Source: Comamonas sp. SCN 67-35
GTDB taxonomy: Bacteria > Pseudomonadota > Gammaproteobacteria > Burkholderiales > Burkholderiaceae_C
NCBI GenBank assembly: GCA_001725255.1
Contig: MEFV01000002.1
Span: 124,001 to 188,000 of the forward strand
DNA length: 64,000 bases
Direction of reading: 5' to 3'
Under the pieces are notes generated by a model that saw only the letters and a program-made list of their open reading frames with translations, did no database searches and was not told where the DNA came from. Positions 1 to 64,000 of this stretch are shown here, piece after piece. How positions within the stretch are numbered: the stretch's first letter is position 1; each line of letters starts with the position of its first letter. The translations under genes and the position numbers were made by a program.

Positions 1-1204
1 CTTCGCGTCCGGCAATTCTTTCGCCGCACCCCGGTCGCGCGAGATCGATCACCTGCGGCGCGATGCGCAGCCCCGATTCCAGGGAAAAGAACACGTTGAC
101 CCGCGGTGCGAGCAGCGTGCCCCGCGACTGCTCCAGCACCACCGCCAGGTGCCCCGACGCAAGGCGCACGAGCGAGCCCGTGGGGTAGATGCCCATGCAT
201 CTGACGAAGGCCTGGAAGACGCGGCTGTCGAAATGCCCGCGCGTCCATTCGGCCATGCGCCTGAGCGCGTCCGACGGATCCCAGCCGTTCTTGTAGGGGC
301 GGTTGGAGGTGATGGCGTCGTAGACGTCGCACACCGCGGCCATGCGCGCCAGCAGGTGGATGTCCGCCCCCATCAGGCGGTGCGGGTAGCCGCTGCCGTC
401 CATCTTCTCGTGGTGGTGCAGGCAGGCGTCGAGGACCTGTGGCGGCATCTTGCTCACGCGCAGCACCTCCGTGCCGAAGGCGGGGTGGCTGCGCATGATG
501 TCGAATTCCTCATTCGTGAGGCGGGCCGGCTTGTTCAGGATGGCATCGGGAATGCTGGCCTTGCCGATGTCGTGCATCAGGCCCGCCAGGCCCGCCAGGC
601 GCGTGGTCGCTTCGTCGAGTTCGAGCTGGCGCGCCAGCGCCAGCATCAGCGCCGAGACCGAGACCGAGTGCATGTAGGTGTATTCGTCGGCCGTCTTCAG
701 GCGCGCCAGGCTGATGAGCGCGCCGGGGTTGCGCGCCAGAGAACCCGCGATCTCATCCACCGTGGCTTCGGCACCGCGCGCATCGAGAGCGTGGCCCATG
801 CGCGCATCTTCGAACATGCTGAGCACCTGGGCCTTGGCACTGGCGCAGATGCCGCGCGCGCGCTCCAGTTCCTGCGTGGTGCTGGTGGGAGCGCGCTCGT
901 CCCGCGGGGCGAGCGCGATGATGGAGGCCGGGGCGGGTGAGGGTTCGTCGAGCCCGGCCAGCGTGGTGTCGATCTGCGCGTTCGCTTCGGTGAGCGAGAC
1001 GGGGCGCGCCACCTCGGGCACGTCGCCGCCCTTGTCGGTGTCGATCCAGACTTCCCGGATGGAGCTGCTCCGAATCCGGGCGACGTCCTCCTCGTTCTTG
1101 AGCAGAAAGCGCGTGCGCCAGAACGGATGCTCCATCCACGAGCCGCAGAACTCGTGGATGAACATGCCGGGAGACAGGTGGTGGACGTGGATGCGCTTGA
1201 GCAT
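1..1204 (-). CDS. HD-GYP domain phosphodiesterase with N-terminal DUF3391 (3' end beyond window)
   Basis: Predicted cyclic-di-GMP phosphodiesterase. The frame is open from an ATG at 1204 to the left edge, giving about 401 residues with the C-terminus missing. The N-terminus (MLKRIHVHHLSPGMFIHEF) is the DUF3391 domain usual in this family. The HD-GYP core follows, with GLMHDIGKASIPDAIL and the signature HHHEKMDGSGYP. The metal-binding histidines and aspartates are present, so hydrolysis of c-di-GMP is expected. It is divergent from recG with 55 bp between the start codons. An ATG near 1244 is in another frame and was not used. The left end reads ...VIDLARPGCGERIAGRE, so only a short tail should be missing. 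Confidence 0.9.
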   Translation of the reverse strand, partial: MLKRIHVHHLSPGMFIHEFCGSWMEHPFWRTRFLLKNEEDVARIRSSSIREVWIDTDKGGDVPEVARPVSLTEANAQIDTTLAGLDEPSPAPASIIALAPRDERAPTSTTQELERARGICASAKAQVLSMFEDARMGHALDARGAEATVDEIAGSLARNPGALISLARLKTADEYTYMHSVSVSALMLALARQLELDEATTRLAGLAGLMHDIGKASIPDAILNKPARLTNEEFDIMRSHPAFGTEVLRVSKMPPQVLDACLHHHEKMDGSGYPHRLMGADIHLLARMAAVCDVYDAITSNRPYKNGWDPSDALRRMAEWTRGHFDSRVFQAFVRCMGIYPTGSLVRLASGHLAVVLEQSRGTLLAPRVNVFFSLESGLRIAPQVIDLARPGCGERIAGRE

Positions 1205-1259
1205 GCCGGTGGGCGAATCGGCTGGAAAGCGGGAATGCGGGCCATGGTAGCCTGTTTGC

Positions 1260-3383
1260 GTGAGCAAAGCACCTGTTTCAGCGACACAAGGCACGGGACG
1301 CAGTCCGGCACGCCAGGCCATGGTCAGACTTGGCCTCGTGCGCGACATCGATCTGGCGCTGCACCTGCCGCTGCGCTACGAGGATGAGACGCGCATCGTG
1401 CCGATCAGGAACGCGCGCGAGGGCGAGGTGGCGCAGATCGAGGGCACGGTGCTGAGCTGCGAGGTGCAGCTGCACCCGCGCAGGCAACTCGTGGTGGTGA
1501 TCGATGACGGCACGGGGCGCTGCGAGCTGCGCTTTTTCAGCTTCTATCCCTCGCAGCAGAAAGCCATGGCCGTGGGCGAGCGCCTGCGCGTGCGCGGCGA
1601 GGTGCGCGGCGGCTTCTGGGGGCGGCAGATGGTGCACCCCGCGTTTCGCAAGGCCGAGGGGCTGCTGCCGACGGCGCTCACGCCGGTCTATCCCGCGTCG
1701 GCGCAGCTTCCGCAGGCCTATCTGCGCCGAGCGATCGCCACGGCGCTCACGCGCGTGCCGCTCGATGAAACACTGCCCGCGGATCTGCCCCCGCCACCGG
1801 TGCAGCTTCATCATGAAAGCAGGCCGAAAGGCTTGTGGAATCTGCGCGAATCGCTCCTGTTTTTGCATCATCCGACGCCCGAAGTCTCGCTGGCGCAGCT
1901 CGAAGATCGCACGCATCCGGCCTGGCAGCGCCTGAAGGCCGAGGAGTTGCTGGCGCAGCAGCTCTCGCAGTGCATGGCCCGGGCGCAGCGCGCGCGCCTG
2001 CGGGCGCCGGTGCTGGCGCCCTCGCAGGCGGCGGACAGCCTGCACGCGCAGCTGCTGGCGACGCTGCCGTTCACGCTCACGGCGGCGCAGCGGCGCGTGA
2101 GCCGCGAAATCGCGCGGGACCTGGCGCGCGCGCAGCCCATGCACCGCCTGCTGCAGGGCGACGTGGGCGCGGGCAAGACCGTGGTGGCGGCGCTGGCGGC
2201 CTGCGTGGCCATCGATGCGGGCTGGCAGTGCGCGCTGATGGTGCCCACCGAAATCCTCGCGGGCCAGCACTTCGCCCGGCTGGTGCAGTGGCTCGCGCCA
2301 CTGCTGGATGCGCGCGGGCAGTGCGTGGCCTGGCTCGTCGGCGGGCAGAAGAAGAAAGAGCGCGAGCAGATGCTGGTGCGCATCGCCAGTGGCGAGGCGG
2401 CGCTGGTCGTGGGCACGCACGCCGTGATCCAGCAGACGGTGCGCTTCGCACGGCTGGGCCTGGCCATCATCGACGAGCAGCACCGCTTCGGCGTGGCGCA
2501 GCGCCTGGCGTTGCGACAAAAGCCGGCCGATGCGGGAGAGGACGCGCCCGAGCCGCACCTCTTGATGATGACGGCCACGCCGATTCCGCGCACGCTGGCG
2601 ATGAGCTACTACGCCGATCTGGATGTCTCCACCATCGACGAGCTGCCGCCGGGGCGCACGCCCATCGTCACGCGCGTGATCGCCGACAGCCGCCGCGACG
2701 AAGTGATCGCGCGCATGGCCGATCAGGTGCGCGAGGGGCGGCAGACCTACTGGGTCTGCCCGCTGATCGAGGAAAGCGAGCAGCTTGATCTGCGCAATGC
2801 CACGGCCACGCACGCCGAGCTGTGCGAGGCGCTGCCCGGCGTCGCCGTCGGTCTGCTGCATTCGCGCATGCCGGCGGCCGAAAAGCAGGCGGTGATGCAG
2901 GGCTTCAAGGCCGGGCAGATCGCGGTGCTGGTTTCGACCACCGTCATCGAAGTGGGCGTGGACGTGCCCAACGCCAGCCTGATGGTGATCGAGCATGCCG
3001 AGCGTTTCGGCCTGTCGCAGTTGCACCAGCTGCGCGGGCGTGTGGGGCGCGGGGCGCCGGCGTCGGCCTGCGTGCTGCTGTTTTCGATGGGCGATAGCGG
3101 GCATCTGGGCGAAAATGCGCGCGAGCGCCTCAAGGCCATGGCGCAGACGCACGATGGCTTCGAGATCGCGCGCCGCGACCTGGAGATCCGCGGCCCCGGC
3201 GAATTCCTCGGGGCGCGCCAGTCGGGTGACGCGATGCTGCGTTTTGCCGATCTCGAGATGGACGGCGCCTTGCTGCAGTGGGCGCGCGCGGCGGCGCCGT
3301 GGATGCTGGAGCGGCATCCGCGGCTCGCCGGCCAGCACATCGAGCGCTGGCTCGGCGGCAGGGCGCAATTCCTCAAGGCGTGA
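1260..3383 (+). CDS. recG: ATP-dependent DNA helicase RecG
   Basis: Superfamily 2 helicase that remodels stalled replication forks and branch-migrates Holliday junctions. The 707 residues are close to the usual ~690-700. An N-terminal wedge/OB domain (IEGTVLSCEVQ and following, about residues 60-130) precedes the helicase core. Walker A (GDVGAGKTVVAAL) is near residue 300 and the DEQH box (IDEQHRFGVAQR) near 403. Also visible are TATPIPRTLAMSYY, STTVIEVGVDVPNAS, and the RecG-type C-terminal QLHQLRGRVGRG and GEFLGARQSG. The start is a GTG at 1260. It lies 61 bp upstream of oxyR on the same strand, an association common in Burkholderiales. Confidence 0.97.
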   Translation: MSKAPVSATQGTGRSPARQAMVRLGLVRDIDLALHLPLRYEDETRIVPIRNAREGEVAQIEGTVLSCEVQLHPRRQLVVVIDDGTGRCELRFFSFYPSQQKAMAVGERLRVRGEVRGGFWGRQMVHPAFRKAEGLLPTALTPVYPASAQLPQAYLRRAIATALTRVPLDETLPADLPPPPVQLHHESRPKGLWNLRESLLFLHHPTPEVSLAQLEDRTHPAWQRLKAEELLAQQLSQCMARAQRARLRAPVLAPSQAADSLHAQLLATLPFTLTAAQRRVSREIARDLARAQPMHRLLQGDVGAGKTVVAALAACVAIDAGWQCALMVPTEILAGQHFARLVQWLAPLLDARGQCVAWLVGGQKKKEREQMLVRIASGEAALVVGTHAVIQQTVRFARLGLAIIDEQHRFGVAQRLALRQKPADAGEDAPEPHLLMMTATPIPRTLAMSYYADLDVSTIDELPPGRTPIVTRVIADSRRDEVIARMADQVREGRQTYWVCPLIEESEQLDLRNATATHAELCEALPGVAVGLLHSRMPAAEKQAVMQGFKAGQIAVLVSTTVIEVGVDVPNASLMVIEHAERFGLSQLHQLRGRVGRGAPASACVLLFSMGDSGHLGENARERLKAMAQTHDGFEIARRDLEIRGPGEFLGARQSGDAMLRFADLEMDGALLQWARAAAPWMLERHPRLAGQHIERWLGGRAQFLKA

Positions 3384-3444
3384 CGGGAAACGGCAGGTGC
3401 GGGAAAATCCGCGCTGAATAAAAACCTATCCGGGAGACGGGGCG

Positions 3445-4407
3445 ATGACGCTGACTGAACTCAAATACATCGTCGCCGTGGCGCGCGAGCGGCACTTCGG
3501 CCGCGCGGCCGAGGCCTGCTTCGTCGCGCAGCCGACGCTCTCGGTGGCCGTCAAGAAGCTCGAAAAAGAGCTGGACGTAAAGATTTTCGAGCGCAGCACG
3601 GCGGACATCACGCTCACCACGCTCGGAGAGGAAATCGTGCAGCAGGCGCAGAGCGTGCTGGAGCAGGCGGCCGAAATCCGCGAGATCGCCAAGCGCGGCA
3701 AGGACCCGCTCGCGGGCGCGCTCACGCTCGGCATCATCTACACCATCGGCCCCTATCTGCTGCCGCAGCTGGTGCGCCAGGCGATCCGGCGCACGCCGCA
3801 GATGCCGCTTATGCTGCAGGAAAACTTCACCATGAAGCTGCTGGAGATGCTGCGCACGGGCGAGATCGACTGCGCCATCATGGCCGAGCCCTTTCCCGAC
3901 ACCGGCCTGGCGGTTGCGCCGCTGTACGACGAGCCCTTCCTCGCCGCCTTCCCCGCCACCCACCGGTTTGCCGAGCGCGAGTCGGTCTCCGCGCTGGAAC
4001 TCAAGAACGAGACCATGCTGCTGCTGGGCACCGGCCACTGCTTTCGCGACCATGTGCTGCAGGTCTGCCCGGAATTCGCCCGCTATGCGACCAACGCCGA
4101 GGGCATACGGCGCACCTTCGAAGGCTCGTCGCTGGAAACCATCAAGCACATGGTGGCCGCCGGTATGGGCGTGACGCTGGTGCCGCGGCTGGCGGTGCCC
4201 CAGGATGCGCTCTCGACCGTGCGCCGGCGCCGCTCCGACGAGCCCTCGGTGCGCTACCTGCCGCTGGTGGAGACCGAAGGGGCGGCGCCGCCGAGCCGCC
4301 GGGTGGTGCTGGTCTGGCGGCGCAGCTTCACGCGCTACGAGGCGATCGCGGCGCTGCGCAATGCCGTCTACGCGTGCAACCTGCCGGGCGTGCAGATGCT
4401 CACCTGA
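3445..4407 (+). CDS. oxyR: Hydrogen peroxide sensor / LysR-type regulator OxyR
   Basis: LysR-family activator of the peroxide response. The winged HTH is at the N-terminus (TELKYIVAVARERHFGRAAEACFVAQPTLS). The effector domain carries GHCFRDHVLQVC, which places the two redox cysteines at residues 199 and 208, the same numbers as the disulfide-forming pair of E. coli OxyR. That makes OxyR much more likely than a generic LysR protein. It is 320 residues long and starts at ATG 3445 after a GGGAGA-like ribosome site. Downstream is dps, a classic OxyR target, which supports a local peroxide-defence role. Confidence 0.95.
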   Translation: MTLTELKYIVAVARERHFGRAAEACFVAQPTLSVAVKKLEKELDVKIFERSTADITLTTLGEEIVQQAQSVLEQAAEIREIAKRGKDPLAGALTLGIIYTIGPYLLPQLVRQAIRRTPQMPLMLQENFTMKLLEMLRTGEIDCAIMAEPFPDTGLAVAPLYDEPFLAAFPATHRFAERESVSALELKNETMLLLGTGHCFRDHVLQVCPEFARYATNAEGIRRTFEGSSLETIKHMVAAGMGVTLVPRLAVPQDALSTVRRRRSDEPSVRYLPLVETEGAAPPSRRVVLVWRRSFTRYEAIAALRNAVYACNLPGVQMLT

Positions 4408-4449
4408 GCACGTCCGGGCTATCCTGATGATTGCCACAATTCATCGCGC

Positions 4450-4490
4450 GCGCTCTTGAATCAAGCGGTTTCAGCTATAGTTTTGCTAGA
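4450..4490. repeat. Partial copy of a Comamonadaceae-type intergenic repeat
   Basis: The stretch between oxyR and dps contains, on the minus strand, AAAACTATAGCTG followed by CGCTTGATTCAAGAGCG. This resembles the short dispersed 'TATAGCTGCTTGCGCTTG' repeats I associate with Comamonadaceae intergenic regions. A better copy lies upstream of glpK at about 6866-6960. Identification is from memory of the motif; no genome-wide count was possible. Confidence 0.35.
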
Positions 4491-4537
4491 CCCGCAGCCG
4501 CTTGCGGGCCTGTTCGCGAAACCTCAGGAGGAACACC

Positions 4538-5044
4538 ATGGCCAAGACCACGAAAACCGCCGCCCGCGGCGTCGCCATCAACATCGGCATCGGTGAAAAA
4601 GACCGTGCCGCCATCGCCCAGGGGCTCTCGCGCCTGCTGGCCGACACCTACACGCTGTACCTGACGACGCACAACTTCCACTGGAACGTGACCGGCCCGA
4701 TGTTCAACACCCTGCATGCGATGTTCATGCAGCAGTACACCGAGCTGTGGAACGCGGTCGATCCCATCGCCGAACGCATCCGCTCGCTCGGCCATGTGGC
4801 GCCGGGCTCGTACGCGGCCTACGGCAAGCTGGCCAGCGTGGCCGACGCGCCCGCCACGCCGCCCAGGGCGCTGGAGATGGTGCGCATCCTCGTCGAGGGC
4901 CACGAGGCCGTCGCGCGCACCGCCCGCGGCCTGTTTCCCGCCGTCGAGAAGGCGGGCGACGAGCCCACCGCCGACCTGCTCACGCAGCGCCTGACGGTGC
5001 ATGAGCAGGCCGCGTGGATGCTACGCTCGCTGCTCGAAGACTGA
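4538..5044 (+). CDS. dps: Dps-family ferritin-like DNA-protection protein
   Basis: Dps-type miniferritin that forms a dodecamer, oxidises and stores Fe(II) with H2O2, and protects DNA. It has 168 residues. The ferroxidase-site region reads [19 protein letters not shown] followed by VDPIAERI, which supplies the H/W, H, D and E ligands expected at the dimer interface. ATG 4538 was chosen because a near-perfect AGGAGG lies 6-12 bp upstream; the longer open frame has no ribosome site. Position directly after oxyR suggests peroxide regulation, but no clear OxyR tetrad motif was identified in the 130-bp gap. Confidence 0.95.
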
Positions 5045-5108
5045 GCGCCCGAGCCCGCGGCGCGCGGGCGTCGTGCAGGCGCCGCGCGTTTTGCCGACAA
5101 TTTCGCGC

Positions 5109-6002
5109 ATGACCGACTCCGCGCTGCCGCTGGCGGCGCCGACGCGCCGCTCGCGCGTGGCGCTGTACCTGGACCTGATCCGCTTCAATCGGCCCGCCGG
5201 CTGGCTCGTGCTGCTGTGGCCCACGCTGGTGGCGCTGTGGGTGGCGTCGGACGGTTTTCCGGGCTGGCATCTGCTGGCGGTGTTCGTGCTCGGCACCATC
5301 CTTACGCGCTCGGCGGGCTGCGTCATCAACGACATCGCCGACCGCGCGTTCGACCGCCACGTCCAGCGCACCCGCACGCGCCCGCTCACCACGGGCGAGC
5401 TGTCGGTGGGCGAGGCCGCGCTCGTCGGCCTGGCGCTCACCGCACTGGCGCTGGCGCTGGTGCTCACCACGCGCCGGGAGGCCGTGGCGTGGTCGGCCCT
5501 GGGGGTGCTCGTGGCCGTCGTCTACCCGTACACCAAGCGCTTTCTGCCGGTGCCGCAGGCGGTGCTGGGCGTGGCCTTCAGCTTCGGTGTCCCCATCGCC
5601 TTCGCGGCCGTGACGGGCGACGTGCCGCCGCTGGCCTGGCTGCTGCTGGCGGCCAACATGGGCATGGTGCTGGCCTACGACACCGAGTACGCGATGGTCG
5701 ATCGCGATGACGACCTCACGATCGGCATCAAGACCTCCGCCATCACCTTCGGCCGCTGGGACGTGGCCTGCGTCATGGGCTGCTACGCGGCCTGCCTGCT
5801 GCTCACCGCGGGGCTGCTGGCGCCGCTGGCGCTCGGCTGGCCGTTCTGGCTGGGCTGGCTGCTGGCAGCGGCGCAGCTGCCGTGGCACCACGCGCTGATC
5901 CGCTCGCGCGAGCGCGCCGGGTGCTTCACCGCGTTCAGCCGCAGCCACTGGCTGGGCGCCTGCCTCTTCGCCGGCGTGGCGCTGGGCTTCGCGCTCGGGT
6001 GA
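5109..6002 (+). CDS. ubiA: 4-hydroxybenzoate polyprenyltransferase UbiA
   Basis: Integral-membrane prenyltransferase that attaches the polyprenyl tail to 4-hydroxybenzoate in ubiquinone synthesis. It has 297 residues with about eight predicted membrane segments. Both Mg-prenyl-diphosphate motifs are present: [15 protein letters not shown] near residue 74 and [12 protein letters not shown] near 191. The start at ATG 5109 gives the family N-terminus ([20 protein letters not shown]). It is convergent with proC, with 20 bp between the stop codons and no obvious terminator. Confidence 0.95.
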
Positions 6003-6022
6003 TTGCGTTCAAGTGATCGCGT

Positions 6023-6856
6023 TCAGGCGCCGAATTCGGCGGCCAGCTCGCGCGCGCGTCGCTGCGCGGCCTCCAGTGCCTCGATGAAATGCTCGGGCAG
6101 GCGCGTCGCCTGCATGTGCGTGATGGCCGCGTGCGTCGTGCCACCCTTGCTGGTCACGCGCTGGCGCAGCACCTCGGGCGTTTCGTCGCTGCGGCTGGCC
6201 AGTTCGGTGGCGCCGCGAAAGGTCGCCAGCGCCAGGCGCTGGGACTGCTCGGCCGTGAGGCCCATCTTCGTGCCCGCCTGCACCATGGCATCGAGGAAGA
6301 GGAACACATACGCGGGGCCTGAGCCCGAGAGCGCCGTCACGGCGTCGAGCAGGCTTTCGTCGTCCAGCCAGAGGAATTCGCCCGTCGTGCCGATCACGCG
6401 CTCGATCTGCGCGCGGTCGGCGCCGCTCTCGCCCGCGCGCGCGTAGAGCCCGCTGATGCCCTGGCCGATCAGCGCCGGCATGTTGGGCATGGCGCGCACG
6501 ATGCGCTCGGTGCCGAGCCAGCGCGCGATGCTCGCGCTGGGAATGCCGGCCGCCACGCTCAGATGCAGCGCCGCGCGCACGTGCGGCGCCACGGGCTGGG
6601 CGGCCTCGCGAAAGACCTGGGGCTTGACGGCCCAGATCACGAGATCGGCGTGCGCGAGCGTGGTCGCGGCAGCCAGCGCATCCGGCTTGGCGTCGATGCC
6701 CCAGCGCTGCCTGAGCGCGGCGCGGGCCGCCTCGAAGGGTTCGACCACGGTGAGCTGATCGGGGGCGATGCCCTGGCCGACCAGGCCGCCCAGGATCGCG
6801 CCGGCCATGTTGCCGCCGCCGATGCAGGCGATGAGAGGGGTGAGGGCTTGTGTCAT
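6023..6856 (-). CDS. proC: Pyrroline-5-carboxylate reductase
   Basis: Catalyses the last step of proline synthesis, the NAD(P)H-dependent reduction of 1-pyrroline-5-carboxylate. It has 277 residues. The N-terminal Rossmann motif is IACIGGGNMAGAILGGL. Further along are AVKPQVF, RAMPNMPALIGQG, and the C-terminal substrate/dimerisation signature LSGSGPAYVFLFLDAM with TSKGGTTHAAI. It appears monocistronic and convergent with ubiA. Confidence 0.96.
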   Translation of the reverse strand: MTQALTPLIACIGGGNMAGAILGGLVGQGIAPDQLTVVEPFEAARAALRQRWGIDAKPDALAAATTLAHADLVIWAVKPQVFREAAQPVAPHVRAALHLSVAAGIPSASIARWLGTERIVRAMPNMPALIGQGISGLYARAGESGADRAQIERVIGTTGEFLWLDDESLLDAVTALSGSGPAYVFLFLDAMVQAGTKMGLTAEQSQRLALATFRGATELASRSDETPEVLRQRVTSKGGTTHAAITHMQATRLPEHFIEALEAAQRRARELAAEFGA

Positions 6857-6865
6857 GGGTTGCTT

Positions 6866-6958
6866 TCAAAAACAGAGCTTCTCACGCTTGCTAGAAGACG
6901 TTTTCAATATGGATTGTGTCTCGTATCGAATGGCAGAAAGCGCAAGCAGCTATCAAAT

Positions 6959-6960
<2 letters not shown>
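6866..6960. repeat. Comamonadaceae-type interspersed repeat between proC and glpK
   Basis: Read on the minus strand, the gap starts AAATTTGATAGCTGCTTGCG and ends TCTAGCAAGCGTGAGAAGC then CTCTGTTTTT. Imperfect complementarity (GCTGCTTGCGC against GCAAGCGTGAGAAGC) lets it fold back. The arrangement matches short intergenic repeats I recall from Acidovorax/Comamonas-type genomes. It overlaps the glpK stop codon and may act as a 3' processing or terminator-like element. Confidence 0.4.
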
Positions 6961-8482
<1,522 letters not shown>

Positions 8483-8532
8483 GGTCTCTCGGGTCTTGCG
8501 TCTTCGGGGCGGCGCGGCGGATGCGACCGCGC

Positions 8533-9300
8533 TCAATCACAGATTCTGCAGTCCACGTCGGCGTCGGCGAGCAGCCGGTTGAACGGCGCCAGCGGCTGCG
8601 CGCTGGTGTAGAGGCGGTCGATCTGGTTCAGGCGCGCCACCTCGGCCATCGCCGGGCGGTTGAACTTGCTCGCATCGGCCACCAGCCAGACCTCGCGCGA
8701 CTGGGCGATGATGGTCTGCGCCACCTGCACCTCGCGCAGATCGTAGTCGCGCAGGCTCCCGTCGGATTCGATGCCCGAGATGCCGATGATGCCGATGTCC
8801 ACGCGAAACTGCCGGATGAAATCCACCGCCGCGCCGCCGACGATGCCCCGGTCGCGCCCGCGCACCACGCCGCCGGCCACAACCACCTCGTGCGTCGGGT
8901 TGCCGCAGAGCACGGTGGCCACGTTCAGGTTGTTCGTGATCACGCGCAGGTTGCTGCGCTTGAGCAGCGCCTGTGCCACCGCCTCCGTGGTGGTGCCGAT
9001 GTTGATCAGCAGCGAGCTGCCCTCGGGCACGTCGCGCGCCACCGCCTCGGCGATGCGGTGCTTGGCGTGAGCGTGCAGTGCCTGGCGCTGCGCGTGGGCC
9101 AGATTCTCGGTGGTCGAGCCGGGCAGGCGCACGCCGCCGTGAAACCGCGCCAGCACCCCGCTGTCGGCCAGGCGCTGCACGTCGCGCCGGATGGTCTGCA
9201 GGGTCACGCCCAGCTCGTGCGCCAGCGACTCGACCTGCATCGCGCCGCGACCGCGCACGACTTCGAGCAGCTTGACTTGACGGGGGTTGAGGTCTTTCAC
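8533..9300 (-). CDS. glpR: DeoR/GlpR-family transcriptional repressor of the glycerol regulon
   Basis: The 255 residues form an N-terminal DeoR winged helix ([30 protein letters not shown]) and a C-terminal sugar-phosphate-binding ISOCOT-like domain ([43 protein letters not shown]). Such repressors typically sense glycerol 3-phosphate. The GTG start at 9300 fits the family N-terminus; a longer frame to 9396 would add an AT-rich, hydrophobic, promoter-derived peptide. It is divergent from glpS and upstream of glpK, so it probably controls both. Confidence 0.88.
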
Positions 9301-9322
9301 CCGTGCAACTGTAATGGGAACC

Positions 9323-9399
9323 AAAACGAACAAATCTTGGGGTAAATACTCATGCAATGCGAGCAAAAAAGAAAATAATAGAAAAATAACGAACATAAA
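9323..9399. promoter_or_regulatory. Candidate GlpR operator half sites in the glpR/glpS divergent promoter
   Basis: The AT-rich 131-bp gap holds AAAACGAACAAAT (9323-9335) and AATAACGAACATAAA (9385-9399). Both match one half of the E. coli GlpR operator (AWCGAACATW). A degenerate GCGAGCAAAAAAG lies between them. Direct half sites in the only divergent promoter of the glycerol module are where autoregulation and control of glpSTPQV would act. Confidence 0.5.
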
Positions 9400-9431
9400 C
9401 TCATGAGCGCGATGATTGGCGAGGGACAGAG

Positions 9432-10529
9432 ATGCAACTGGTGCTGGAGCAGGTGAGCAAGCGCGTCGGGCAGGAAACCTGGATTGCGCCGTTGACGCTC
9501 GCCCTGGTCGAGCATTCGGTCACGGTGCTGCTCGGCGCGACGCGCGCGGGCAAGACCAGCCTGATGCGCCTGATGGCGGGCCTGGACGTGCCCAGCACCG
9601 GTCGCGTGAAGGTCGACGGCCGCGACGTGACCGGCCAGCCCGTGCGCAAGCGCAACGTGGCGATGGTCTATCAGCAGTTCATCAACTACCCCTCGCTCAC
9701 GGTGGCGCAGAACATCGCCGCTCCCCTGCGTCTGCGCGGCGCAGCGCATGAGGAAATCGACGCCCGGGTGAACGAACTGGCCGCGCGCCTGCACATCGAG
9801 CCTTTTCTGCAGCGCCTGCCGTCCGAGCTCTCCGGTGGCCAGCAGCAGCGCGTGGCACTGGCCCGGGCGCTGGTCAAGCAGGCGCCGCTCATGCTGCTGG
9901 ACGAACCCCTGGTCAATCTCGACTACAAGCTGCGCGAGGAATTGCGCGAGGAACTGATGCAGCTCTTCGCCTCGGGCGACTCCACCGTGGTCTATGCCAC
10001 CACCGAACCCGGCGAGGCCTTGCTCCTGGGCGGGCACACCGCCGTCCTGCATGAAGGGCGGCTGCTGCAGTACGGACCCACCGCGCACGTGTTTCATCAC
10101 CCCCGGTGCGTGCAAGTGGCGCGCGCGTTCAGCGATCCACCGATGAATCTCGTGGCGGGCGCGCGCACGGAAAACGGCGTGCGCCTGCCCGGCGGCATGG
10201 AGCTGGTCCTGGCACTGCCCGCCGGCGCCGGCACGGCTGGCGCGCACGCTGACCTCACCGTGGGCGTGCGGGCCAACGCGCTGCGCCTGACGCCTCAGGA
10301 GCAATCGCTGCCGCTGCCCGGTCGGGTCGAGCTGGCTGAAATCTCGGGCTCGGACACCTTTGTCTACGTCACCACCGCTGTCGGCGAAGTCGTGTCGCGG
10401 CTGCCCGGTGTGCACCATTTCACGTTCGGGCAGGCGGTCACGCTGTATCTGAGTGCTTCGGAGGTCTATGTCTTCGATGCCGAGGGCGCGCTCATGCATG
10501 CACCCGTGCGCCCCGGGGGGGAGCGCTGA
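9432..10529 (+). CDS. glpS: Glycerol ABC importer ATP-binding protein GlpS-like
   Basis: Nucleotide-binding subunit of a carbohydrate-type (CUT1) importer; the gene order is that of the GlpSTPQV glycerol uptake system. It has 365 residues. Walker A is LLGATRAGKTSLMR, the Q-loop lies in VAMVYQQFINYPSLTV, the signature is LSGGQQQRVALARAL, and Walker B is MLLLDEPLVNLD. A C-terminal MalK-like TOBE domain follows (LTVGVRANALRLTP). It is the first gene of the operon, 3 bp from glpT. The H-loop position reads YATTEPGEAL, so the usual switch histidine appears to be replaced, making it the odd partner of the NBD pair. Confidence 0.9.
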   Translation: MQLVLEQVSKRVGQETWIAPLTLALVEHSVTVLLGATRAGKTSLMRLMAGLDVPSTGRVKVDGRDVTGQPVRKRNVAMVYQQFINYPSLTVAQNIAAPLRLRGAAHEEIDARVNELAARLHIEPFLQRLPSELSGGQQQRVALARALVKQAPLMLLDEPLVNLDYKLREELREELMQLFASGDSTVVYATTEPGEALLLGGHTAVLHEGRLLQYGPTAHVFHHPRCVQVARAFSDPPMNLVAGARTENGVRLPGGMELVLALPAGAGTAGAHADLTVGVRANALRLTPQEQSLPLPGRVELAEISGSDTFVYVTTAVGEVVSRLPGVHHFTFGQAVTLYLSASEVYVFDAEGALMHAPVRPGGER

Positions 10530-10532
10530 ACC

Positions 10533-11605
10533 ATGGCCCGCATCGAACTTGAACTGGCCCACTCGTACCGCAGCGCGCCGCGCGGCGACGAGGACTACGC
10601 GCTGCTGCCGCTCAAGACCGTGTTCGAGGACGGCGGCGCCTACGCGCTGCTCGGCCCTTCGGGCTGCGGCAAGACCACCATGCTCAACATCATGTCGGGC
10701 CTGCTGGTGCCCTCCAGCGGCACGGTGCGCTTTGACGGGCGCGACGTCACGCACGCCTCGCCGCAGGAGCGCAACATCGCGCAGGTGTTCCAGTTCCCGG
10801 TGATCTACGACACCATGACGGTGGCGCAGAACCTGGCCTTCCCGCTGAAGAACCGCGGCGTGCCCCGCGCGCAGATCAAGGAGCGCGTGGGCAAGATCGC
10901 CGAGATGCTGGAGATGAGCCACCAGCTTGACCGGCGCGCCGCGGGTCTGTCGGCCGACGAGAAGCAGAAGATCTCGCTCGGGCGCGGCCTGGTGCGCCCC
11001 GACGTCGCGGCGGTGCTGTTCGACGAGCCGCTCACCGTCATCGACCCGCACCTGAAGTGGAAGCTCAGGCGCAAGCTCAAGCAGATTCACCACGAACTCA
11101 AGCTCACGCTGATCTACGTCACGCACGACCAGGTCGAGGCACTCACCTTTGCCGATCAGGTCATCGTCATGGCACGCGGCCGCGTGGTGCAGGCGGGCAC
11201 GCCCGAGCAGCTGTTCGAGCGCCCCGCGCACACCTTCGTCGGGCACTTCATCGGCTCACCGGGCATGAATTTCGTCGATGCCGAGGTCCGGTCCGGGCAG
11301 ATCTGCCTGGGCCGGCAGGTGCTCGGCGCGGCCCCGGCGGGGGTGGCGGATGGCCCGCTCAGGCTAGGGATCCGGCCCGAACATCTGAGGTTCGCGCCGC
11401 TGGGCGAGCCGGGTGTCGCCCCCGCCACCGTGGTGCGCGCGCAGGACCAGGGCACCCACCAGATGATCGCCTGCCGGGTGGGCGAGGTCCTCGTCAAGGT
11501 GCGTTGCACCGATCTGGCGCTGGTGCCGCCGCCACCGGGCACGCCACTGGGTGTGGCGCTGCTGACCCGGCACACCTGCCTCTATCGCCATGAGGAGTTG
11601 TTGGC

Positions 11606-11609
<4 letters not shown>
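10533..11609 (+). CDS. glpT: Glycerol ABC importer ATP-binding protein GlpT-like
   Basis: Second nucleotide-binding subunit, 358 residues. It has a perfect Walker A (LLGPSGCGKTTMLN), Walker B (VLFDEPLTVIDP) and the switch histidine (LIYVTHDQVEAL). The ABC signature is degenerate (LSADEKQKISLGRGL instead of LSGGQ), as I recall for GlpT of this family. GlpS has the canonical signature but an altered switch region. The two subunits therefore likely form a heterodimer with one canonical composite ATP site. It overlaps glpP by ATGA. The C-terminus holds a TOBE domain (LRLGIRPEHLRFAP). Confidence 0.9.
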
Positions 11610-12492
<883 letters not shown>

Positions 12493-12496
<4 letters not shown>

Positions 12497-13311
12497 GCAT
12501 GCGGCATTCGCGTCTGAGCTGGCGGCCATTTTTCCTGATCGCCTATTTCATCTTCGCCCTGCTGCCCATCTACTGGATGGCCAACATGAGCCTGCGCACC
12601 AACGAGGAGATCCTGTCGCAGTTCAGCCTCTGGCCGCAGCCCTTCAGCTGGGCCAGCTACAAGACCATCTTCACCGACCCTTCGTGGTATTCGGGCTACA
12701 TCAACAGCCTGATCTACGTGTGCATGAACACGGTGATGTCGGTCACCGTGGCGTTGCCCGCCGCCTATGCCTTCTCGCGCTACCAGTTCCTGGGCGACAA
12801 GCATGTGTTCTTCTGGCTGCTCACCAACCGCATGACGCCGCCCGCGGTGTTCCTGCTGCCGTTCTTCCAGCTCTACACCACGCTTGGCCTGATGGACACG
12901 CACATTGCCGTGGCCCTCGCGCACATGCTGTTCAACGTGCCGCTGGCGGTCTGGATCCTGGAAGGCTTCATGAGCGGCATTCCGCGCGAGATCGACGAGA
13001 CCGCCTACATCGACGGCTACTCCTTCCCGCGGTTCTTTCTCACGGTGTTCGTGCCTCTCATCAAGGCCGGCATCGGTGTGGCTGCGTTCTTCTGCTTCAT
13101 GTTCTCGTGGGTCGAACTGCTGATGGCGCGCACGCTCACCAGCGTCCATGCCAAACCCATCGTGGCCACGATGACGCGCACGGTGTCCGCCTCGGGCATG
13201 GACTGGGCCACGCTCGCGGCCGCCGGCACGCTCACCATCATTCCCGGCGCGCTCGTGATCTGGTTCGTGCGCAACTACATCGCCAAGGGCTTTGCCATGG
13301 GGAGGGTGTGA
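12493..13311 (+). CDS. glpQ: Glycerol ABC importer permease GlpQ-like
   Basis: Second permease subunit, 272 residues, with six predicted helices. The CUT1-type EAA motif reads EIDETAYIDGYSFPRFFLTV. ATG 12493 was chosen because it overlaps the glpP stop (ATGA); longer frames read back into glpP without a start of their own. The stop overlaps the DUF2160 start (TGATG). Confidence 0.92.
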
Positions 13312-13619
13312 TGTTCGATTGGATGGTCTGGACCCTTCCCACGGCGGTGTTTTTCATCTGCGTGCTGCTGATGCTCATCGGCATGACGGTCTGGGAGATC
13401 ACATCGCCCTCGGTGCTGCGCAAGGGGTGGCTGCCAATCGCAACCACGCGCGGCGACCGGCTCTTCATCGGGCTGCTTCTGGCGGCCTATGTGAATCTCG
13501 CCTGGGTCGGCCTGGGCGAGTGGATGCAGGAGAGCTTTGCCCTCGAAGCCGAGCCCAGCGTCTGGATCAGCTTCATCGCGTCCATGGGCCTGCTGGCGGG
13601 AGTCATGCGCAAGGGTTGA
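13311..13619 (+). CDS. DUF2160 small membrane protein of the glycerol transporter operon
   Basis: The 102 residues form about three membrane helices (TLPTAVFFICVLLMLIGMTV, FIGLLLAAYVNLAWVGL, VWISFIASMGLLAGVM). DUF2160 proteins occur between the permeases and the binding protein of this importer type. Their role is unknown, and an accessory membrane subunit is a reasonable guess. It is translationally coupled to glpQ. The following 92 bp before glpV show no obvious structure beyond a good ribosome site (GAGGAG). Confidence 0.85.
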   Translation: MFDWMVWTLPTAVFFICVLLMLIGMTVWEITSPSVLRKGWLPIATTRGDRLFIGLLLAAYVNLAWVGLGEWMQESFALEAEPSVWISFIASMGLLAGVMRKG

Positions 13620-13711
13620 AGCGATTTGTCCATCCGCACCCCGGCCCGTTCCTCCCCCGTGGCCAGGGCGCTTTTCCATCTTCGGGGAGTGCTCACGAGG
13701 AGACGCGGAAC

Positions 13712-15442
13712 ATGAAAATACAGTTGAAGGTGGTCGCACTCGCGGCCGCGCTGCTGGCGGGCACGGCCGCCTGGGCCGATGAAGCGGCGGCCAAGAAGTG
13801 GGTCGAGACCGAATTCCAGCCGTCGACGCTGACCAAGGATCAGCAGATGGCCGAGATGAAATGGTTCATCGACGCGGCGCAGAAACTGCAGGCCAAGGGC
13901 GTGAAGGAGATTTCCGTCGTCTCCGAGACGCTCACCACCCACGAGTACGAAAGCAAGGTGTTGGCCAAGGCGTTTGCCGAAATCACCGGCATCAAGGTCA
14001 ATCACGACCTGATCCAGGAGGGCGATGTCGTCGAAAAACTCCAGACCTCGATGCAGTCGGGCAAGAGCATCTATGACGGCTGGATCTCCGACTCGGACCT
14101 GATCGGCACCCACTACCGCTACGGCAAGATCATGAATCTGACCGATTACATGGCGGGCGCGGGCAAGGAGTTCACCAATCCGGGGCTCGATCTCAAGGAC
14201 TTCATCGGCACCAGCTTCACCACCGCGCCGGACAAGAAGCTCTACCAGCTGCCCGACCAGCAGTTCGCCAATCTGTACTGGTTCCGCGCCGACCTGTTCG
14301 CGCGCAAGGACCTGCAGGAGAAATTCAAGGCCAAGTACGGCTATGACCTGGGCGTGCCGATCAACTGGAGCGCCTACGAGGACATCGCCGAATTCTTCAC
14401 CAACGACGTGAAGGAAATCGACGGCAAGCCCATCTACGGCCACATGGACTACGGCAAGAAGGACCCGAGCCTGGGCTGGCGCTTCACCGACGCGTGGCTG
14501 TCGATGGCCGGCTCCGCCGACAAGGGCATCCCCAACGGCATGCCGGTGGACGAGTGGGGCATTCGCGTGTCGGCCGATGGCTGCAATCCGCAGGGCGCGG
14601 AAGTCGCGCGCGGTGGTGCCACCAACAGCCCGGCGGCCGTCTACGCGCTGACCAAATACATCGACTGGATGAAGAAGTACGCTCCCAAGGAAGCCACGGG
14701 GATGACCTTTGGCGAGGCCGGCCCGGTACCGGCACAGGGGCAGATTGCCCAGCAGGTCTTCTGGTACACCGCCTTCACGGCAGACATGACCAAGCCGGGT
14801 CTGCCGGTGGTCAACGCCGACGGCTCGCCCAAGTGGCGCATGGCGCCCGGCCCGCACGGCCCGTACTGGAAGGACGGCATGCAAAACGGCTACCAGGACG
14901 TGGGCAGCTGGACCTTTTTCAGCGGCCAGGATCCGAACCGTACGGCCGCTGCCTGGCTCTATGCCCAGTTCGTGACGGCCAAGACCACGTCGCTCAAGAA
15001 ATCCATCACCGGCCTGACCTTCATCCGCGATTCGGACATCCGCAGCGACTACTTCACGCAGAACGCCAACAAGTACGGTGGCCTGATCGAGTTCTATCGC
15101 AGCCCCGCGCGCGTGGCCTGGACGCCCACGGGCACGAACGTGCCGGACTATCCGAAGCTCGCGCAGCTGTGGTGGAAGAACGTGGCCCAGGCCGTGACCG
15201 GAGAGAAGACGCCGCAGGCCGCCATGGACAATCTCGCCAAGGAAATGGATGACGTGATGGCCCGTCTGCAGCGCGCCGGCATGGCCCACTGCGCGCCCAA
15301 GCTCAATCCGCGCAGCAAGCCGGAGAAGTGGCTCAGTGACGAGCATGCGCCGTGGAAAAAGCTAGCAAACGAAAAGCCGAAGGGAGAGACAGTGTCCTAC
15401 GATGAGCTGCTCAACGCCTGGAAGGCGGGCAGGGTCAGGTGA
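13712..15442 (+). CDS. glpV: Glycerol-binding periplasmic protein GlpV-like
   Basis: Extracytoplasmic solute-binding protein (family 1) of the glycerol importer. It has 576 residues, long for the class but normal for GlpV-type proteins. A signal peptide occupies residues 1-22 (MKIQLKVVALAAALLAG, cut after AWA). The mature part has ligand-cleft-type motifs such as VSETLTTHEYESKV and a repeated YDGWISDSDLIGTHYRYG region. ATG 13712 follows GAGGAG. It sits between the DUF2160 gene and glpD, so imported glycerol goes to GlpK and then GlpD. Confidence 0.9.
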   Translation: MKIQLKVVALAAALLAGTAAWADEAAAKKWVETEFQPSTLTKDQQMAEMKWFIDAAQKLQAKGVKEISVVSETLTTHEYESKVLAKAFAEITGIKVNHDLIQEGDVVEKLQTSMQSGKSIYDGWISDSDLIGTHYRYGKIMNLTDYMAGAGKEFTNPGLDLKDFIGTSFTTAPDKKLYQLPDQQFANLYWFRADLFARKDLQEKFKAKYGYDLGVPINWSAYEDIAEFFTNDVKEIDGKPIYGHMDYGKKDPSLGWRFTDAWLSMAGSADKGIPNGMPVDEWGIRVSADGCNPQGAEVARGGATNSPAAVYALTKYIDWMKKYAPKEATGMTFGEAGPVPAQGQIAQQVFWYTAFTADMTKPGLPVVNADGSPKWRMAPGPHGPYWKDGMQNGYQDVGSWTFFSGQDPNRTAAAWLYAQFVTAKTTSLKKSITGLTFIRDSDIRSDYFTQNANKYGGLIEFYRSPARVAWTPTGTNVPDYPKLAQLWWKNVAQAVTGEKTPQAAMDNLAKEMDDVMARLQRAGMAHCAPKLNPRSKPEKWLSDEHAPWKKLANEKPKGETVSYDELLNAWKAGRVR

Positions 15443-15560
15443 CCCGAGCGCCACGGCGGTTGGTCGGCAGTCTCGTCCTGACTGGTCGCCGTGCGCCATC
15501 GACAGGCCCGGCGGACCTGTCCGCCGCATCCCGTTCGTGAATCGCTTCGAAATTCAGCCC

Positions 15561-17153
15561 ATGACCGTTCCCGCGCCCGCGCAGCCGACCGACCGTTCCG
15601 CCCTGTTCGCCCGCCTGGGCGATGGGCATTCATTCGACCTCGCGGTTATCGGCGGCGGAGCCACGGGCCTGGGCGTGGCGCTGGATGCGGCCGCGCGTGG
15701 ATTTTCCGTGGTGCTGATGGAGGCGCACGACTTCGCCAAGGGGACGTCCTCGCGCGCGACCAAGCTGGCGCATGGCGGAGTGCGCTACCTTGCGCAGGGC
15801 AATGTTTCGCTGGTTTATGAAGCCTTGCATGAGCGCACGACGCTGCTGCGCAACGCGCCGCATCTGGCCCAGCCGCTGCCCTTCGTCATGCCGTCCTATC
15901 ACCTGTGGGAGACGCCCTTCTACGGTGCGGGCCTGAAGATGTACGACGTGCTCGCGGGCCGCGCCGGACTCGGGACCACCGAATTTCTCTCGCGCATGGG
16001 CGCGCTGCGCTGCGTGCCGGGGATCCGTGCCGGGGGGCTCAAGGGCGGCGTCAAGTACTGGGATGGCCAGTTTGACGATGCACGCCTGGCGCTGGCACTG
16101 GCGCGCACGGCGGCGCGCGAGGGAGCGTTGCTCGTCAACTACTGCCCGGTGCGGGCCTTGCGCCACGAAGCGGGAAGACTCAGGGCCCTGGTGTGCGAGG
16201 ATGCGGAAACCGGCCGGCAGTACACCGTGCAGGCACGCGCGGTGGTCAACGCCACCGGTGTCTGGGTGGACGAGGTGCGTGCCATGAGCGCGGGCGGTGC
16301 GGGGCATGCGCATGAGCCCCTGGTGGTGCCCAGCCAAGGGGTGCACCTGGTCGTCGACCGCGAGTTTCTCCCGGGCGAGCACGCGCTCCTCGTGCCGAAG
16401 ACGGCCGATGGCCGCGTGCTGTTTGCCGTGCCGTGGCTGGGCAAGGTGCTGATCGGCACCACGGATACCGAACGCGACCATGCGGAACTGGAGCCTCGCG
16501 CGCTGCCGGAAGAGGTGGCCTTCCTGCTGCGCGAATCCGCCAGATACCTGCGCCGCGCACCCCGGCCCGCCGATGTGCGCAGCTGCTGGGCGGGCCTGCG
16601 CCCGCTCGTCAGGCCCCAGCATCTTTCAGGGGTGAAGACCCGCTCGGTCAGCCGCGAGCACACGGTGCTGGTCGAGCACGACGGGCTGGTCACGGTGACC
16701 GGAGGCAAATGGACAACTTACCGCGCCATGGCCGAGGATGTGCTGCTCAAGTGCGCGCAGGAAGGGCTGCTGGACGCCCGCCCTGCCGGCGTCACGCGTG
16801 ACCTGGCGCTGGTGGGTGCCCCGTCCGGGCCGGTGCGCCACCGCCTGTGCGACGAACCGGGCCTGCATCTGTACGGCAGCGAGGCCGCGAGCGTTCAGGC
16901 GCTGCCGGGCGCCGAGCGTCTCCTGGCTCCCGGTCTGAGCGAGGCCATGGTGCGCTTTGCCGCCCGCTTCGAATACGCCCGCTCGGTCGAGGACGTGCTG
17001 GCGCGGCGCAGTCGCATGCTTTTCCTTGATGCGCGCAAGGCCGGGGAGCTTGCGCAGTCCGTGGCGGCCATCCTGGGTGAAGAGCTCGGACGGGATGTCC
17101 GCACCGACGATTTTCTGTTGCTCGCACGCGGCTATGCGCAGCTGCCAGGCTGA
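15561..17153 (+). CDS. glpD: FAD-dependent glycerol-3-phosphate dehydrogenase
   Basis: Respiratory enzyme oxidising glycerol 3-phosphate to dihydroxyacetone phosphate and passing electrons to quinone. It has 530 residues. The FAD-binding GGGATGLGVALDAAARGF lies near residue 30, followed by KGTSSRATKLAHGGVRYL, both family signatures. TGGKWTTYRAMAEDV is in the C-terminal half. ATG 15561 was chosen; an in-frame GTG at 15537 is the alternative and neither has a strong ribosome site. The 118-bp gap after glpV contains a GACAGG/CCTGTC hairpin. It closes the glycerol operon. Confidence 0.95.
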   Translation: MTVPAPAQPTDRSALFARLGDGHSFDLAVIGGGATGLGVALDAAARGFSVVLMEAHDFAKGTSSRATKLAHGGVRYLAQGNVSLVYEALHERTTLLRNAPHLAQPLPFVMPSYHLWETPFYGAGLKMYDVLAGRAGLGTTEFLSRMGALRCVPGIRAGGLKGGVKYWDGQFDDARLALALARTAAREGALLVNYCPVRALRHEAGRLRALVCEDAETGRQYTVQARAVVNATGVWVDEVRAMSAGGAGHAHEPLVVPSQGVHLVVDREFLPGEHALLVPKTADGRVLFAVPWLGKVLIGTTDTERDHAELEPRALPEEVAFLLRESARYLRRAPRPADVRSCWAGLRPLVRPQHLSGVKTRSVSREHTVLVEHDGLVTVTGGKWTTYRAMAEDVLLKCAQEGLLDARPAGVTRDLALVGAPSGPVRHRLCDEPGLHLYGSEAASVQALPGAERLLAPGLSEAMVRFAARFEYARSVEDVLARRSRMLFLDARKAGELAQSVAAILGEELGRDVRTDDFLLLARGYAQLPG

Positions 17154-17171
17154 AAAAATCAGCCGCGTTGT

Positions 17172-17200
17172 TTGACGCATCAGAAAAACGCTGCCATAAT
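17172..17200 (+). promoter_or_regulatory. Sigma-70 promoter of the spc ribosomal operon
   Basis: TTGACG (17172-17177) and CATAAT (17195-17200) are separated by exactly 17 bp, a near-consensus promoter with a start expected around 17207. The leader up to rplN (17326) has two small hairpins, GTGCATTTACGCAC and CTTGCCCAGCGGCAAG. This promoter explains how rplN is expressed directly after glpD rather than behind an S10 operon. Confidence 0.75.
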
Positions 17201-17325
17201 TGGCGGCTTCGTGCATTTACGCACGAGACTTCTTGCCCAGCGGCAAGTCCAGGCAGCATGTTTGCTTGGGCGGACGACGGGCCCAAGACTGTCCGGCTCG
17301 GCCGGTGCAAGTTGGGAATATTGCA

Positions 17326-17694
17326 ATGATCCAGACAGAATCTCGTTTAGAGGTCGCCGACAACACCGGCGCCAAGACCGTGCAGTGCATCAAGGTGCTG
17401 GGCGGCTCCAAGCGCCGTTACGCGAGTGTGGGTGACATCATCAAGGTGAGCGTGAAAGAAGCCGCTCCGCGTGGCCGCGTCAAGAAGGGCGAGGTCTACA
17501 GCGCGGTGGTGGTGCGCACCGCCAAGGGCATCCGCCGCGGCGACGGCGCGCTTGTCAAGTTCGATGGCAACGCCGCCGTGTTGCTCAACGCCAAGCTGGA
17601 GCCCATCGGCACCCGCATCTTCGGCCCGGTCACGCGCGAGTTGCGCACCGAGCGCTTCATGAAGATCGTGTCGCTGGCTCCCGAAGTCATCTAA
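17326..17694 (+). CDS. rplN: 50S ribosomal protein L14
   Basis: First gene of the spc operon, 122 residues. The uL14 motifs [35 protein letters not shown] and RTAKGIRR are present. ATG 17326 follows a GGGAAT-type ribosome site. In many bacteria rpsQ of the S10 operon lies immediately upstream; here the neighbour is glpD, so the S10 operon must be elsewhere. Confidence 0.98.
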
Positions 17695-17708
17695 GGAAGA
17701 GGCAGGTC

Positions 17709-18029
17709 ATGAACAAGCTTCGCAAGGGTGATTCGGTCATCGTGTTGACCGGACGCGACAAGGGCAAGCGCGGCACCGTCGCGCTGCGCACCGACGAGAC
17801 GCATCTCGTCGTTGAGGGCGTGAACATGGTCAAGAAGCACGTCAAGCCCAATCCGATGAAGGGCGCCACGGGCGGCATCATCGAGAAGGCCATGCCGATC
17901 CACCAGTCCAACGTCGCCATTTTCAATGCGCAGACCGGCAAGGCCGACCGCGTGGGCATCAAGGTGCAGGACGACGGCAAGCGCGTGCGCATTTACAAGT
18001 CCACTGGCGCTGAAATCGCCACCGCCTGA
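17709..18029 (+). CDS. rplX: 50S ribosomal protein L24
   Basis: uL24, 106 residues, with the N-terminal KOW motif ([20 protein letters not shown]) and [15 protein letters not shown]. It lies 14 bp after rplN behind a GGAAGAGG ribosome site and 11 bp before rplE. It is one of the assembly-initiating 23S rRNA binders. Confidence 0.98.
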
Positions 18030-18040
18030 GGTACATACAG

Positions 18041-18580
18041 ATGGCACGACTGCAAAAACTCTACCGCGAAAAGATCGCGGGCGAACTCAAGGAAAAGTTC
18101 GGCTACGGCTCCATCATGGAGGTGCCGCGCCTGACCAAGATCACGCTCAACATGGGTGTGGGCGAGGCAGTGGCCGACAAGAAGGTGATGGATAACGCCG
18201 TGGCGGATCTCACCAAGATCGCCGGCCAGAAGCCCGTGGTCACCAAGTCCAAGAAGGCCATCGCGGGGTTCAAGATCCGCGAAGGCCAGGCCATCGGCTG
18301 CATGGTCACGCTGCGCGGCGTGCGCATGTACGAGTTTCTCGACCGCTTCGTGACCGTTGCGCTGCCGCGCGTGCGTGACTTCCGCGGTGTTTCCGGCCGT
18401 GCGTTCGATGGCCGTGGCAACTACAACATCGGCGTCAAGGAACAGATCATCTTCCCGGAAATCGAGTACGACAAGGTGGATGCGCTGCGTGGTCTGAACG
18501 TCAGCATTACCACCACCGCCAAGACCGATGCCGAGTGCAAGGCGCTGCTTGCGGCATTTCGTTTTCCCTTCAAGAACTGA
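18041..18580 (+). CDS. rplE: 50S ribosomal protein L5
   Basis: uL5, 179 residues, a 5S rRNA-binding protein of the central protuberance. Family motifs: [40 protein letters not shown] and [20 protein letters not shown]. It is 8 bp upstream of rpsN. Confidence 0.98.
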
Positions 18581-18588
18581 GGTAGCGC

Positions 18589-18894
18589 ATGGCCAAGAAA
18601 AGTTTGATCGAGCGCGAACTCAAGCGCGAAAAGCTGGCTGCCAAATACGCCGCCAAATACGCCGAGTTCAAGGCCATTGCCGGTGACGCCAAGCGCAGCG
18701 ATGGCGAGCGCGATGCCGCACGTCTGGCGCTGCAAAAGCTCCCGCGCAACGCCAACCCGACGCGCCAGCGCAACCGCTGCGAGATGACGGGCCGTCCGCG
18801 CGGCACCTTCCGCCAGTTCGGCCTGGGCCGCGCCAAGGTGCGCGAACTCGCCTTCGCTGGCGATATTCCCGGTGTCATCAAGGCGAGCTGGTAA
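18589..18894 (+). CDS. rpsN: 30S ribosomal protein S14 (zinc-free type)
   Basis: uS14, 101 residues, the long 'C-minus' form lacking the CXXC zinc motifs. Conserved parts are [20 protein letters not shown] and [20 protein letters not shown]. It lies between rplE and rpsH in the standard spc order. Confidence 0.98.
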
Positions 18895-18916
18895 GCCCGA
18901 GCAGGAGATTTGAACC

Positions 18917-19312
18917 ATGAGCATGAGTGATCCCATCGCCGACCTGCTGACCCGCATCCGCAACGCCCAGATGGTCTCCAAGACCACGGTGTCCGCCCCC
19001 GCCTCCAAGGTGAAGGTGGCCATCGCCCAGGTGCTGAAGGACGAGGGCTACATCGACGGTTTCCAGGTCAAGAGCGAAGGCGGCAAGTCCGAGCTCGAAA
19101 TCGCGTTGAAGTATTACGCCGGTCGCCCCGTCATCGAACGCATCGAGCGCGTAAGCCGTCCGGGCCTGCGTATTTACAAGGGCAGCAATGCCATTCCGCA
19201 GGTCATGAACGGCCTGGGTGTCGCCATCGTCACCACGCCCAAGGGTGTGATGACCGACCGCAAGGCGCGTGCCAGCGGCGTGGGCGGCGAAGTGCTGTGC
19301 TACGTCGCCTGA
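18917..19312 (+). CDS. rpsH: 30S ribosomal protein S8
   Basis: uS8, 131 residues, a primary 16S rRNA binder ([47 protein letters not shown]). In E. coli S8 is the translational repressor of the spc operon acting at the rplE start; the equivalent site was not modelled here. Confidence 0.98.
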
Positions 19313-19334
19313 GCGCAGAAGGAGAAATACCGCA

Positions 19335-19868
19335 ATGTCTCGCGTAGCCAAAGCACATGTCATCATCCCGTCCGGGGTGGATGTTTCCATTACCGCCGAG
19401 CACATCCAGGTCAAGGGCGCCGGTGGCACCCTGTCCGTGCCGCAGAATCCGCGCGTCAAGGTGGCCAACGACGCTGGCAGGCTTTCCTTCGAGCCGGTGG
19501 ACGAGTCCCGCGAAGCCAATGCCCTGAGCGGCACGGTGCGCCAGCTCGTCAACAACATGGTCGTTGGCGTCGGCAAGGGTTTCGAGAAGAAGCTTTCGCT
19601 GATCGGCGTCGGTTTCAAGGCGGCTGCCTCGGGCAACAAGCTGAACCTGAACGTCGGCTATTCCCACCCGGTGGATTTCGTCATGCCCGCGGGTGTCAGC
19701 GTGGCCTGTCCGACCCCCACCGAGATCGTGATCAAGGGTGCGGATCGGCAGGTGGTTGGCCAGCTGGCCGCTGAAATCCGTGCCGTGCGCCCGCCCGAGC
19801 CCTACAAGGGCAAAGGCATCCGTTATGCGGATGAGACGGTCGTCATCAAAGAGACCAAGAAGAAGTAA
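19335..19868 (+). CDS. rplF: 50S ribosomal protein L6
   Basis: uL6, 177 residues, with the duplicated L6 fold and the C-terminal signature [19 protein letters not shown] 19335 follows GGAGAAA; a longer frame reading back into rpsH was rejected for lack of a ribosome site. Confidence 0.98.
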
Positions 19869-19882
19869 GGAGCTGCACCATC

Positions 19883-20248
19883 ATGCTAGACAAGAAACAG
19901 CAGCGTCTGCGCCGGGCCCGTCAAACGCGTGTACGTATCGCCCAGCAGGGCGTCGTGCGCCTGACGGTGCATCGCACCAATCTGAACATCTACGCTACCG
20001 TTATTTCCGGCTGCGGCAGCAAGGTGCTGGCCAGTGCCTCCACCGCCGAGAAGGAAGTGCGCGAAGCCCTGGGTGGTCACGGCAAGGGCGGCAACGCCGC
20101 CGCGGCTGCGACCATCGGCAAGCGCATTGCCGAGAAGGCCAAGGCGGCGGGTGTCGAAAAAGTGGCGTTTGACCGCGCCGGTTATGCCTACCACGGCCGG
20201 GTGAAGGCCCTGGCGGAAGCAGCCCGCGAAGCGGGTTTGCAGTTCTGA
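19883..20248 (+). CDS. rplR: 50S ribosomal protein L18
   Basis: uL18, 121 residues, binds 5S rRNA ([55 protein letters not shown]). It is 14 bp after rplF and 12 bp before rpsE. Confidence 0.98.
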
Positions 20249-20260
20249 GCGGAGCGGAAA

Positions 20261-20782
20261 ATGGCGAAATTTCAACCCAGGGTACATAGCGACGAGCGCG
20301 ACGACGGTCTGCGCGAGAAGATGATCGCGGTCAACCGCGTCACCAAGGTGGTCAAGGGTGGCCGCATTCTCGGCTTCGCGGCGCTCACGGTGGTCGGCGA
20401 TGGCGATGGTCGCGTCGGCATGGGCAAGGGCAAGTCCAAGGAAGTGCCTGCCGCTGTGCAGAAAGCGATGGAAGAGGCTCGCCGCCGGATGGTCAAGGTG
20501 TCGCTCAAGAGCGGCACCATCCATCACAACGTCGTGGGGCGGCATGGCGCCGCCACCGTGATGATGGCCCCGGCCCCCAAGGGGACGGGCATCATCGCCG
20601 GCGGCCCGATGCGCGCCGTCTTCGAGGTGATGGGAATCACCGACATCGTCGCCAAGAGCCACGGTTCATCCAATCCCTACAACATGGTGCGTGCCACGTT
20701 TGATGCGCTCACGCGCTCGACGACGCCGGCCGAAATCGCCGCCAAGCGCGGCAAGTCGGTCGAAGACCTCTTTGCCGCCTGA
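20261..20782 (+). CDS. rpsE: 30S ribosomal protein S5
   Basis: uS5, 173 residues, involved in decoding fidelity. Motifs: [40 protein letters not shown] and [19 protein letters not shown]. It starts 12 bp after rplR with a GAGCGGA ribosome site. Confidence 0.98.
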
Positions 20783-20808
20783 AGTCGGCTACTGAATCGA
20801 GGCTAGCA

Positions 20809-20991
20809 GTGACAACTCAACAGACCCTCAAGGTGCAATTGGTGCGCAGCCCCATCGGCACCAAGGAATCCCATCGCGCCACCGTGCGTGGTCTTGGCTT
20901 GCGCAAGCTCAACAGCGTGAGCGAGCTCAAGGACACGCCCGAAGTGCGCGGCATGATCAACAAGATCGCCTACCTGGTGAAGATTCTCTGA
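20809..20991 (+). CDS. rpmD: 50S ribosomal protein L30
   Basis: uL30, 60 residues, starting with GTG at 20809 ([40 protein letters not shown]). The small size and the GTG start make it easy to miss. It lies between rpsE and rplO as expected. Confidence 0.97.
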
Positions 20992-21001
20992 AAGGCCGAT
21001 C

Positions 21002-21433
21002 ATGAAACTCAACAGCATCAAACCCGCTGAAGGGGCCAAGCACGCCGCGCGCCGCGTGGGTCGCGGTATCGGTTCGGGCCTGGGCAAGACCGCGGGCCGC
21101 GGTCACAAGGGGCAGAAGTCCCGTGCGGGCGGCTATCACAAGGTCGGTTTCGAAGGCGGCCAGATGCCGCTGCAGCGGCGTCTGCCCAAGCGCGGTTTCA
21201 AGTCCGTGCTGCTCAAGTACAACGCCGAAGTGACTCTGTCTGCGCTCGATCGCCTGGGGCTTGCCGAGGTGGATCTGCTCGCACTCAAGAGCGCAGGCCT
21301 GGTCGGGCAGATTGCGCGCGTCGTGAAGGTGATCAAGAGCGGCAGCATCAGCAAAGCCGTCAAGCTCAGCGGCATCGGAGCCACGGCAGGTGCCAAGGCT
21401 GCGATTGAAGCGGCCGGCGGTAGCGTCGCCTGA
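21002..21433 (+). CDS. rplO: 50S ribosomal protein L15
   Basis: uL15, 143 residues, with the glycine/arginine-rich N-terminus ([40 protein letters not shown]). It is 10 bp after rpmD and 16 bp before secY. Confidence 0.98.
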
Positions 21434-21449
21434 GAGAGCCTGAGCGATC

Positions 21450-22769
21450 GTGGCAACCAACGCGGCTCAACTGGCAAAGACCGGAAAATTCGGCGACTTG
21501 CGTCGCCGTCTGGTTTTTCTGCTGCTCGCCCTCGTGGTGTATCGGATCGGCGCGCACATTCCGGTGCCGGGAATCGATCCAAACCAACTGTCACAGCTGT
21601 TCAACAACCAGCAGGGCGGCATCCTCAACCTGTTCAACATGTTCTCGGGTGGGGCGCTGGAGCGTTTCACCGTGTTCGCGCTTGGCATCATGCCCTACAT
21701 CTCGGCGGCCATCATCATGCAGTTGATGACCTACGTGATACCGACGTTCGAGGCATTGAACAAGGAAGGTGAGTCTGGCCGTCGCAAGATCACGCAATAC
21801 ACGCGTTATGGCACGCTGGGCTTGTGCCTGTTCCAGTCGCTGGGCATAGCCGTTGCGCTCGAGAGCACGCCAGGGCTGGTGATTGAGCCCGGTTTTACAT
21901 TCCGCATGACGGCCGTGGTCAGCCTGACGGCGGGCAGCATGTTCCTGATGTGGCTGGGCGAGCAGATGACCGAGCGCGGCCTGGGCAACGGCATCTCGCT
22001 GCTGATTTTCGGCGGCATCGTCGCCGGCCTGCCCAATGCGATGGGGGGCTTGCTTGAGCTGGTGCGGACAGGTGCGATGAGCATCATTGTGTCGCTCTTC
22101 GTCGTGGCGCTCGTCGTGTTGGTCACCTATTTCGTGGTCTACGTGGAACGTGGCCAGCGCAAGATACTGGTCAACTATGCGCGCAGGCAGGTGGGCAACA
22201 AGGTGTATGGCGGTCAGTCGTCGCATCTTCCGCTCAAGCTGAACATGTCAGGCGTGATTCCGCCTATCTTCGCGTCGTCGATCATCCTGCTGCCGGCCAC
22301 CGTCGTGAACTGGTTCAGCTCGGGCGAGTCGATGCGCTGGCTCAAGGACATTTCCAGCACCCTCACACCGGGCTCGCCCCTGTATGTGATGCTGTATGCG
22401 GGCGCCATCATCTTTTTCTGCTTCTTCTACACGGCACTGGTTTTCAACAGCCGCGAGACGGCGGACAATCTCAAAAAGAGCGGCGCGTTCATTCCTGGCA
22501 TTCGCCCCGGAGAGCACACCGCCAAGTACATCGACAAGATCCTGCTGCGGCTCACTTTGGTCGGCGCCATCTATGTCACGCTGGTGTGTCTGCTGCCTGA
22601 GTTCCTCATCCTGCGCTACAACGTGCCGTTCTATTTCGGCGGTACGTCCCTGCTGATCATCGTGGTGGTCACGATGGACTTCATGTCTCAAGTGCAGAGC
22701 TATCTCATGAGTCAGCAGTATGAGTCGTTGCTCAAGAAGGCAAATTTCAGAACAACGATCAATGGCTAG
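21450..22769 (+). CDS. secY: Protein translocase subunit SecY
   Basis: Pore-forming subunit of the SecYEG translocon, 439 residues and about ten membrane helices. Recognisable parts are [56 protein letters not shown] and [20 protein letters not shown]. The start codon is GTG at 21450. No infA follows it: the next gene is rpmJ after a 122-bp gap. Confidence 0.98.
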
Positions 22770-22891
22770 CGTATTGGCAAATCATCATCTACAATGCCCG
22801 GTTCTGCAGAATGCACTTAGCGATGAGCCGGTTTGATCGGTAACACGGCGTAGGTGCGTTGGGTGCACCTCGCATCGTCCAGGAGAGAAAA

Positions 22892-23005
22892 ATGAGAGTG
22901 TCGGCTTCTGTAAAGAAAATTTGCCGCAATTGCAAGATCATCCGCCGCAAGGGTGTGGTACGTGTGATCTGCTCTGACCAGCGCCACAAGCAGCGCCAAG
23001 GTTGA
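22892..23005 (+). CDS. rpmJ: 50S ribosomal protein L36 (zinc-ribbon type)
   Basis: bL36, 37 residues, too short for many gene callers: [19 protein letters not shown] followed by [18 protein letters not shown]. The C-x2-C...C...H zinc ligands are intact, so this is the C-plus form. A strong AGGAGA ribosome site precedes ATG 22892. It marks the start of the alpha-operon part, 22 bp before rpsM. Confidence 0.95.
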
Positions 23006-23027
23006 TTGAAACGATTAGAGGACGCAA

Positions 23028-23393
23028 ATGGCTCGTATCGCTGGTATCAATATTCCGCCGCATCAGCACACCGAAATCGGTCTGACGGCTATCTACGGCA
23101 TTGGTCGCTCGAGTGCCCGCAAGATTTGCGAGGCGTGCGCCATCGCCTATTCGACCAAGATCAAGGACCTGACGGATGCTGATCTCGAGAAGATTCGCGA
23201 CCAGATCGCTCGGCTGACGATCGAGGGCGATTTGCGCCGCGAGATGACGATGAACATCAAGCGCCTGATGGACATCGGCTGCTACCGGGGTATGCGTCAT
23301 CGCCGTGGCCTGCCGGTACGCGGACAGCGCACGCGCACCAACGCCCGCACCCGCAAGGGCCCGCGCAAGGGTGCCGCAATGCTGAAGAAATAA
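23028..23393 (+). CDS. rpsM: 30S ribosomal protein S13
   Basis: uS13, 121 residues, in the head of the 30S subunit and contacting the P-site tRNA ([52 protein letters not shown]). It is 16 bp before rpsK. Confidence 0.98.
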
Positions 23394-23409
23394 GGATTGA
23401 GAGATCATC

Positions 23410-23814
23410 ATGGCCAAATCCCCAGCCAACAACGCAGCGCAGCGCGTGCGCAAGAAGGTTCGCAAGAACGTATCCGACGGCATTGCGCACGTGCACGCCT
23501 CGTTCAACAACACCATCATCACCATCACGGATCGTCAGGGCAATGCCTTGTCGTGGGCATCCTCCGGTGGTCAGGGTTTCAAGGGTTCGCGCAAATCCAC
23601 GCCGTTCGCCGCTCAGGTGGCTTCTGAAGTCGCCGGTCGTGCCGCGATCGAGCAGGGCATCAAGAACCTGGACGTCGAAATCAAAGGCCCGGGTCCGGGC
23701 CGTGAATCGTCGGTGCGTGCGCTGGGTGCCTTGGGCATCCGCATCACGTCGATCGCCGATGTGACACCCGTTCCCCACAATGGCTGCCGCCCCCAGAAGC
23801 GCCGCCGTATCTGA
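23410..23814 (+). CDS. rpsK: 30S ribosomal protein S11
   Basis: uS11, 134 residues ([56 protein letters not shown]). The 94-bp gap to rpsD holds a hairpin (CCACCGATCGC / GCGATGGTGG) and a second small one (GCAGCGCAATCGCTGC). These are plausible S4 autoregulation or attenuation structures, but this is inference only. Confidence 0.98.
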
Positions 23815-23908
23815 ACATTTTTTCATAAGCCCACCGCCACCGATCGCCTGGCGCGATGGTGGCTCCCGCAGCGCAATCGCTGCGGCAGTACAACTCTAGG
23901 AATACCCA

Positions 23909-24532
23909 GTGGCACGCTATCTCGGCCCCAAGGCCAAACTCTCCCGCCGCGAAGGCACCGACCTCTTCCTCAAGAGCGCTCGTCGCTCGATTGCGGACAA
24001 GGCGAAGTTCGACTCCAAGCCCGGCCAGCACGGCCGCATTTCGGGCGCCCGCACTTCCGACTACGGCCTGCAGCTGCGCGAAAAGCAGAAGGTCAAGCGC
24101 ATGTATGGGGTGCTGGAGAAGCAGTTCCGCCGCTATTTTGAAGAGGCCGATCGCCGCCGCGGCAACACGGGTGCCAATCTGCTGTCGCTGCTCGAGTCGC
24201 GCCTGGACAATGTCGTCTATCGCATGGGCTTCGGCTCCACGCGTGCCGAGGCGCGTCAGCTCGTCTCGCACAAGGCGATCACCGTCAACGGCCAGTGCGT
24301 CAACATCGCTTCCTATCTGGTGAAGGTGGGCGATCAGGTCGCGGTTCGCGAAAAATCCAAGAAGCAGGCGCGCATCACGGAAGCGCTGCAGCTGGCGCAG
24401 CAAGTGGGTATTCCGGCCTGGATGGAAGTGAACGTCGACAAGGTCGAGGGTGTCTTCAAGAAGGTGCCGGATCGCGACGAATTCGGCGCAGACATCAATG
24501 AATCGCTGATCGTCGAGTTGTATTCGCGTTGA
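23909..24532 (+). CDS. rpsD: 30S ribosomal protein S4
   Basis: uS4, 207 residues, GTG start at 23909. It has the N-terminal [19 protein letters not shown], and the S4 RNA-binding domain at [20 protein letters not shown]. In E. coli S4 represses alpha-operon translation. It is separated from rpoA by 113 bp. Confidence 0.98.
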
Positions 24533-24645
24533 TTCCGGGGCGCATCCGCATTGTGCAATCGTTCCCGCCCGGCGAGGCATCGTCTGGCGGGCGCTTCATC
24601 AGCCTTACCGGTGTAACGAGCTGGGGGCATTGAGAGGAAGTCTGC

Positions 24646-25638
24646 ATGCAAACCAATTTGCTCAAACCCAAGACCATCAACGTGGAGCAGATCAGCGCCA
24701 ACCGCGCCAAGGTGGAGCTCGAGCCGTTCGAGCGTGGCTACGGTCATACGCTCGGCAATGCCATTCGCCGTGTCCTGCTGTCCTCGATGGATGGCTACGC
24801 GCCCACGGAAGTCTCGATCGCGGGCGTCGTCCACGAATATGCGTCCATCGATGGCGTGCAGGAAGACGTCATCAACATCCTGCTCAATCTCAAGGGCGTG
24901 GTCTTCAAGCTCTACAACCGCGATGAAGTGACGCTGTCGCTGCGCAAGGACGTCGAGGGCGTGGTCGTGGCGGGGGATATCCAGACACCGCACGATGTCG
25001 AGATCATCAATCCCGAGCATCCCATCGCCACTCTGTCGGCTGGGGGCAAGCTCGACATGCAGATCAAGGTGGAGAAGGGTCGGGGGTATGTTCCCGGCAA
25101 CCAGCGCTGGCACGGCGATGAGCCCAACAAGGCCATTGGCCGCATCGTGATGGATGCCTCCTTTTCTCCGATTCGCCGCGTCAGCTACACCGTGGAGAGC
25201 GCTCGCGTGGAGCAGCGCACGGACTTGGACAAACTGGTGCTCGACATCGAAACCAATGGCACGGTCACGGCGGAGGAAGCCGTCCGCACCTCGGCGAAGA
25301 TCCTGGTCGAACAGCTGGCGGTATTCGCCCAGCTCGATGGCGGGGATATTTTCGAAGCAGGGGCCTCCAGCACGCGTTCCAGCGGCGCGTCCTTCGATCC
25401 GGTGCTGCTGCGCCCGGTCGACGAGCTGGAGCTCACGGTGCGTTCGGCCAACTGCCTCAAGGCAGAGAACATCTACTATATCGGTGACCTGATCCAGCGT
25501 ACCGAAAACGAGCTGCTCAAGACCCCGAACCTGGGTCGCAAGTCGCTCAACGAGATCAAGGAAGTGCTTGCCTCGCGCGGCCTCACCTTGGGCATGCGAC
25601 TGGAGAACTGGCCCCCGGCCGGGCTCGAAAGACGTTGA
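24646..25638 (+). CDS. rpoA: DNA-directed RNA polymerase subunit alpha
   Basis: RNA polymerase assembly subunit, 330 residues. The N-terminal domain includes [20 protein letters not shown] (dimerisation/assembly). A linker leads to the C-terminal domain with the two helix-hairpin-helix motifs ([39 protein letters not shown]) that contact UP elements and activators. It is followed by rplQ after 90 bp. Confidence 0.99.
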
Positions 25639-25728
25639 TTTCAAGTACGGGCTGCCAGCCAGCCCGGTGCCGCGGGAGGTACCTGACACGGCCCCCCGCA
25701 TTACAAGTGTCCAGAAGGAAGAAGCACC

Positions 25729-26118
25729 ATGCGTCACGGAAACGGACTGCGAAAACTCAACCGCACCAGCGCGCATCGCAAGGCGATGCTGCAGAACATG
25801 ATGAACTCGCTCATCGAGCACGAGGCCATCAAGACCACGTTGCCCAAGGCCAAGGAATTGCGCCGCGTGATCGAGCCCATGATCACCCTGGCTCGCGCGG
25901 ATTCGGTGGCCAATCGCCGTCTGGCTTTTGCCCGCCTGCGCAACTCGGACAGCGTGACCAAGCTGTTCACCGACCTGGGTCCGCGCTTCAAGGCCCGTCC
26001 AGGCGGCTACACGCGCATCCTGAAAATGGGGTTCCGCGTGGGTGACAACGCTCCCATGGCGTACGTGGAACTGGTGGACGGCCCCGTCGCCTCCACCAAT
26101 TCGGAAACGAAGGCCTGA
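25729..26118 (+). CDS. rplQ: 50S ribosomal protein L17
   Basis: bL17, 129 residues ([60 protein letters not shown]). It is the last gene of the alpha operon; tRNA-fMet begins 25 bp downstream. The original shared terminator probably now lies beyond the island at 42887-42911. Confidence 0.98.
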
Positions 26119-26143
26119 TTACCTGATACAATACCCGGCTTAC

Positions 26144-26225
<82 letters not shown>

Positions 26226-26228
26226 ATC

Positions 26229-26260
26229 AAGGACTTACGAGAGATCGTAGGTCCTTTTTT
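26229..26260 (+). terminator. Rho-independent terminator just inside attL
   Basis: A 12-bp stem (AAGGACTTACGA with TCGTAGGTCCTT, one G-T pair), a GAGA loop and a run of six or more T. Located between the tRNA and the integrase promoter, it would stop ribosomal-operon/tRNA transcription from entering the island. Confidence 0.8.
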
Positions 26261-26276
26261 ATTGCTGCCGGATTTT

Positions 26277-26298
26277 TTGCTGCACTTTTGCTGCACTT
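26277..26298. repeat. Left 22-bp repeat: two tandem TTGCTGCACTT units
   Basis: Two head-to-tail copies of the 11-mer TTGCTGCACTT, 51 bp inside attL and 59 bp upstream of the integrase start. An identical 22-bp block is at 42699-42720 upstream of the AlpA-like gene. The position and symmetry suggest arm-type recombinase sites or AlpA/Xis binding sites. Confidence 0.7.
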
Positions 26299-26357
26299 TT
26301 TCCTATACCTTGTCCCGGATGGGATGTCCCCTTCCGGAAACTCATCCGGAGACAAGG

Positions 26358-27359
26358 ATGGCTACCATCAACAAGCGCGGCCTGTACCAGTATCAGGCGA
26401 TCGTCCGCAGAGCCGGGTACCCGACCCAGTGCAAGACGTTTGAAGCAAAGCGCGATGCCCAGGATTGGGCGTCGACGGTCGAGTCAGAGATGCGGCGCGG
26501 AGTCTTCGTTGACCGCACCGAGGCCGAGCGCATGACGCTGGGCCAACTGCTTGAACGCTACCGCGACAAGGTAACACCTCTGAAGCGTGGCGAAGCTCCT
26601 GAACGATCCAGGCTCAAGCGGTTGATCGCACACCCTATCGCCCTCCAGCGCCTGGCCCGACTTCGAGCCGTGGACTTCTCGGACTACCGGGATGAGCGTC
26701 TTGACGAAGGGGCGTCAAACAAGACAGTTCGTGAAGAACTGCTGTTGTTGTCCGCGGTCCTCAACACGGCGTCCAAAGAATGGTCGATTCCAGTCGAGAA
26801 CTGGGTTTGTCACTTACGCAAGCCTGCGGCTGGAAAGCATCGAGAACGCCGACCCTCTGCGGACGAAGAGCAAAAACTGATGACTGCTTGCAAAGAGAGC
26901 AAGAGCGAGGGGCTCGAATTTGCTGTCGTGCTTGCGATTGAGACTGGCATGCGGCGCGGCGAACTCGCCGGATTGACGTGGGCTCAGGTGGACTTCAGCA
27001 ATTCCGTTGTTCGATTGGTGCAAACGAAGAACGGGGAAGGACGTATCGTGCCGTTGTCCGTGAAAGCGGAAGAAGCGCTTCGAGCGCTTCGAGTCCCGTC
27101 GCGCGCCACCAACTGCAAGATCTTCTCGTTTTACGATTCCAATGGATTGGGCGCGGCTTTCACCCGTGCCTGCCGGAGGGCTGGCATCCAAGACCTCCAC
27201 TTTCACGATTTGCGCCATGAGGCGGCATCGCGCTTCGCTCCACGCATGGCGGCTCCCTCGCTGGCGAAAATCATGGGTTGGAAGACACTTCAGATGGCGA
27301 TGCGGTATTACAACCCGCGCGAAGCTGAGCTTGTCGCGCTGGTACGTGCGGCGGCGTGA
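26358..27359 (+). CDS. int: Tyrosine-recombinase integrase of the island
   Basis: Site-specific recombinase that would integrate and excise the element at tRNA-fMet. It has 333 residues. The N-terminus has an arm-binding-like segment (ATINKRGLYQYQAIVRRAGY), then a SAM-like core-binding domain. The catalytic domain carries all expected residues: the first Arg in ETGMRRGELAGLTW, Lys in TKNGEGRIVPL, H-x-x-R in HDLRHEAASR, the GWK position in MGWKTLQMAMRYY, and the Tyr nucleophile in MRYY. ATG 26358 was preferred over 26262 because it follows AAGG and avoids translating the tandem repeats. The protein appears intact. Confidence 0.95.
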   Translation: MATINKRGLYQYQAIVRRAGYPTQCKTFEAKRDAQDWASTVESEMRRGVFVDRTEAERMTLGQLLERYRDKVTPLKRGEAPERSRLKRLIAHPIALQRLARLRAVDFSDYRDERLDEGASNKTVREELLLLSAVLNTASKEWSIPVENWVCHLRKPAAGKHRERRPSADEEQKLMTACKESKSEGLEFAVVLAIETGMRRGELAGLTWAQVDFSNSVVRLVQTKNGEGRIVPLSVKAEEALRALRVPSRATNCKIFSFYDSNGLGAAFTRACRRAGIQDLHFHDLRHEAASRFAPRMAAPSLAKIMGWKTLQMAMRYYNPREAELVALVRAAA

Positions 27360-27463
27360 TCGGCCTGCCAGGGAGGAAGGGGCGGGCGGCGTGGGGCGTG
27401 CAGAGAGCCCTTCCTCGCCTATGGCTAAAGGTCTGCGGGGCTGTGCGCCGGATAGGGGTGAAA

Positions 27464-28490
27464 GCCCCCACCAGACGGTGGGGGCTGAGGTAAGAATGTC
27501 CTCAAGCGAGCAGTGCAGCTCGCTTTGATGCCGCGCAGTCTGACCTCCTCTGGCAAGCCAGAGACACGCGGACTTCATCCCTTCCTGCTTTCCCCTGCCG
27601 CCAAGCGGGGGATGTTCGCTGTCAGTGCCGCCAAGCACCTTCAGCTATCAGACCTGCAATGAGCCGCCAAGCTCAAATCCCCTTGCGGGGTACACACTTT
27701 TCAACCGCTGGCAGTTTTCGAGTGGTCTTGCGACCGTCGCCTCGGGCTTGGGTGATTAGTCCTCGCCATCAGCTCAACCTCTACTATCCGCCGCTCCCTC
27801 TCTTGTGCCGTCCCAGGTGCCACCCCGGTCAATTGGCCGTCAGAGATTCCCGTGTTAGTTCATCGTGTCGAAACCACGATTTCGGCTTGTGTCATCTCAA
27901 GTTCAAGGCATCGCATACGCTTACGGGCCTTCGCCCTTTCAGCACTCCGATGTTCCATAGCGAGCGCCTACCCGCCCTGAACTTTCACCGATGAATCACC
28001 CCTTGCGGGGCACAACCAAGGTTTCTTACCGCGATAAAGGGGGCTCTCACCCCTAGCTACGTGCTTGAGCTATCCAGCGACCCGTCCATTACGACGGTGC
28101 CAGGCTTCCGGGTCTCCCCTCGCCCCTGTGCCATTTCTGACACCTCAGCAGCCCACACGCGCGGCATCCGTCACGCCGTTCAGTTCCGAACGTCCCGGAT
28201 GGTGGATTTTCACCACTTCACAGATGAACAGGGTTTGTGCTCGTTACCGAGCCTCCCGTTTCCACGTCGCCCAACATTCGATCCATCCACAAATTGATTG
28301 GGTCGAACGGGGGGTGCCCCCCCCCAAGCGCCCGTTTCAGCCGCACCAGCCAGTGTTACCCGGCATGCAGCTAAGGCGGTTTGCTGACGCTTGGCGAGCG
28401 TCAGCGTGGGGTCTCCCCCTGTGTGTATTTTGCAAGTTGGCGATCCTGCCCGATGCGCCCTGGCGCAAGGCGCACGGGGCAGGATCGCCG
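27464..28490 (-). ncRNA. Candidate large structured RNA (minus-strand reading)
   Basis: Many perfect short inverted repeats: GCCCCCACC/GGTGGGGGC (27464-27485), AGCGAGC/GCTCGCT (27505-27524), CTCTGGC/GCCAGAG (27548-27563), CCCC..GGGG (27592-27610), GTGC/GCAC (27625-27638) and GAGC/GCTC (27661-27674). There are also two identical CCCCTTGCGGGG hairpins (27679, 27999), GCTGACGCT/AGCGTCAGC (28383-28405) and a 13-bp arm pair (28439-28489). Three of the hairpins share the minus-strand loop TTGGCG, and the one at 28383 presents the complementary CGCCAA. Segments such as GGTGAAAATCCACC and GGGGTGAGAGCCCC recall group II intron domain I, but no domain V or reverse transcriptase was found. Strand and exact ends are inferred. 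Confidence 0.3.
28439..28489. repeat. Long perfect hairpin
   Basis: GGCGATCCTGCCC (28439-28451) pairs perfectly with GGGCAGGATCGCC (28477-28489). A second 6-bp stem (TGCGCC/GGCGCA) lies inside and the loop is CTGGCGCAA. There is no T-tract on either side, so it is not a normal terminator; it could be a recombination, processing or structured-RNA element. Confidence 0.8.
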
Positions 28491-29154
28491 ACGCAGGTGC
28501 GGTCGCTTCCGCGCCCGCAAGCATCGTTCCTCTGCACGGGTATAGCGCTTTTCGGAAGAATCTACAGGAGGATTTCGAGGAACATCAATACATCAAACTT
28601 CCGGAAACCAAATCACATAACAACCACGCGGGCTGCGGCGCGATGCAAATCCTCGCAAGTCGTAGAAAAATTTCATACTGCCGCGTGTCAATCGAAGTAG
28701 ATCTGACGCGCCGAAGCAGCGCGCGCCGCTTGCCGATCAGCGGCGGTGCAGATGGAAACGCCCGTGCCATCCGGACAAGCCGTTTCGGTCGGCTATCGTG
28801 CCTGGCCGCCCGTAGCGGGCTGGCACGCATTGGCTCAGGGACATCGTGCTGGACCGCGTCGCGCCGCAACACCTTTTTTGGCCAACCGCTTCAGGCTGGA
28901 GGCAGTCGGTTAAATTTCAGAGACGAATGTCGGCAGCCATCAAAACCAGCCGCTCGTTGGATGCCTCGCCGGCTGACCGCTTTGGTCAGAGACGGCTCCT
29001 TCATCCACAATTTCATGAATGGGTGCCAGCGCTGCTCGGGCGATGGCGCTGAACGTCCGCTCCCACCATCAGCCAACTGGCGCTGTCGACCCTGAGCAGC
29101 CATCCAGATGAAAGCTCCAAAGCTGTCATTCAGCCAAGCGGCATGTGCAAGGCC

Positions 29155-29424
29155 AATACGCCTTGGCGCGCGCGGGCGCCGCACGGCATCGAGCCATGGC
29201 AGGTCAATGCCCAGCACTTCGCGGTAAAGGAACAGCAACGCGCTCAACGCCTGGTTGTGCGTGGCAGCAGCCACCCGCCGCTCGTTGGCCAGCATGCCCA
29301 GAAAACGCTCGATTTCCACGTGCCCCATGTCTCGCGGATGCCGCAAACCGTGCCATTTCACAAACGTGCGCACCCATTGCACATAGGCCTGTTCGGTGCT
29401 AGTGTTTGTAACAAATTCACTCAC
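29155..29424 (-). pseudogene. Integron integrase (IntI) fragment, N-terminal domain only
   Basis: The first 90 codons read as the core-binding domain of an integron-type tyrosine recombinase: TEQAYVQWVRTFVKWHGLRH, PRDMGHVEIERFLGMLANER, ATHNQALSALLFLYREVLG and VRRPRAPRRI. Homology stops at that point. The frame continues to 28891 with unrelated sequence (GLAHAAWLNDSFGAF...), and the catalytic domain (R, H-x-x-R, Y) is absent. The fragment cannot recombine. Its orientation means cassettes would lie to the right, beyond 29424, where cassette-like genes and an attC-like site are found. Confidence 0.8.
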
Positions 29425-29525
29425 GGACCTGATCCAGCAACCGTGTGGCGCGCAACACAGGAGGGGCGGCGGGTTTCATGGCTGAATTTAGTACTGTATT
29501 TTTGTACGATATACATGCCGCAAAG

Positions 29526-29529
29526 CTAG
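29526..29529. repeat. CTAG target-site duplication, left of the IS5-family element
   Basis: CTAG immediately before the left inverted repeat, matched by CTAG at 30709-30712. This is the 4-bp target preference known for IS5-family elements. Confidence 0.8.
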
Positions 29530-30708
29530 GGAAGGTCTGCACAACCCGCCTCATGGCGCAAGCTGATGCGTGAACATTCACATGGTGAAACCGAAGCCGA
29601 ATTTACGCCCGATTTCCCGCTCTTTCGGCCAATTTCAGCCGTATTGCGGGCCCTTGCCCGTGCTGCAGGCGCACTCATGCCCGCGCTCCCTGCAAAATGC
29701 GCTTGCGCACCATCCACAGATTGGACAGCGCGAACAGCACCAGAAGCTGGCTGGTGTTCTTGGCCAGGCCCTTGTAACGCACCTTGCGGTGGCCAAACTG
29801 GCACTTGAGAACTCGGAACTGGTGCTCGACCTTGGCGCGGATACGCGCCTTGACGGTCTCCATCTGATCGAGCAACACATCAAGGGGGCGGTTCTTGTCG
29901 AGCTTCTTGCGCTTGCCCGGCATCATGGCGATGTGCCAATGGGTATCAGGGTGCTGCTCCTGTACTTCGCCACGCTTGTCAACACCTCGGTAGCCCGAAT
30001 CTGCAAAGACTTGTGTTTCCTCGCCGTGCAACAGCGCCGCTGCCTGCGTGATGTCGTGGGCGTTGGCGGCCGTGGTGGTGACGGTGTGCACCAAGCCCGA
30101 ATCGGCATCCACGCCAATGTGCGCCTTCATACCGAAGTGCCATTGGTTGCCCTTCTTGGTTTGGTGCATCTCAGGGTCGCGCTGCCCATCCTTGTTCTTG
30201 GTGGAACTGGGTGCGGCAATCAAGGTGGCATCGACCACGGTGCCGCTCTTGAGCAGCAGGCCGCGGGCGGCCAGTTGGGCATTGACGGTGGCAAGGATTT
30301 GAGCTGCCAGCTCGTTCCTCTCCAAGAGGTGTCGAAAGCGCAGGATGGTGCTCTCGTCGGGCAGGCGGGTGATGCCTGCGTCCAGGTGGGCGAACTCTCG
30401 GTACAGAGGGACGTCGTGCAAGGCTTCTTCCATCGCCGGGTCGCAGTGCCCGAAGAATTGCTGCAGCAGGTGAATGCGCAGCATCGTCTCCAGGGCAAAG
30501 GGCGGGCGCCCCGTCTTGCCTGCAGGCGCGTGCGGTGCAATCAGCGCCAGAAGATCAGGCCATGGGATGACGGCATCCATCTCATCGAGGAATGCACGCT
30601 TGCGCGTCCTCTTGGGGGCAAGTTCAAATCCGCTTGTTGCAAGGCTCATTTGCTTCATGGGTGTTCAACGTCCGAGGGGCTCAGGTGGTGGACTTTTGCA
30701 GACCTTTC
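29530..30708 (-). mobile_element. IS5-family insertion sequence, apparently complete
   Basis: A 1179-bp element with terminal inverted repeats GGAAGGTCTGCACAA (29530-29544) and, inverted, GAAAGGTCTGCAAAA (30694-30708), 13 of 15 matching. CTAG duplications flank it. It contains one intact transposase. It inserted about 100 bp from the integron-integrase start, that is, into the former attI/promoter region. Confidence 0.88.
29675..30658 (-). CDS. IS5-family DDE transposase
   Basis: Full-length 327-residue transposase. The N-terminal helical domain (KTGRPPFALETMLRIHLLQQ, PLYREFAHLD) is followed by the DDE catalytic core: first Asp in GTVVDATLIAAPSS, second in VFADSGYRG, and Glu in RAKVEHQFRVLKCQFG. 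A MHQTKKGNQWHFGMKAHIGVD segment is typical of the family. The frame is open throughout, so the element could be active. A decayed relative of the same segment is at about 40058-40134. Confidence 0.93.
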   Translation of the reverse strand: MKQMSLATSGFELAPKRTRKRAFLDEMDAVIPWPDLLALIAPHAPAGKTGRPPFALETMLRIHLLQQFFGHCDPAMEEALHDVPLYREFAHLDAGITRLPDESTILRFRHLLERNELAAQILATVNAQLAARGLLLKSGTVVDATLIAAPSSTKNKDGQRDPEMHQTKKGNQWHFGMKAHIGVDADSGLVHTVTTTAANAHDITQAAALLHGEETQVFADSGYRGVDKRGEVQEQHPDTHWHIAMMPGKRKKLDKNRPLDVLLDQMETVKARIRAKVEHQFRVLKCQFGHRKVRYKGLAKNTSQLLVLFALSNLWMVRKRILQGARA

Positions 30709-30999
30709 CTAGGCTACAAGCCCCGTGCAGCGTTTTCTGCGTGCCAATTTAGACCGCAAGCGCCGGATATAGCCTGCGAGTTGGTGCGGTCTACATTACG
30801 TTAGCAGAGAAAGTGAAATTAGAGCCGAGGGAACAGGTCTTCCAAACTAACAAAATCGGTCAGGCGTTGCAATATGGGAATTTTCAATTAATGTGTGCCG
30901 TGATGCACCACGAATAACGAATTCCATTATTTTCATCTAAGAATCATAAATTGTATTATTGAATTTAAATTATCTTATTTATTTTTTAAAGGATATATC
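30709..30999. other. AT-rich gap with possible attI remnant
   Basis: After the right CTAG duplication, about 90 bp leads to CATTACGTTAGCAGAG, where GTTAGCA at 30800 resembles an integron core site (GTTRRRY, imperfect). Without the IS, this point lies about 190 bp from the IntI start, a plausible attI distance. The remaining 190 bp are very AT-rich and end in an AAAGGA ribosome site at 30987-30992 for the next gene. Confidence 0.35.
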
Positions 31000-31770
31000 T
31001 TGTACATAGCAGCAGCCATAATTTCCATCATATTTGGGCTACGCTCTTTCTCAGAGGCGGATGGAGTGATTGAAGAATCGCTCAGCATCATCATTCCTGC
31101 AATTTTTTGTATTTTGCTTTATAAAATGAATCAAGCAAAGAATCGACGAGAAATGCAGGAGCAAAAAGTGCACAAAGAACAAGCAGAAAAACAAAATAAA
31201 ATTAATGGAGAAATTGAGAAGGCACAATCAGATTTTGCTTTTGGACCACTATCCGCAAAAATCATCGGAGGCTCCGGATATACATTTGTAAAAAATCAAC
31301 CCATCAATCTTGGAATAAGTGCTTCATCTCTCATTATTTTAAAGAAAGAAACGCTTGAGAGAATAGAGATAAATTTCGATGGAATTAATGAACTTGAAAT
31401 ATCTGGCCCAGGCACCGTGACTACTAGTGCAGGAGTTGTTGGTGGCGGCTTTGGGCTTGAAGGTTTTTTGAAAGGTGCTGTAGCAGCAAGCATCATCAAT
31501 GCGGCAACTACAAAGAGTTCGACCAACACTTTCATCAGAGTGCTCTCCAAAACTGGTGAAATCTATCTGCACACCACAGAAATGGAACCAGCCATATTAA
31601 AAATGAATTTTTCCCCGGCATTTGTTAGCTTGGCCAACCGCTCGAAGAGGGCTACGGCAAATTCGGGAGTTGGCATTGCTGAAGAAATAGAGCGTCTTCA
31701 AAAATTACTAAAGGACGGAACTATTTCTCAAGAAGAATTTGACACTGCAAAGAAAAAAATTATTGCCTAA
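31000..31770 (+). CDS. AT-rich membrane protein with C-terminal SHOCT domain
   Basis: A 256-residue protein of unknown function. It starts at TTG 31000, 7 bp after AAAGGA. Two hydrophobic segments at the N-terminus (MYIAAAIISIIFGL and SLSIIIPAIFCILLYKM) are followed by a charged coiled-coil stretch (about residues 48-75). The middle domain resembles bacterial PH-like or DUF4429-type folds only loosely. It ends in a typical SHOCT helix pair (EEIERLQKLLKDGTISQEEF). The gene is far more AT-rich than its surroundings, a strong sign of recent transfer, and its position suits a first integron cassette. Confidence 0.75.
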   Translation: MYIAAAIISIIFGLRSFSEADGVIEESLSIIIPAIFCILLYKMNQAKNRREMQEQKVHKEQAEKQNKINGEIEKAQSDFAFGPLSAKIIGGSGYTFVKNQPINLGISASSLIILKKETLERIEINFDGINELEISGPGTVTTSAGVVGGGFGLEGFLKGAVAASIINAATTKSSTNTFIRVLSKTGEIYLHTTEMEPAILKMNFSPAFVSLANRSKRATANSGVGIAEEIERLQKLLKDGTISQEEFDTAKKKIIA

Positions 31771-31907
31771 GGAAGGTGTTCAAAACCCTTGCTCTCCCTG
31801 ATGGTCTGATACACAGAGCGAAAAACCAGCCGAATTCTTCAACATGTGGCAAACGCCAACTCAAATTTTGTTCGAGAGTTTGTTTTGGACATGATCCTTA
31901 GGGCACA
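31771..31907. other. Gap between the two cassette-like genes
   Basis: No gene. I looked for an attC site (inverted RYYYAAC/GTTRRRY) and found only weak candidates such as GCCTAAGG at the stop codon. The ribosome site for the next gene is weak (AGGG). Confidence 0.5.
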
Positions 31908-32573
31908 ATGGAACACTTCGAGATATCACAACAGGAATCTGGCCTTCACATTGAGGGGTTTCCCGACGCAGTGAAGGTAATTGCTGTTGAAGGGTGGCGC
32001 TCCAAACGTTTGGCTGACCTAGCCCTCCACAAGGATGACCTAGAGTTTGCCGATAGTTGCCTAGATGCCATAAACGTTTCACCTGAAGAGCCATTCGTCA
32101 TTCGAGAGGCACTCTGGCGATCCGCCATCGTACACTTTATGAAGTGCTTCGGTGACTCAGGCGCCCGTTTTCAGCTCTCATCAGTGAAAATTCTGAAGGG
32201 AGAGCTGCCCGAAGTGTCAATGGCCTTTGAGTATTTCAAGGACCTTAGAAACAAGCATTTCGTTCATGACGAAAATTCGTATGCCCAGAGCCTCCCTGGC
32301 GCAATCCTGAACAGCGAGACGAAAAGCTACAAAATAGAGAAAATTGTCTGCTTCGCTGCGATAATTGAAACTCTAACGCAGGAAAATTACAGTAACCTCA
32401 AATTGCTGGTCCAGAAGTCGCACTCTTGGGTCATCGCGGAGTTCGATCAACTGTGCAGCGCGCTTACAACTGAGTTGGAACGTGAACCATACGAAAGTCT
32501 CCTCAAGAGGGAATCGCTGTCGTTTCGCGCGCCAACCATTGATGAGATTCAGAAAAACCGAAATGTGCCCTAA
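31908..32573 (+). CDS. Orphan cassette-like protein with HEPN-like R-x5-H motif
   Basis: A 221-residue soluble protein not recognised. Mostly helical by composition. A segment FKDLRNKHFVHDENSY carries RNKHFVH, which fits the R-x4-6-H signature of HEPN ribonuclease/toxin-like domains; this is a motif match only. The stop codon lies in CCCTAAC, close to an integron RYYYAAC box, as is common for cassette genes whose ends overlap attC. An IS1111-group element begins 10 bp downstream. Defence or toxin activity is possible but unproven. Confidence 0.65.
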   Translation: MEHFEISQQESGLHIEGFPDAVKVIAVEGWRSKRLADLALHKDDLEFADSCLDAINVSPEEPFVIREALWRSAIVHFMKCFGDSGARFQLSSVKILKGELPEVSMAFEYFKDLRNKHFVHDENSYAQSLPGAILNSETKSYKIEKIVCFAAIIETLTQENYSNLKLLVQKSHSWVIAEFDQLCSALTTELEREPYESLLKRESLSFRAPTIDEIQKNRNVP

Positions 32574-32595
32574 CCTATCATATATGGACTCCCCC

Positions 32596-32864
32596 ACAAC
32601 AGCAAGAGCCTGACCGATTGGGGACCAAGGGGTAAAAAACCTGCAGTCGTATATCGGGCATCTGTCGTGGACTCTGTGGTGGTCCGTGCCGACATGGAAT
32701 CTGCGTCACCGCGTCGCCACACGTTACAAGCGGCAGGCAAGCTGCCGGAAGAGTTATCGGCGTAGTGCGGTGTGGGAGGAACCCGATTGGCCATGATGGT
32801 CGATCAAACTCGTCGCAAGTGGTGAAGGAATTGCTGGTCTGGCGTGCTGAACGGCTGTACCGGT
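32596..32864 (-). ncRNA. Candidate guide (seek/bridge) RNA region of the IS1111 element
   Basis: About 270 bp of non-coding DNA between the transposase stop and the sub-terminal repeat. IS1111-type elements encode the RNA that directs target choice in this 3' position. The sequence has fold-back potential (for example GCGGCAGGCAAGCTGCCGG). The RNA itself is inferred from family knowledge, not modelled. Confidence 0.4.
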
Positions 32865-33947
32865 TCAGTCGGGCATCGCAAAGCTCTGGCGCCTCTCTTT
32901 CCTGTTCAGCCGAGCTGCTTCATCGAACGGTTTGTGATCGCGCAGCGTGGCGTAGCAAATGCGCGCCAGCTTGTTGGCCAGCGCGCAGGTCGCCTTGTTG
33001 TGGTTGCTTCTCGCCTGCACATCCAGAGCCCAGCGGCGCACGCCCTGTAACTCCTTGCCCGCCCCTTGCGCCACCTTGGCCGCTCGCAGCACACTGCGTG
33101 CGCCGTGCGTGAGCAGCATGCGCAGGTAGCGATCCCCCTTCTTGGAGATGCGGCCCAAGTAACGACTGGAGCCCGAGCTGTACTCGCGGGGCGTCAGGCC
33201 AAACCAGCTGGAGAAGTGGCGTGCGTCCTGGAAGTGCGTCACATCGCCCGAGGTGGCGGCCACCAGGGCGGTGGCTGTGAGCAGTCCAATGCCTGGCACC
33301 GACAACAGCAGCGTGCAGGCCGGGCTGTCGCGAGCCACGCTGGCCAGCTCGCGCTCGACCTGGGCGATGCGCGTCTCCAGCAGGCGGATCTCTTCGAGCA
33401 GCATCGAGGCGGTGTGGCGGATCAGCTCGGGCACGGCCGAGCGCGGGTCGGCCAGCACCCGACTGATCGTCTCCACACCAGTGCGCGCGCCTTGTGCGAT
33501 GGTGATGCCGAACTCGCGACAGAAGCCGCGCAGGGCGTTGATGCGCGAGGTGCGCGTGCCCATCCAGAGCGAGCGGATGCGGTGCAGGCCCTGTAGAGCT
33601 TGTTGCTCGACCGACTTCACGCGCACCGGGCGAATGTCCGAAGCGCGGGCGGCTTCGAGCAAGGCGGCCGCGTCGGTGGCGTCCGTCTTGTTGCGCCGCA
33701 CGTAGGCACGCACGTACTGGGCGGGAAGCAGGCTCACCTCGATGCCCAGGTCACCCAGCCAGCGTGCCCAGTGGTGGGCCGAGCCGCAGGCTTCCATCAC
33801 GACCAGGCCCACGGATCGGTTGACGAACCAGCGCTCGAACTGCGAGCGGGTCAGGCGCTGGGTATCGATGATGCGCCATTGGTCATCGGCAACGACGATC
33901 TGGAAAACGGATTTGGCCAAGTCGACGGCCACGGTAGTAGCATGCAT
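32865..33947 (-). CDS. IS110/IS1111-family DEDD transposase
   Basis: Full-length 360-residue transposase. The N-terminal RuvC-like DEDD domain shows VAVDLAKSVFQIVVADDQ (first Asp), VVMEACGSAHHWAR (Glu) and RNKTDATDAAALLEAAR (paired Asp). The C-terminal Tnp_20 domain has LLSVPGIGLLTATALVAATS and RHFSSWFGLTPREYSSG, the latter containing the conserved serine region. ATG 33947 follows AAAGGAG; an upstream frame to 34019 was rejected. The frame is intact. Confidence 0.93.
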   Translation of the reverse strand: MHATTVAVDLAKSVFQIVVADDQWRIIDTQRLTRSQFERWFVNRSVGLVVMEACGSAHHWARWLGDLGIEVSLLPAQYVRAYVRRNKTDATDAAALLEAARASDIRPVRVKSVEQQALQGLHRIRSLWMGTRTSRINALRGFCREFGITIAQGARTGVETISRVLADPRSAVPELIRHTASMLLEEIRLLETRIAQVERELASVARDSPACTLLLSVPGIGLLTATALVAATSGDVTHFQDARHFSSWFGLTPREYSSGSSRYLGRISKKGDRYLRMLLTHGARSVLRAAKVAQGAGKELQGVRRWALDVQARSNHNKATCALANKLARICYATLRDHKPFDEAARLNRKERRQSFAMPD

Positions 33948-34087
33948 GTCGGACTCCTTTCGTTTGAAGACCTGATCCCCACGCCAATGAAGACCAGTGC
34001 GCCAATCTCGCGCAAACAAACGGGGGAGTCCATCCCATCATCCAACATGGCTCTTCCTATGGCGCATCTTGGGAATCCGGGAAGATC

Positions 34088-34195
34088 ATGAAAAATTTTA
34101 CGGTTACTTGGGGCAAGGAGGGGTCTATGGGCCCGGAAATATCGAAGGTCATTTGCAACTCATGTGGTTCCGTTGCAAAAGTCAGCACCACTTAA
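34088..34195 (+). CDS. Possible 35-residue CXXC peptide in a cassette remnant
   Basis: A small frame (MKNFTVTWGKEGSMGPEISK, then VICNSCGSVAKVSTT) with a weak GGGAA ribosome site and one CNSC pair. A second frame, ...GQGGVYGPGNIEGHL...FFIPNPYWF, ends at 34236 with its stop inside the attC-like site and reads back into the IS end. Either may be the tail of a cassette gene interrupted by the IS1111 element. Evidence is thin. Confidence 0.2.
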   Translation: MKNFTVTWGKEGSMGPEISKVICNSCGSVAKVSTT

Positions 34196-34230
34196 GCATT
34201 GAGCAGTTTTTCATCCCTAACCCCTACTGG

Positions 34231-34290
34231 TTCTAACCAGGCGCTCAAGCCGACCCGCCTGCGGCGGGCGGCTTATCTTGGCCGTGAGTG
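34231..34290 (+). other. attC-like integron recombination site
   Basis: A 60-bp site with the layout of classical '59-base elements': TTCTAAC (RYYYAAC box), then CTCAAGCCGAC, an imperfect palindromic centre CCGCC/GGCGG, GGCGGCTTA, and GTGAGTG where GTTRRRY is expected. The CAAGCCGAC...CGGCTTA arms match aadA-type attC sites closely. The 3' core is degenerate (GTG for GTT). Supports an integron origin for the region 29.4-34.3 kb. Confidence 0.55.
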
Positions 34291-34465
34291 CCTGCTTCTT
34301 GATACCGCCAGCGGCGGCTCATGGCCGGTAGTGTGATCTCGCAGCCTGCCCTGAAAGCTGACTATGGAGCAAGCCGCCTGCTGCGTTGAGTGGCCGCTAC
34401 TTGGCACTGCGCACGGGCGGGTGCTCCCGGCCAGGAGCAGTCGTTGGCAGGCTTAGATTCAGTAG

Positions 34466-35887
34466 TCATGCACTCGGAACCATATGTTTCACGCTATCGT
34501 CCAAGGCAATCCGCTCGGAAGTCTGTATGGAGTCCAATGGCATAGCCAACCGAAGGCTCTCGCGATACTGCTCCGCTGGAGCAGCATGGATAACCTCCAC
34601 CACGGCATCGTAGTTCGCCCGAATCACAGCCTCGATCACCTTAAGGTCGGCACGGAAAAATTCCTTACGCCCATTGACTTTGTTGAGTCTGCCAGACGCG
34701 AAATGAGAATGCAGCTTGGCTTCCAGAGCCGGGGCGTTGTCGGAAAACACCAGGGCATGCACATCGAAGCGGAACGGGACTGATGCATCCCCCAGTTCAT
34801 CTACACGATCCATCGGCTCCAAGCGCCGAGTCATCCCGATCTTGAAGATGCCCTCTCCAAACGCGCCTATATTGGATATCACGTAAACGTAACCAGCCCG
34901 GGCGTTCTGTTCGCGGTAATCGAGCAGTCTTTCCTCTTCATCTAGCTTGCTGTTCTGGCTGGAAAGCTCATCGATACGAGTCTGCAGATCGTCACGCTCA
35001 TCCTGGTCAACTGCAGCACCGAGGCGCAATTGCAGCTTCTGGAGTGCGCTGGTGAAGTGGCGACGCTCTTTCTCGATTTTGGCCCGCGCCTCCTGGATTT
35101 CCTTTTCGAGTTTTTCTTGCTCACGTCGGTCTTCCCTTGCCTGCCGAACTGCCTCTTTTTCCTCTTGGCGTTTCATCTGGTATTCGTGTGCCAGATACAG
35201 CTCCTGCAGCTTGCGCTCCAAGACGATGTCTTTCCACCAGGCGTCGATAGCCTTCAACAGCTTGTTGCAGGTCTCAAATGACCGTCGTATGCGCTCCTCC
35301 ATCTTCTCCAGGTTACTGAACTTGACGTTGTCAATGCAATACTCACTTTCGCTGTTAAAGGATCTCAGCGCCAGCTTCAATGCATCCTTGCGCAATTTTT
35401 TCCACTGCGTCTTTGTGAATTCAACGGCGTAGTTGTCCCATGCATCAACCTCTGCACTCAACCCTCTGGCTGTTCGCTTCTGATCCTCGCGAATCTCATC
35501 GAGTCGATTCTTGTAGTCAATGCTGTTCGTGAATTGATACTTGGGTTCATACAGCGCAAAAGACTCCAGCTGAACGGTATCTTCGGCTCCCAAAATTTGT
35601 TGCTGGATCTCTTGTAGCTGGGAACGTGCTGCTTCCAAATCAGCCTGCGTCGCCGCGACCTGGGCCTGGACACTGGCAAGCAGTGTTCCTTCGTTCTGGA
35701 TCTGCTTTTTTACCGCCAGCAGATCCAGTAACCCGATATCCCGAGCCTTTGCTTCCAGATCGTCGTACTTGGCCTGCAGCGTCTGCATTTCGGCTTGGGA
35801 TTGCTGCCGATTAGCCTGCAATTCGGCTGCCAGCCGAGCCGCATTCTCCTTGTGTTCCGGGCCTTTGAAATAGTCGCCAAACGCCAT
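34466..35887 (-). CDS. DUF4041 protein with C-terminal T5orf172/GIY-YIG-like nuclease domain
   Basis: A 473-residue protein. Coiled-coil segments occupy about residues 15-130 and 240-325. The DUF4041 region lies between them (FALYEPKYQFTNSIDYKNRL... DNVKFSNLEKMEERIRRSFE). The C-terminal domain starts at GYVYVISNIGAFGEGIFKIG, then MTRRLEPMDRVDELG and ALEAKLHSHF; this matches the T5orf172/MUG113 branch of GIY-YIG nucleases with GIY-, YIG-, Arg- and Glu-equivalents present. Such proteins are common in phages and islands; function is unproven. The start at 35887 follows GGTGGAG. It is divergent from the Argonaute gene. Confidence 0.82.
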   Translation of the reverse strand: MAFGDYFKGPEHKENAARLAAELQANRQQSQAEMQTLQAKYDDLEAKARDIGLLDLLAVKKQIQNEGTLLASVQAQVAATQADLEAARSQLQEIQQQILGAEDTVQLESFALYEPKYQFTNSIDYKNRLDEIREDQKRTARGLSAEVDAWDNYAVEFTKTQWKKLRKDALKLALRSFNSESEYCIDNVKFSNLEKMEERIRRSFETCNKLLKAIDAWWKDIVLERKLQELYLAHEYQMKRQEEKEAVRQAREDRREQEKLEKEIQEARAKIEKERRHFTSALQKLQLRLGAAVDQDERDDLQTRIDELSSQNSKLDEEERLLDYREQNARAGYVYVISNIGAFGEGIFKIGMTRRLEPMDRVDELGDASVPFRFDVHALVFSDNAPALEAKLHSHFASGRLNKVNGRKEFFRADLKVIEAVIRANYDAVVEVIHAAPAEQYRESLRLAMPLDSIQTSERIALDDSVKHMVPSA

Positions 35888-36599
35888 ATCTTCTCCACCT
35901 TCGTTCACTCTACTGTCGAAATGCTTGTCTTAGGATTATCGGTTTTCCCCACCATTTGCCATCTTCGTGACTTGCTTATGGCGGCGCTTCTTGTCCCGAA
36001 TCTTGCGGATTGACAGTTGACTCCTGCTGCTGAAAGGTCGTTCATAACGAAGAAGGGAACGACCGCTGTGGGTCGAAAGCGGGAGTTCGTTCTGGGCAGA
36101 AGCAGTCAGCGCTGCGGCGCCGATTGCCGCGCACAAGTCCTACGCTCGCTGAACCTTGTACAGCTGACCTTCGTGCTTCTCGCAGTCGCCAAGTCCAGCG
36201 ACCGCTTGGTGGCTCTTAGCGTGAGTTCGGCCAGCCGCAGCGACGGACTGCACCCGCTGCAGAACTGACCTACGTTATGGCAGCTTCCGCTGATTGCGGT
36301 CGGTCGAAACGGCCAAGACTGCTTCAGAGCGTAGAGCAGAAGGACCTTCGCAGGCTACCTCCTTGGGTCCGCTCTAGCCTTGCTGATTCATCGGTCGATT
36401 TGGTTATCCCGACTGCTGTCCACGCAGTACGACTGCTACGGGTCAATGGACTTGCTAACCGGGAACGGCCAGTCGGCGACGCCGGCAGGGCCCGAGATAC
36501 TCCGCAAGATTCTGACCAATCGTCTTGAGGTAACCTCGTGTAGGCCTGCTGAAAACGGCTGGCGCCATTCAAAAGCATTACACGGGTGGAGGACTGAAG
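35888..36599. other. 712-bp divergent region between the DUF4041 and Argonaute genes
   Basis: No credible gene on either strand. It contains short fold-back motifs of the type GACCGCTGTGGGTCGAAAGC and CGGTCGGTCGAAACGGCC, which are frequent in intergenic DNA of many bacteria. The last 20 bp hold the strong ribosome site GGTGGAGG for the Argonaute gene. I could not assign promoters with confidence. Confidence 0.5.
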
Positions 36600-39500
36600 T
36601 TGACCCAGACGCTGTCGGTGGACGCAATGGTGCGTTCGATCGGAGTGCTGAAGGACCAGCCGCTGCTGGTTTTCTTGGGGGCTGGTGCTTCCATGAGCTC
36701 AGGAATGCCATCGGCCGTCCAATGCATTTGGGAATGGAAACGGTCGATCTTTCTTACCAACAATCCGGGTCTTGAGCGGCAGTTCGATGAGCTTTCGCTT
36801 CCTTCCGTTCGGCAGCGAATTCAGCGCTGGCTGGATGCTCAGCAGCGGTTTCCCAAGGAGGGGGCGCCAGATGAATATTCAGTTTTCATCGAGGAATGCT
36901 ACACGCGCGGGGATGATCGCCGGCGCTATTTTCAGGAGTGGGTGAAGGCTTCGAATCCCGGCTTGGGCTACCAGTTGTTGGCTGAGCTCGCGAGGCGTAA
37001 TTCGGTCAGTTCGGTCTGGACGACAAACTTCGATTCACTCGTCGCACGAGCAGCCACCGCCCACGGAGTTACCACCATAGAGATAGGGCAAGATTCCAAA
37101 GAGCGCGTAACGCGCCCGCTGGCCTTAGGCGAGCTGCAGTGCGTCTCGATGCATGGCGATTATCGGTACGACCCACTCAAAAACACGCAGAGGGAACTTG
37201 CAGAGCAGGAGGCCGAGCTTCGTGCGACCTTGATCCCCTTGCTGAAATCTCATCCTGTGCTCGTCTGTGGATACAGTGGCAGGGACACAAGCGTGATGGA
37301 GGCATTCCTGGAGGCTTATCAGGACCCTAAGCAGCAGCGCCTTCCCTTGTTCTGGACGCAGTACGGCGACGCGGCGGCCACTGGCGATGTGGCAAGACTG
37401 CTGGAGACCCCGGGAAACCTTGAGCCCCAGCGTTTCCTCGTGCCGGGCGTGACCTTCGACGACTTGATGCGCCGAATCGCATTGCATGTGACGCCCCCCG
37501 ACGATCGGCACCGAGTCGACACAATCCTCGACAGATTCAAAGAGTCACCCACGACACAACGGGCAGCCTTCTCCCTGCCGAACCTACCGGTCAGCGGTCT
37601 GGTCAAGAGCAACGCATTTCCGATGCACCCCCCTGGTGAATTGCTCGAATTCGATCTGACACGGTGGCCAGCTCGTGGAACCGTCTGGGCGGAGCTACGA
37701 GCCCTTGGCGAAGCGCATGGTTTCGTTGCTGCGCCATTCCGGGGCAAGGTCTACGCGCTTGCGTCGCCTCAGCAAATCCAACGGGCTTTCGTGGGAAACC
37801 TCGCTTCCGAGGTGAAGCGGGTGCCGCTCAATGACGAGGACCTGCGCTACGAAGACGGTACAGCCAACAGCCTTATGCGACGGGCGACCGCGCTGGCGCT
37901 GGCCGCGAGGGCGGGGTTGCCATGCGATCACGAAGGCCTAATTTGGGACCCAAGCAACAGCAACAAGCATTGGGTGGAAAGACGAGAATGGATCGCGTAT
38001 TGGGCAGTCATTCTGCAGGTGAAGACGGTGAGTGGCTCATTGGCGTTGGTACTGAAGCCGACCCTTTTTGTCACCGATGCCAAGGGCAATGAAGCGCCCC
38101 GAATAGTCGTCAACGCGGTGAAGATCAAGGTGCTTGGCTACCAGCACAACGCTCAATTCAATGAGGCGCTTGAGTTTTGGCGTGGGAAGCTCCTCCCTGA
38201 GCATGAGACTGTGCTCCGCTTCCCTGACGTGAACGAGGGCGTCAAGTTCTCCGTTTCCGCTCGGCCCTTCTTCGCCAAGATCACCGACGAACGCGACGCC
38301 TCGGTCAGGCTTAGCTACAAGCACGAGCGCCTGGCCTCGCAGGTCGGGCTGCAGATCGCGGAACCGCGGCTGTCCTTCTTGCCGAAGTCGGGAAGGGGGA
38401 CAGCGTTCGACACACACCCCATTCGCGGCTTGATGCAGGATCGGCCATTCGATGCGCTGCTGACAGACACCGGTATCGCGACCAAAATCCGCGCCGCCCT
38501 AATCTCGCCCGCCAGGGATGGACGGCGGGTCAGTGAGTATCTCGGCAAGCTGCAGGAGCCTGTCGACCCGACCCGCTCGGATGAAGACTACTTGCTGGCC
38601 TTTCCGGGCTTCAGTAATGCGTTCAAGTGCGGACTGGAGGTGACACAGCCGGGCGGTAAGGGATTTGTTGGTCTCGACGAGCCGACCGACTGGACGACGG
38701 CTTCCGCACGTGAGCTGGGTGCGCGGATCGCTGCAGCAGTGTCCTCATTGAAGGCGGCTGCCAACCCCAGCGTGATCTTCATCTTCATTCCTTCCCGATG
38801 GAGTGCGCTCCGAGGCTATGACGTTGAAGGCGAGAAGTTTGACTTACATGACTTCGTCAAGGCCTCCGCCATTCCGCAGGGCGTCGCCACTCAGTTCCTG
38901 GAAGAAGACACCCTCACACATCCCCAGCAGTGCCGGGTTCGATGGTGGCTCTCGCTAGCGACCTACGCCAAAGCCATGCGTAGTCCCTGGGCGCTTGACG
39001 GCCTAGACAAAGACTCCGCCTATGTCGGCGTCGGCTACAGCCTGCGACATCGGCCGGGGGAGGATGGGAACGTCATTTTGGGTTGCAGCCACCTCTATAG
39101 CCCGAACGGACTCGGTCTCCAGTTCCGACTGAGCAAAATTGAGAACCCGATCATGCGCAGAAAGAACCCATTCATGAGCTTTGATGATGCGCGCCGTCTC
39201 GGGGAGGGCATCCGAGAACTCTTCTTCGAAGCGAATCTCAGGCTACCTAAGCGCGTTGTTATTCACAAGCAAACACCGTTCTTGAAGGAGGAACGCGAGG
39301 GACTTCAGGCTGGCTTGGAGGGTGTGGAATGTGTGGAACTCCTGCAGATCCACATTGACGACACATTGCGGTATGTGGCGTCCAAGGCGGATAGGAAGGG
39401 AGCTCTGCAGATCGACGGGTACCCGATCCATCGAGGTACCACAATCGTTGTGGATGACGCGACTGCGCTGTTGTGGGTGCATGGCGCCTCGACGGCGTTG

Positions 39501-39752
39501 AGGGCCAATCGTGCGTACTACCAGGGTAAGCGTCGAATCCCAGCACCTCTTGTGCTGACTCGGCATGCCGGGACCAGCGACTTGATGACACTGGCTGCCG
39601 AAATCCTCGGCCTCTCGAAGATGAACTTCAACAGCTTCGACCTTTACGGGCAACTTCCAGCCACCATCGAGACTTCAAGGCGCGTGGCGCGGATTGGCGC
39701 ACTGCTCGACCGGTACTCGGACCGGTCGTACGACTATCGTCTGTTCATGTGA
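36600..39752 (+). CDS. Single-chain SIR2-APAZ-MID-PIWI short prokaryotic Argonaute
   Basis: A 1050-residue predicted defence effector. Residues 1-290 are a SIR2 NADase: FLGAGAS (25-31), TTNFD (141-145), MHGDY with His185, GYSGRD (224-229). Residues ~300-580 fit the APAZ (N-like) module. The Argonaute part begins near 585 (AEPRLSFLPK). The MID guide pocket is intact by motif: H750/K754 in HDFVKA, Gln765 in ATQFLEED, Lys791 in TYAKA. PIWI follows to the C-terminus, but the slicer residues are lost: AYVGVGYS has Gly812 where Asp is expected, and VVIHKQTP has Gln891 for Asp. By analogy with SPARSA systems, guide-target recognition would trigger NAD+ depletion and growth arrest. The start is TTG 36600, 7 bp after GGTGGAGG. 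The frame is intact. Confidence 0.88.
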   Translation: MTQTLSVDAMVRSIGVLKDQPLLVFLGAGASMSSGMPSAVQCIWEWKRSIFLTNNPGLERQFDELSLPSVRQRIQRWLDAQQRFPKEGAPDEYSVFIEECYTRGDDRRRYFQEWVKASNPGLGYQLLAELARRNSVSSVWTTNFDSLVARAATAHGVTTIEIGQDSKERVTRPLALGELQCVSMHGDYRYDPLKNTQRELAEQEAELRATLIPLLKSHPVLVCGYSGRDTSVMEAFLEAYQDPKQQRLPLFWTQYGDAAATGDVARLLETPGNLEPQRFLVPGVTFDDLMRRIALHVTPPDDRHRVDTILDRFKESPTTQRAAFSLPNLPVSGLVKSNAFPMHPPGELLEFDLTRWPARGTVWAELRALGEAHGFVAAPFRGKVYALASPQQIQRAFVGNLASEVKRVPLNDEDLRYEDGTANSLMRRATALALAARAGLPCDHEGLIWDPSNSNKHWVERREWIAYWAVILQVKTVSGSLALVLKPTLFVTDAKGNEAPRIVVNAVKIKVLGYQHNAQFNEALEFWRGKLLPEHETVLRFPDVNEGVKFSVSARPFFAKITDERDASVRLSYKHERLASQVGLQIAEPRLSFLPKSGRGTAFDTHPIRGLMQDRPFDALLTDTGIATKIRAALISPARDGRRVSEYLGKLQEPVDPTRSDEDYLLAFPGFSNAFKCGLEVTQPGGKGFVGLDEPTDWTTASARELGARIAAAVSSLKAAANPSVIFIFIPSRWSALRGYDVEGEKFDLHDFVKASAIPQGVATQFLEEDTLTHPQQCRVRWWLSLATYAKAMRSPWALDGLDKDSAYVGVGYSLRHRPGEDGNVILGCSHLYSPNGLGLQFRLSKIENPIMRRKNPFMSFDDARRLGEGIRELFFEANLRLPKRVVIHKQTPFLKEEREGLQAGLEGVECVELLQIHIDDTLRYVASKADRKGALQIDGYPIHRGTTIVVDDATALLWVHGASTALRANRAYYQGKRRIPAPLVLTRHAGTSDLMTLAAEILGLSKMNFNSFDLYGQLPATIETSRRVARIGALLDRYSDRSYDYRLFM

Positions 39753-40321
39753 GTTCGCTCCCCGACAAACGACCGCGTACTTAACCGAGTCCGCATCATC
39801 ACGCTCTGCAGTTCATCCCGGGAGAGAATCAGAGCGGCCGCCTTTGCTGTAGTCCTGCGGCTCGATTCGGCCATACGCAACGCTTGCGGCGGCTTACGGC
39901 CAGAAACTTTCCCAGGCAGGCACTGCTGGCTGAGACCAGCTTCCAGACTGATGTGAGTCATTCGCGGTCCAGTGTTTCAACGGCAGCCACCGCCAACACT
40001 GGTCGTTGAACGCCGCCTGTCATGAACGGCAGCTTCCCCTCGGACCGACCGCTCGATTGCGCGGCTCGGCATCTACGCCGACATGCACCTTCATCCCGAA
40101 GTGCCATGGTTGCCCTTCTTCGTCTGGTGCATGGCCCGCGTGATCCGCAGGCAGCGGCCGGAGCCGCGTGATGCGCTTCATCAATGGCAACCGTGGGCGA
40201 AATCGACAGGTCCCCGACCCCCCGCCTGGAAGTCAGCGAGCAGCAAGAACGCGATCAAACACGGGATGCGCGGGTGGGAGTACGGGGGCAACATCAGCTA
40301 CTGGAGTTCCTAGCGACGCTT
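39753..40321. other. 569-bp region of decayed sequence after the Argonaute gene
   Basis: No intact gene. It includes the IS5 transposase remnant described separately (40058-40134). The remaining sequence shows no domain, tRNA or strong terminator. Confidence 0.5.
40058..40134 (-). pseudogene. IS5-family transposase fragment
   Basis: On the minus strand the sequence encodes MHQTKKGN, then after a one-base deletion HFGMKVHVGVDAEPR. This parallels [21 protein letters not shown] of the intact IS5 transposase at 29675-30658. About 77 bp survive, frameshifted; neither IS end was found. Confidence 0.7.
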
Positions 40322-40615
40322 TCACTTGCAGAGAAGTGACTCAGACAGCTGGGAAGCATCTACGATTTGCCCTTGAGCGTTCACATGCAAGCCCTTCCTG
40401 CAAGTGGCCCTACTAATTGCAGTCGAGGAGCCGTACTGTTGCTCCCAAGTGTAGATAGTGATACCGCCCGGTAGGGGCGTGACGAACTGGGGCGGGCCAA
40501 ACTCGGAGACTGCCTCGGTGATATTGCGTCCTACCCACTGCTGGGCAACGTCCTGCTTCGTGGGTACTGCGCAGGCGGAGAGACAAAGGACTATTAGAGT
40601 GGCAAGAGCGCGCAT
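40322..40615 (-). CDS. Small putative lipoprotein
   Basis: A 97-residue protein with a lipoprotein signal (MRALATLIVLCLSACAVPT, lipobox LSAC, cysteine at residue 15). The mature part contains WVGRNITEAVSEFGPPQFVT and GGITIYTWEQQYGSS, reminiscent of small outer-membrane lipoproteins in which a G/P-rich turn is followed by a YxW strand. Two later cysteines could form a disulfide. The start at 40615 was chosen because it gives the signal peptide; the longer frame to 40723 has no ribosome site. Function unknown. Confidence 0.7.
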   Translation of the reverse strand: MRALATLIVLCLSACAVPTKQDVAQQWVGRNITEAVSEFGPPQFVTPLPGGITIYTWEQQYGSSTAISRATCRKGLHVNAQGQIVDASQLSESLLCK

Positions 40616-41138
40616 GGGGAGTGTCTTTTGTGGCGACGTAGCGTAGTGTGACATCGAGTTACGTACGAGTAAACGGCCGCCGGGAAACTTGGATTCCATC
40701 TCGCGGCGACCTGGCTCCCCCACTCTCCCTCAGCCCCCTTGTTCGCAAACGGACAGCGTTACTCGCGGCCACAAGGCCGGAAACCAGCCGTAAAAACGGA
40801 GCTCAATATGGGGGCGACCAGTTAGGCCGCAGGAATCTCAGGACACGCTCAATCCCGAAATGCGACGTCGTCGACGGTCATGGCCAGCATGGCGGCGTCA
40901 AGAGGTTTGACGGTCCTCGACTGCGTCAATACCATGGTGCCAACCCTGCCGACGTTTCGGGCGTTGGCTGAAGGCTCCGCGAGGGGCATGCAGCAGGCAG
41001 GTATCTCGTTTGGCCCACGCTTGTACTTTCTGCGCGGGCCACGGAGCAACGGCACGGCTGAGAGCTCTGGCGACACGTTCAAGAGTGGCTCATTCTTTTG
41101 ATGAATCGCTATACAGCGCATCAACAGCCGGAGCCCAC
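40616..41138. other. 523-bp region without a supported gene
   Basis: Short frames on both strands (40849-41148 minus, 40880-41101 plus) lack ribosome sites and recognisable domains. The minus-strand peptide TQSRTVKPLDAAMLAMTVDD could be a decayed mobile-element protein, but I cannot name it. Confidence 0.4.
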
Positions 41139-41765
41139 ATGCCCGCATCGACCCCCATCTCTCGTTCCAAAACCGCCGCGCTGACGCGCATCCTCGACGC
41201 CGCTGGACGCGGCTATCACCGCTTCACCAGCGGTCAGGTGCCCGCCGAAAAAGCCATCGCACTCATCCATAAACTGCACCAACGCCACAGCATCGGGGCG
41301 ACCCCTGCCGAGCGCCTCACGCGTAAAAAAAATGGCAAAGCGAATGCCATCCTGTGCTTCTATTTGCCCGAAGACGCGCAAGTCGCTCAGTGGCTCATGC
41401 TGTTCACCGATGGCGAACTCGACTCGCCCGAGAAGCTTGGGGAGATCGCGTCAAAGCCTCGCCTCCAATGGCTCGATTACGAGCTCATCAGGCGCGCCAA
41501 CAGAGGCGTTACGAGCTGGACATGGCGGCGCCCCAAAAGTGAGATGACAGAGCACTACCTGATGCTGGGTGACATGCTTGCACGGCGCCGGCAAGACCAG
41601 GTTTGCGACGCGCTGGCGCGGATCGCGAACCAGCCCGGCTTCCACGGTGTGCGCGAGCAATCCTGGTCCCTGTGCCAGTACGCACGGCAACACGGCTACA
41701 CGGGTGATCTGCCCTTCGTGCACTTCCTGAGGAAGGTAGGGCACGGCGAGCGCGTGATGCTGTGA
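41139..41765 (+). CDS. Orphan island protein
   Basis: A 208-residue soluble, basic protein that I do not recognise. Features: a helical N-terminus (SRSKTAALTRILDAAGRGYH), the segment NAILCFYLPEDAQVAQWLML, and ANRGVTSWTWRRPKSEMTEH near the middle. The C-terminus reads GYTGDLPFVHFLRKVGHGER. No signal peptide or membrane segment. ATG 41139 was preferred to a start at 41010, which would add a low-quality extension. Codon use is closer to the GC-rich backbone than in the SHOCT gene. A mobilisation-associated role is only a guess from location. Confidence 0.6.
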   Translation: MPASTPISRSKTAALTRILDAAGRGYHRFTSGQVPAEKAIALIHKLHQRHSIGATPAERLTRKKNGKANAILCFYLPEDAQVAQWLMLFTDGELDSPEKLGEIASKPRLQWLDYELIRRANRGVTSWTWRRPKSEMTEHYLMLGDMLARRRQDQVCDALARIANQPGFHGVREQSWSLCQYARQHGYTGDLPFVHFLRKVGHGERVML

Positions 41766-42325
41766 GCCACTCGCTCTACGCGTCTGGCCGGTTCGGCCTT
41801 GGTGTCGACCAGAGCCACCCTCGCTCCAAACGGCTTGATAACTCCTTGCTGGAAATGCAGCCAGAACGCACCAGGTCGCGCGGCACGGTGGCAAAACGAA
41901 AAAGTGGCAGGAGGGTGGCGCCGCAAGGATAAAACGCTCCTGGCGTGGTTTGTGGCCTTCACGGGCAGGGCGTTGCAGCACCAACCCCAGCATGGGCTCG
42001 ACGAAGGGGCCACCACGCAACCAGCGCGCCAGCCACTTCGTCCCTGGCAAGCCGCTGGGTGGACGCTTCAGCTCGGCTCTTCGATCCTGAGAGGATGAAG
42101 GCGCCGCTTCGGCTTGAGTAGTGCAGCTTGGCGGTCATCATCATTCTCGGTCCTCAAGATTTACAGGGGGGCTCTGCCCCCCTCTTGCCCTATGGGCAAT
42201 TTACCCCTCCCCTCTCGCGTGGCACCGCCCCTGGCACGGGCTCAACGACTTTGGGGTAGCTCTGAAAAGCCCTACGGCTTGAGCAACCTGGGGCGCGAGA
42301 TTTGCAAATTTCAACAATTGCTTGG
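41766..42325. other. 560-bp region without a supported gene
   Basis: Only short frames. It contains a strong GGGGGG-CTCTG-CCCCCC hairpin around 42168-42185 and a small TGCCCTATGGGCA hairpin about 15 bp further on. These could end transcription of the upstream orphan gene, though no T-run follows. Confidence 0.45.
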
Positions 42326-42586
42326 TCATACAGCCTCCCGACGAGCAATCTGCTCGGCCTTAGTCGGACGACCAGGACGGCGGCGTGTAGGGGATGACGC
42401 GGGCATTGCGGCGGAACGCTTCGCCTCGACCCATATTTTGACGTCAGTGACCGCGAACCGAGGTAGGCGCCCCAGGTACAATACCGGAGGAAGGTCACCG
42501 TCTGTGTTGATGCGGTTGTAGATCGTGCGGGTCTTCAAGCCTACACTGGAAGCCAGCTCGGTGGGAGTGATCAGGAGAGGAGTCAT
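42326..42586 (-). CDS. AlpA-family DNA-binding regulator / excisionase-like protein
   Basis: An 86-residue protein. The N-terminal MerR/AlpA-like helix-turn-helix reads MTPLLITPTELASSVGLKTR, then TIYNRINTDGDLPPVLYLGR. A basic tail follows (RRRPGRPTKAEQIARREAV), with an AT-hook-like RRPGRP. AlpA-type proteins regulate integrase expression and act as excisionases in islands. The start at 42586 follows AGGAGAGG. It lies at the island end opposite the integrase, and a tandem 22-bp repeat 113 bp upstream is duplicated in front of the integrase. Confidence 0.85.
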   Translation of the reverse strand: MTPLLITPTELASSVGLKTRTIYNRINTDGDLPPVLYLGRLPRFAVTDVKIWVEAKRSAAMPASSPTRRRPGRPTKAEQIARREAV

Positions 42587-42698
42587 CGTCTGTACGAAGA
42601 GGCCCGGCCACATTGGCCGTCCAGGGTATAGGCTCAAAGCGCCTATTTCGAACGTTCTGTTTACCTGGACTGGCGCTCGCCACCCCTCAGCCCTCGGA

Positions 42699-42720
42699 TT
42701 GCTGCACTTTTGCTGCACTT
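42699..42720. repeat. Right 22-bp repeat: two tandem TTGCTGCACTT units
   Basis: Identical to 26277-26298 and in the same orientation. It is 94 bp inside attR and upstream of the AlpA-like gene. Exact identity over 22 bp at the two ends, outside the att core, points to a functional recombination or regulatory site. Confidence 0.7.
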
Positions 42721-42814
42721 CCCCCGGTAAATTGGGGTAAACTGGGAGCAGACGAGGTAAGTTAACTCTTTGATTTTATTGGATTTTTCGTTTTACCAGA
42801 GGGGGATGGTTTAT

Positions 42815-42864
42815 CTCATAACCCAAAGGTCGGAGGTTCAAATCCTTCCCGCGCAACCAATAAA
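42815..42864 (+). repeat. attR: truncated tRNA-fMet 3' half
   Basis: Perfect 50-bp copy of 26176-26225, containing the 3' side of the anticodon arm, the variable and T arms, acceptor 3' strand, CCA and AATAAA. There is no 5' half, so it is not a functional tRNA. Confidence 0.95.
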
Positions 42865-42886
42865 TCGAGCGCTTAGCTTGTATCAG

Positions 42887-42911
42887 AGGCCCACTTCGGT
42901 GGGCCTTTTTG
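42887..42911 (+). terminator. Rho-independent terminator right of attR
   Basis: GGCCCAC-TTCG-GTGGGCC followed by TTTTT: a 7-bp GC-rich stem with a stable UUCG loop. Before island insertion it would have stood 25-50 bp after the tRNA, so it is probably the original terminator of the rplQ/tRNA-fMet transcript. Confidence 0.9.
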
Positions 42912-43201
42912 CGTTTGGCCCGAATTTGCCCACGATATTTCACTGTTGGCCCCGACACAGCAGCCTGCGGGGTTGGTTGAACAACACGCGTAATTGGCAG
43001 TGATCGGGGTGGTCACGCTCAATCCGAAGCGTGAGGCTGCAATCCAGGCAGTCATCATGAATCAGCACTGCTGACTGCATGAGTCAGGTGACAGCTATCC
43101 TGGCTTTTACCGAACGCCTCGAATTGCTTCATCGGAACGTCATGCGAAACCCTGGGTAAACCCTAGGATTTCATACGTTGACTTTTCTTCACTTTGTCTA
43201 T

Positions 43202-43219
43202 TAAATGAATAGTCAGTCA
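43202..43219. promoter_or_regulatory. TetR/FadR-type operator in front of the LivK-like gene
   Basis: TAAATGAATAGTCAGTCA is an imperfect palindrome that closely matches the operator type known for the TetR-family FadR of Bacillus (TGAATGANTANTCATTCA). It overlaps the end of the -10 region. A sister site is at 49855-49872. The TetR gene of this cluster (49039) is the likely ligand-responsive repressor. Confidence 0.6.
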
Positions 43220-43260
43220 GTTTGTTGACTGGCCTGACAACCTAGTTTGGAGACGATGAG

Positions 43261-44457
43261 ATGAACAGTTCAAATAGGGTAAGAGCCTCGCACATGATCG
43301 CGTTCGCTCTGGCGGCGCTAATGTCGACTGGCACCTGGGCGGCCAAGGAACCGATCAAGATCGGCGTCCCGACCTCTCTCACAGGCCCCTATGCGCAGCT
43401 CGGCGACGAGGTCAAGCGTGCCGTCGAGTTCGCGGTCAACGAGGCCAATGCCGCCGGTGGCGTCGACGGCCGCAAGGTCGAGGTGCGTTTTCTCGACACC
43501 GAGGCCAAGCCCGATCTGGCACGGCAGCAAGCGGAAAAGCTGGCGTTGGATGGTTTCAACATCATGACCGCGACAATTGCTTCAAACGAAGTCCTTGCGA
43601 TTGGACCGATGCTCAATCGTTGGAATGCGGTCTACGTTGCTACCGTGACAAAGGGCAATGACATCACCGGCGCCCAGTGCCAGCCCAGGCTGTTCCGTGT
43701 CAACCGGCCCGACTATTCTGACGGTGCAGTGATTCAGCCATGGCTGGCAACGCGCTCTGAAACCAAGTGGGCAATTGTTGGCGCCGACTATGCGTGGGGC
43801 CGCAACTCAGGTGAGAGTTTCAAGAAGGCGGCTGCCGCAACCGGCAAGACGGTCGTCTCGGAAAATTACCCAGCCCTGGGCAGCAACGACTATGCGGCGT
43901 TCATCCAGAAGGTGGCTGATTCAGGTGCGCAGGGCATGTGGGTCGCTCTGGCAGGGCGTGACGCCATCACCTTCGCGCGCCAGGCAAAGCAGTTTGGGTT
44001 GCTGGACAAGGTCACGACAGCCGGGATCAGCTTCACCACGGACGGCACGGTCAGTGTCCTCGGGGATACGGTCAAGGGCGTCCACACAATCATCAATTAC
44101 AGCTCCACCCTGGATACGCCGGCCAACCGGAAGTTTGTCGCCGACTGGGGCAAGGTGTATCCGGGTGACGCTGCAACCAACTTTGGCGGTGAGACTTACA
44201 TCGGCATGCAGGTGATCTTCCAGGCCGTGAAGAAGGCCGGCAGTGTCAAGCCAGCCGATGTTGCCAAGGCCCTCTCGGGCGGCACCTTCGAGACGCTTCT
44301 GGGCACGCAGCAGATGCGCAAGGAAGATCACCAGTTGGTCGGGCCTAATTTCTTTGGCGTTGTCAAAGAATATGAAGGCAAGCTGCGACCGGTGATCACC
44401 ATGACTGTGCCGGCCAAAGACGCGACGCCGGCGCCGGATGGCAGCTGCAAGCTTTGA
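43261..44457 (+). CDS. ABC transporter substrate-binding protein, LivK/HAAT type
   Basis: Periplasmic binding protein of a branched-chain-amino-acid-type importer, 398 residues. Signal peptide residues 1-27 (IAFALAALMSTGTWA). The mature start KEPIKIGVPTSLTGPYAQLG is the Peripla_BP_6 signature. Further parts include NEANAAGGVDGRKVEVRFLD and WAIVGADYAWGRNSGESFKK. In this family many members bind aromatic or other carboxylic acids rather than amino acids. Clustering with a CoA ligase and beta-oxidation-like genes suggests the ligand is the substrate of that pathway. Confidence 0.88.
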   Translation: MNSSNRVRASHMIAFALAALMSTGTWAAKEPIKIGVPTSLTGPYAQLGDEVKRAVEFAVNEANAAGGVDGRKVEVRFLDTEAKPDLARQQAEKLALDGFNIMTATIASNEVLAIGPMLNRWNAVYVATVTKGNDITGAQCQPRLFRVNRPDYSDGAVIQPWLATRSETKWAIVGADYAWGRNSGESFKKAAAATGKTVVSENYPALGSNDYAAFIQKVADSGAQGMWVALAGRDAITFARQAKQFGLLDKVTTAGISFTTDGTVSVLGDTVKGVHTIINYSSTLDTPANRKFVADWGKVYPGDAATNFGGETYIGMQVIFQAVKKAGSVKPADVAKALSGGTFETLLGTQQMRKEDHQLVGPNFFGVVKEYEGKLRPVITMTVPAKDATPAPDGSCKL

Positions 44458-44542
44458 ACGACTGCGGCCACGTTGGAAAAGGTGGGTGGCCGTGGCGACT
44501 TGCCGCGGCCGTGCCATTGATTGGAGGGGAGGGTTCAGAGCA

Positions 44543-45388
44543 ATGATCATTCAGCTCCTCAACGGGCTGGTCTATGGCAGCTTTCTCTATGTGCTGTCGG
44601 TAGGCTTGGTCCTGATCTTCGGCTTGCGCCAGGTCGTTAACTTTGCCCACGGCGGGTTCTTCATGATTGGCGCCTACGTTGCGTACGCGGCATCACTGCA
44701 TTTGGGCTTCTGGGCAGCTTTGGTCGTTTCGGTGGTACTACTGGCAGCGCTCGGGGTGCCGCTTGATCGTTTCGTCTTCAGGCCGCTGGCCAAAGAGGAT
44801 CCCATCGCCACGCTGCTGGTGACCTTCGGCCTGCTGTTCCTGCTCGAGGATGGCGTGCGCACGATCTGGGGCAAGGACTACATTTCGGTGGCCGCGCCCG
44901 ACCCACTGGGCGGCACCGTGATGATCCTGGGCACGCAGTTCCCGACCTACCGGCTGTTCGTCGTCGCGGTGGCGGTCGCGGTGGCCGTCGGTCTGGCGCT
45001 GTGGCTGCGCCTGACCAAGGTCGGGCTGTACGTGCGAGCGTCAAGCGTCGATCCGGTGACCACCGGCATGCAGGGCGTCAACACCGATCGCATCAGCGCC
45101 ATCGTCGTCGCCATTGGCATCGGTCTGGCCGGACTGTCGGGCACCATCGCAAGCCCGCTGATGGCGTTGTCTCCGTCTATGGGCGGGTACATCATCATCG
45201 ACTGCTTCATCGTCGTCGTCACCGGCGGCCTGACGAGTTTCCTGGGCGCCTTCATCGCGGCGCTGGCGATCGGGCAGTTTCACAACCTCGGGGTGGTCTA
45301 CGTGCCCGAAATCGCCTCGGTGATTCCATTGCTGATCATGGTGTTCGTGCTGATCGCTCGGGTGCGATTTGGGGGAGTGGCGCGATGA
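44543..45388 (+). CDS. ABC transporter permease, LivH type
   Basis: Inner-membrane permease of 281 residues with about eight helices. Family motifs: LNGLVYGSFLYVLSVGLVLI, FGLRQVVNFAHGGFFMIGAY and FRPLAKEDPIATLLVTFGLL. The start at ATG 44543 follows GGGGAGGG-type sequence. It overlaps the LivM gene by ATGA. Confidence 0.9.
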   Translation: MIIQLLNGLVYGSFLYVLSVGLVLIFGLRQVVNFAHGGFFMIGAYVAYAASLHLGFWAALVVSVVLLAALGVPLDRFVFRPLAKEDPIATLLVTFGLLFLLEDGVRTIWGKDYISVAAPDPLGGTVMILGTQFPTYRLFVVAVAVAVAVGLALWLRLTKVGLYVRASSVDPVTTGMQGVNTDRISAIVVAIGIGLAGLSGTIASPLMALSPSMGGYIIIDCFIVVVTGGLTSFLGAFIAALAIGQFHNLGVVYVPEIASVIPLLIMVFVLIARVRFGGVAR

Positions 45389-46404
45389 GCAAGTCACAGG
45401 TAATTGCCTTGGGCCATGGGAGTGCGGTGCGCGCGAGGACGGGTAGCGGCGCCTGGCGTTTGCTGGCCGGCTCGGCGCTGCTGCTGGTGGCTGGGGTGGC
45501 CATGTCGTGGCTGGTCGGCTCGCAGTTGCTGCTCGGGCTGATGACGCGGGCGACGATCCTGGCCATGGTGGCGACCGCGATCGGCTTTCTCATCCGGCAG
45601 AACGGGCTGACCAGTTTCGGCCATGCTGCCTTCTTCGGCATGGCCGTCTATTTCATGGCCCTGAACGGCAAGTACGGCTGGATGCCGGCCGAACTGGCGG
45701 TGTTGCTGGCCATCGTTCTACCGGCGTTGTTCGCATTCTTTGTCGGCTTGATCATTGTGCAACTGCCGCCGCTGTCCTTCTCGATGGTCATGCTGGCGCT
45801 CGCGCAGTCTCTTTACCAGCTCATGCTGCGCTGGCGTGAGCTGGCCAATGGCGACGATGGCCTGTCGGTTCGCCTGCCGCAAACGCTGTTCGGCCTGGAC
45901 ATCGAGGTGTTTCAGGCGCCGCAATCAATGTTCATCGTCTCCTGGATCGCGCTGGTTCTGGTGCTGGTGGCGATCACCTGGATGGCGCGCAGCCGCTTTG
46001 GCGTGCTCACCATTGCGATCCGTGAGAACGAAGAGCGCGCCCGCTACCTTGGCTATCACACGCTGATTCCGCGCGTGCTGGTACTTTCTCTGTCGGCGGC
46101 GGTCGCCGGCCTGGCCGGCGTCCTATCCGCACTCTACGACGGTTTCGCCTCGCCGGACGCGCTGCATTGGAGCCTGTCCGGAGAGACCCTGATCATGGCC
46201 ATCATCGGCGGCTCCAACGCGCTCTGGGGGCCGGCGCTCGGAGCCGTCATCTTCTTCTTCATCAAGGACACGGTCGGCAACATGACCGAGCACTGGCCGG
46301 CGATCATCGGCCTGCTGCTGGTGACCGTGACGGTCGTGCTGCCGCGCGGCGTCAGCGACCTCTTGCTGCGCCTGTCCTCATTGCGCTCCCGGGGCAAGTC
46401 ATGA
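45385..46404 (+). CDS. ABC transporter permease, LivM type
   Basis: Second permease, 339 residues. Signature regions NGLTSFGHAAFFGMAVYFMA, RFGVLTIAIRENEERARYLG and ALYDGFASPDALHWSLSGET. It overlaps LivH upstream and LivG downstream (ATGA at both), so the transporter genes are translationally coupled. Confidence 0.9.
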   Translation: MSKSQVIALGHGSAVRARTGSGAWRLLAGSALLLVAGVAMSWLVGSQLLLGLMTRATILAMVATAIGFLIRQNGLTSFGHAAFFGMAVYFMALNGKYGWMPAELAVLLAIVLPALFAFFVGLIIVQLPPLSFSMVMLALAQSLYQLMLRWRELANGDDGLSVRLPQTLFGLDIEVFQAPQSMFIVSWIALVLVLVAITWMARSRFGVLTIAIRENEERARYLGYHTLIPRVLVLSLSAAVAGLAGVLSALYDGFASPDALHWSLSGETLIMAIIGGSNALWGPALGAVIFFFIKDTVGNMTEHWPAIIGLLLVTVTVVLPRGVSDLLLRLSSLRSRGKS

Positions 46405-47111
46405 GCACTCTCGCACTCGAAGGCATCGGCCTGACGCGCAGATACGGCGGTTTTGCCGCTCTCAAGGGCGTTTCGCTACAGCTGCGGCCGGGCGAAGTCA
46501 GGGGGTTGATCGGGCCCAACGGCGCCGGCAAGTCGACCTTGATGGATGCACTGTGCGGACGCGGTGGCGTCACTGGCGGGCAGGTCTTCCTGGGCGGTCG
46601 CGAAATCAGTGGTCTGTCGGCGCAGGCCCGCCGGCGCGCTGGCCTGTCGCGATCGTTCCAGAAGACCAGCATCTTTCCCGACCTCAAGGTACGCGAGCAG
46701 GTCATGGTGGCGGCGCGCATGGCCGAGATCGACAATACCGACGAGGTCCTGTCTGCGCTTGGCCTGGACGGCTTGGCTGACCGGCGTGCAGCCGATATCG
46801 CCTATGGCGACCAGCGGCGCCTCGACTTGGCGCTGGCCCTGGTCGGGCGACCGTCGGTGCTGCTGCTCGATGAGCCGGCTGCCGGATTGTCGATCGAGGA
46901 GTCGACGACGTTGGCGCGCCTGCTCAAGCAACTGGCCCAGAGCTGGAAGGTCACCGTGCTTCTGGTCGAGCATGACATGGAAGTCATCTTCACCGTCTCC
47001 GATCGCATCACTGTGCTCAGCCTAGGTCAGGTTCTGGCCGAAGGCTCGTGTGACGAAATTCGCGCCAACGACGAGGTCGTGCGTGCCTATCTTGGATCGA
47101 CCTTCGCATGA
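46401..47111 (+). CDS. ABC transporter ATP-binding protein, LivG type
   Basis: 236 residues. Walker A GLIGPNGAGKSTLMDAL, Q-loop RSFQKTSIFPDLKV, signature-like region IAYGDQRRLDLALALV (a weak LSGGQ equivalent, usual in LivG), Walker B VLLLDEPAAGL, and switch His in LLVEHDMEVIF. It overlaps the LivF gene by ATGA. Confidence 0.9.
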   Translation: MSTLALEGIGLTRRYGGFAALKGVSLQLRPGEVRGLIGPNGAGKSTLMDALCGRGGVTGGQVFLGGREISGLSAQARRRAGLSRSFQKTSIFPDLKVREQVMVAARMAEIDNTDEVLSALGLDGLADRRAADIAYGDQRRLDLALALVGRPSVLLLDEPAAGLSIEESTTLARLLKQLAQSWKVTVLLVEHDMEVIFTVSDRITVLSLGQVLAEGSCDEIRANDEVVRAYLGSTFA

Positions 47112-47803
47112 CACTACTCAAGCTCACCGACGTCGATGCCTACTACGGCGAGGCCAAGATTCTCAACCGGGTGTCGCTGGAGGTCCACCGGCACGAGCGC
47201 GTGGCGATCCTCGGGCGCAACGGCGTTGGCAAGACGACAGTCGTCAACACTTGCCTTGGCATAGCTCGCATCGGCCACGGGCGCATTGCCTTCCAGGGGG
47301 TCGAACCCAGGGCGATCAAGTACTTCTCGGCGGCGCAGGCTGGCATCGCCGTCGTGCCGCAGGGGCGACGCATCATCCCCGGCCTGACAGTGCGCGAGAA
47401 CCTGATTCTGGGTGCCGCCGTCGGCCGGCCGGGGAAGTGGAATCTGGAGGCGGTCTGCGCGCTGTTTCCCATTCTTGCCGAGCGTTCCGAGACGCAGGGC
47501 ACGGCTCTCAGCGGAGGCCAGCAGCAGATGCTGGCGATCGGCCGGGCCCTGATGGCCAATCCTGACCTGCTCATCCTTGATGAACCGAGCGAGGGTCTGG
47601 CGCCGGTCATCGTTGATGAGCTGGCCGAGACGTTGGTGCACTTGGCCGGCGAGGGCACGAGCATCCTGCTGATCGAGCAGAATTTCAGCCTGGTGCACCG
47701 TACCGCCACCCGCTACTACGTGCTGTCCAAGGGTACCGTGGTCGAGCAGGGCAGCACCGAGGGCATGTCAATCGACCATCTGAAGCGGCACGTCGCAGTA
47801 TGA
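47108..47803 (+). CDS. ABC transporter ATP-binding protein, LivF type
   Basis: 231 residues. Walker A ILGRNGVGKTTVVNTC, signature LSGGQQQMLAIGRALM, Walker B LLILDEPSEGLAP, switch region LLIEQNFSLV. It overlaps the next gene by ATGA, extending the operon into catabolic functions. Confidence 0.9.
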   Translation: MTLLKLTDVDAYYGEAKILNRVSLEVHRHERVAILGRNGVGKTTVVNTCLGIARIGHGRIAFQGVEPRAIKYFSAAQAGIAVVPQGRRIIPGLTVRENLILGAAVGRPGKWNLEAVCALFPILAERSETQGTALSGGQQQMLAIGRALMANPDLLILDEPSEGLAPVIVDELAETLVHLAGEGTSILLIEQNFSLVHRTATRYYVLSKGTVVEQGSTEGMSIDHLKRHVAV

Positions 47804-48852
47804 AGGCTATCGTCGTCGAATCCTACGGGCCGCCCGAGGCGGCGCACATGGCCGAGTGGCCAGAGCCGGTTGCGGGTGTCGGGGAGGTGCGCGTTGATGT
47901 GCACGCGATGGGGGTCAACTTTCCCGACGTCCTGACCGTTGCCGGGCGTTACCAGAACCTGCCGGGCCTGCCGTTCGTGCCCGGCAAGGAAGCGGCTGGG
48001 CGTGTCGTCTCGGTGGGGCCCGGCGTGCGGCAATGGCGTCCAGGCGACCGGGTCATGGTGCAACTGGAGTGCGGCGCGTTTTCCGAGTCGGTCACGGTGG
48101 CGGCAGAACACTGCTTTGCCATGCCGCCTGGCCTGCCCATGTTCCAGGCGGCGGCGCTGGGGCTGACGTACCAGACGGCCTGGTTCGCGTTGTTCGACCG
48201 CGCTCGCCTGCGGCCGGGGGAGACGGTGCTGGTGACCGGTGCCTCCGGCGGCGTCGGCAGCGCCGCCGTGCAGCTGGCGAAGGCGGCCGGCTGCCGCGTC
48301 CTGGGTGCCGTTTCCAGCGACGAGAAGGCTGCATTCGTGCGCGCCCTGGGCGCCGACGGCGTTGTTGACACGCGTCGGGGAAACCTGCGCGAGTCGATCC
48401 GCGACCAGGTGCGCGAGCACAACCACGGGGAAGGTGCCGACGTAGTCATCGAGTCGGTGGGCGGCGAGGTGTTCGGCGGCTGCCTGCGGGCTCTGGCCTG
48501 GTCGGGACGGCTCATCATCGTTGGCTTTGCCGGCGGTGAAATTCCGGTGGTGAAAGCCAACTACCCACTGATCAAGCACATCAGCATCAGCGGTCTGCAC
48601 TGGAGTGACTACCGCGACCGCTTCCCCGAGCGGATGCGCGATGCGCAGGCGGAAATTTTCAGGTTCTGGCGCAATGGCCGCCTGGTACCTCCGGTGACGA
48701 GGGTGTATCCGCTCGCGGATGCGGCGCTGGCACTGGCCGCGATTGCGGACCGCAGGGCGCTCGGCAAGCTTGTGCTGGAATCGGCCTGTGGGCGGGCCGA
48801 GCGTGAGCGTGCGGAGATCGCGCTGCCGGACCCTGCCGAGGGAGTGTCGTGA
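47800..48852 (+). CDS. NADPH:quinone oxidoreductase-like zinc-independent MDR enzyme
   Basis: A 350-residue medium-chain dehydrogenase/reductase. The N-terminal GroES-like part includes VNFPDVLTVAGRYQNLPGLP and FVPGKEAAGRVVSVG; the cofactor domain has VLVTGASGGVGSAAVQLAKA. Catalytic-zinc ligands are absent, as in quinone oxidoreductases and enoyl reductases. Coupling to the importer suggests it reduces an enone or quinone-like intermediate of the pathway; the true substrate is not deducible. Confidence 0.85.
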   Translation: MKAIVVESYGPPEAAHMAEWPEPVAGVGEVRVDVHAMGVNFPDVLTVAGRYQNLPGLPFVPGKEAAGRVVSVGPGVRQWRPGDRVMVQLECGAFSESVTVAAEHCFAMPPGLPMFQAAALGLTYQTAWFALFDRARLRPGETVLVTGASGGVGSAAVQLAKAAGCRVLGAVSSDEKAAFVRALGADGVVDTRRGNLRESIRDQVREHNHGEGADVVIESVGGEVFGGCLRALAWSGRLIIVGFAGGEIPVVKANYPLIKHISISGLHWSDYRDRFPERMRDAQAEIFRFWRNGRLVPPVTRVYPLADAALALAAIADRRALGKLVLESACGRAERERAEIALPDPAEGVS

Positions 48853-49038
48853 TGGCGTGGCGGGCGCTGCGTGGCCATGCCGATGTGCGGTCGGGGCCTG
48901 GCTCTGTGATACAACCCGGCCTCTCGGGAGCGCATCGCACCGACTGGCGGCATGCGACAGAAATCCAGCAGACCTTGGCGACGGTGAAGGCTGTCGGCTC
49001 CTCGTCCAGAGGACGAAAACATAATTCGGAAAACTAGA

Positions 49039-49812
49039 GTGACGCGACAACGCGCAAGCGAATCTTTCACCAAGGATCATGCCGACCTTGTTCCTGATGT
49101 CGTCAAGAGTCAGGTCGCGGATCCCGAGTTGGTCCAACGTCGACGCGAACAGATCGCCGCGGCTGCGGCCGAGTTGTTTTCAAAGAACGGCTTCTATCGC
49201 ACGACGATGCAGCAGCTGGCGCGCCAGTGCGGCTTCAGCTCGGGCTTGATCTACCAGTACGCGGAAACCAAGGAGGACGTGCTGCTCTTGGCGCTGCTGC
49301 ATGTCATGAACCGGTTCCGTCGCGAGATCGAGCAAGCCGAAGACGCCGAAAGCCCGCTGGAGCGAGTGTTCATAGCGCTCGAAGCATATTGCCGCGTGGT
49401 GGACCAGTTCAAGGCGGCGGCCATGCTCGCATATCGTTCGACGATGTCGTTGCCGCTGGAGCACCGCAGCTACATCAAGAATGCCGAGATCGCCACCAAT
49501 GAGCTGATCGCCGCGCGTGTGCGCGACTGCATCGAAGCGGGCTTTTTCAGGAAGGTCGATGCCGACCTGGTGACCTACCAGTTGGTGTTGCATGCCCACG
49601 CCTGGTCGCTCAAGTCCTGGCGCTTCAATAAGCTGATCACCTTCGATGATTACGTCGCAAGCGGCTTCGACATGTTCGTTCTGGCGCTGGCGACCGACAG
49701 CGGTCGTCAGGAATACCAGCGCTTCCTGGCATCGCGCAAGAAAGCGGCAAAGTCCAAACGCCGCTCGCCCGCATCCGCTGACGGTGGTCAGCAGCCAGGC
49801 AAACGAAGCTGA
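49039..49812 (+). CDS. TetR-family regulator of the catabolic cluster
   Basis: 257 residues, GTG start at 49039. The HTH lies after an unusually long N-terminal extension of about 30 residues: RREQIAAAAAELFSKNGFYR, then TTMQQLARQCGFSSGLIYQY. The C-terminal ligand domain resembles acyl-CoA-responsive FadR/TetR_C types. It follows a 186-bp gap and precedes the hydratase operon. Two FadR-like palindromes at 43202 and 49855 are its likely targets, implying relief of repression by an acyl-CoA. Confidence 0.88.
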   Translation: MTRQRASESFTKDHADLVPDVVKSQVADPELVQRRREQIAAAAAELFSKNGFYRTTMQQLARQCGFSSGLIYQYAETKEDVLLLALLHVMNRFRREIEQAEDAESPLERVFIALEAYCRVVDQFKAAAMLAYRSTMSLPLEHRSYIKNAEIATNELIAARVRDCIEAGFFRKVDADLVTYQLVLHAHAWSLKSWRFNKLITFDDYVASGFDMFVLALATDSGRQEYQRFLASRKKAAKSKRRSPASADGGQQPGKRS

Positions 49813-49854
49813 TCCGATTGACTTCGCATGAGTCATTCGTTAGTATTTCAAAAA

Positions 49855-49872
49855 TGACTGATTATTCATTCA
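49855..49872. promoter_or_regulatory. TetR/FadR-type operator in front of the enoyl-CoA hydratase operon
   Basis: TGACTGATTATTCATTCA differs by one base from the Bacillus FadR consensus TGAATGANTANTCATTCA. It ends 6 bp before the start codon at 49879, so bound protein would block transcription or translation start. A second partial site (TGAGTCATTC) lies about 25 bp upstream. Confidence 0.65.
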
Positions 49873-49878
49873 ATAGCC

Positions 49879-50631
49879 ATGATCGAACTTGAATACACCG
49901 GCTCGGTGCTGACACTGACTCTGGCGCGATCGCCCGTCAACGCCATCAATGACGAGTGGATCGATCGGTTCAATGCCATCCTCGACGAACTGGGGATGCG
50001 CACGGACGTCTCGGTGCTCGTGCTGCGTTCGTCGCAGCGCTCGTTCTCCGCCGGAGCCGATCTCAAGTTGATGCGCGAGTGCTTCACCGGAGACGCCGGT
50101 CGCGCCCGCATGCTTGAGGTTGTGCGTCGCATGCAACGGCTTTATGACCGCATTGAGCGCCTGCCGCAGGTCACGATAGCCGTGCTTGGCGGTGCCGCCT
50201 TTGGTGGCGGGTTCGAACTGGCGCTCAGCTGTGACCTGCGCGTGGCTGCCGACGAAGCCCAACTCGGCTTGCCCGAGGCGCGGCTCGGGCTGTTGCCCGG
50301 GGCCGGCGGTACGCAGCGGCTCACGCGCCTGTGCGGGCCGGGCGCCGCCAGACGCCTGATCCTGACGGCCGAGACGCTTGACGGCAGTCAGGCCAAAACG
50401 CTGGGCATCGTGCAGTGGGCTGTGCCGGCGGCCGGGCTTGACGGTTTTGCTCTGCAGTTGGCGCAGCGCGTGGCCGCCCTGTCGCCCCATGCCCTGGCGG
50501 CATGCAAGCAATGTCTGGGTGTCGCGGACGGTTCATCTCAGCACGGCATGGCGGTGGAACTGCACCTGACCGCTGCGCTGTTCGCGCACGCCGACACGCG
50601 TCAGCGCGTCAACGATTTCCTGCAACGATAA
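49879..50631 (+). CDS. Enoyl-CoA hydratase/isomerase family protein (BadK-like)
   Basis: A 250-residue crotonase-fold enzyme. The oxyanion-hole segments are RSFSAGADLKLM and LGGAAFGGGFELALSCDLRV. The hydratase acid/base region LPEARLGLLPGAGGTQRLTR retains the second catalytic glutamate (PEARLG); the first is not obvious. In the alicyclic-acid pathway BadK hydrates cyclohexene-carboxyl-CoA; clustering with a BadH-like SDR makes that role plausible but unproven. First gene of the catabolic operon. Confidence 0.85.
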   Translation: MIELEYTGSVLTLTLARSPVNAINDEWIDRFNAILDELGMRTDVSVLVLRSSQRSFSAGADLKLMRECFTGDAGRARMLEVVRRMQRLYDRIERLPQVTIAVLGGAAFGGGFELALSCDLRVAADEAQLGLPEARLGLLPGAGGTQRLTRLCGPGAARRLILTAETLDGSQAKTLGIVQWAVPAAGLDGFALQLAQRVAALSPHALAACKQCLGVADGSSQHGMAVELHLTAALFAHADTRQRVNDFLQR

Positions 50632-50641
50632 GAGGTTCAAG

Positions 50642-51382
50642 ATGAAAATGGATGGCAAGACTGTGGTGGTGACAGGTGCCGCTTCGGGCATCGGCCTGGC
50701 CACCGCCGAGGCGATGGTGCAGGCCGGAGCGACGGTGATCATGGCCGATCTGGCCTTGGAAAAAGGCCGCGCCGAGGCTGAGCGACTTCGTGCCGCTGGC
50801 CATGATGCCCGCTGCGAACAACTGGACGTTTCCTCGCCGGAATCGGTCACATCGTTTGCTCGGCGCGTACTGGCGCAAGGCGAAGTTCACGTACTGGTCA
50901 ATTGCGCCGGCTGGGGCAAGCCACAGGCCTTCATCGACAACGAACCTGATTTTTGGGATCGCGTCGTCGACATCAATCTCATGGGTCCGATTCGGCTGGC
51001 ACGTGCCCTGCTTGAGCCGATGATCGAACGTCGTTCAGGCAAGATCGTCAACGTCGCCAGTGACGCAGGCCGCGTTGGCAGTTCTGGCGAGACCGTCTAC
51101 TCGGGCGCCAAGGGCGGCTTGATCAGCTTCAGCAAGGGCCTGGCGCGAGAGATGGCGCGCTATTCGATCAACGTCAATTGCGTCTGCCCCGGGCCGACCG
51201 AGACACCGATGCTGATGGCCGTGCCCGAGAACCACCGCGAGGCCTTTCGGCGGGCGATTCCGATGAAGCGCTTTGGCAAGCCGTCGGACGTCGCAGACGC
51301 CGTCGTTTTTCTCGCCAGCGAACGCTCCGATTACATCACTGGCCAGGTTCTGAGCGTTTCGGGCGGCCTGACCATGGTCTGA
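50642..51382 (+). CDS. SDR dehydrogenase, BadH-like (2-hydroxycyclohexanecarboxyl-CoA dehydrogenase type)
   Basis: A 246-residue classical SDR. NAD-binding TGAASGIGLATAEAM, NCAGWGKPQAF, catalytic Ser/Tyr/Lys in NVASDAGRVGSSGETVYSGA then KGG. The strings ASDAxRVGSSGE, CPGPTxT and GQVLSVSGGLTM are, to my recollection, the same as in Rhodopseudomonas BadH. It would oxidise a beta-hydroxyacyl-CoA to the keto form. It is 10 bp after the hydratase gene. Confidence 0.85.
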   Translation: MKMDGKTVVVTGAASGIGLATAEAMVQAGATVIMADLALEKGRAEAERLRAAGHDARCEQLDVSSPESVTSFARRVLAQGEVHVLVNCAGWGKPQAFIDNEPDFWDRVVDINLMGPIRLARALLEPMIERRSGKIVNVASDAGRVGSSGETVYSGAKGGLISFSKGLAREMARYSINVNCVCPGPTETPMLMAVPENHREAFRRAIPMKRFGKPSDVADAVVFLASERSDYITGQVLSVSGGLTMV

Positions 51383-51418
51383 AGACGCAACCATCCCATC
51401 ATTCAAGGAGAAGATTTC

Positions 51419-52249
51419 ATGCAGAGAATCGAACTGGCCAACTACAAGGCCACGCACTTCAAATGGGAGTTCAGCGGCAAGGTGGCGACCATTACACTGA
51501 ATCGCCCAGAACGCAAGAATCCCCTGACTTTCGAGTCCTACGCCGAGTTGCGTGACCTCTTCGGCCAACTGCGCCACGCCAGCGACGTGAAGACGGTGGT
51601 TGTCACCGGTGCCGGGGACAATTTCTGTTCCGGTGGCGACGTGCATGAAATCATCGGGCCGCTGGTGCGCATGCAGGAGGCCGACGACATGCAGGGGCTG
51701 CTGGATTTCACGCGCATGACCGGCGACCTGGTCAAGGCGATGCGCCACTGCCCGCAGCCGATCATTGCCGCCGTGGACGGCATATGCGCCGGCGCCGGGG
51801 CGATCGTTGCCATGGCCTCGGACATGCGCATCGGCACGCCACGTGCCAAGACCGCCTTCCTGTTCGTTCGCGTTGGCCTGGCCGGCGCGGACATGGGAGC
51901 CTGCGCCATCCTGCCCCGCATCATCGGCCATGGGCGCGCTTCGGAGCTGCTGTTCACCGGCCGCAGCATGAGCGCCGAGGAGGGCGAGCGCTGGGGTTTC
52001 TTCAATCGTATCGTCGCCCCCGAGGACGTTCTGTCTCAGGCCCAGGCACTGGCTGCGGAACTGGCTGATGGCCCGACCTTCGCACACGGCATCACCAAGA
52101 CCTGTCTGCATCAGGAATGGGCCATGGACGTCGATTCGGCGATCGAGGCCGAGGCGCAGGCGCAGGCCATCTGCATGCAGACGCGCGACTACGGGCGCGC
52201 CTACCGCGCCTTTGTCGCCAAGCAGAAGCCGGTTTTCGAGGGGGACTGA
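51419..52249 (+). CDS. Crotonase-family enzyme (possible ring-opening or hydratase role)
   Basis: 276 residues. Oxyanion segments [15 protein letters not shown] and [20 protein letters not shown]; a [17 protein letters not shown] segment ([20 protein letters not shown]) instead of the PExxLG hydratase glutamate suggests a non-hydratase reaction. The C-terminus is longer than usual and ends [11 protein letters not shown]. Placed where BadI (ring hydrolase) would act in the cyclohexanecarboxylate pathway, but it does not resemble BadI in sequence as I recall it. It overlaps the next start (TGATG). Confidence 0.8.
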
Positions 52250-53466
52250 TGGCCGATCGCAGTTTCCTGGCGTGGCCGTTCCTCGAGACGGCCCACCGTG
52301 ATCTGTATGAGCGCGTCGACAACTGGGCCGCGGAGCATGCCTCGATCACCGGTGGAAATGACGAGTCCAGCGCCGCCGCTGCGGCCACGGTGCGCAGGCT
52401 GGTTGCGGCCATGGGTGACGCCGGCTGGCTGGCCACGGCTGTCGGCGGCCAGGAGGCCGGCACCCATGGTCCGCTCGACGCGCGCAGCCTGTGCGTGTGT
52501 CGTGAAGTGCTCGCGCGCCATGCTGGCCTGGCGGATTTCGCCTTTGCGATGCAGGGGCTCGGAAGTGGCGCCATCAGTCTGTTTGGCAATGCCGCACAGA
52601 AGCAGCGTTGGCTGATCGACGTGGCGCGTGGGCGCAGCATTGCGGCCTTCGCCTTGTCCGAGCGTGAGGCTGGCTCCGATGTTTCGGCGCTTGCCACACG
52701 GGCCGTTCCCGATGGTGACGGCTGGCGCCTGGATGGAACCAAGACCTGGATTTCAAACGCCGGCATCGCCGACTTCTATGTCGTCTTCGCCCGCACCGGC
52801 GAGGCACCGGGCGCCAAAGGCTTGTCGGCCTTCGTCGTCGAGACCGGGACGCCAGGGTTCATGGTGTCGGAGACGATCGACCTGGTGGCGCCTCATCCCA
52901 TCGGCTCGCTCGTCTTCGACGGCGCGAAGGTACCGGCGGACAATTTGCTGGGAGTTCCGGGCGAGGGTTTTCGTATCGCCATGGCGACGCTCGACGTATT
53001 CCGGCCGACGGTTGGCGCCGCGGCCCTGGGCTTCGCCCGGCGTGCGCTCGACGAAGGCCTGCGGCATGCGGCGACACGCCGGCTCTTTGGCCAGCCGCTG
53101 TCCGAATTGCAAATGACGCGCGAGCGGCTTGCGGACATGGCGCTGGCGATCGACGCCGCCGCCCTGCTGGTGTATCGGGCCGCCTGGGTCAAGGACGAAA
53201 CGGGCGCGCGCATCACTCGCGAGGCGGCAATGGCGAAGCTCTATGCCACCGAGGCGGCGCAACGCGTGATCGACGCCACGGTGCAGATCTTCGGCGGCCT
53301 GGGCGTCACCCGGGGCCATATCGCCGAGCGCCTCTACCGCGAAATCCGGGCGCTGCGCATTTATGAAGGCGCCAGCGAAGTTCAGAAGGTGATCATTGCC
53401 GGGCGCCTGCTCGACGAATTCCGCTCCACCGCAGCCTGGGAGGGCCTCCATCATGGTACTCACTGA
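52249..53466 (+). CDS. Acyl-CoA dehydrogenase 1
   Basis: A 405-residue FAD-dependent acyl-CoA dehydrogenase. FAD/substrate motifs [20 protein letters not shown] and [18 protein letters not shown]; the C-terminal [20 protein letters not shown] holds the catalytic Glu position (YEG). It introduces an alpha,beta double bond into the CoA thioester. The start overlaps the crotonase stop by one base, and its own end overlaps the next gene by 14 bp. Confidence 0.92.
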
Positions 53467-54595
53467 ACAGCAGACGATGATCCGCGACATGGCGCGCAAG
53501 TTCGCGCGCGAGCAGCTGCTGCCGAACGCAGCGCGCTGGGATCAAGAGGCGCACTTCCCGCGCGAGGAACTGGCGGCCATGGGTCGGCTCGGCCTGCTGG
53601 GCATGAACGTGCCGACGGAGTGGGGCGGTTCCGGCGCCGACAGCGTCTCGACGGCACTGGCGCTCGAGGAGATCGCGGCCGGCGACGCGGCAACTGCCAC
53701 CATCATGAGCGGCCACAACTCCGTCGGCTGCATGCCGATTGCACGCTTTGGCAACGATGAACAGAAAGAGCGGTTTCTGAGGCCCATGGCGGCCGGCGAG
53801 ATGCTCAGCGCTTTCGCGCTGACCGAGGCGCACGGCGGCTCGGATGCCGGCGCGTTGACGTCACAGGCGCGCCGCGACGGCGACAGCTATGTGCTCAGCG
53901 GCAGCAAGCAGTTCATCACCACGGGCAAGAATGCCGACGTGGCGCTGGTGTTCGCGCGCAGCGGCGCCGCTGGTCCAGGCGGCATCAGTGCCTTCATCGT
54001 GCCGACGGACTCACCCGGCTATGTCGTCACGCGCGTGGAGTCCAAGCTGGGCCAGCGCGCATCCGACACCTGCCAGATCGCGCTCGAAGACGTGCGGGTG
54101 CCGCTGGCCAACCGGCTTGGCCAGGAGGGCGAGGGCTATCGCATCGCGCTGTCCAATCTCCAGGGTGGCCGCATCGGCATCGCCTCGCAGGCGGTCGGTA
54201 TCGGTCGAGCCGCCTGCGAGGTGGCGATGGCCTACGCGCGCGAGCGCCAGGTTTTCGGTCGGCCGATCATCGAGCATCAGGCAGTGGGTTTTCGGCTTGC
54301 CGCCATGCTCACGCGCATTGAAAGCGCACGCCAGATGGTCTGGCACGCGGCGTCCCTGTCGGATGCCGGCCAGCCCTGCCTGATGGAAGCTTGCATGGCC
54401 AAGCTGCTGGCTTCGGAAGCGGCTGAATGGGTCTGCTCGGAGGCGATCCAGACTCTGGGTGGCTACGGATACCTGACCGATTTCCCGCTCGAGCGCCTCT
54501 ACCGCGACGCCCGCGTGTGCCGCATCTATGAAGGCACGAACGATATCCAGCATCTGGTGATCCTGCGCGAAATGCAAAAGCGCGGCATTGTCTGA
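53453..54595 (+). CDS. Acyl-CoA dehydrogenase 2
   Basis: 380 residues, same family as its neighbour but clearly distinct. Motifs [40 protein letters not shown], and the catalytic-Glu segment [17 protein letters not shown]. Both tandem enzymes keep the YEG glutamate, so this is not an obvious active/inactive heteromer; two successive dehydrogenations are more likely, as needed to unsaturate a saturated ring. It overlaps the previous gene by 14 bp. Confidence 0.92.
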
Positions 54596-54619
54596 TCGAT
54601 CGCACAGGAGCCCATCGCC

Positions 54620-56494
54620 GTGACATCAGTCGTCCCTCTGCCGCTGGCCGGGATCCGCGTTCTCGACTTTTCCAACCTGCTGCCGGGTCCGCTGGCTAGC
54701 CTGCTTCTGGCAGAAGCAGGCGCCGAAGTGATCAAGGTCGAACGGCCCGATGGCGGTGACGAGATGCGAGCCTACGCGCCGGTTTTCGGCGACGTCAGCG
54801 GCAATTTCGCGCTTCTCAACCGTGGCAAGGCCAGCCTCTGCGCCGACCTCAAGGACGCTGGCGACCGGGCCCACGTGCTTGAACTCGTGCGCTCTGCCGA
54901 CGTGTTGATCGAGCAGTTCCGACCGGGGGTGATGGAGCGCCTCGGGCTCGGATACGAACAATTGGAGCGGATCAACCCCGGCCTGGTCTATTGCTCGATC
55001 ACCGGCTACGGCCAAACGGGAATGCGGGCACTGAAGGCCGGGCATGACCTGAACTACCTGGCCGAGAGCGGCCTGCTCGGCCTGACGCGGGCCAGCGATG
55101 GTGCCCCGGTGTTGCCGCCCGTCCTGGCCGCCGACATCGGTGGCGGCGCGTACCCGGCGGTGATCAACATCATGCTGGCTCTCAAAAGCCGCGACGGCAC
55201 CGGGCGCGGCTGCCACATCGATGTCGCCATGACCGACAACCTGTTCACCTTCGCCTACTGGGGCCAGGCCATGGGGCAGGCCGCTGGCCGCTGGCCACGG
55301 CCGGGTGGCGAGCTGACGTCCGGCGGCTCGCCGCGCTACCGGATTTACCGCACGGCCGACGGTGAGTATCTCGCTGCCGCGCCGATCGAGGAGCGCTTCT
55401 GGCAGATCTTCTGCGACGTCATCGGCCTGGCGCCGGCCGAGCGCCATGACGCCTCCGAACCGGAGGCCGTGATCGCCCGGGTCGCGGCGCGGATCGCCAG
55501 CGCGAGCGCCGACGAGTGGCGCCGGCGCTTTGCCGGCCGCGATGTCTGCGTTACGGTGGTCGAGTCGCTGCAGAGTGCCTTTGCCGATCCTGCCTTCGCC
55601 GGGCGCGGCCTGTTCGAGCGCGTGGTGTCGGCGCAGGGCGCCCGCATGCCGGCCCTGCCGGTTCCGATTCCGGCGGCGCTGCGCCATCCGGCACCAGAGC
55701 GTGAAGCGCCGGCGCTCGAGCCCGCAGCGCGCCGCCGGAGCTGGAGCGCTCGCGAGTCTGCGCCGTCGCGGCCCTATGACCTGAGCGGCATGCGCATCCT
55801 GCTTACCGGCGCTTCCGGAGGTATCGGCCGTGCCACTGCCCGCCTGCTGGCGGAGCTTGGCGCCGAACTGGTGCTGAGCGACCGCGTCGAGGCTCCCGAC
55901 CTGCTGCCCGAGCTGCGCGCCGGTGGTCACCATCGCTTCATCGCCTGCGAACTGGGGTCGCGCGCGTCCATCGACGCCCTGTGCGCCGATGCCGGCCCGG
56001 TCGACGCGGCCGTCCTCGGCGCCGGCATTTTTCCGCGCAGCGGCTGGGACGCTCCGGCCTGGGACGAGGAGTTCGAGCAGGTCATGGCCATCAACGTGCG
56101 CGCTCCGGCGCACCTGGCGCGAGCTCTTCTGCCCGGCATGAAGGCGCGTGGCCGCGGGCGCATCGTCGTGCTCGGCTCGATCGCCGCCCAGACGGGCGGC
56201 AGCTACGTCGATTCGCCGCTGCCCTACGCCTGCTCCAAGGGGGCCTTGCACACGCTGGTGCGCTGGCTGGCGCGCCGTGCCGCGCCCGAGGTGCTGGTCA
56301 ACGGCGTCGCGCCCGGCTCGACCGACACGGCGATGCTCGCTGGCTCCGACACTTCGGCGCTGCGCGCCAACCCATTGCCACGCCTGGGACGGCCGGAGGA
56401 AATCGCCTGGCCTATCGCCTTTCTGTGTTCACCGGGGGCGAGTTTCATCTGCGGCAACATCCTCGACGTCAACGGAGGTGCCAGCATGCGCTGA
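54620..56494 (+). CDS. Fusion of a CaiB/BaiF family III CoA-transferase and an SDR dehydrogenase
   Basis: A 624-residue two-domain protein with GTG start at 54620. Residues 1-~375: CoA-transferase family III (GIRVLDFSNLLPGPLASLLL, AEVIKVERPDGGDEMR, RGKASLCADLKD; the catalytic Asp lies in the region EQFRPGVMERLGLGYEQLER to CSITGYGQTG). A proline/arginine-rich linker spans ~365-390. Residues ~393-624: a complete SDR with ILLTGASGGIGRATARLLAE, VLGSIAAQTGGSY, YACSKGALHTL and VNGVAPGSTDTAM. There is no stop or frameshift between the halves. Covalent coupling would pass a CoA ester between transfer and hydroxyacyl oxidation; the substrate is unknown. Confidence 0.88.
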   Translation: MTSVVPLPLAGIRVLDFSNLLPGPLASLLLAEAGAEVIKVERPDGGDEMRAYAPVFGDVSGNFALLNRGKASLCADLKDAGDRAHVLELVRSADVLIEQFRPGVMERLGLGYEQLERINPGLVYCSITGYGQTGMRALKAGHDLNYLAESGLLGLTRASDGAPVLPPVLAADIGGGAYPAVINIMLALKSRDGTGRGCHIDVAMTDNLFTFAYWGQAMGQAAGRWPRPGGELTSGGSPRYRIYRTADGEYLAAAPIEERFWQIFCDVIGLAPAERHDASEPEAVIARVAARIASASADEWRRRFAGRDVCVTVVESLQSAFADPAFAGRGLFERVVSAQGARMPALPVPIPAALRHPAPEREAPALEPAARRRSWSARESAPSRPYDLSGMRILLTGASGGIGRATARLLAELGAELVLSDRVEAPDLLPELRAGGHHRFIACELGSRASIDALCADAGPVDAAVLGAGIFPRSGWDAPAWDEEFEQVMAINVRAPAHLARALLPGMKARGRGRIVVLGSIAAQTGGSYVDSPLPYACSKGALHTLVRWLARRAAPEVLVNGVAPGSTDTAMLAGSDTSALRANPLPRLGRPEEIAWPIAFLCSPGASFICGNILDVNGGASMR

Positions 56495-56644
56495 TCCCAT
56501 GCGGTCGGGGTCCGCGCGGTGGTGCCCGCACGATCGAAAGGAGGCGCTGGCCACCCCCAACTCCTTGATTTTTCCAATTTCTTTCTGTCACTCAAGGGAC
56601 CGATGGATGCCGTGAGCTTCGCGCACGCGCTTCGGGAAATCGCC

Positions 56645-58354
56645 ATGTCAACTCACAGTGTCAACATACCGCCCATCTCCGCTTCGGCTCGCGATATGCT
56701 GGATCGTTTCGCGCTGTCCATTCCGGAGGAGCGCAGGCGGCTCTATTACGAAAATGGCTGGTGGCGACGCCAGACCATCGTCGATGATTTCTTCAGGGTA
56801 TGTCGCGATGATCCGGGTAAAACGGCTGTCGTCAGCTATCGGTACGACTCGGACCAGGCTCATTACCTGACGTACGCCAGCCTGGCCACCTACGTCGAAA
56901 GGACCGCCGCCGCGCTGCTTCATCTTGGCGTCGGTTGCGGCGACGTCGTTTCCGTGCAGTTGCCCAACCGCTGGCAGTTCAATGTTGCCGCGCTCGCCAT
57001 TCACCGGATCGGCGCCATTCTCAATCCGGTCATACCCATTCATCGCGAGCGCGAAGTCGGCTACATCACCGCGCTGCTCAAGTCCAAGGTCTTCATCACC
57101 ATCGGCATGCATCGGGGCTTTGATTACCCGCGCATGCTGCGTGGCATATGTGCCGCGGGTTCCTCGATTCGGCACCGCATCATTTGCGAAGGAGACCCGG
57201 CGGCCGACGAGCTTTCGTTCGAGAAAGACATTCTCGGGCGGCCGTGGGAGGAGAAATATCGCGATGCGCTGGCGGCCATCAGGGTCGACCCGGACGCGAT
57301 CTCGGACCTCCAGTTCACCTCCGGCACCACCGGCGAGCCCAAGGGGGTCGGGCACACCTTCAATACCCAGTATGCGCGTGCCCGCACGATCTTCGAGACG
57401 CTGAAGTTCTCGTCCGGCGACACCGTCTTCATGCCGTCGACGCTGGCTCACTCGACGGGCTACGTCTATGGCTGCATCACACCCGCCATGGTGGGCATGA
57501 CGGCTGTCTACCAGGACCGGTGGGATCCAGTGCGGGCGCTGGACATCATCGCCCGGGAGAACGCCGTCTGGTCCTTCGCCAGCCCGACGTTCATGGTCGA
57601 CCTGCTGCGTGCTCATCGCGAGCATCGGGTCGACCTGCCGAGCTTCAAGTACTTCATTTCCGGCGGCGCCAAGATCCCCTCGGCGCTCGTACACCAGGCG
57701 GACGAGGAATTGGGCGTGCGGCTCATTGCCGTCTGGGGCATGACCGAGAACGGCGCCGTGACGGTGACGCACCTGGACGAGCCGGTATTGGCCGCGGCCG
57801 AAAGCGATGGCAAGCCCTGCCCCTGGATGGAGTTGCGGGTCGTCGACCCGGAGACCAAGGCCGACCTGCCTGCCGGCGTTGATGGTGAGCTCCAGGTGCG
57901 CGGGGCCAACCAAATGCTGGGTTACATCCATCGGCCCAATCTCACTGCCGCGGCCTTTGATCAAGGCGGTTGGTTCGATACCGGGGACATCGCCCAGGCC
58001 GATGACCTTGGCCACATCCGCATCACCGGCAGGACCAAGGATCTCGTGATTCGCGGTGGCGAGAACATACCCGTGGCGGAGCTCGAGGGCGCGCTCTACG
58101 AGCACCCAGACATCTCCGAGGTCGCCGTCATCGCCGTGCCCGACGAAAGACTTGGGGAGCGGGCCTGCGTGGTCGTGGTGCCTGAGGCTGGTCACAGCCA
58201 GTTGACCCTGGCGGACATCAACGGCCACCTGGAAAAGCTCGGCATCTCTCGCTCTTATTGGCCCGAACGGCTCGAATTCATCGAGGCGATGCCGCGCACG
58301 TTGTCGGGAAAGATCCAGAAGTTCCAGCTGCGCCGGCGGTTTGGCGGCGGCTGA
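56645..58354 (+). CDS. AMP-forming acyl-CoA ligase (AliA / cyclohexanecarboxylate-CoA ligase-like)
   Basis: 569 residues of the ANL superfamily. Core motifs are LQFTSGTTGEPKGVGHTFN (A3), IAVWGMTENGAVTVTHLDEP (A5), GWFDTGDIAQADDLGHIRIT (A7), GRTKDLVIRGGENIPVAELE (A8) and PRTLSGKIQKFQLRRRF (A10, catalytic Lys in SGKIQK). It would activate the imported acid with ATP and CoA. ATG 56645 has GGGA 7 bp upstream; an alternative ATG at 56603 has a too-close AAGGGA. Last gene of the catabolic cluster; a 78-bp gap separates it from convergent ttcA. Confidence 0.88.
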   Translation: MSTHSVNIPPISASARDMLDRFALSIPEERRRLYYENGWWRRQTIVDDFFRVCRDDPGKTAVVSYRYDSDQAHYLTYASLATYVERTAAALLHLGVGCGDVVSVQLPNRWQFNVAALAIHRIGAILNPVIPIHREREVGYITALLKSKVFITIGMHRGFDYPRMLRGICAAGSSIRHRIICEGDPAADELSFEKDILGRPWEEKYRDALAAIRVDPDAISDLQFTSGTTGEPKGVGHTFNTQYARARTIFETLKFSSGDTVFMPSTLAHSTGYVYGCITPAMVGMTAVYQDRWDPVRALDIIARENAVWSFASPTFMVDLLRAHREHRVDLPSFKYFISGGAKIPSALVHQADEELGVRLIAVWGMTENGAVTVTHLDEPVLAAAESDGKPCPWMELRVVDPETKADLPAGVDGELQVRGANQMLGYIHRPNLTAAAFDQGGWFDTGDIAQADDLGHIRITGRTKDLVIRGGENIPVAELEGALYEHPDISEVAVIAVPDERLGERACVVVVPEAGHSQLTLADINGHLEKLGISRSYWPERLEFIEAMPRTLSGKIQKFQLRRRFGGG

Positions 58355-58432
58355 AAGCCGCAACAAGCCGCCTGGAAAGCACCGAGCGAGGTCATTTCCG
58401 CCTTGCCCGCTTTCGACGTCGCCGTCGGCTCG

Positions 58433-59353
58433 CTATTTCGTCGGCCCGGATGGCCTGGCTGTGTAGGCGTGGGGCATGGGCAGGATCTCGGGATCGAAGG
58501 CGCGATCGCCCTGTGGGTCGGGGATGCCCGTCGCCTGCGTGCCCCTGAAGTCATGAAGCTGCTGGTCCATCAGGTGCGATGGCACGACGTGACTCATCGC
58601 GCGGAACATGCTTTCGATGCGCCCCGGGTGATTCTTTTCCCACTCGCGCAGCATCTGTGCCACCACGACGCGCTGCAGGCCTTCCTGGCTGCCGCAGAGA
58701 TTGCAGGGAATGATGGGAAATTCCCGCACCTGCGCCCAGCGCATGGTGTCTTTTTCCGTGACGTAGCACAGCGGTCGGATGACGACGTGTCTGCCGTCGT
58801 CGGAGACCAGCTTGGGGGGCATGCCCTTCATGCGTCCGCCGTAGAACAGGTTGAGCATCAGCGTGGTGACGATGTCGTCGCGGTGGTGGCCCAGCGCCAC
58901 CTTGGTGGCGCCCAGTTCGGTCGCCACGCGGTAGAGGATGGCGCGGCGCAGGCGCGAGCAGACGCTGCACGTGGTCTTGCCCTCGGGCACAAGTCGTTTC
59001 ACGACGCTGTAGGTGTCCTGGTTCTCGATGTGAAAATCCACGCCGATGCGGCTCAGGTATTCGGGCAGCACGTGCTCGGGAAAGCCCGGCTGCTTCTGAT
59101 CGAGGTTCACCGCGACGATGCTGAACGAGATCGGAGCGCGCTTTTGCAGCTTCAGCAGAATGTCGAGCAGGGTATAGCTGTCCTTGCCGCCCGACAGGCA
59201 GACCATGACCTTGTCGCCTTCCTCGATCATCGAATAGTCGATGATGGCGCGGCCGACTTCGCGGCACAGGCGCTTTTCGAGCTTGTGGTCTTCGTGATCG
59301 GCCCTGCGAGGGTCGCGAGAGTTCACGGGGGCGATGGCTTCGAGGGTGTCCAT
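58433..59353 (-). CDS. ttcA: tRNA 2-thiocytidine biosynthesis protein TtcA
   Basis: Iron-sulfur enzyme that thiolates C32 of some tRNAs. It has 306 residues. The PP-loop ATP pyrophosphatase motif is [29 protein letters not shown] and [10 protein letters not shown] supply the cysteines for the cluster and catalysis. The start at 59353 overlaps or abuts the end of the folB-like gene; a longer frame to 59521 reads into it and was rejected. Confidence 0.94.
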
Positions 59354-59358
59354 GCGAT

Positions 59359-59745
59359 TCACCACTGTCCGGTTTCGACGCGAATGGCCACTTCGCAGTC
59401 GCTGAAGATTTCGAGCTTGGCGATTTTCACGCGCACGCCGCGCACGCCCGGCAGCAGCAGCAGGCGCCGTGCGAGCTTGCCGATCAGGCTTTCCAGCAGG
59501 TTCAGGTGCTCGGACGTGCACTCGTCGATGATGATCTGGCGCACCTTGCGATAGTCGAGCACGTGCAGGATGTCGTCGTCGGGAGGGGCCAGCGGCTGCG
59601 TGCCGAGATTGAGCTCGGCATCGACCTGAATGGGTTGCGGGGCCTTGTGCTCGTGCGCGAGGATGCCCAGGTTGGCGTCAAAGCGCAGGCCGGTCAGCGT
59701 GAGCGTCTGCTGGCCCTGCTGGGGTTGGATGAGTGGTGTGGACAT
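59359..59745 (-). CDS. folB: Dihydroneopterin aldolase FolB-like (copy 1)
   Basis: A 128-residue pterin enzyme of the T-fold superfamily, which in folate synthesis cleaves dihydroneopterin. Motifs: [40 protein letters not shown] and [10 protein letters not shown] (the catalytic Glu/Lys region). The start at 59745 is preferred over the longer frame to 60033, which overlaps the neighbour. It is followed by ttcA. Confidence 0.85.
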
Positions 59746-59756
59746 GGAGGGTGCGC

Positions 59757-60170
59757 TTACCAGGGTTTGAGGCCGACGCGCTCGGTGCCCACCGAGGCGC
59801 AATCGCGGTAGACGTCGGGCTTGCGCGTGGCCACGCGCGCCGCCTGCACGTCGGCTCGTGCCAGCAGCGCCCGCAGGATGGCGTCGCACAGCGTCTCCTG
59901 CAGCGCGTGATGGCGCGTGCCGATGGCGTGGGTGATGGTGTCGCGGATGAAGTCGTAGTCCACGGTCTGCGAGATGTCGTCGTGGTGCGCGGGCGCGGCA
60001 TCCAGCTTGACGCACAGGTCCACGTCGAACCACATGCGCTGCGGCGCCGTGCGCTCGAAGTCATGCACGCCGATGCGCACCTGCAGTTCGTGGCGGCGCA
60101 GGCTGAGCAGGCGGCAGTGCGTGGCCAGCCGCGCGTCGAGGGCGCCGAAGGCAAGCAGGATGGAGTTCAT
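59757..60170 (-). CDS. Dihydroneopterin/dihydromonapterin aldolase or epimerase-like protein (copy 2, FolB/FolX type)
   Basis: 137 residues, a divergent second member of the same T-fold family: LQVRIGVHDFERTAPQRMWF, YDFIRDTITHAIGTRHHALQ and ETLCDAILRALLARADVQAA. It is 11 bp upstream of copy 1 in the same operon and coupled (TGATG) to a FolM-like reductase. One copy may make folate and the other monapterin, or the two may form a hetero-oligomer; sequence alone cannot tell. Confidence 0.8.
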   Translation of the reverse strand: MNSILLAFGALDARLATHCRLLSLRRHELQVRIGVHDFERTAPQRMWFDVDLCVKLDAAPAHHDDISQTVDYDFIRDTITHAIGTRHHALQETLCDAILRALLARADVQAARVATRKPDVYRDCASVGTERVGLKPW

Positions 60171-60961
60171 CAGGGCCGATTTTCGTCGATGGCAAACATC
60201 ACGTCGCGCGCGAGCGGCACGAGATGCTGGCCGTTGTCCGCGCGCAGCGTGCAGCCGTTGAGACTCGTGTTTTCGGCGATGAAGACCGCCGCACGCGCAA
60301 CGTCGCCCGGGTCGATGGCGCGCTGCAGCAGGTTGACGGTGGCGGCACGACGAAAATTTTCAGGTGTCTGGGGCCCGCTCGGGTACATGAGGCCGGGCGA
60401 GAGGCCGCACACGCGCACATGGGGTGCAAGCGCCTGCGCCTGCAGCGCCACGCTGCGTTCCAGCGCGAGCTTGCTCACGGTGTATGAAAAATAGTCGGGA
60501 TTGAGGTTGTGTACCTTCTGATCGAGCACATGCACGACGCAGTGCAGTCCAGGCGCTTGCCCGGGCAGCTTCTTGACGTGCGCGGCCAGCGCATGGGCCA
60601 GCAGGAGCGGTGCGACCGTGTTGGTGGCAAAGTGCCGCTGCAGCATCGCTTCGTCCGCGTGAGCGGCGTGGTCCGCCTCGAACAGCGAGGCGTTGTTGAC
60701 GATGCAACGCGGCCCTTCCGGGACGGCGGCGGCGCATTGTGCGAAGAGCTGTGCGGCCGCGCCGACCTGCGCCAGATCGGCGGCGAGCGACACGCAGCGC
60801 ACGCCCAGGGCCTGGACTTCTTTCGCTGTGGCCTGCGCGGCCTGGGCCGAATGGCGGTAGTGGCACAGCACGTTCCAGCCGGCACGCGCGAACGCCAGCG
60901 ATGTTTCCCGGCCCAGACGCGTCGCGCCGCCGGTGACGAGAACCCAGGGGATGTCGGTCAT
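60170..60961 (-). CDS. SDR-family pteridine reductase, FolM-like
   Basis: 263 residues with TGGATRLGRETSLAFARAGW, IVNNASLFEAD, and the active-site run VHVLDQKVHNLNPDYFSYTV followed by SKLAL. The DQK...NPDYFSYTVSK string is typical of FolM/pteridine reductases and unlike generic SDRs. It probably reduces dihydromonapterin or dihydrofolate to the tetrahydro form. It overlaps the FolX-like gene by one base, forming a pterin operon with both aldolase-like genes. Confidence 0.85.
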   Translation of the reverse strand: MTDIPWVLVTGGATRLGRETSLAFARAGWNVLCHYRHSAQAAQATAKEVQALGVRCVSLAADLAQVGAAAQLFAQCAAAVPEGPRCIVNNASLFEADHAAHADEAMLQRHFATNTVAPLLLAHALAAHVKKLPGQAPGLHCVVHVLDQKVHNLNPDYFSYTVSKLALERSVALQAQALAPHVRVCGLSPGLMYPSGPQTPENFRRAATVNLLQRAIDPGDVARAAVFIAENTSLNGCTLRADNGQHLVPLARDVMFAIDENRP

Positions 60962-61037
60962 GATGATGCGGGTGGCAGGCCACCGCCGCGTGCGGCAGCC
61001 GTGACTGCACGCTATTGTGCCGAATGCGCGGACGGCG

Positions 61038-61754
61038 TCACACGCCGAGATAGGCCTGCTGCACGGCCGGGTCGTCCATCAGTTGCCGGGCTGGCCCCGA
61101 GAGCGTGACGCGGCCGCTTTCGATCACGTAGGCGCGATCGGCGGCGCCCAGCGCCACCTGCACATCCTGCTCCACGAGAAGCACGGTCACGCCCTGTTGG
61201 CGGATATCGGCGAGAACGTCCACCAGCTGCTGCACGATCACCGGCGCCAGGCCCAGGCTCATTTCATCGATCATCATCAACCGAGGCGCGGCCATCAGCG
61301 CACGCGCCATCGCGCACATCTGCTGCTCACCGCCCGACATGCTGCCCGCGAGTTGACCGCGGCGCTCGCCCAAGCGGGGAAACAGCGCGTACATGCGTTC
61401 CAGGTCGCGGCGGATCTGCGCCTTGTCGTGCCGGCGGTAGGCGCCCATGAGCAGGTTGTCCTGCACCGACATGCGATCAAAGAGCTGACGGCCCTCGGGC
61501 ACCTGCACCAGGCCCTGGCCGAAGGCCTGATCGGGCGTGCGGGTGGTGATGTCCGTGCCCGCGAATGCGATCTGGCCCCGGCAGGGCAGCAGCCGCGAGA
61601 GCACGCGCAAGAGCGTGGTCTTGCCTGCGCCGTTGCTGCCCACGAGCGCGACGATCTCGGCCTGGTGCACCTCGATGCAGAGCTCGTGCAGCACGGGCAT
61701 GAGGCCGTAGCCGGCACTCACCTGCTGCACCTGAAGCAAGGGCGTGCCCGTCAT
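61038..61754 (-). CDS. ABC transporter ATP-binding protein, LivF type (second system)
   Basis: 238 residues. Walker A LVGSNGAGKTTLLRVL, signature MSGGEQQMCAMARALM, Walker B RLMMIDEMSLGLAP (Glu then Met instead of Pro), switch LLVEQDVQVAL. It overlaps the LivG gene by ATGA and is the last gene of a minus-strand operon. The substrate is unknown; no binding protein is in the window. Confidence 0.9.
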   Translation of the reverse strand: MTGTPLLQVQQVSAGYGLMPVLHELCIEVHQAEIVALVGSNGAGKTTLLRVLSRLLPCRGQIAFAGTDITTRTPDQAFGQGLVQVPEGRQLFDRMSVQDNLLMGAYRRHDKAQIRRDLERMYALFPRLGERRGQLAGSMSGGEQQMCAMARALMAAPRLMMIDEMSLGLAPVIVQQLVDVLADIRQQGVTVLLVEQDVQVALGAADRAYVIESGRVTLSGPARQLMDDPAVQQAYLGV

Positions 61755-62503
61755 GCGCGTTTCTTTCCCAGGTAGGCTTGTACGACCGTCGGGTCGGCGA
61801 GCACGGCGTCGGGCGTGCCGTCGGCGATCTTCTGACCATGGTGCAGCACCAGCAGCCGGTCCGACAGGCTGCGGATGGCCTTGATCACATGCTCGATCAC
61901 GAGCACGCCGATACCGGCCTCGCGCACCTTGCGGATGACGGCGATCACTTCCTCGATCTCGACGTGGTTCAGGCCCGCCATGACTTCATCGCACAGCAGC
62001 AGGCGCGGCTTCATCGCCAGCGCCTTGGCGAGCTCCAGGCGCTTGCGACCCGGGCCGCCGAGCTCTTCCGCGCGCTGGCTCTCGAATTGGCCCAGGCCGA
62101 CGAATTCCAGGCTCTGGCGCGCCTGTTCGCGTGCTCGGGCCAGCTGCGCCTGGCCACCGCCGTGCCCGAAGAGCGCGCCGATGGCCACGTTGTCCAGCAC
62201 CGACAGACCGGGAAACGGCTGCATGATCTGGAAGGTGCGCCCTATGCCCAGCCGCGCGCGCCGGAAGGTCGGCAAATGGGTGACGGCCTGCCCGTCGAAC
62301 AGCACCTCGCCCTGGGTGGGCCGGATGGTGCCGCTGATCAGGTTGATGAGCGTGGTCTTGCCCGCGCCGTTGGGGCCGATCAGACCGAGGATTTCGCCTG
62401 GCGCGAGGCGAAAACTCACGTCGGAGACGGCCACCAGCCCGGAAAAACGCTGCGTCACGTGACGCAGCTCCAGCAGTGGCGTGGCGGCCGAATCCGTGCT
62501 CAT
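61751..62503 (-). CDS. ABC transporter ATP-binding protein, LivG type (second system)
   Basis: 250 residues. Walker A GLIGPNGAGKTTLINLIS, Q-loop RTFQIMQPFPGLSV, signature-like LGGPGRKRLELAKALA, Walker B LLLCDEVMAGLNHVE (Asp-Glu kept), switch LVIEHVIKAI. The start at 62503 overlaps the LivM stop; longer frames run into that gene. Confidence 0.9.
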   Translation of the reverse strand: MSTDSAATPLLELRHVTQRFSGLVAVSDVSFRLAPGEILGLIGPNGAGKTTLINLISGTIRPTQGEVLFDGQAVTHLPTFRRARLGIGRTFQIMQPFPGLSVLDNVAIGALFGHGGGQAQLARAREQARQSLEFVGLGQFESQRAEELGGPGRKRLELAKALAMKPRLLLCDEVMAGLNHVEIEEVIAVIRKVREAGIGVLVIEHVIKAIRSLSDRLLVLHHGQKIADGTPDAVLADPTVVQAYLGKKRA

Positions 62504-63447
62504 AGCCGGTTCTCCCGCACGTTTTCGCCGAAGTAGCGCCAGCCCAGCCGCCGGATGCGCGTGGCCAGGTGCGTGAGCCCATGTGGCATGAAGACCACCG
62601 CGGCCACGATCACCGCGCCGAAGAAGAGGCTGGCGATGCTCGTCACTTCGCTGGAGAGCCATTCGGACACGGCCGAGAGCGAGAACGCGCCGACGATGGG
62701 ACCGAACACCGTGCCCGCGCCGCCGAACACCGCCATGATGATCATCTTGACGTTCAGGCCGATGTCGAAGGCACTTTCCGGATCGAGGAAGGTGATCCAG
62801 TAGGCATGGATACCGCCCGCGAGCGCACTCAGCACGCCGGAGATCGTGAATGCGGCCACCTTGTAGGCGGTGGTGTTCACGCCCATCACCGCGGCCCCGT
62901 CTTCGTTTTCGCGGATTGCGATCAGGCCGAAGCCGAAGCGGCTGCGCGTGAGCCACCAGACCACGAGCGTGGAGAGCACGAGTAGACCGAGCGCCAGGCC
63001 GTAGAACAGCCGGTCGTCGTTGAGCGGGGGCAGCACCAGACCGATGTTCTGCCCCGCCAGCGGGATGTTGGAGACGATGGCCGACATCACGCCCGCCAGG
63101 GCCAGCGTGGCGATGGCGAAGTAGTGCCCGCGCAGGCGCAGTACCGGCACGCCCAGCAGCAGCGCGAACGCCACCGCCAGCAGCACGCCGAACAGCATGC
63201 CGACTTCGAAGGGCAGATGCCACTGCACCATGGCGATGGCCACGCCGTAGCTGCCCAGGCCGTAGAACACCGAATTGCCGAACGAGGGGTAGCCGGTGTA
63301 GCCGCCGATGATGTTCCAGCCCTGCGCCAGCACCGCCAGCAGCAGGGCGTTGATGCCGAACTGCACCAGCACGTCCGAGCCGTACCACGGCACGCCCGCA
63401 AGCAGCACGAAGGCGATCGCGACGGCGAGCTTGTGCCAGGTCTTCAT
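62500..63447 (-). CDS. ABC transporter permease, LivM type (second system)
   Basis: 315 residues, about nine helices. Signature parts GYTGYPSFGNSVFYGLGSYG, RSRFGFGLIAIRENEDGAAV and HAYWITFLDPESAFDIGLNV. It overlaps both neighbours by ATGA, indicating a tightly coupled operon. Confidence 0.9.
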   Translation of the reverse strand: MKTWHKLAVAIAFVLLAGVPWYGSDVLVQFGINALLLAVLAQGWNIIGGYTGYPSFGNSVFYGLGSYGVAIAMVQWHLPFEVGMLFGVLLAVAFALLLGVPVLRLRGHYFAIATLALAGVMSAIVSNIPLAGQNIGLVLPPLNDDRLFYGLALGLLVLSTLVVWWLTRSRFGFGLIAIRENEDGAAVMGVNTTAYKVAAFTISGVLSALAGGIHAYWITFLDPESAFDIGLNVKMIIMAVFGGAGTVFGPIVGAFSLSAVSEWLSSEVTSIASLFFGAVIVAAVVFMPHGLTHLATRIRRLGWRYFGENVRENRL

Positions 63448-64000
63448 GCGGTCTTCCCCAGCAGGCCCGTGGGCCGCACGATGAGCACCAGCGCAAGGAT
63501 GCCGAAACTCGCCACGTCGACGAAGGTCGGGCCGATGTAGAGAATGGTGAGCGATTCGACGACGCCCAGGAACAGCCCGCCGACGAGCACGCCCAGCGGA
63601 TTGTCCAGACCGCCGATGATGGCGATCGCGAATGACTTGAGCGTGAGCGAGGCGCCGATGTAGGGGTTGATCTGCGACACGGTGCCGTACAGCCCGCCCG
63701 CGGTGCCCGCGAGCGCCACGCCGATGGCGAAGGTCATCGCATAGAGGTGGCGCGGCTCCACCCCGTACAGGCGTGCGGCCACGAGGTTCTGCGCGGTGGC
63801 GCGGATCGCCCGGCCCAGGCGCGTGTGCAGCAGGAACAGCCACATGCCCATGGTGAGCACCAGCGCCGCGCCGAAGGCCGCGACCCGCATGGTCGGCAGC
63901 ACGACCGAGCCCCAGTGCCACTGGCGCCCGGCGTAGCCCGGGTTGATGGTGCGAAAGTCCGCCGAGAACGCGAGCTGCGCCAGATAGGTGAGCACCACGT
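63444..64000 (-). CDS. ABC transporter permease, LivH type (second system, 5' end beyond window)
   Basis: The C-terminal 184 residues or so of a LivH-type permease; the start lies past the right edge. Visible motifs: GRAIRATAQNLVAARLYGVE, GGLYGTVSQINPYIGASLTL and FAIAIIGGLDNPLGVLVGGL. The GGLDNPLG loop is characteristic of LivH. The binding-protein gene is expected further right. Confidence 0.9.
   Translation of the reverse strand, partial: VVLTYLAQLAFSADFRTINPGYAGRQWHWGSVVLPTMRVAAFGAALVLTMGMWLFLLHTRLGRAIRATAQNLVAARLYGVEPRHLYAMTFAIGVALAGTAGGLYGTVSQINPYIGASLTLKSFAIAIIGGLDNPLGVLVGGLFLGVVESLTILYIGPTFVDVASFGILALVLIVRPTGLLGKTA

Follow-up and report, generated by a model that had tools for sequence, protein, structure and literature searches.

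Introduction

The question raised by this locus is whether one gene on the forward strand, at 36600..39752, encodes a complete SIR2-APAZ-short Argonaute system of the SPARSA type in a single polypeptide, and, if so, to which branch of these proteins it belongs, on what kind of element it travels, and how its product would act. The gene lies in a window of 64,000 nucleotides, that is, the whole stretch of Comamonas sp. SCN 67-35 DNA (contig MEFV01000002.1) that was analyzed. A sequence-only reading had described it as a SPARSA-like fusion of a kind already known bioinformatically, and such fusions have indeed been on record since 2018: in PMC6299218, 106 APAZ-containing short prokaryotic Argonautes (pAgos) form one monophyletic branch, 102 of them with SIR2. 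The label S1A is given to SIR2-APAZ-pAgo fusions in PMC12205087 and PMC11156904. As set out below, the gene very probably encodes a single-chain S1A (fused SPARSA) SIR2-APAZ-short Argonaute carried on a tRNA-fMet island and likely acting by NAD+ depletion. The window protein is an intact further member of this already described family.

The Gene and Its Reading Frame

The open reading frame at 36600-39752 (+) starts with a TTG codon and remains open for 1050 codons, whereas the other five frames across the same interval are interrupted by 16, 29, 35, 37, and 39 stops. A Shine-Dalgarno-like GGAGG, read in the sequence, lies at 36588..36592 (+), 7 nt 5′ of the start codon, and the GC contents at the three codon positions are 0.627, 0.450, and 0.697. 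Comparison with a 90% identical relative (L002) gave a dN/dS of 0.066 for the whole gene, with values of 0.107, 0.070, and 0.043 for the SIR2, APAZ, and MID-PIWI parts, respectively; against an 86% identical relative (L003) the value was 0.060, in a comparison where synonymous sites are near saturation. For L004 and L006, synonymous change is saturated over the whole gene, and their ratios were left out. The fused gene is a real gene under constraint—that is, under purifying selection—and the uninterrupted 1050-residue frame originally claimed for it holds.

Domain Architecture and Predicted Folds

The protein is composed of a SIR2 domain (residues 1-312; 36600..37535, +; PF13289, 2e-10), an APAZ (N-L1-L2-like) domain (residues 323-575; 37566..38324, +), and a MID-PIWI, or short Argonaute, half (residues 576-1050; 38325..39749, +). 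Its best sequence matches among solved structures are the chains of Geobacter SPARSA (GsSPARSA), with GsAgo aligning over residues 597-1050 (2.9e-52) and GsSir2 over residues 19-297 (4.8e-25). Two PADLOC models run along almost the entire chain, namely the pAgo model PDLC02384 (residues 2-1050, 1228 bits) and the Aga_SIR2 model PDLC02420 (residues 4-1050, 653 bits), and a weak ThsA match was also returned. The sole Pfam match to the protein is SIR2_2 (2e-10). The Pfam Piwi model gave zero matches throughout the genome to which the window belongs, its control having matched in 1 of 14 genomes, and NCBIfam yielded just two matches to the protein, both to deacetylase/deacylase models and both scoring 14-16 bits, where the cut-offs are 243 and 305.

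Because the single-sequence alignment to GsSir2-APAZ ends at residue 297, short of APAZ, a profile and a fold were needed for this domain to show. A profile of 33 family members spans residues 16-577 of GsSir2-APAZ in one stretch (1.6e-50), and the predicted fold of residues 5-562 matches the solved SIR2-APAZ chain; the rmsd of that match is high (7.9), which suggests that SIR2 and APAZ are placed differently in the model relative to the solved chain. A spurious MID-PIWI or APAZ reading was ruled out by the profile matches and the predicted-fold similarity. The APAZ-like middle and the pAgo-like MID-PIWI half (residues 590-1050) proposed at the outset are both sustained by these comparisons, and the frame, the PADLOC models, the profile, and the folds agree in placing SIR2, APAZ, MID, and PIWI in one polypeptide.

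Catalytic, Phosphate-Binding, and Guide-Contact Residues

In an alignment of 61 fused proteins, the window protein included, N143, H185, G186, and D187 of the SIR2 domain are kept in every row, in keeping with the intact NADase motifs recognized earlier. N143 and H185 align with GsSir2 N142 and H186, the loss of which abolishes NADase activity according to PMC10781750. Likewise, the MID residues named as guide-phosphate ligands (H750/K754, Q765, and K791) align with GsAgo H166, K170, Q181, and K207 and proved to be conserved: each is kept in 37/37 fused and 5/5 split Argonautes, and in the 61-row set H750 is present in 60 rows and the other three in all 61. Since mutation of GsSPARSA H166, the counterpart of H750, barely affects NAD+ loss according to PMC10474274, the intact phosphate pocket counts as weak evidence for activity.

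Column 812 of the 61-row alignment contains Gly in 58 rows and Ala in 3, and column 891 contains Gln in 27, Arg in 17, Leu in 15, Pro in 1, and Lys in 1. The loss of catalytic aspartates read from G812 and Q891 stood insofar as no row has Asp in either column, the identity of these as the slicer columns being our assumption from the general PIWI motif. At the two positions examined, the PIWI domain appears to be without the catalytic tetrad.

GsAgo D164, N184, R190, and N195 touch guide bases 1 and 2, as described in PMC10781750. Their counterparts in the window protein are D748, E768, H774, and R779, of which only D748 is the same. At the R190 position, the fused rows of the tree set have Asn (16), Asp (10), Ser (6), His (4), or Thr (1); Arg is found there in 0 of these 37 rows, in 0 of the 61 rows of the larger alignment, and in 2 of the 5 split rows, the remaining 3 being without it. 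A GsSPARSA-like guide code, looked for at these four contacts, was not found in the window protein, with three of the four residues changed in a loop of uncertain alignment. Because the contacts to bases 1 and 2 are changed relative to GsAgo, guide choice could differ from that of GsSPARSA, this changed code being a prediction only, on account of the loop alignment just mentioned. Three other residues, T771, R794, and H831, are kept in 61/61 fused rows and are different in 5/5 split rows. It is possible, if on balance doubtful, that the S1A branch reads a guide start other than that read by GsSPARSA, with the phosphate pocket kept, the grip on bases 1 and 2 swapped, and T771, R794, and H831 as invariant residues of its own; fusion would then bring a separate guide code together with a built-in 1:1 ratio of sensor to NADase.

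Phylogenetic Placement and Distribution

A tree was built from 46 MID-PIWI halves: 37 fused rows (19 listed proteins, 17 loci, and the window) and 5 split rows (four pairs and GsAgo residues 23-473, with the Sagittula row lacking its N-terminus), all of them hand-picked, and 4 other short Argonautes as the outgroup, 3 of which adjoin DUF4365 genes. All 37 fused rows are set off together by one branch (99/99), and all 5 split rows, GsAgo included, lie apart (97/96), in a tree with small split sampling and a long-branch warning for the outgroup and one split row. The window MID-PIWI half is placed by this tree within the fused clade, not with the split S1B proteins, which is the outcome of the comparison with the S1A and S1B clades that had been suggested for the locus. 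The tree agrees with the monophyly in PMC6299218 and with the way S1A is used in PMC12205087 and PMC11156904. Together, the profiles, folds, residues, and tree bear out the identity first proposed, namely a SPARSA-like fused SIR2-APAZ-short Argonaute.

One search with the full-length query returned 996 matches; among the best 120 of these, 118 are 1009-1085 aa long, the size of the fused protein, and the closest relatives among the matches listed are 86-90% identical. Of 59 related genomes other than the genome of origin, 4 contain a match of any kind, and a full-length fused match is absent from all 59. The gene is patchily distributed, as expected of mobile cargo. In a collection of viral contigs, relatives are encoded at 8 loci, and at 7 of these the protein is full length and fused. 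On one contig of this collection (L019), a 66% identical fused relative at 475-3633 precedes a gene at 3704-5107 whose product matches a phage replication-protein domain (PF05144, 1.9e-06). In a Gammaproteobacteria bin, a relative at L013 1624-4768 has a frame that is broken after 874 codons.

A search with the Ago half alone gave, among the best 120 of 253 matches, starts at window residues 150-540 in 57 cases, 540-610 in 20, and beyond 610 in 43, a scatter as would be left by broken or partial genes. Seven of the 120 listed (P0133, P0145, P0151, P0161, P0182, P0200, and P0209) start at window residues 568-586, near their own start, in a range that lies approximately at the APAZ/MID junction of the fused protein; these may be genuine split genes, perhaps members of the fused branch that have been split again, or they may be broken genes.

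An Integrase Island at tRNA-fMet

The target site of the island is a tRNA-Met (CAT) gene found by ARAGORN at 26144..26220 (+), which is read as an initiator tRNA-fMet because of its C1/A72 mismatch. The tRNA 3′ end is duplicated as a maximal identical repeat of 50 bp, with attL at 26176..26225 (+) and attR at 42815..42864 (+). A tyrosine integrase gene adjoins the left copy (26262..27359, +; PF00589 1.9e-26; phrog_1 integrase 2.2e-51), and an AlpA-like or excisionase-like helix-turn-helix protein is encoded at the far end (42326..42718, −; phrog_66 8.1e-08; HTH_17 0.002, below the Pfam cut-off). The GC content of the island is 0.573, as against 0.656 and 0.651 in the flanks.

An empty site was found in 2 of 8 same-genus genomes, G008 (read as sequence) and G006 (from coordinates), where the left flank and tRNA (86%) continue directly into the right-flank match; the latter is 103 bases long, including 53 bases past the repeat, with 88% and 87% identity, respectively. 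In the window, the native downstream flank of the tRNA, with a terminator-like hairpin resembling that of G008, has been displaced to 42865..42917 (+), 3′ of attR, and together with the repeat accounts for the 88% match to the uninterrupted G008 tRNA locus. For the other 6 genomes, the right end matches at the tRNA over just 44-61 bases. The Argonaute gene is cargo of an integrase island inserted at tRNA-fMet, as had been read from the sequence. The core right flank could be confirmed no farther than 53 bases past the repeat, because the transporter gene to the right of attR (43261-44457) has no close counterpart in the 8 same-genus genomes (best listed, 31%). By eye, this gene is presumably that of a branched-chain amino acid or urea ABC transporter, and another strain-specific segment may begin there and continue onward.

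Within the island, IS5- and IS110-type transposases and decayed pieces are present. An integrase N-terminal piece at 28891-29424 (−; PF13495, 2.4e-22) is probably an integron-integrase fragment; the overlapping DNA at 29155-29530 matches, at 85.5%, a region of a Diaphorobacter plasmid whose annotation is integron integrase. Just 3′ of the Argonaute gene, at 40059-40132, a decayed piece resembles part of the gene for the IS5-type transposase (29675-30658), matching it at 82% over 49 nt and at 92% over 26 nt. No close copies of the island were found on plasmids: 8 records match, each over at most 5% of the island, and in the 5 plasmid records with a named feature the match sits in transposase or integrase genes.

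Neighboring Genes

A PD-Lambda-1-type predicted defense gene (DUF4041 plus T5orf172; PF10544, PF13250) lies on the strand opposite to that of the Argonaute gene, 0.7 kb upstream of it (34466..35908, −), with a PADLOC match to PDLC03976 (440 bits) that covers model positions 55-475 of 491. The island thus appears to carry two predicted defense systems.

A search of 22 fused loci (the window and 21 others; ORFs of at least 70 aa within 6 kb) for a conserved partner gene found none; L007, L013, L018, and L025 were left out of this comparison as partial or frame-broken. The widest neighbor family occurs in 5 of the 22 loci, at varying positions and on both strands, its L004 member being a DNA methyltransferase; two further families recur in 3 loci apiece, and another two in 2. 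Neighbors in the same place (+15 and +323) are common to L005 and L006 only, and these two loci are near-identical there. When 10 hand-picked neighbors were scanned with PADLOC, 5 had no match, and the rest gave strong matches to one methyltransferase and one type I restriction gene, two partial-length DrmB matches, and one weak type III match. We infer that the fused protein needs no partner gene, as its one chain contains every part of the two-gene complex and no neighbor is shared by all 22 fused loci.

Proposed Mechanism and Alternative Readings

By analogy with GsSPARSA, a guide RNA would be held by the MID pocket and the cleft between MID-PIWI and APAZ and would pair with invading DNA, with a PIWI loop (window residues 846-860) checking the pairing; deletion of GsAgo PIWI loop 261-276 nearly blocks activity, according to PMC10474274. 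The SIR2 NADase would be released as its pocket opens, NAD+ would be consumed, and the loss of NAD+ would stop the cell itself upon recognition of invading DNA. NAD+ depletion in response to plasmids or phages is what the homologues rightly lead one to expect.

SIR2 folds have several chemistries, and the protein might instead be a guide-directed defense protein in which the SIR2 domain does something other than hydrolyze NAD+ in bulk, for example produce a signal or modify proteins. The only two NCBIfam matches, to deacetylases/deacylases, would accord with such a role, but their scores of 14-16 bits fall far under the cut-offs of 243 and 305, whereas PADLOC points to pAgo-linked SIR2 and, with a weak match, to ThsA, and the Asn-His pair required for GsSPARSA NAD+ loss is kept in 61/61 rows, which together make this reading improbable. 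It is hardly credible that the gene is a mere remnant, or is just carried along by an island in decay, and does nothing for its host: although the IS5/IS110 transposases, the integron-type integrase fragment, and the transposase-like debris at 40059-40132 would fit such decay, the gene itself has a full-length open frame, an overall dN/dS of 0.066, a Shine-Dalgarno-like site, and the SIR2 catalytic and guide-phosphate-binding residues named above.

A different question is what would be defended. The gene rides an integrase island, and its relatives on the 8 viral-contig loci, 7 of them full length and fused, fit a role in guarding the island against competing mobile elements rather than the host against phages. 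However, such a role is compatible with host defense, and the adjoining second predicted anti-phage gene fits a broad defense cargo; we regard protection of the island as rather unlikely, though worth keeping in mind. The preferred reading is that of a single-chain S1A protein depleting NAD+.

Comparison with Known Systems

The window protein shares with the S1A single-chain fusions, as described in PMC6299218 and named in PMC12205087 and PMC11156904, the domain order, the HK-type MID pocket, and the absence of Asp at the two slicer positions. It lies inside the fused group of the tree, and nothing was found that places it outside. The earlier remark that the fused form is far less studied fits the literature searched, in which no report of experiments on a fused SIR2-APAZ-Ago protein was recognized, although such work may exist. 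The exception is a fused protein of Paraburkholderia graminis, which was reportedly tested for plasmid interference by Zaremba et al. in 2022. The fused protein of P. graminis C4D1M (L006) has the same architecture as the window protein, is 62% identical to it, and falls in the same sub-branch of the tree.

In the same genus, G008 carries a split pair (L031/L027), in which SIR2-APAZ and Ago are two genes with frames overlapping by 4 nt (L027 1486-1489); the pair is 33-35% identical to the window protein and groups with the split rows. After it, a 253-aa gene (L027 3025-3786) has what we take to be the look of a HamA/DUF1837 defense gene.

GsSPARSA, which we take to belong to S1B, is encoded by two genes, in contrast to the single chain of the window, and differs further in its guide-base contacts and in an Ago-half identity of only 26-28%. 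The Geobacter sulfurreducens SIR2-APAZ/Ago complex (PDB 8in8, 8jkz, 8y80) nevertheless shares the predicted folds of both halves, the SIR2 Asn-His pair, the phosphate pocket, and the absence of Asp at the two slicer positions. It is without larger assemblies according to PMC10474274, contrary to the title of 8y80, which calls it tetrameric. The fused branch is large (as judged from the 996 matches above, with 118 of the best 120 of fused size), yet the SPARSA entries among the solved-structure matches are two-chain complexes from this one system. The Comamonas gene offers an intact SPARSA in one gene, beside a second predicted defense gene on an island that is small and defined; a one-gene system is easily moved and assayed, and comparison of split and fused forms makes it testable whether guide choice or activation is altered by tethering of the NADase to the Argonaute and by the changed contacts to the guide bases.
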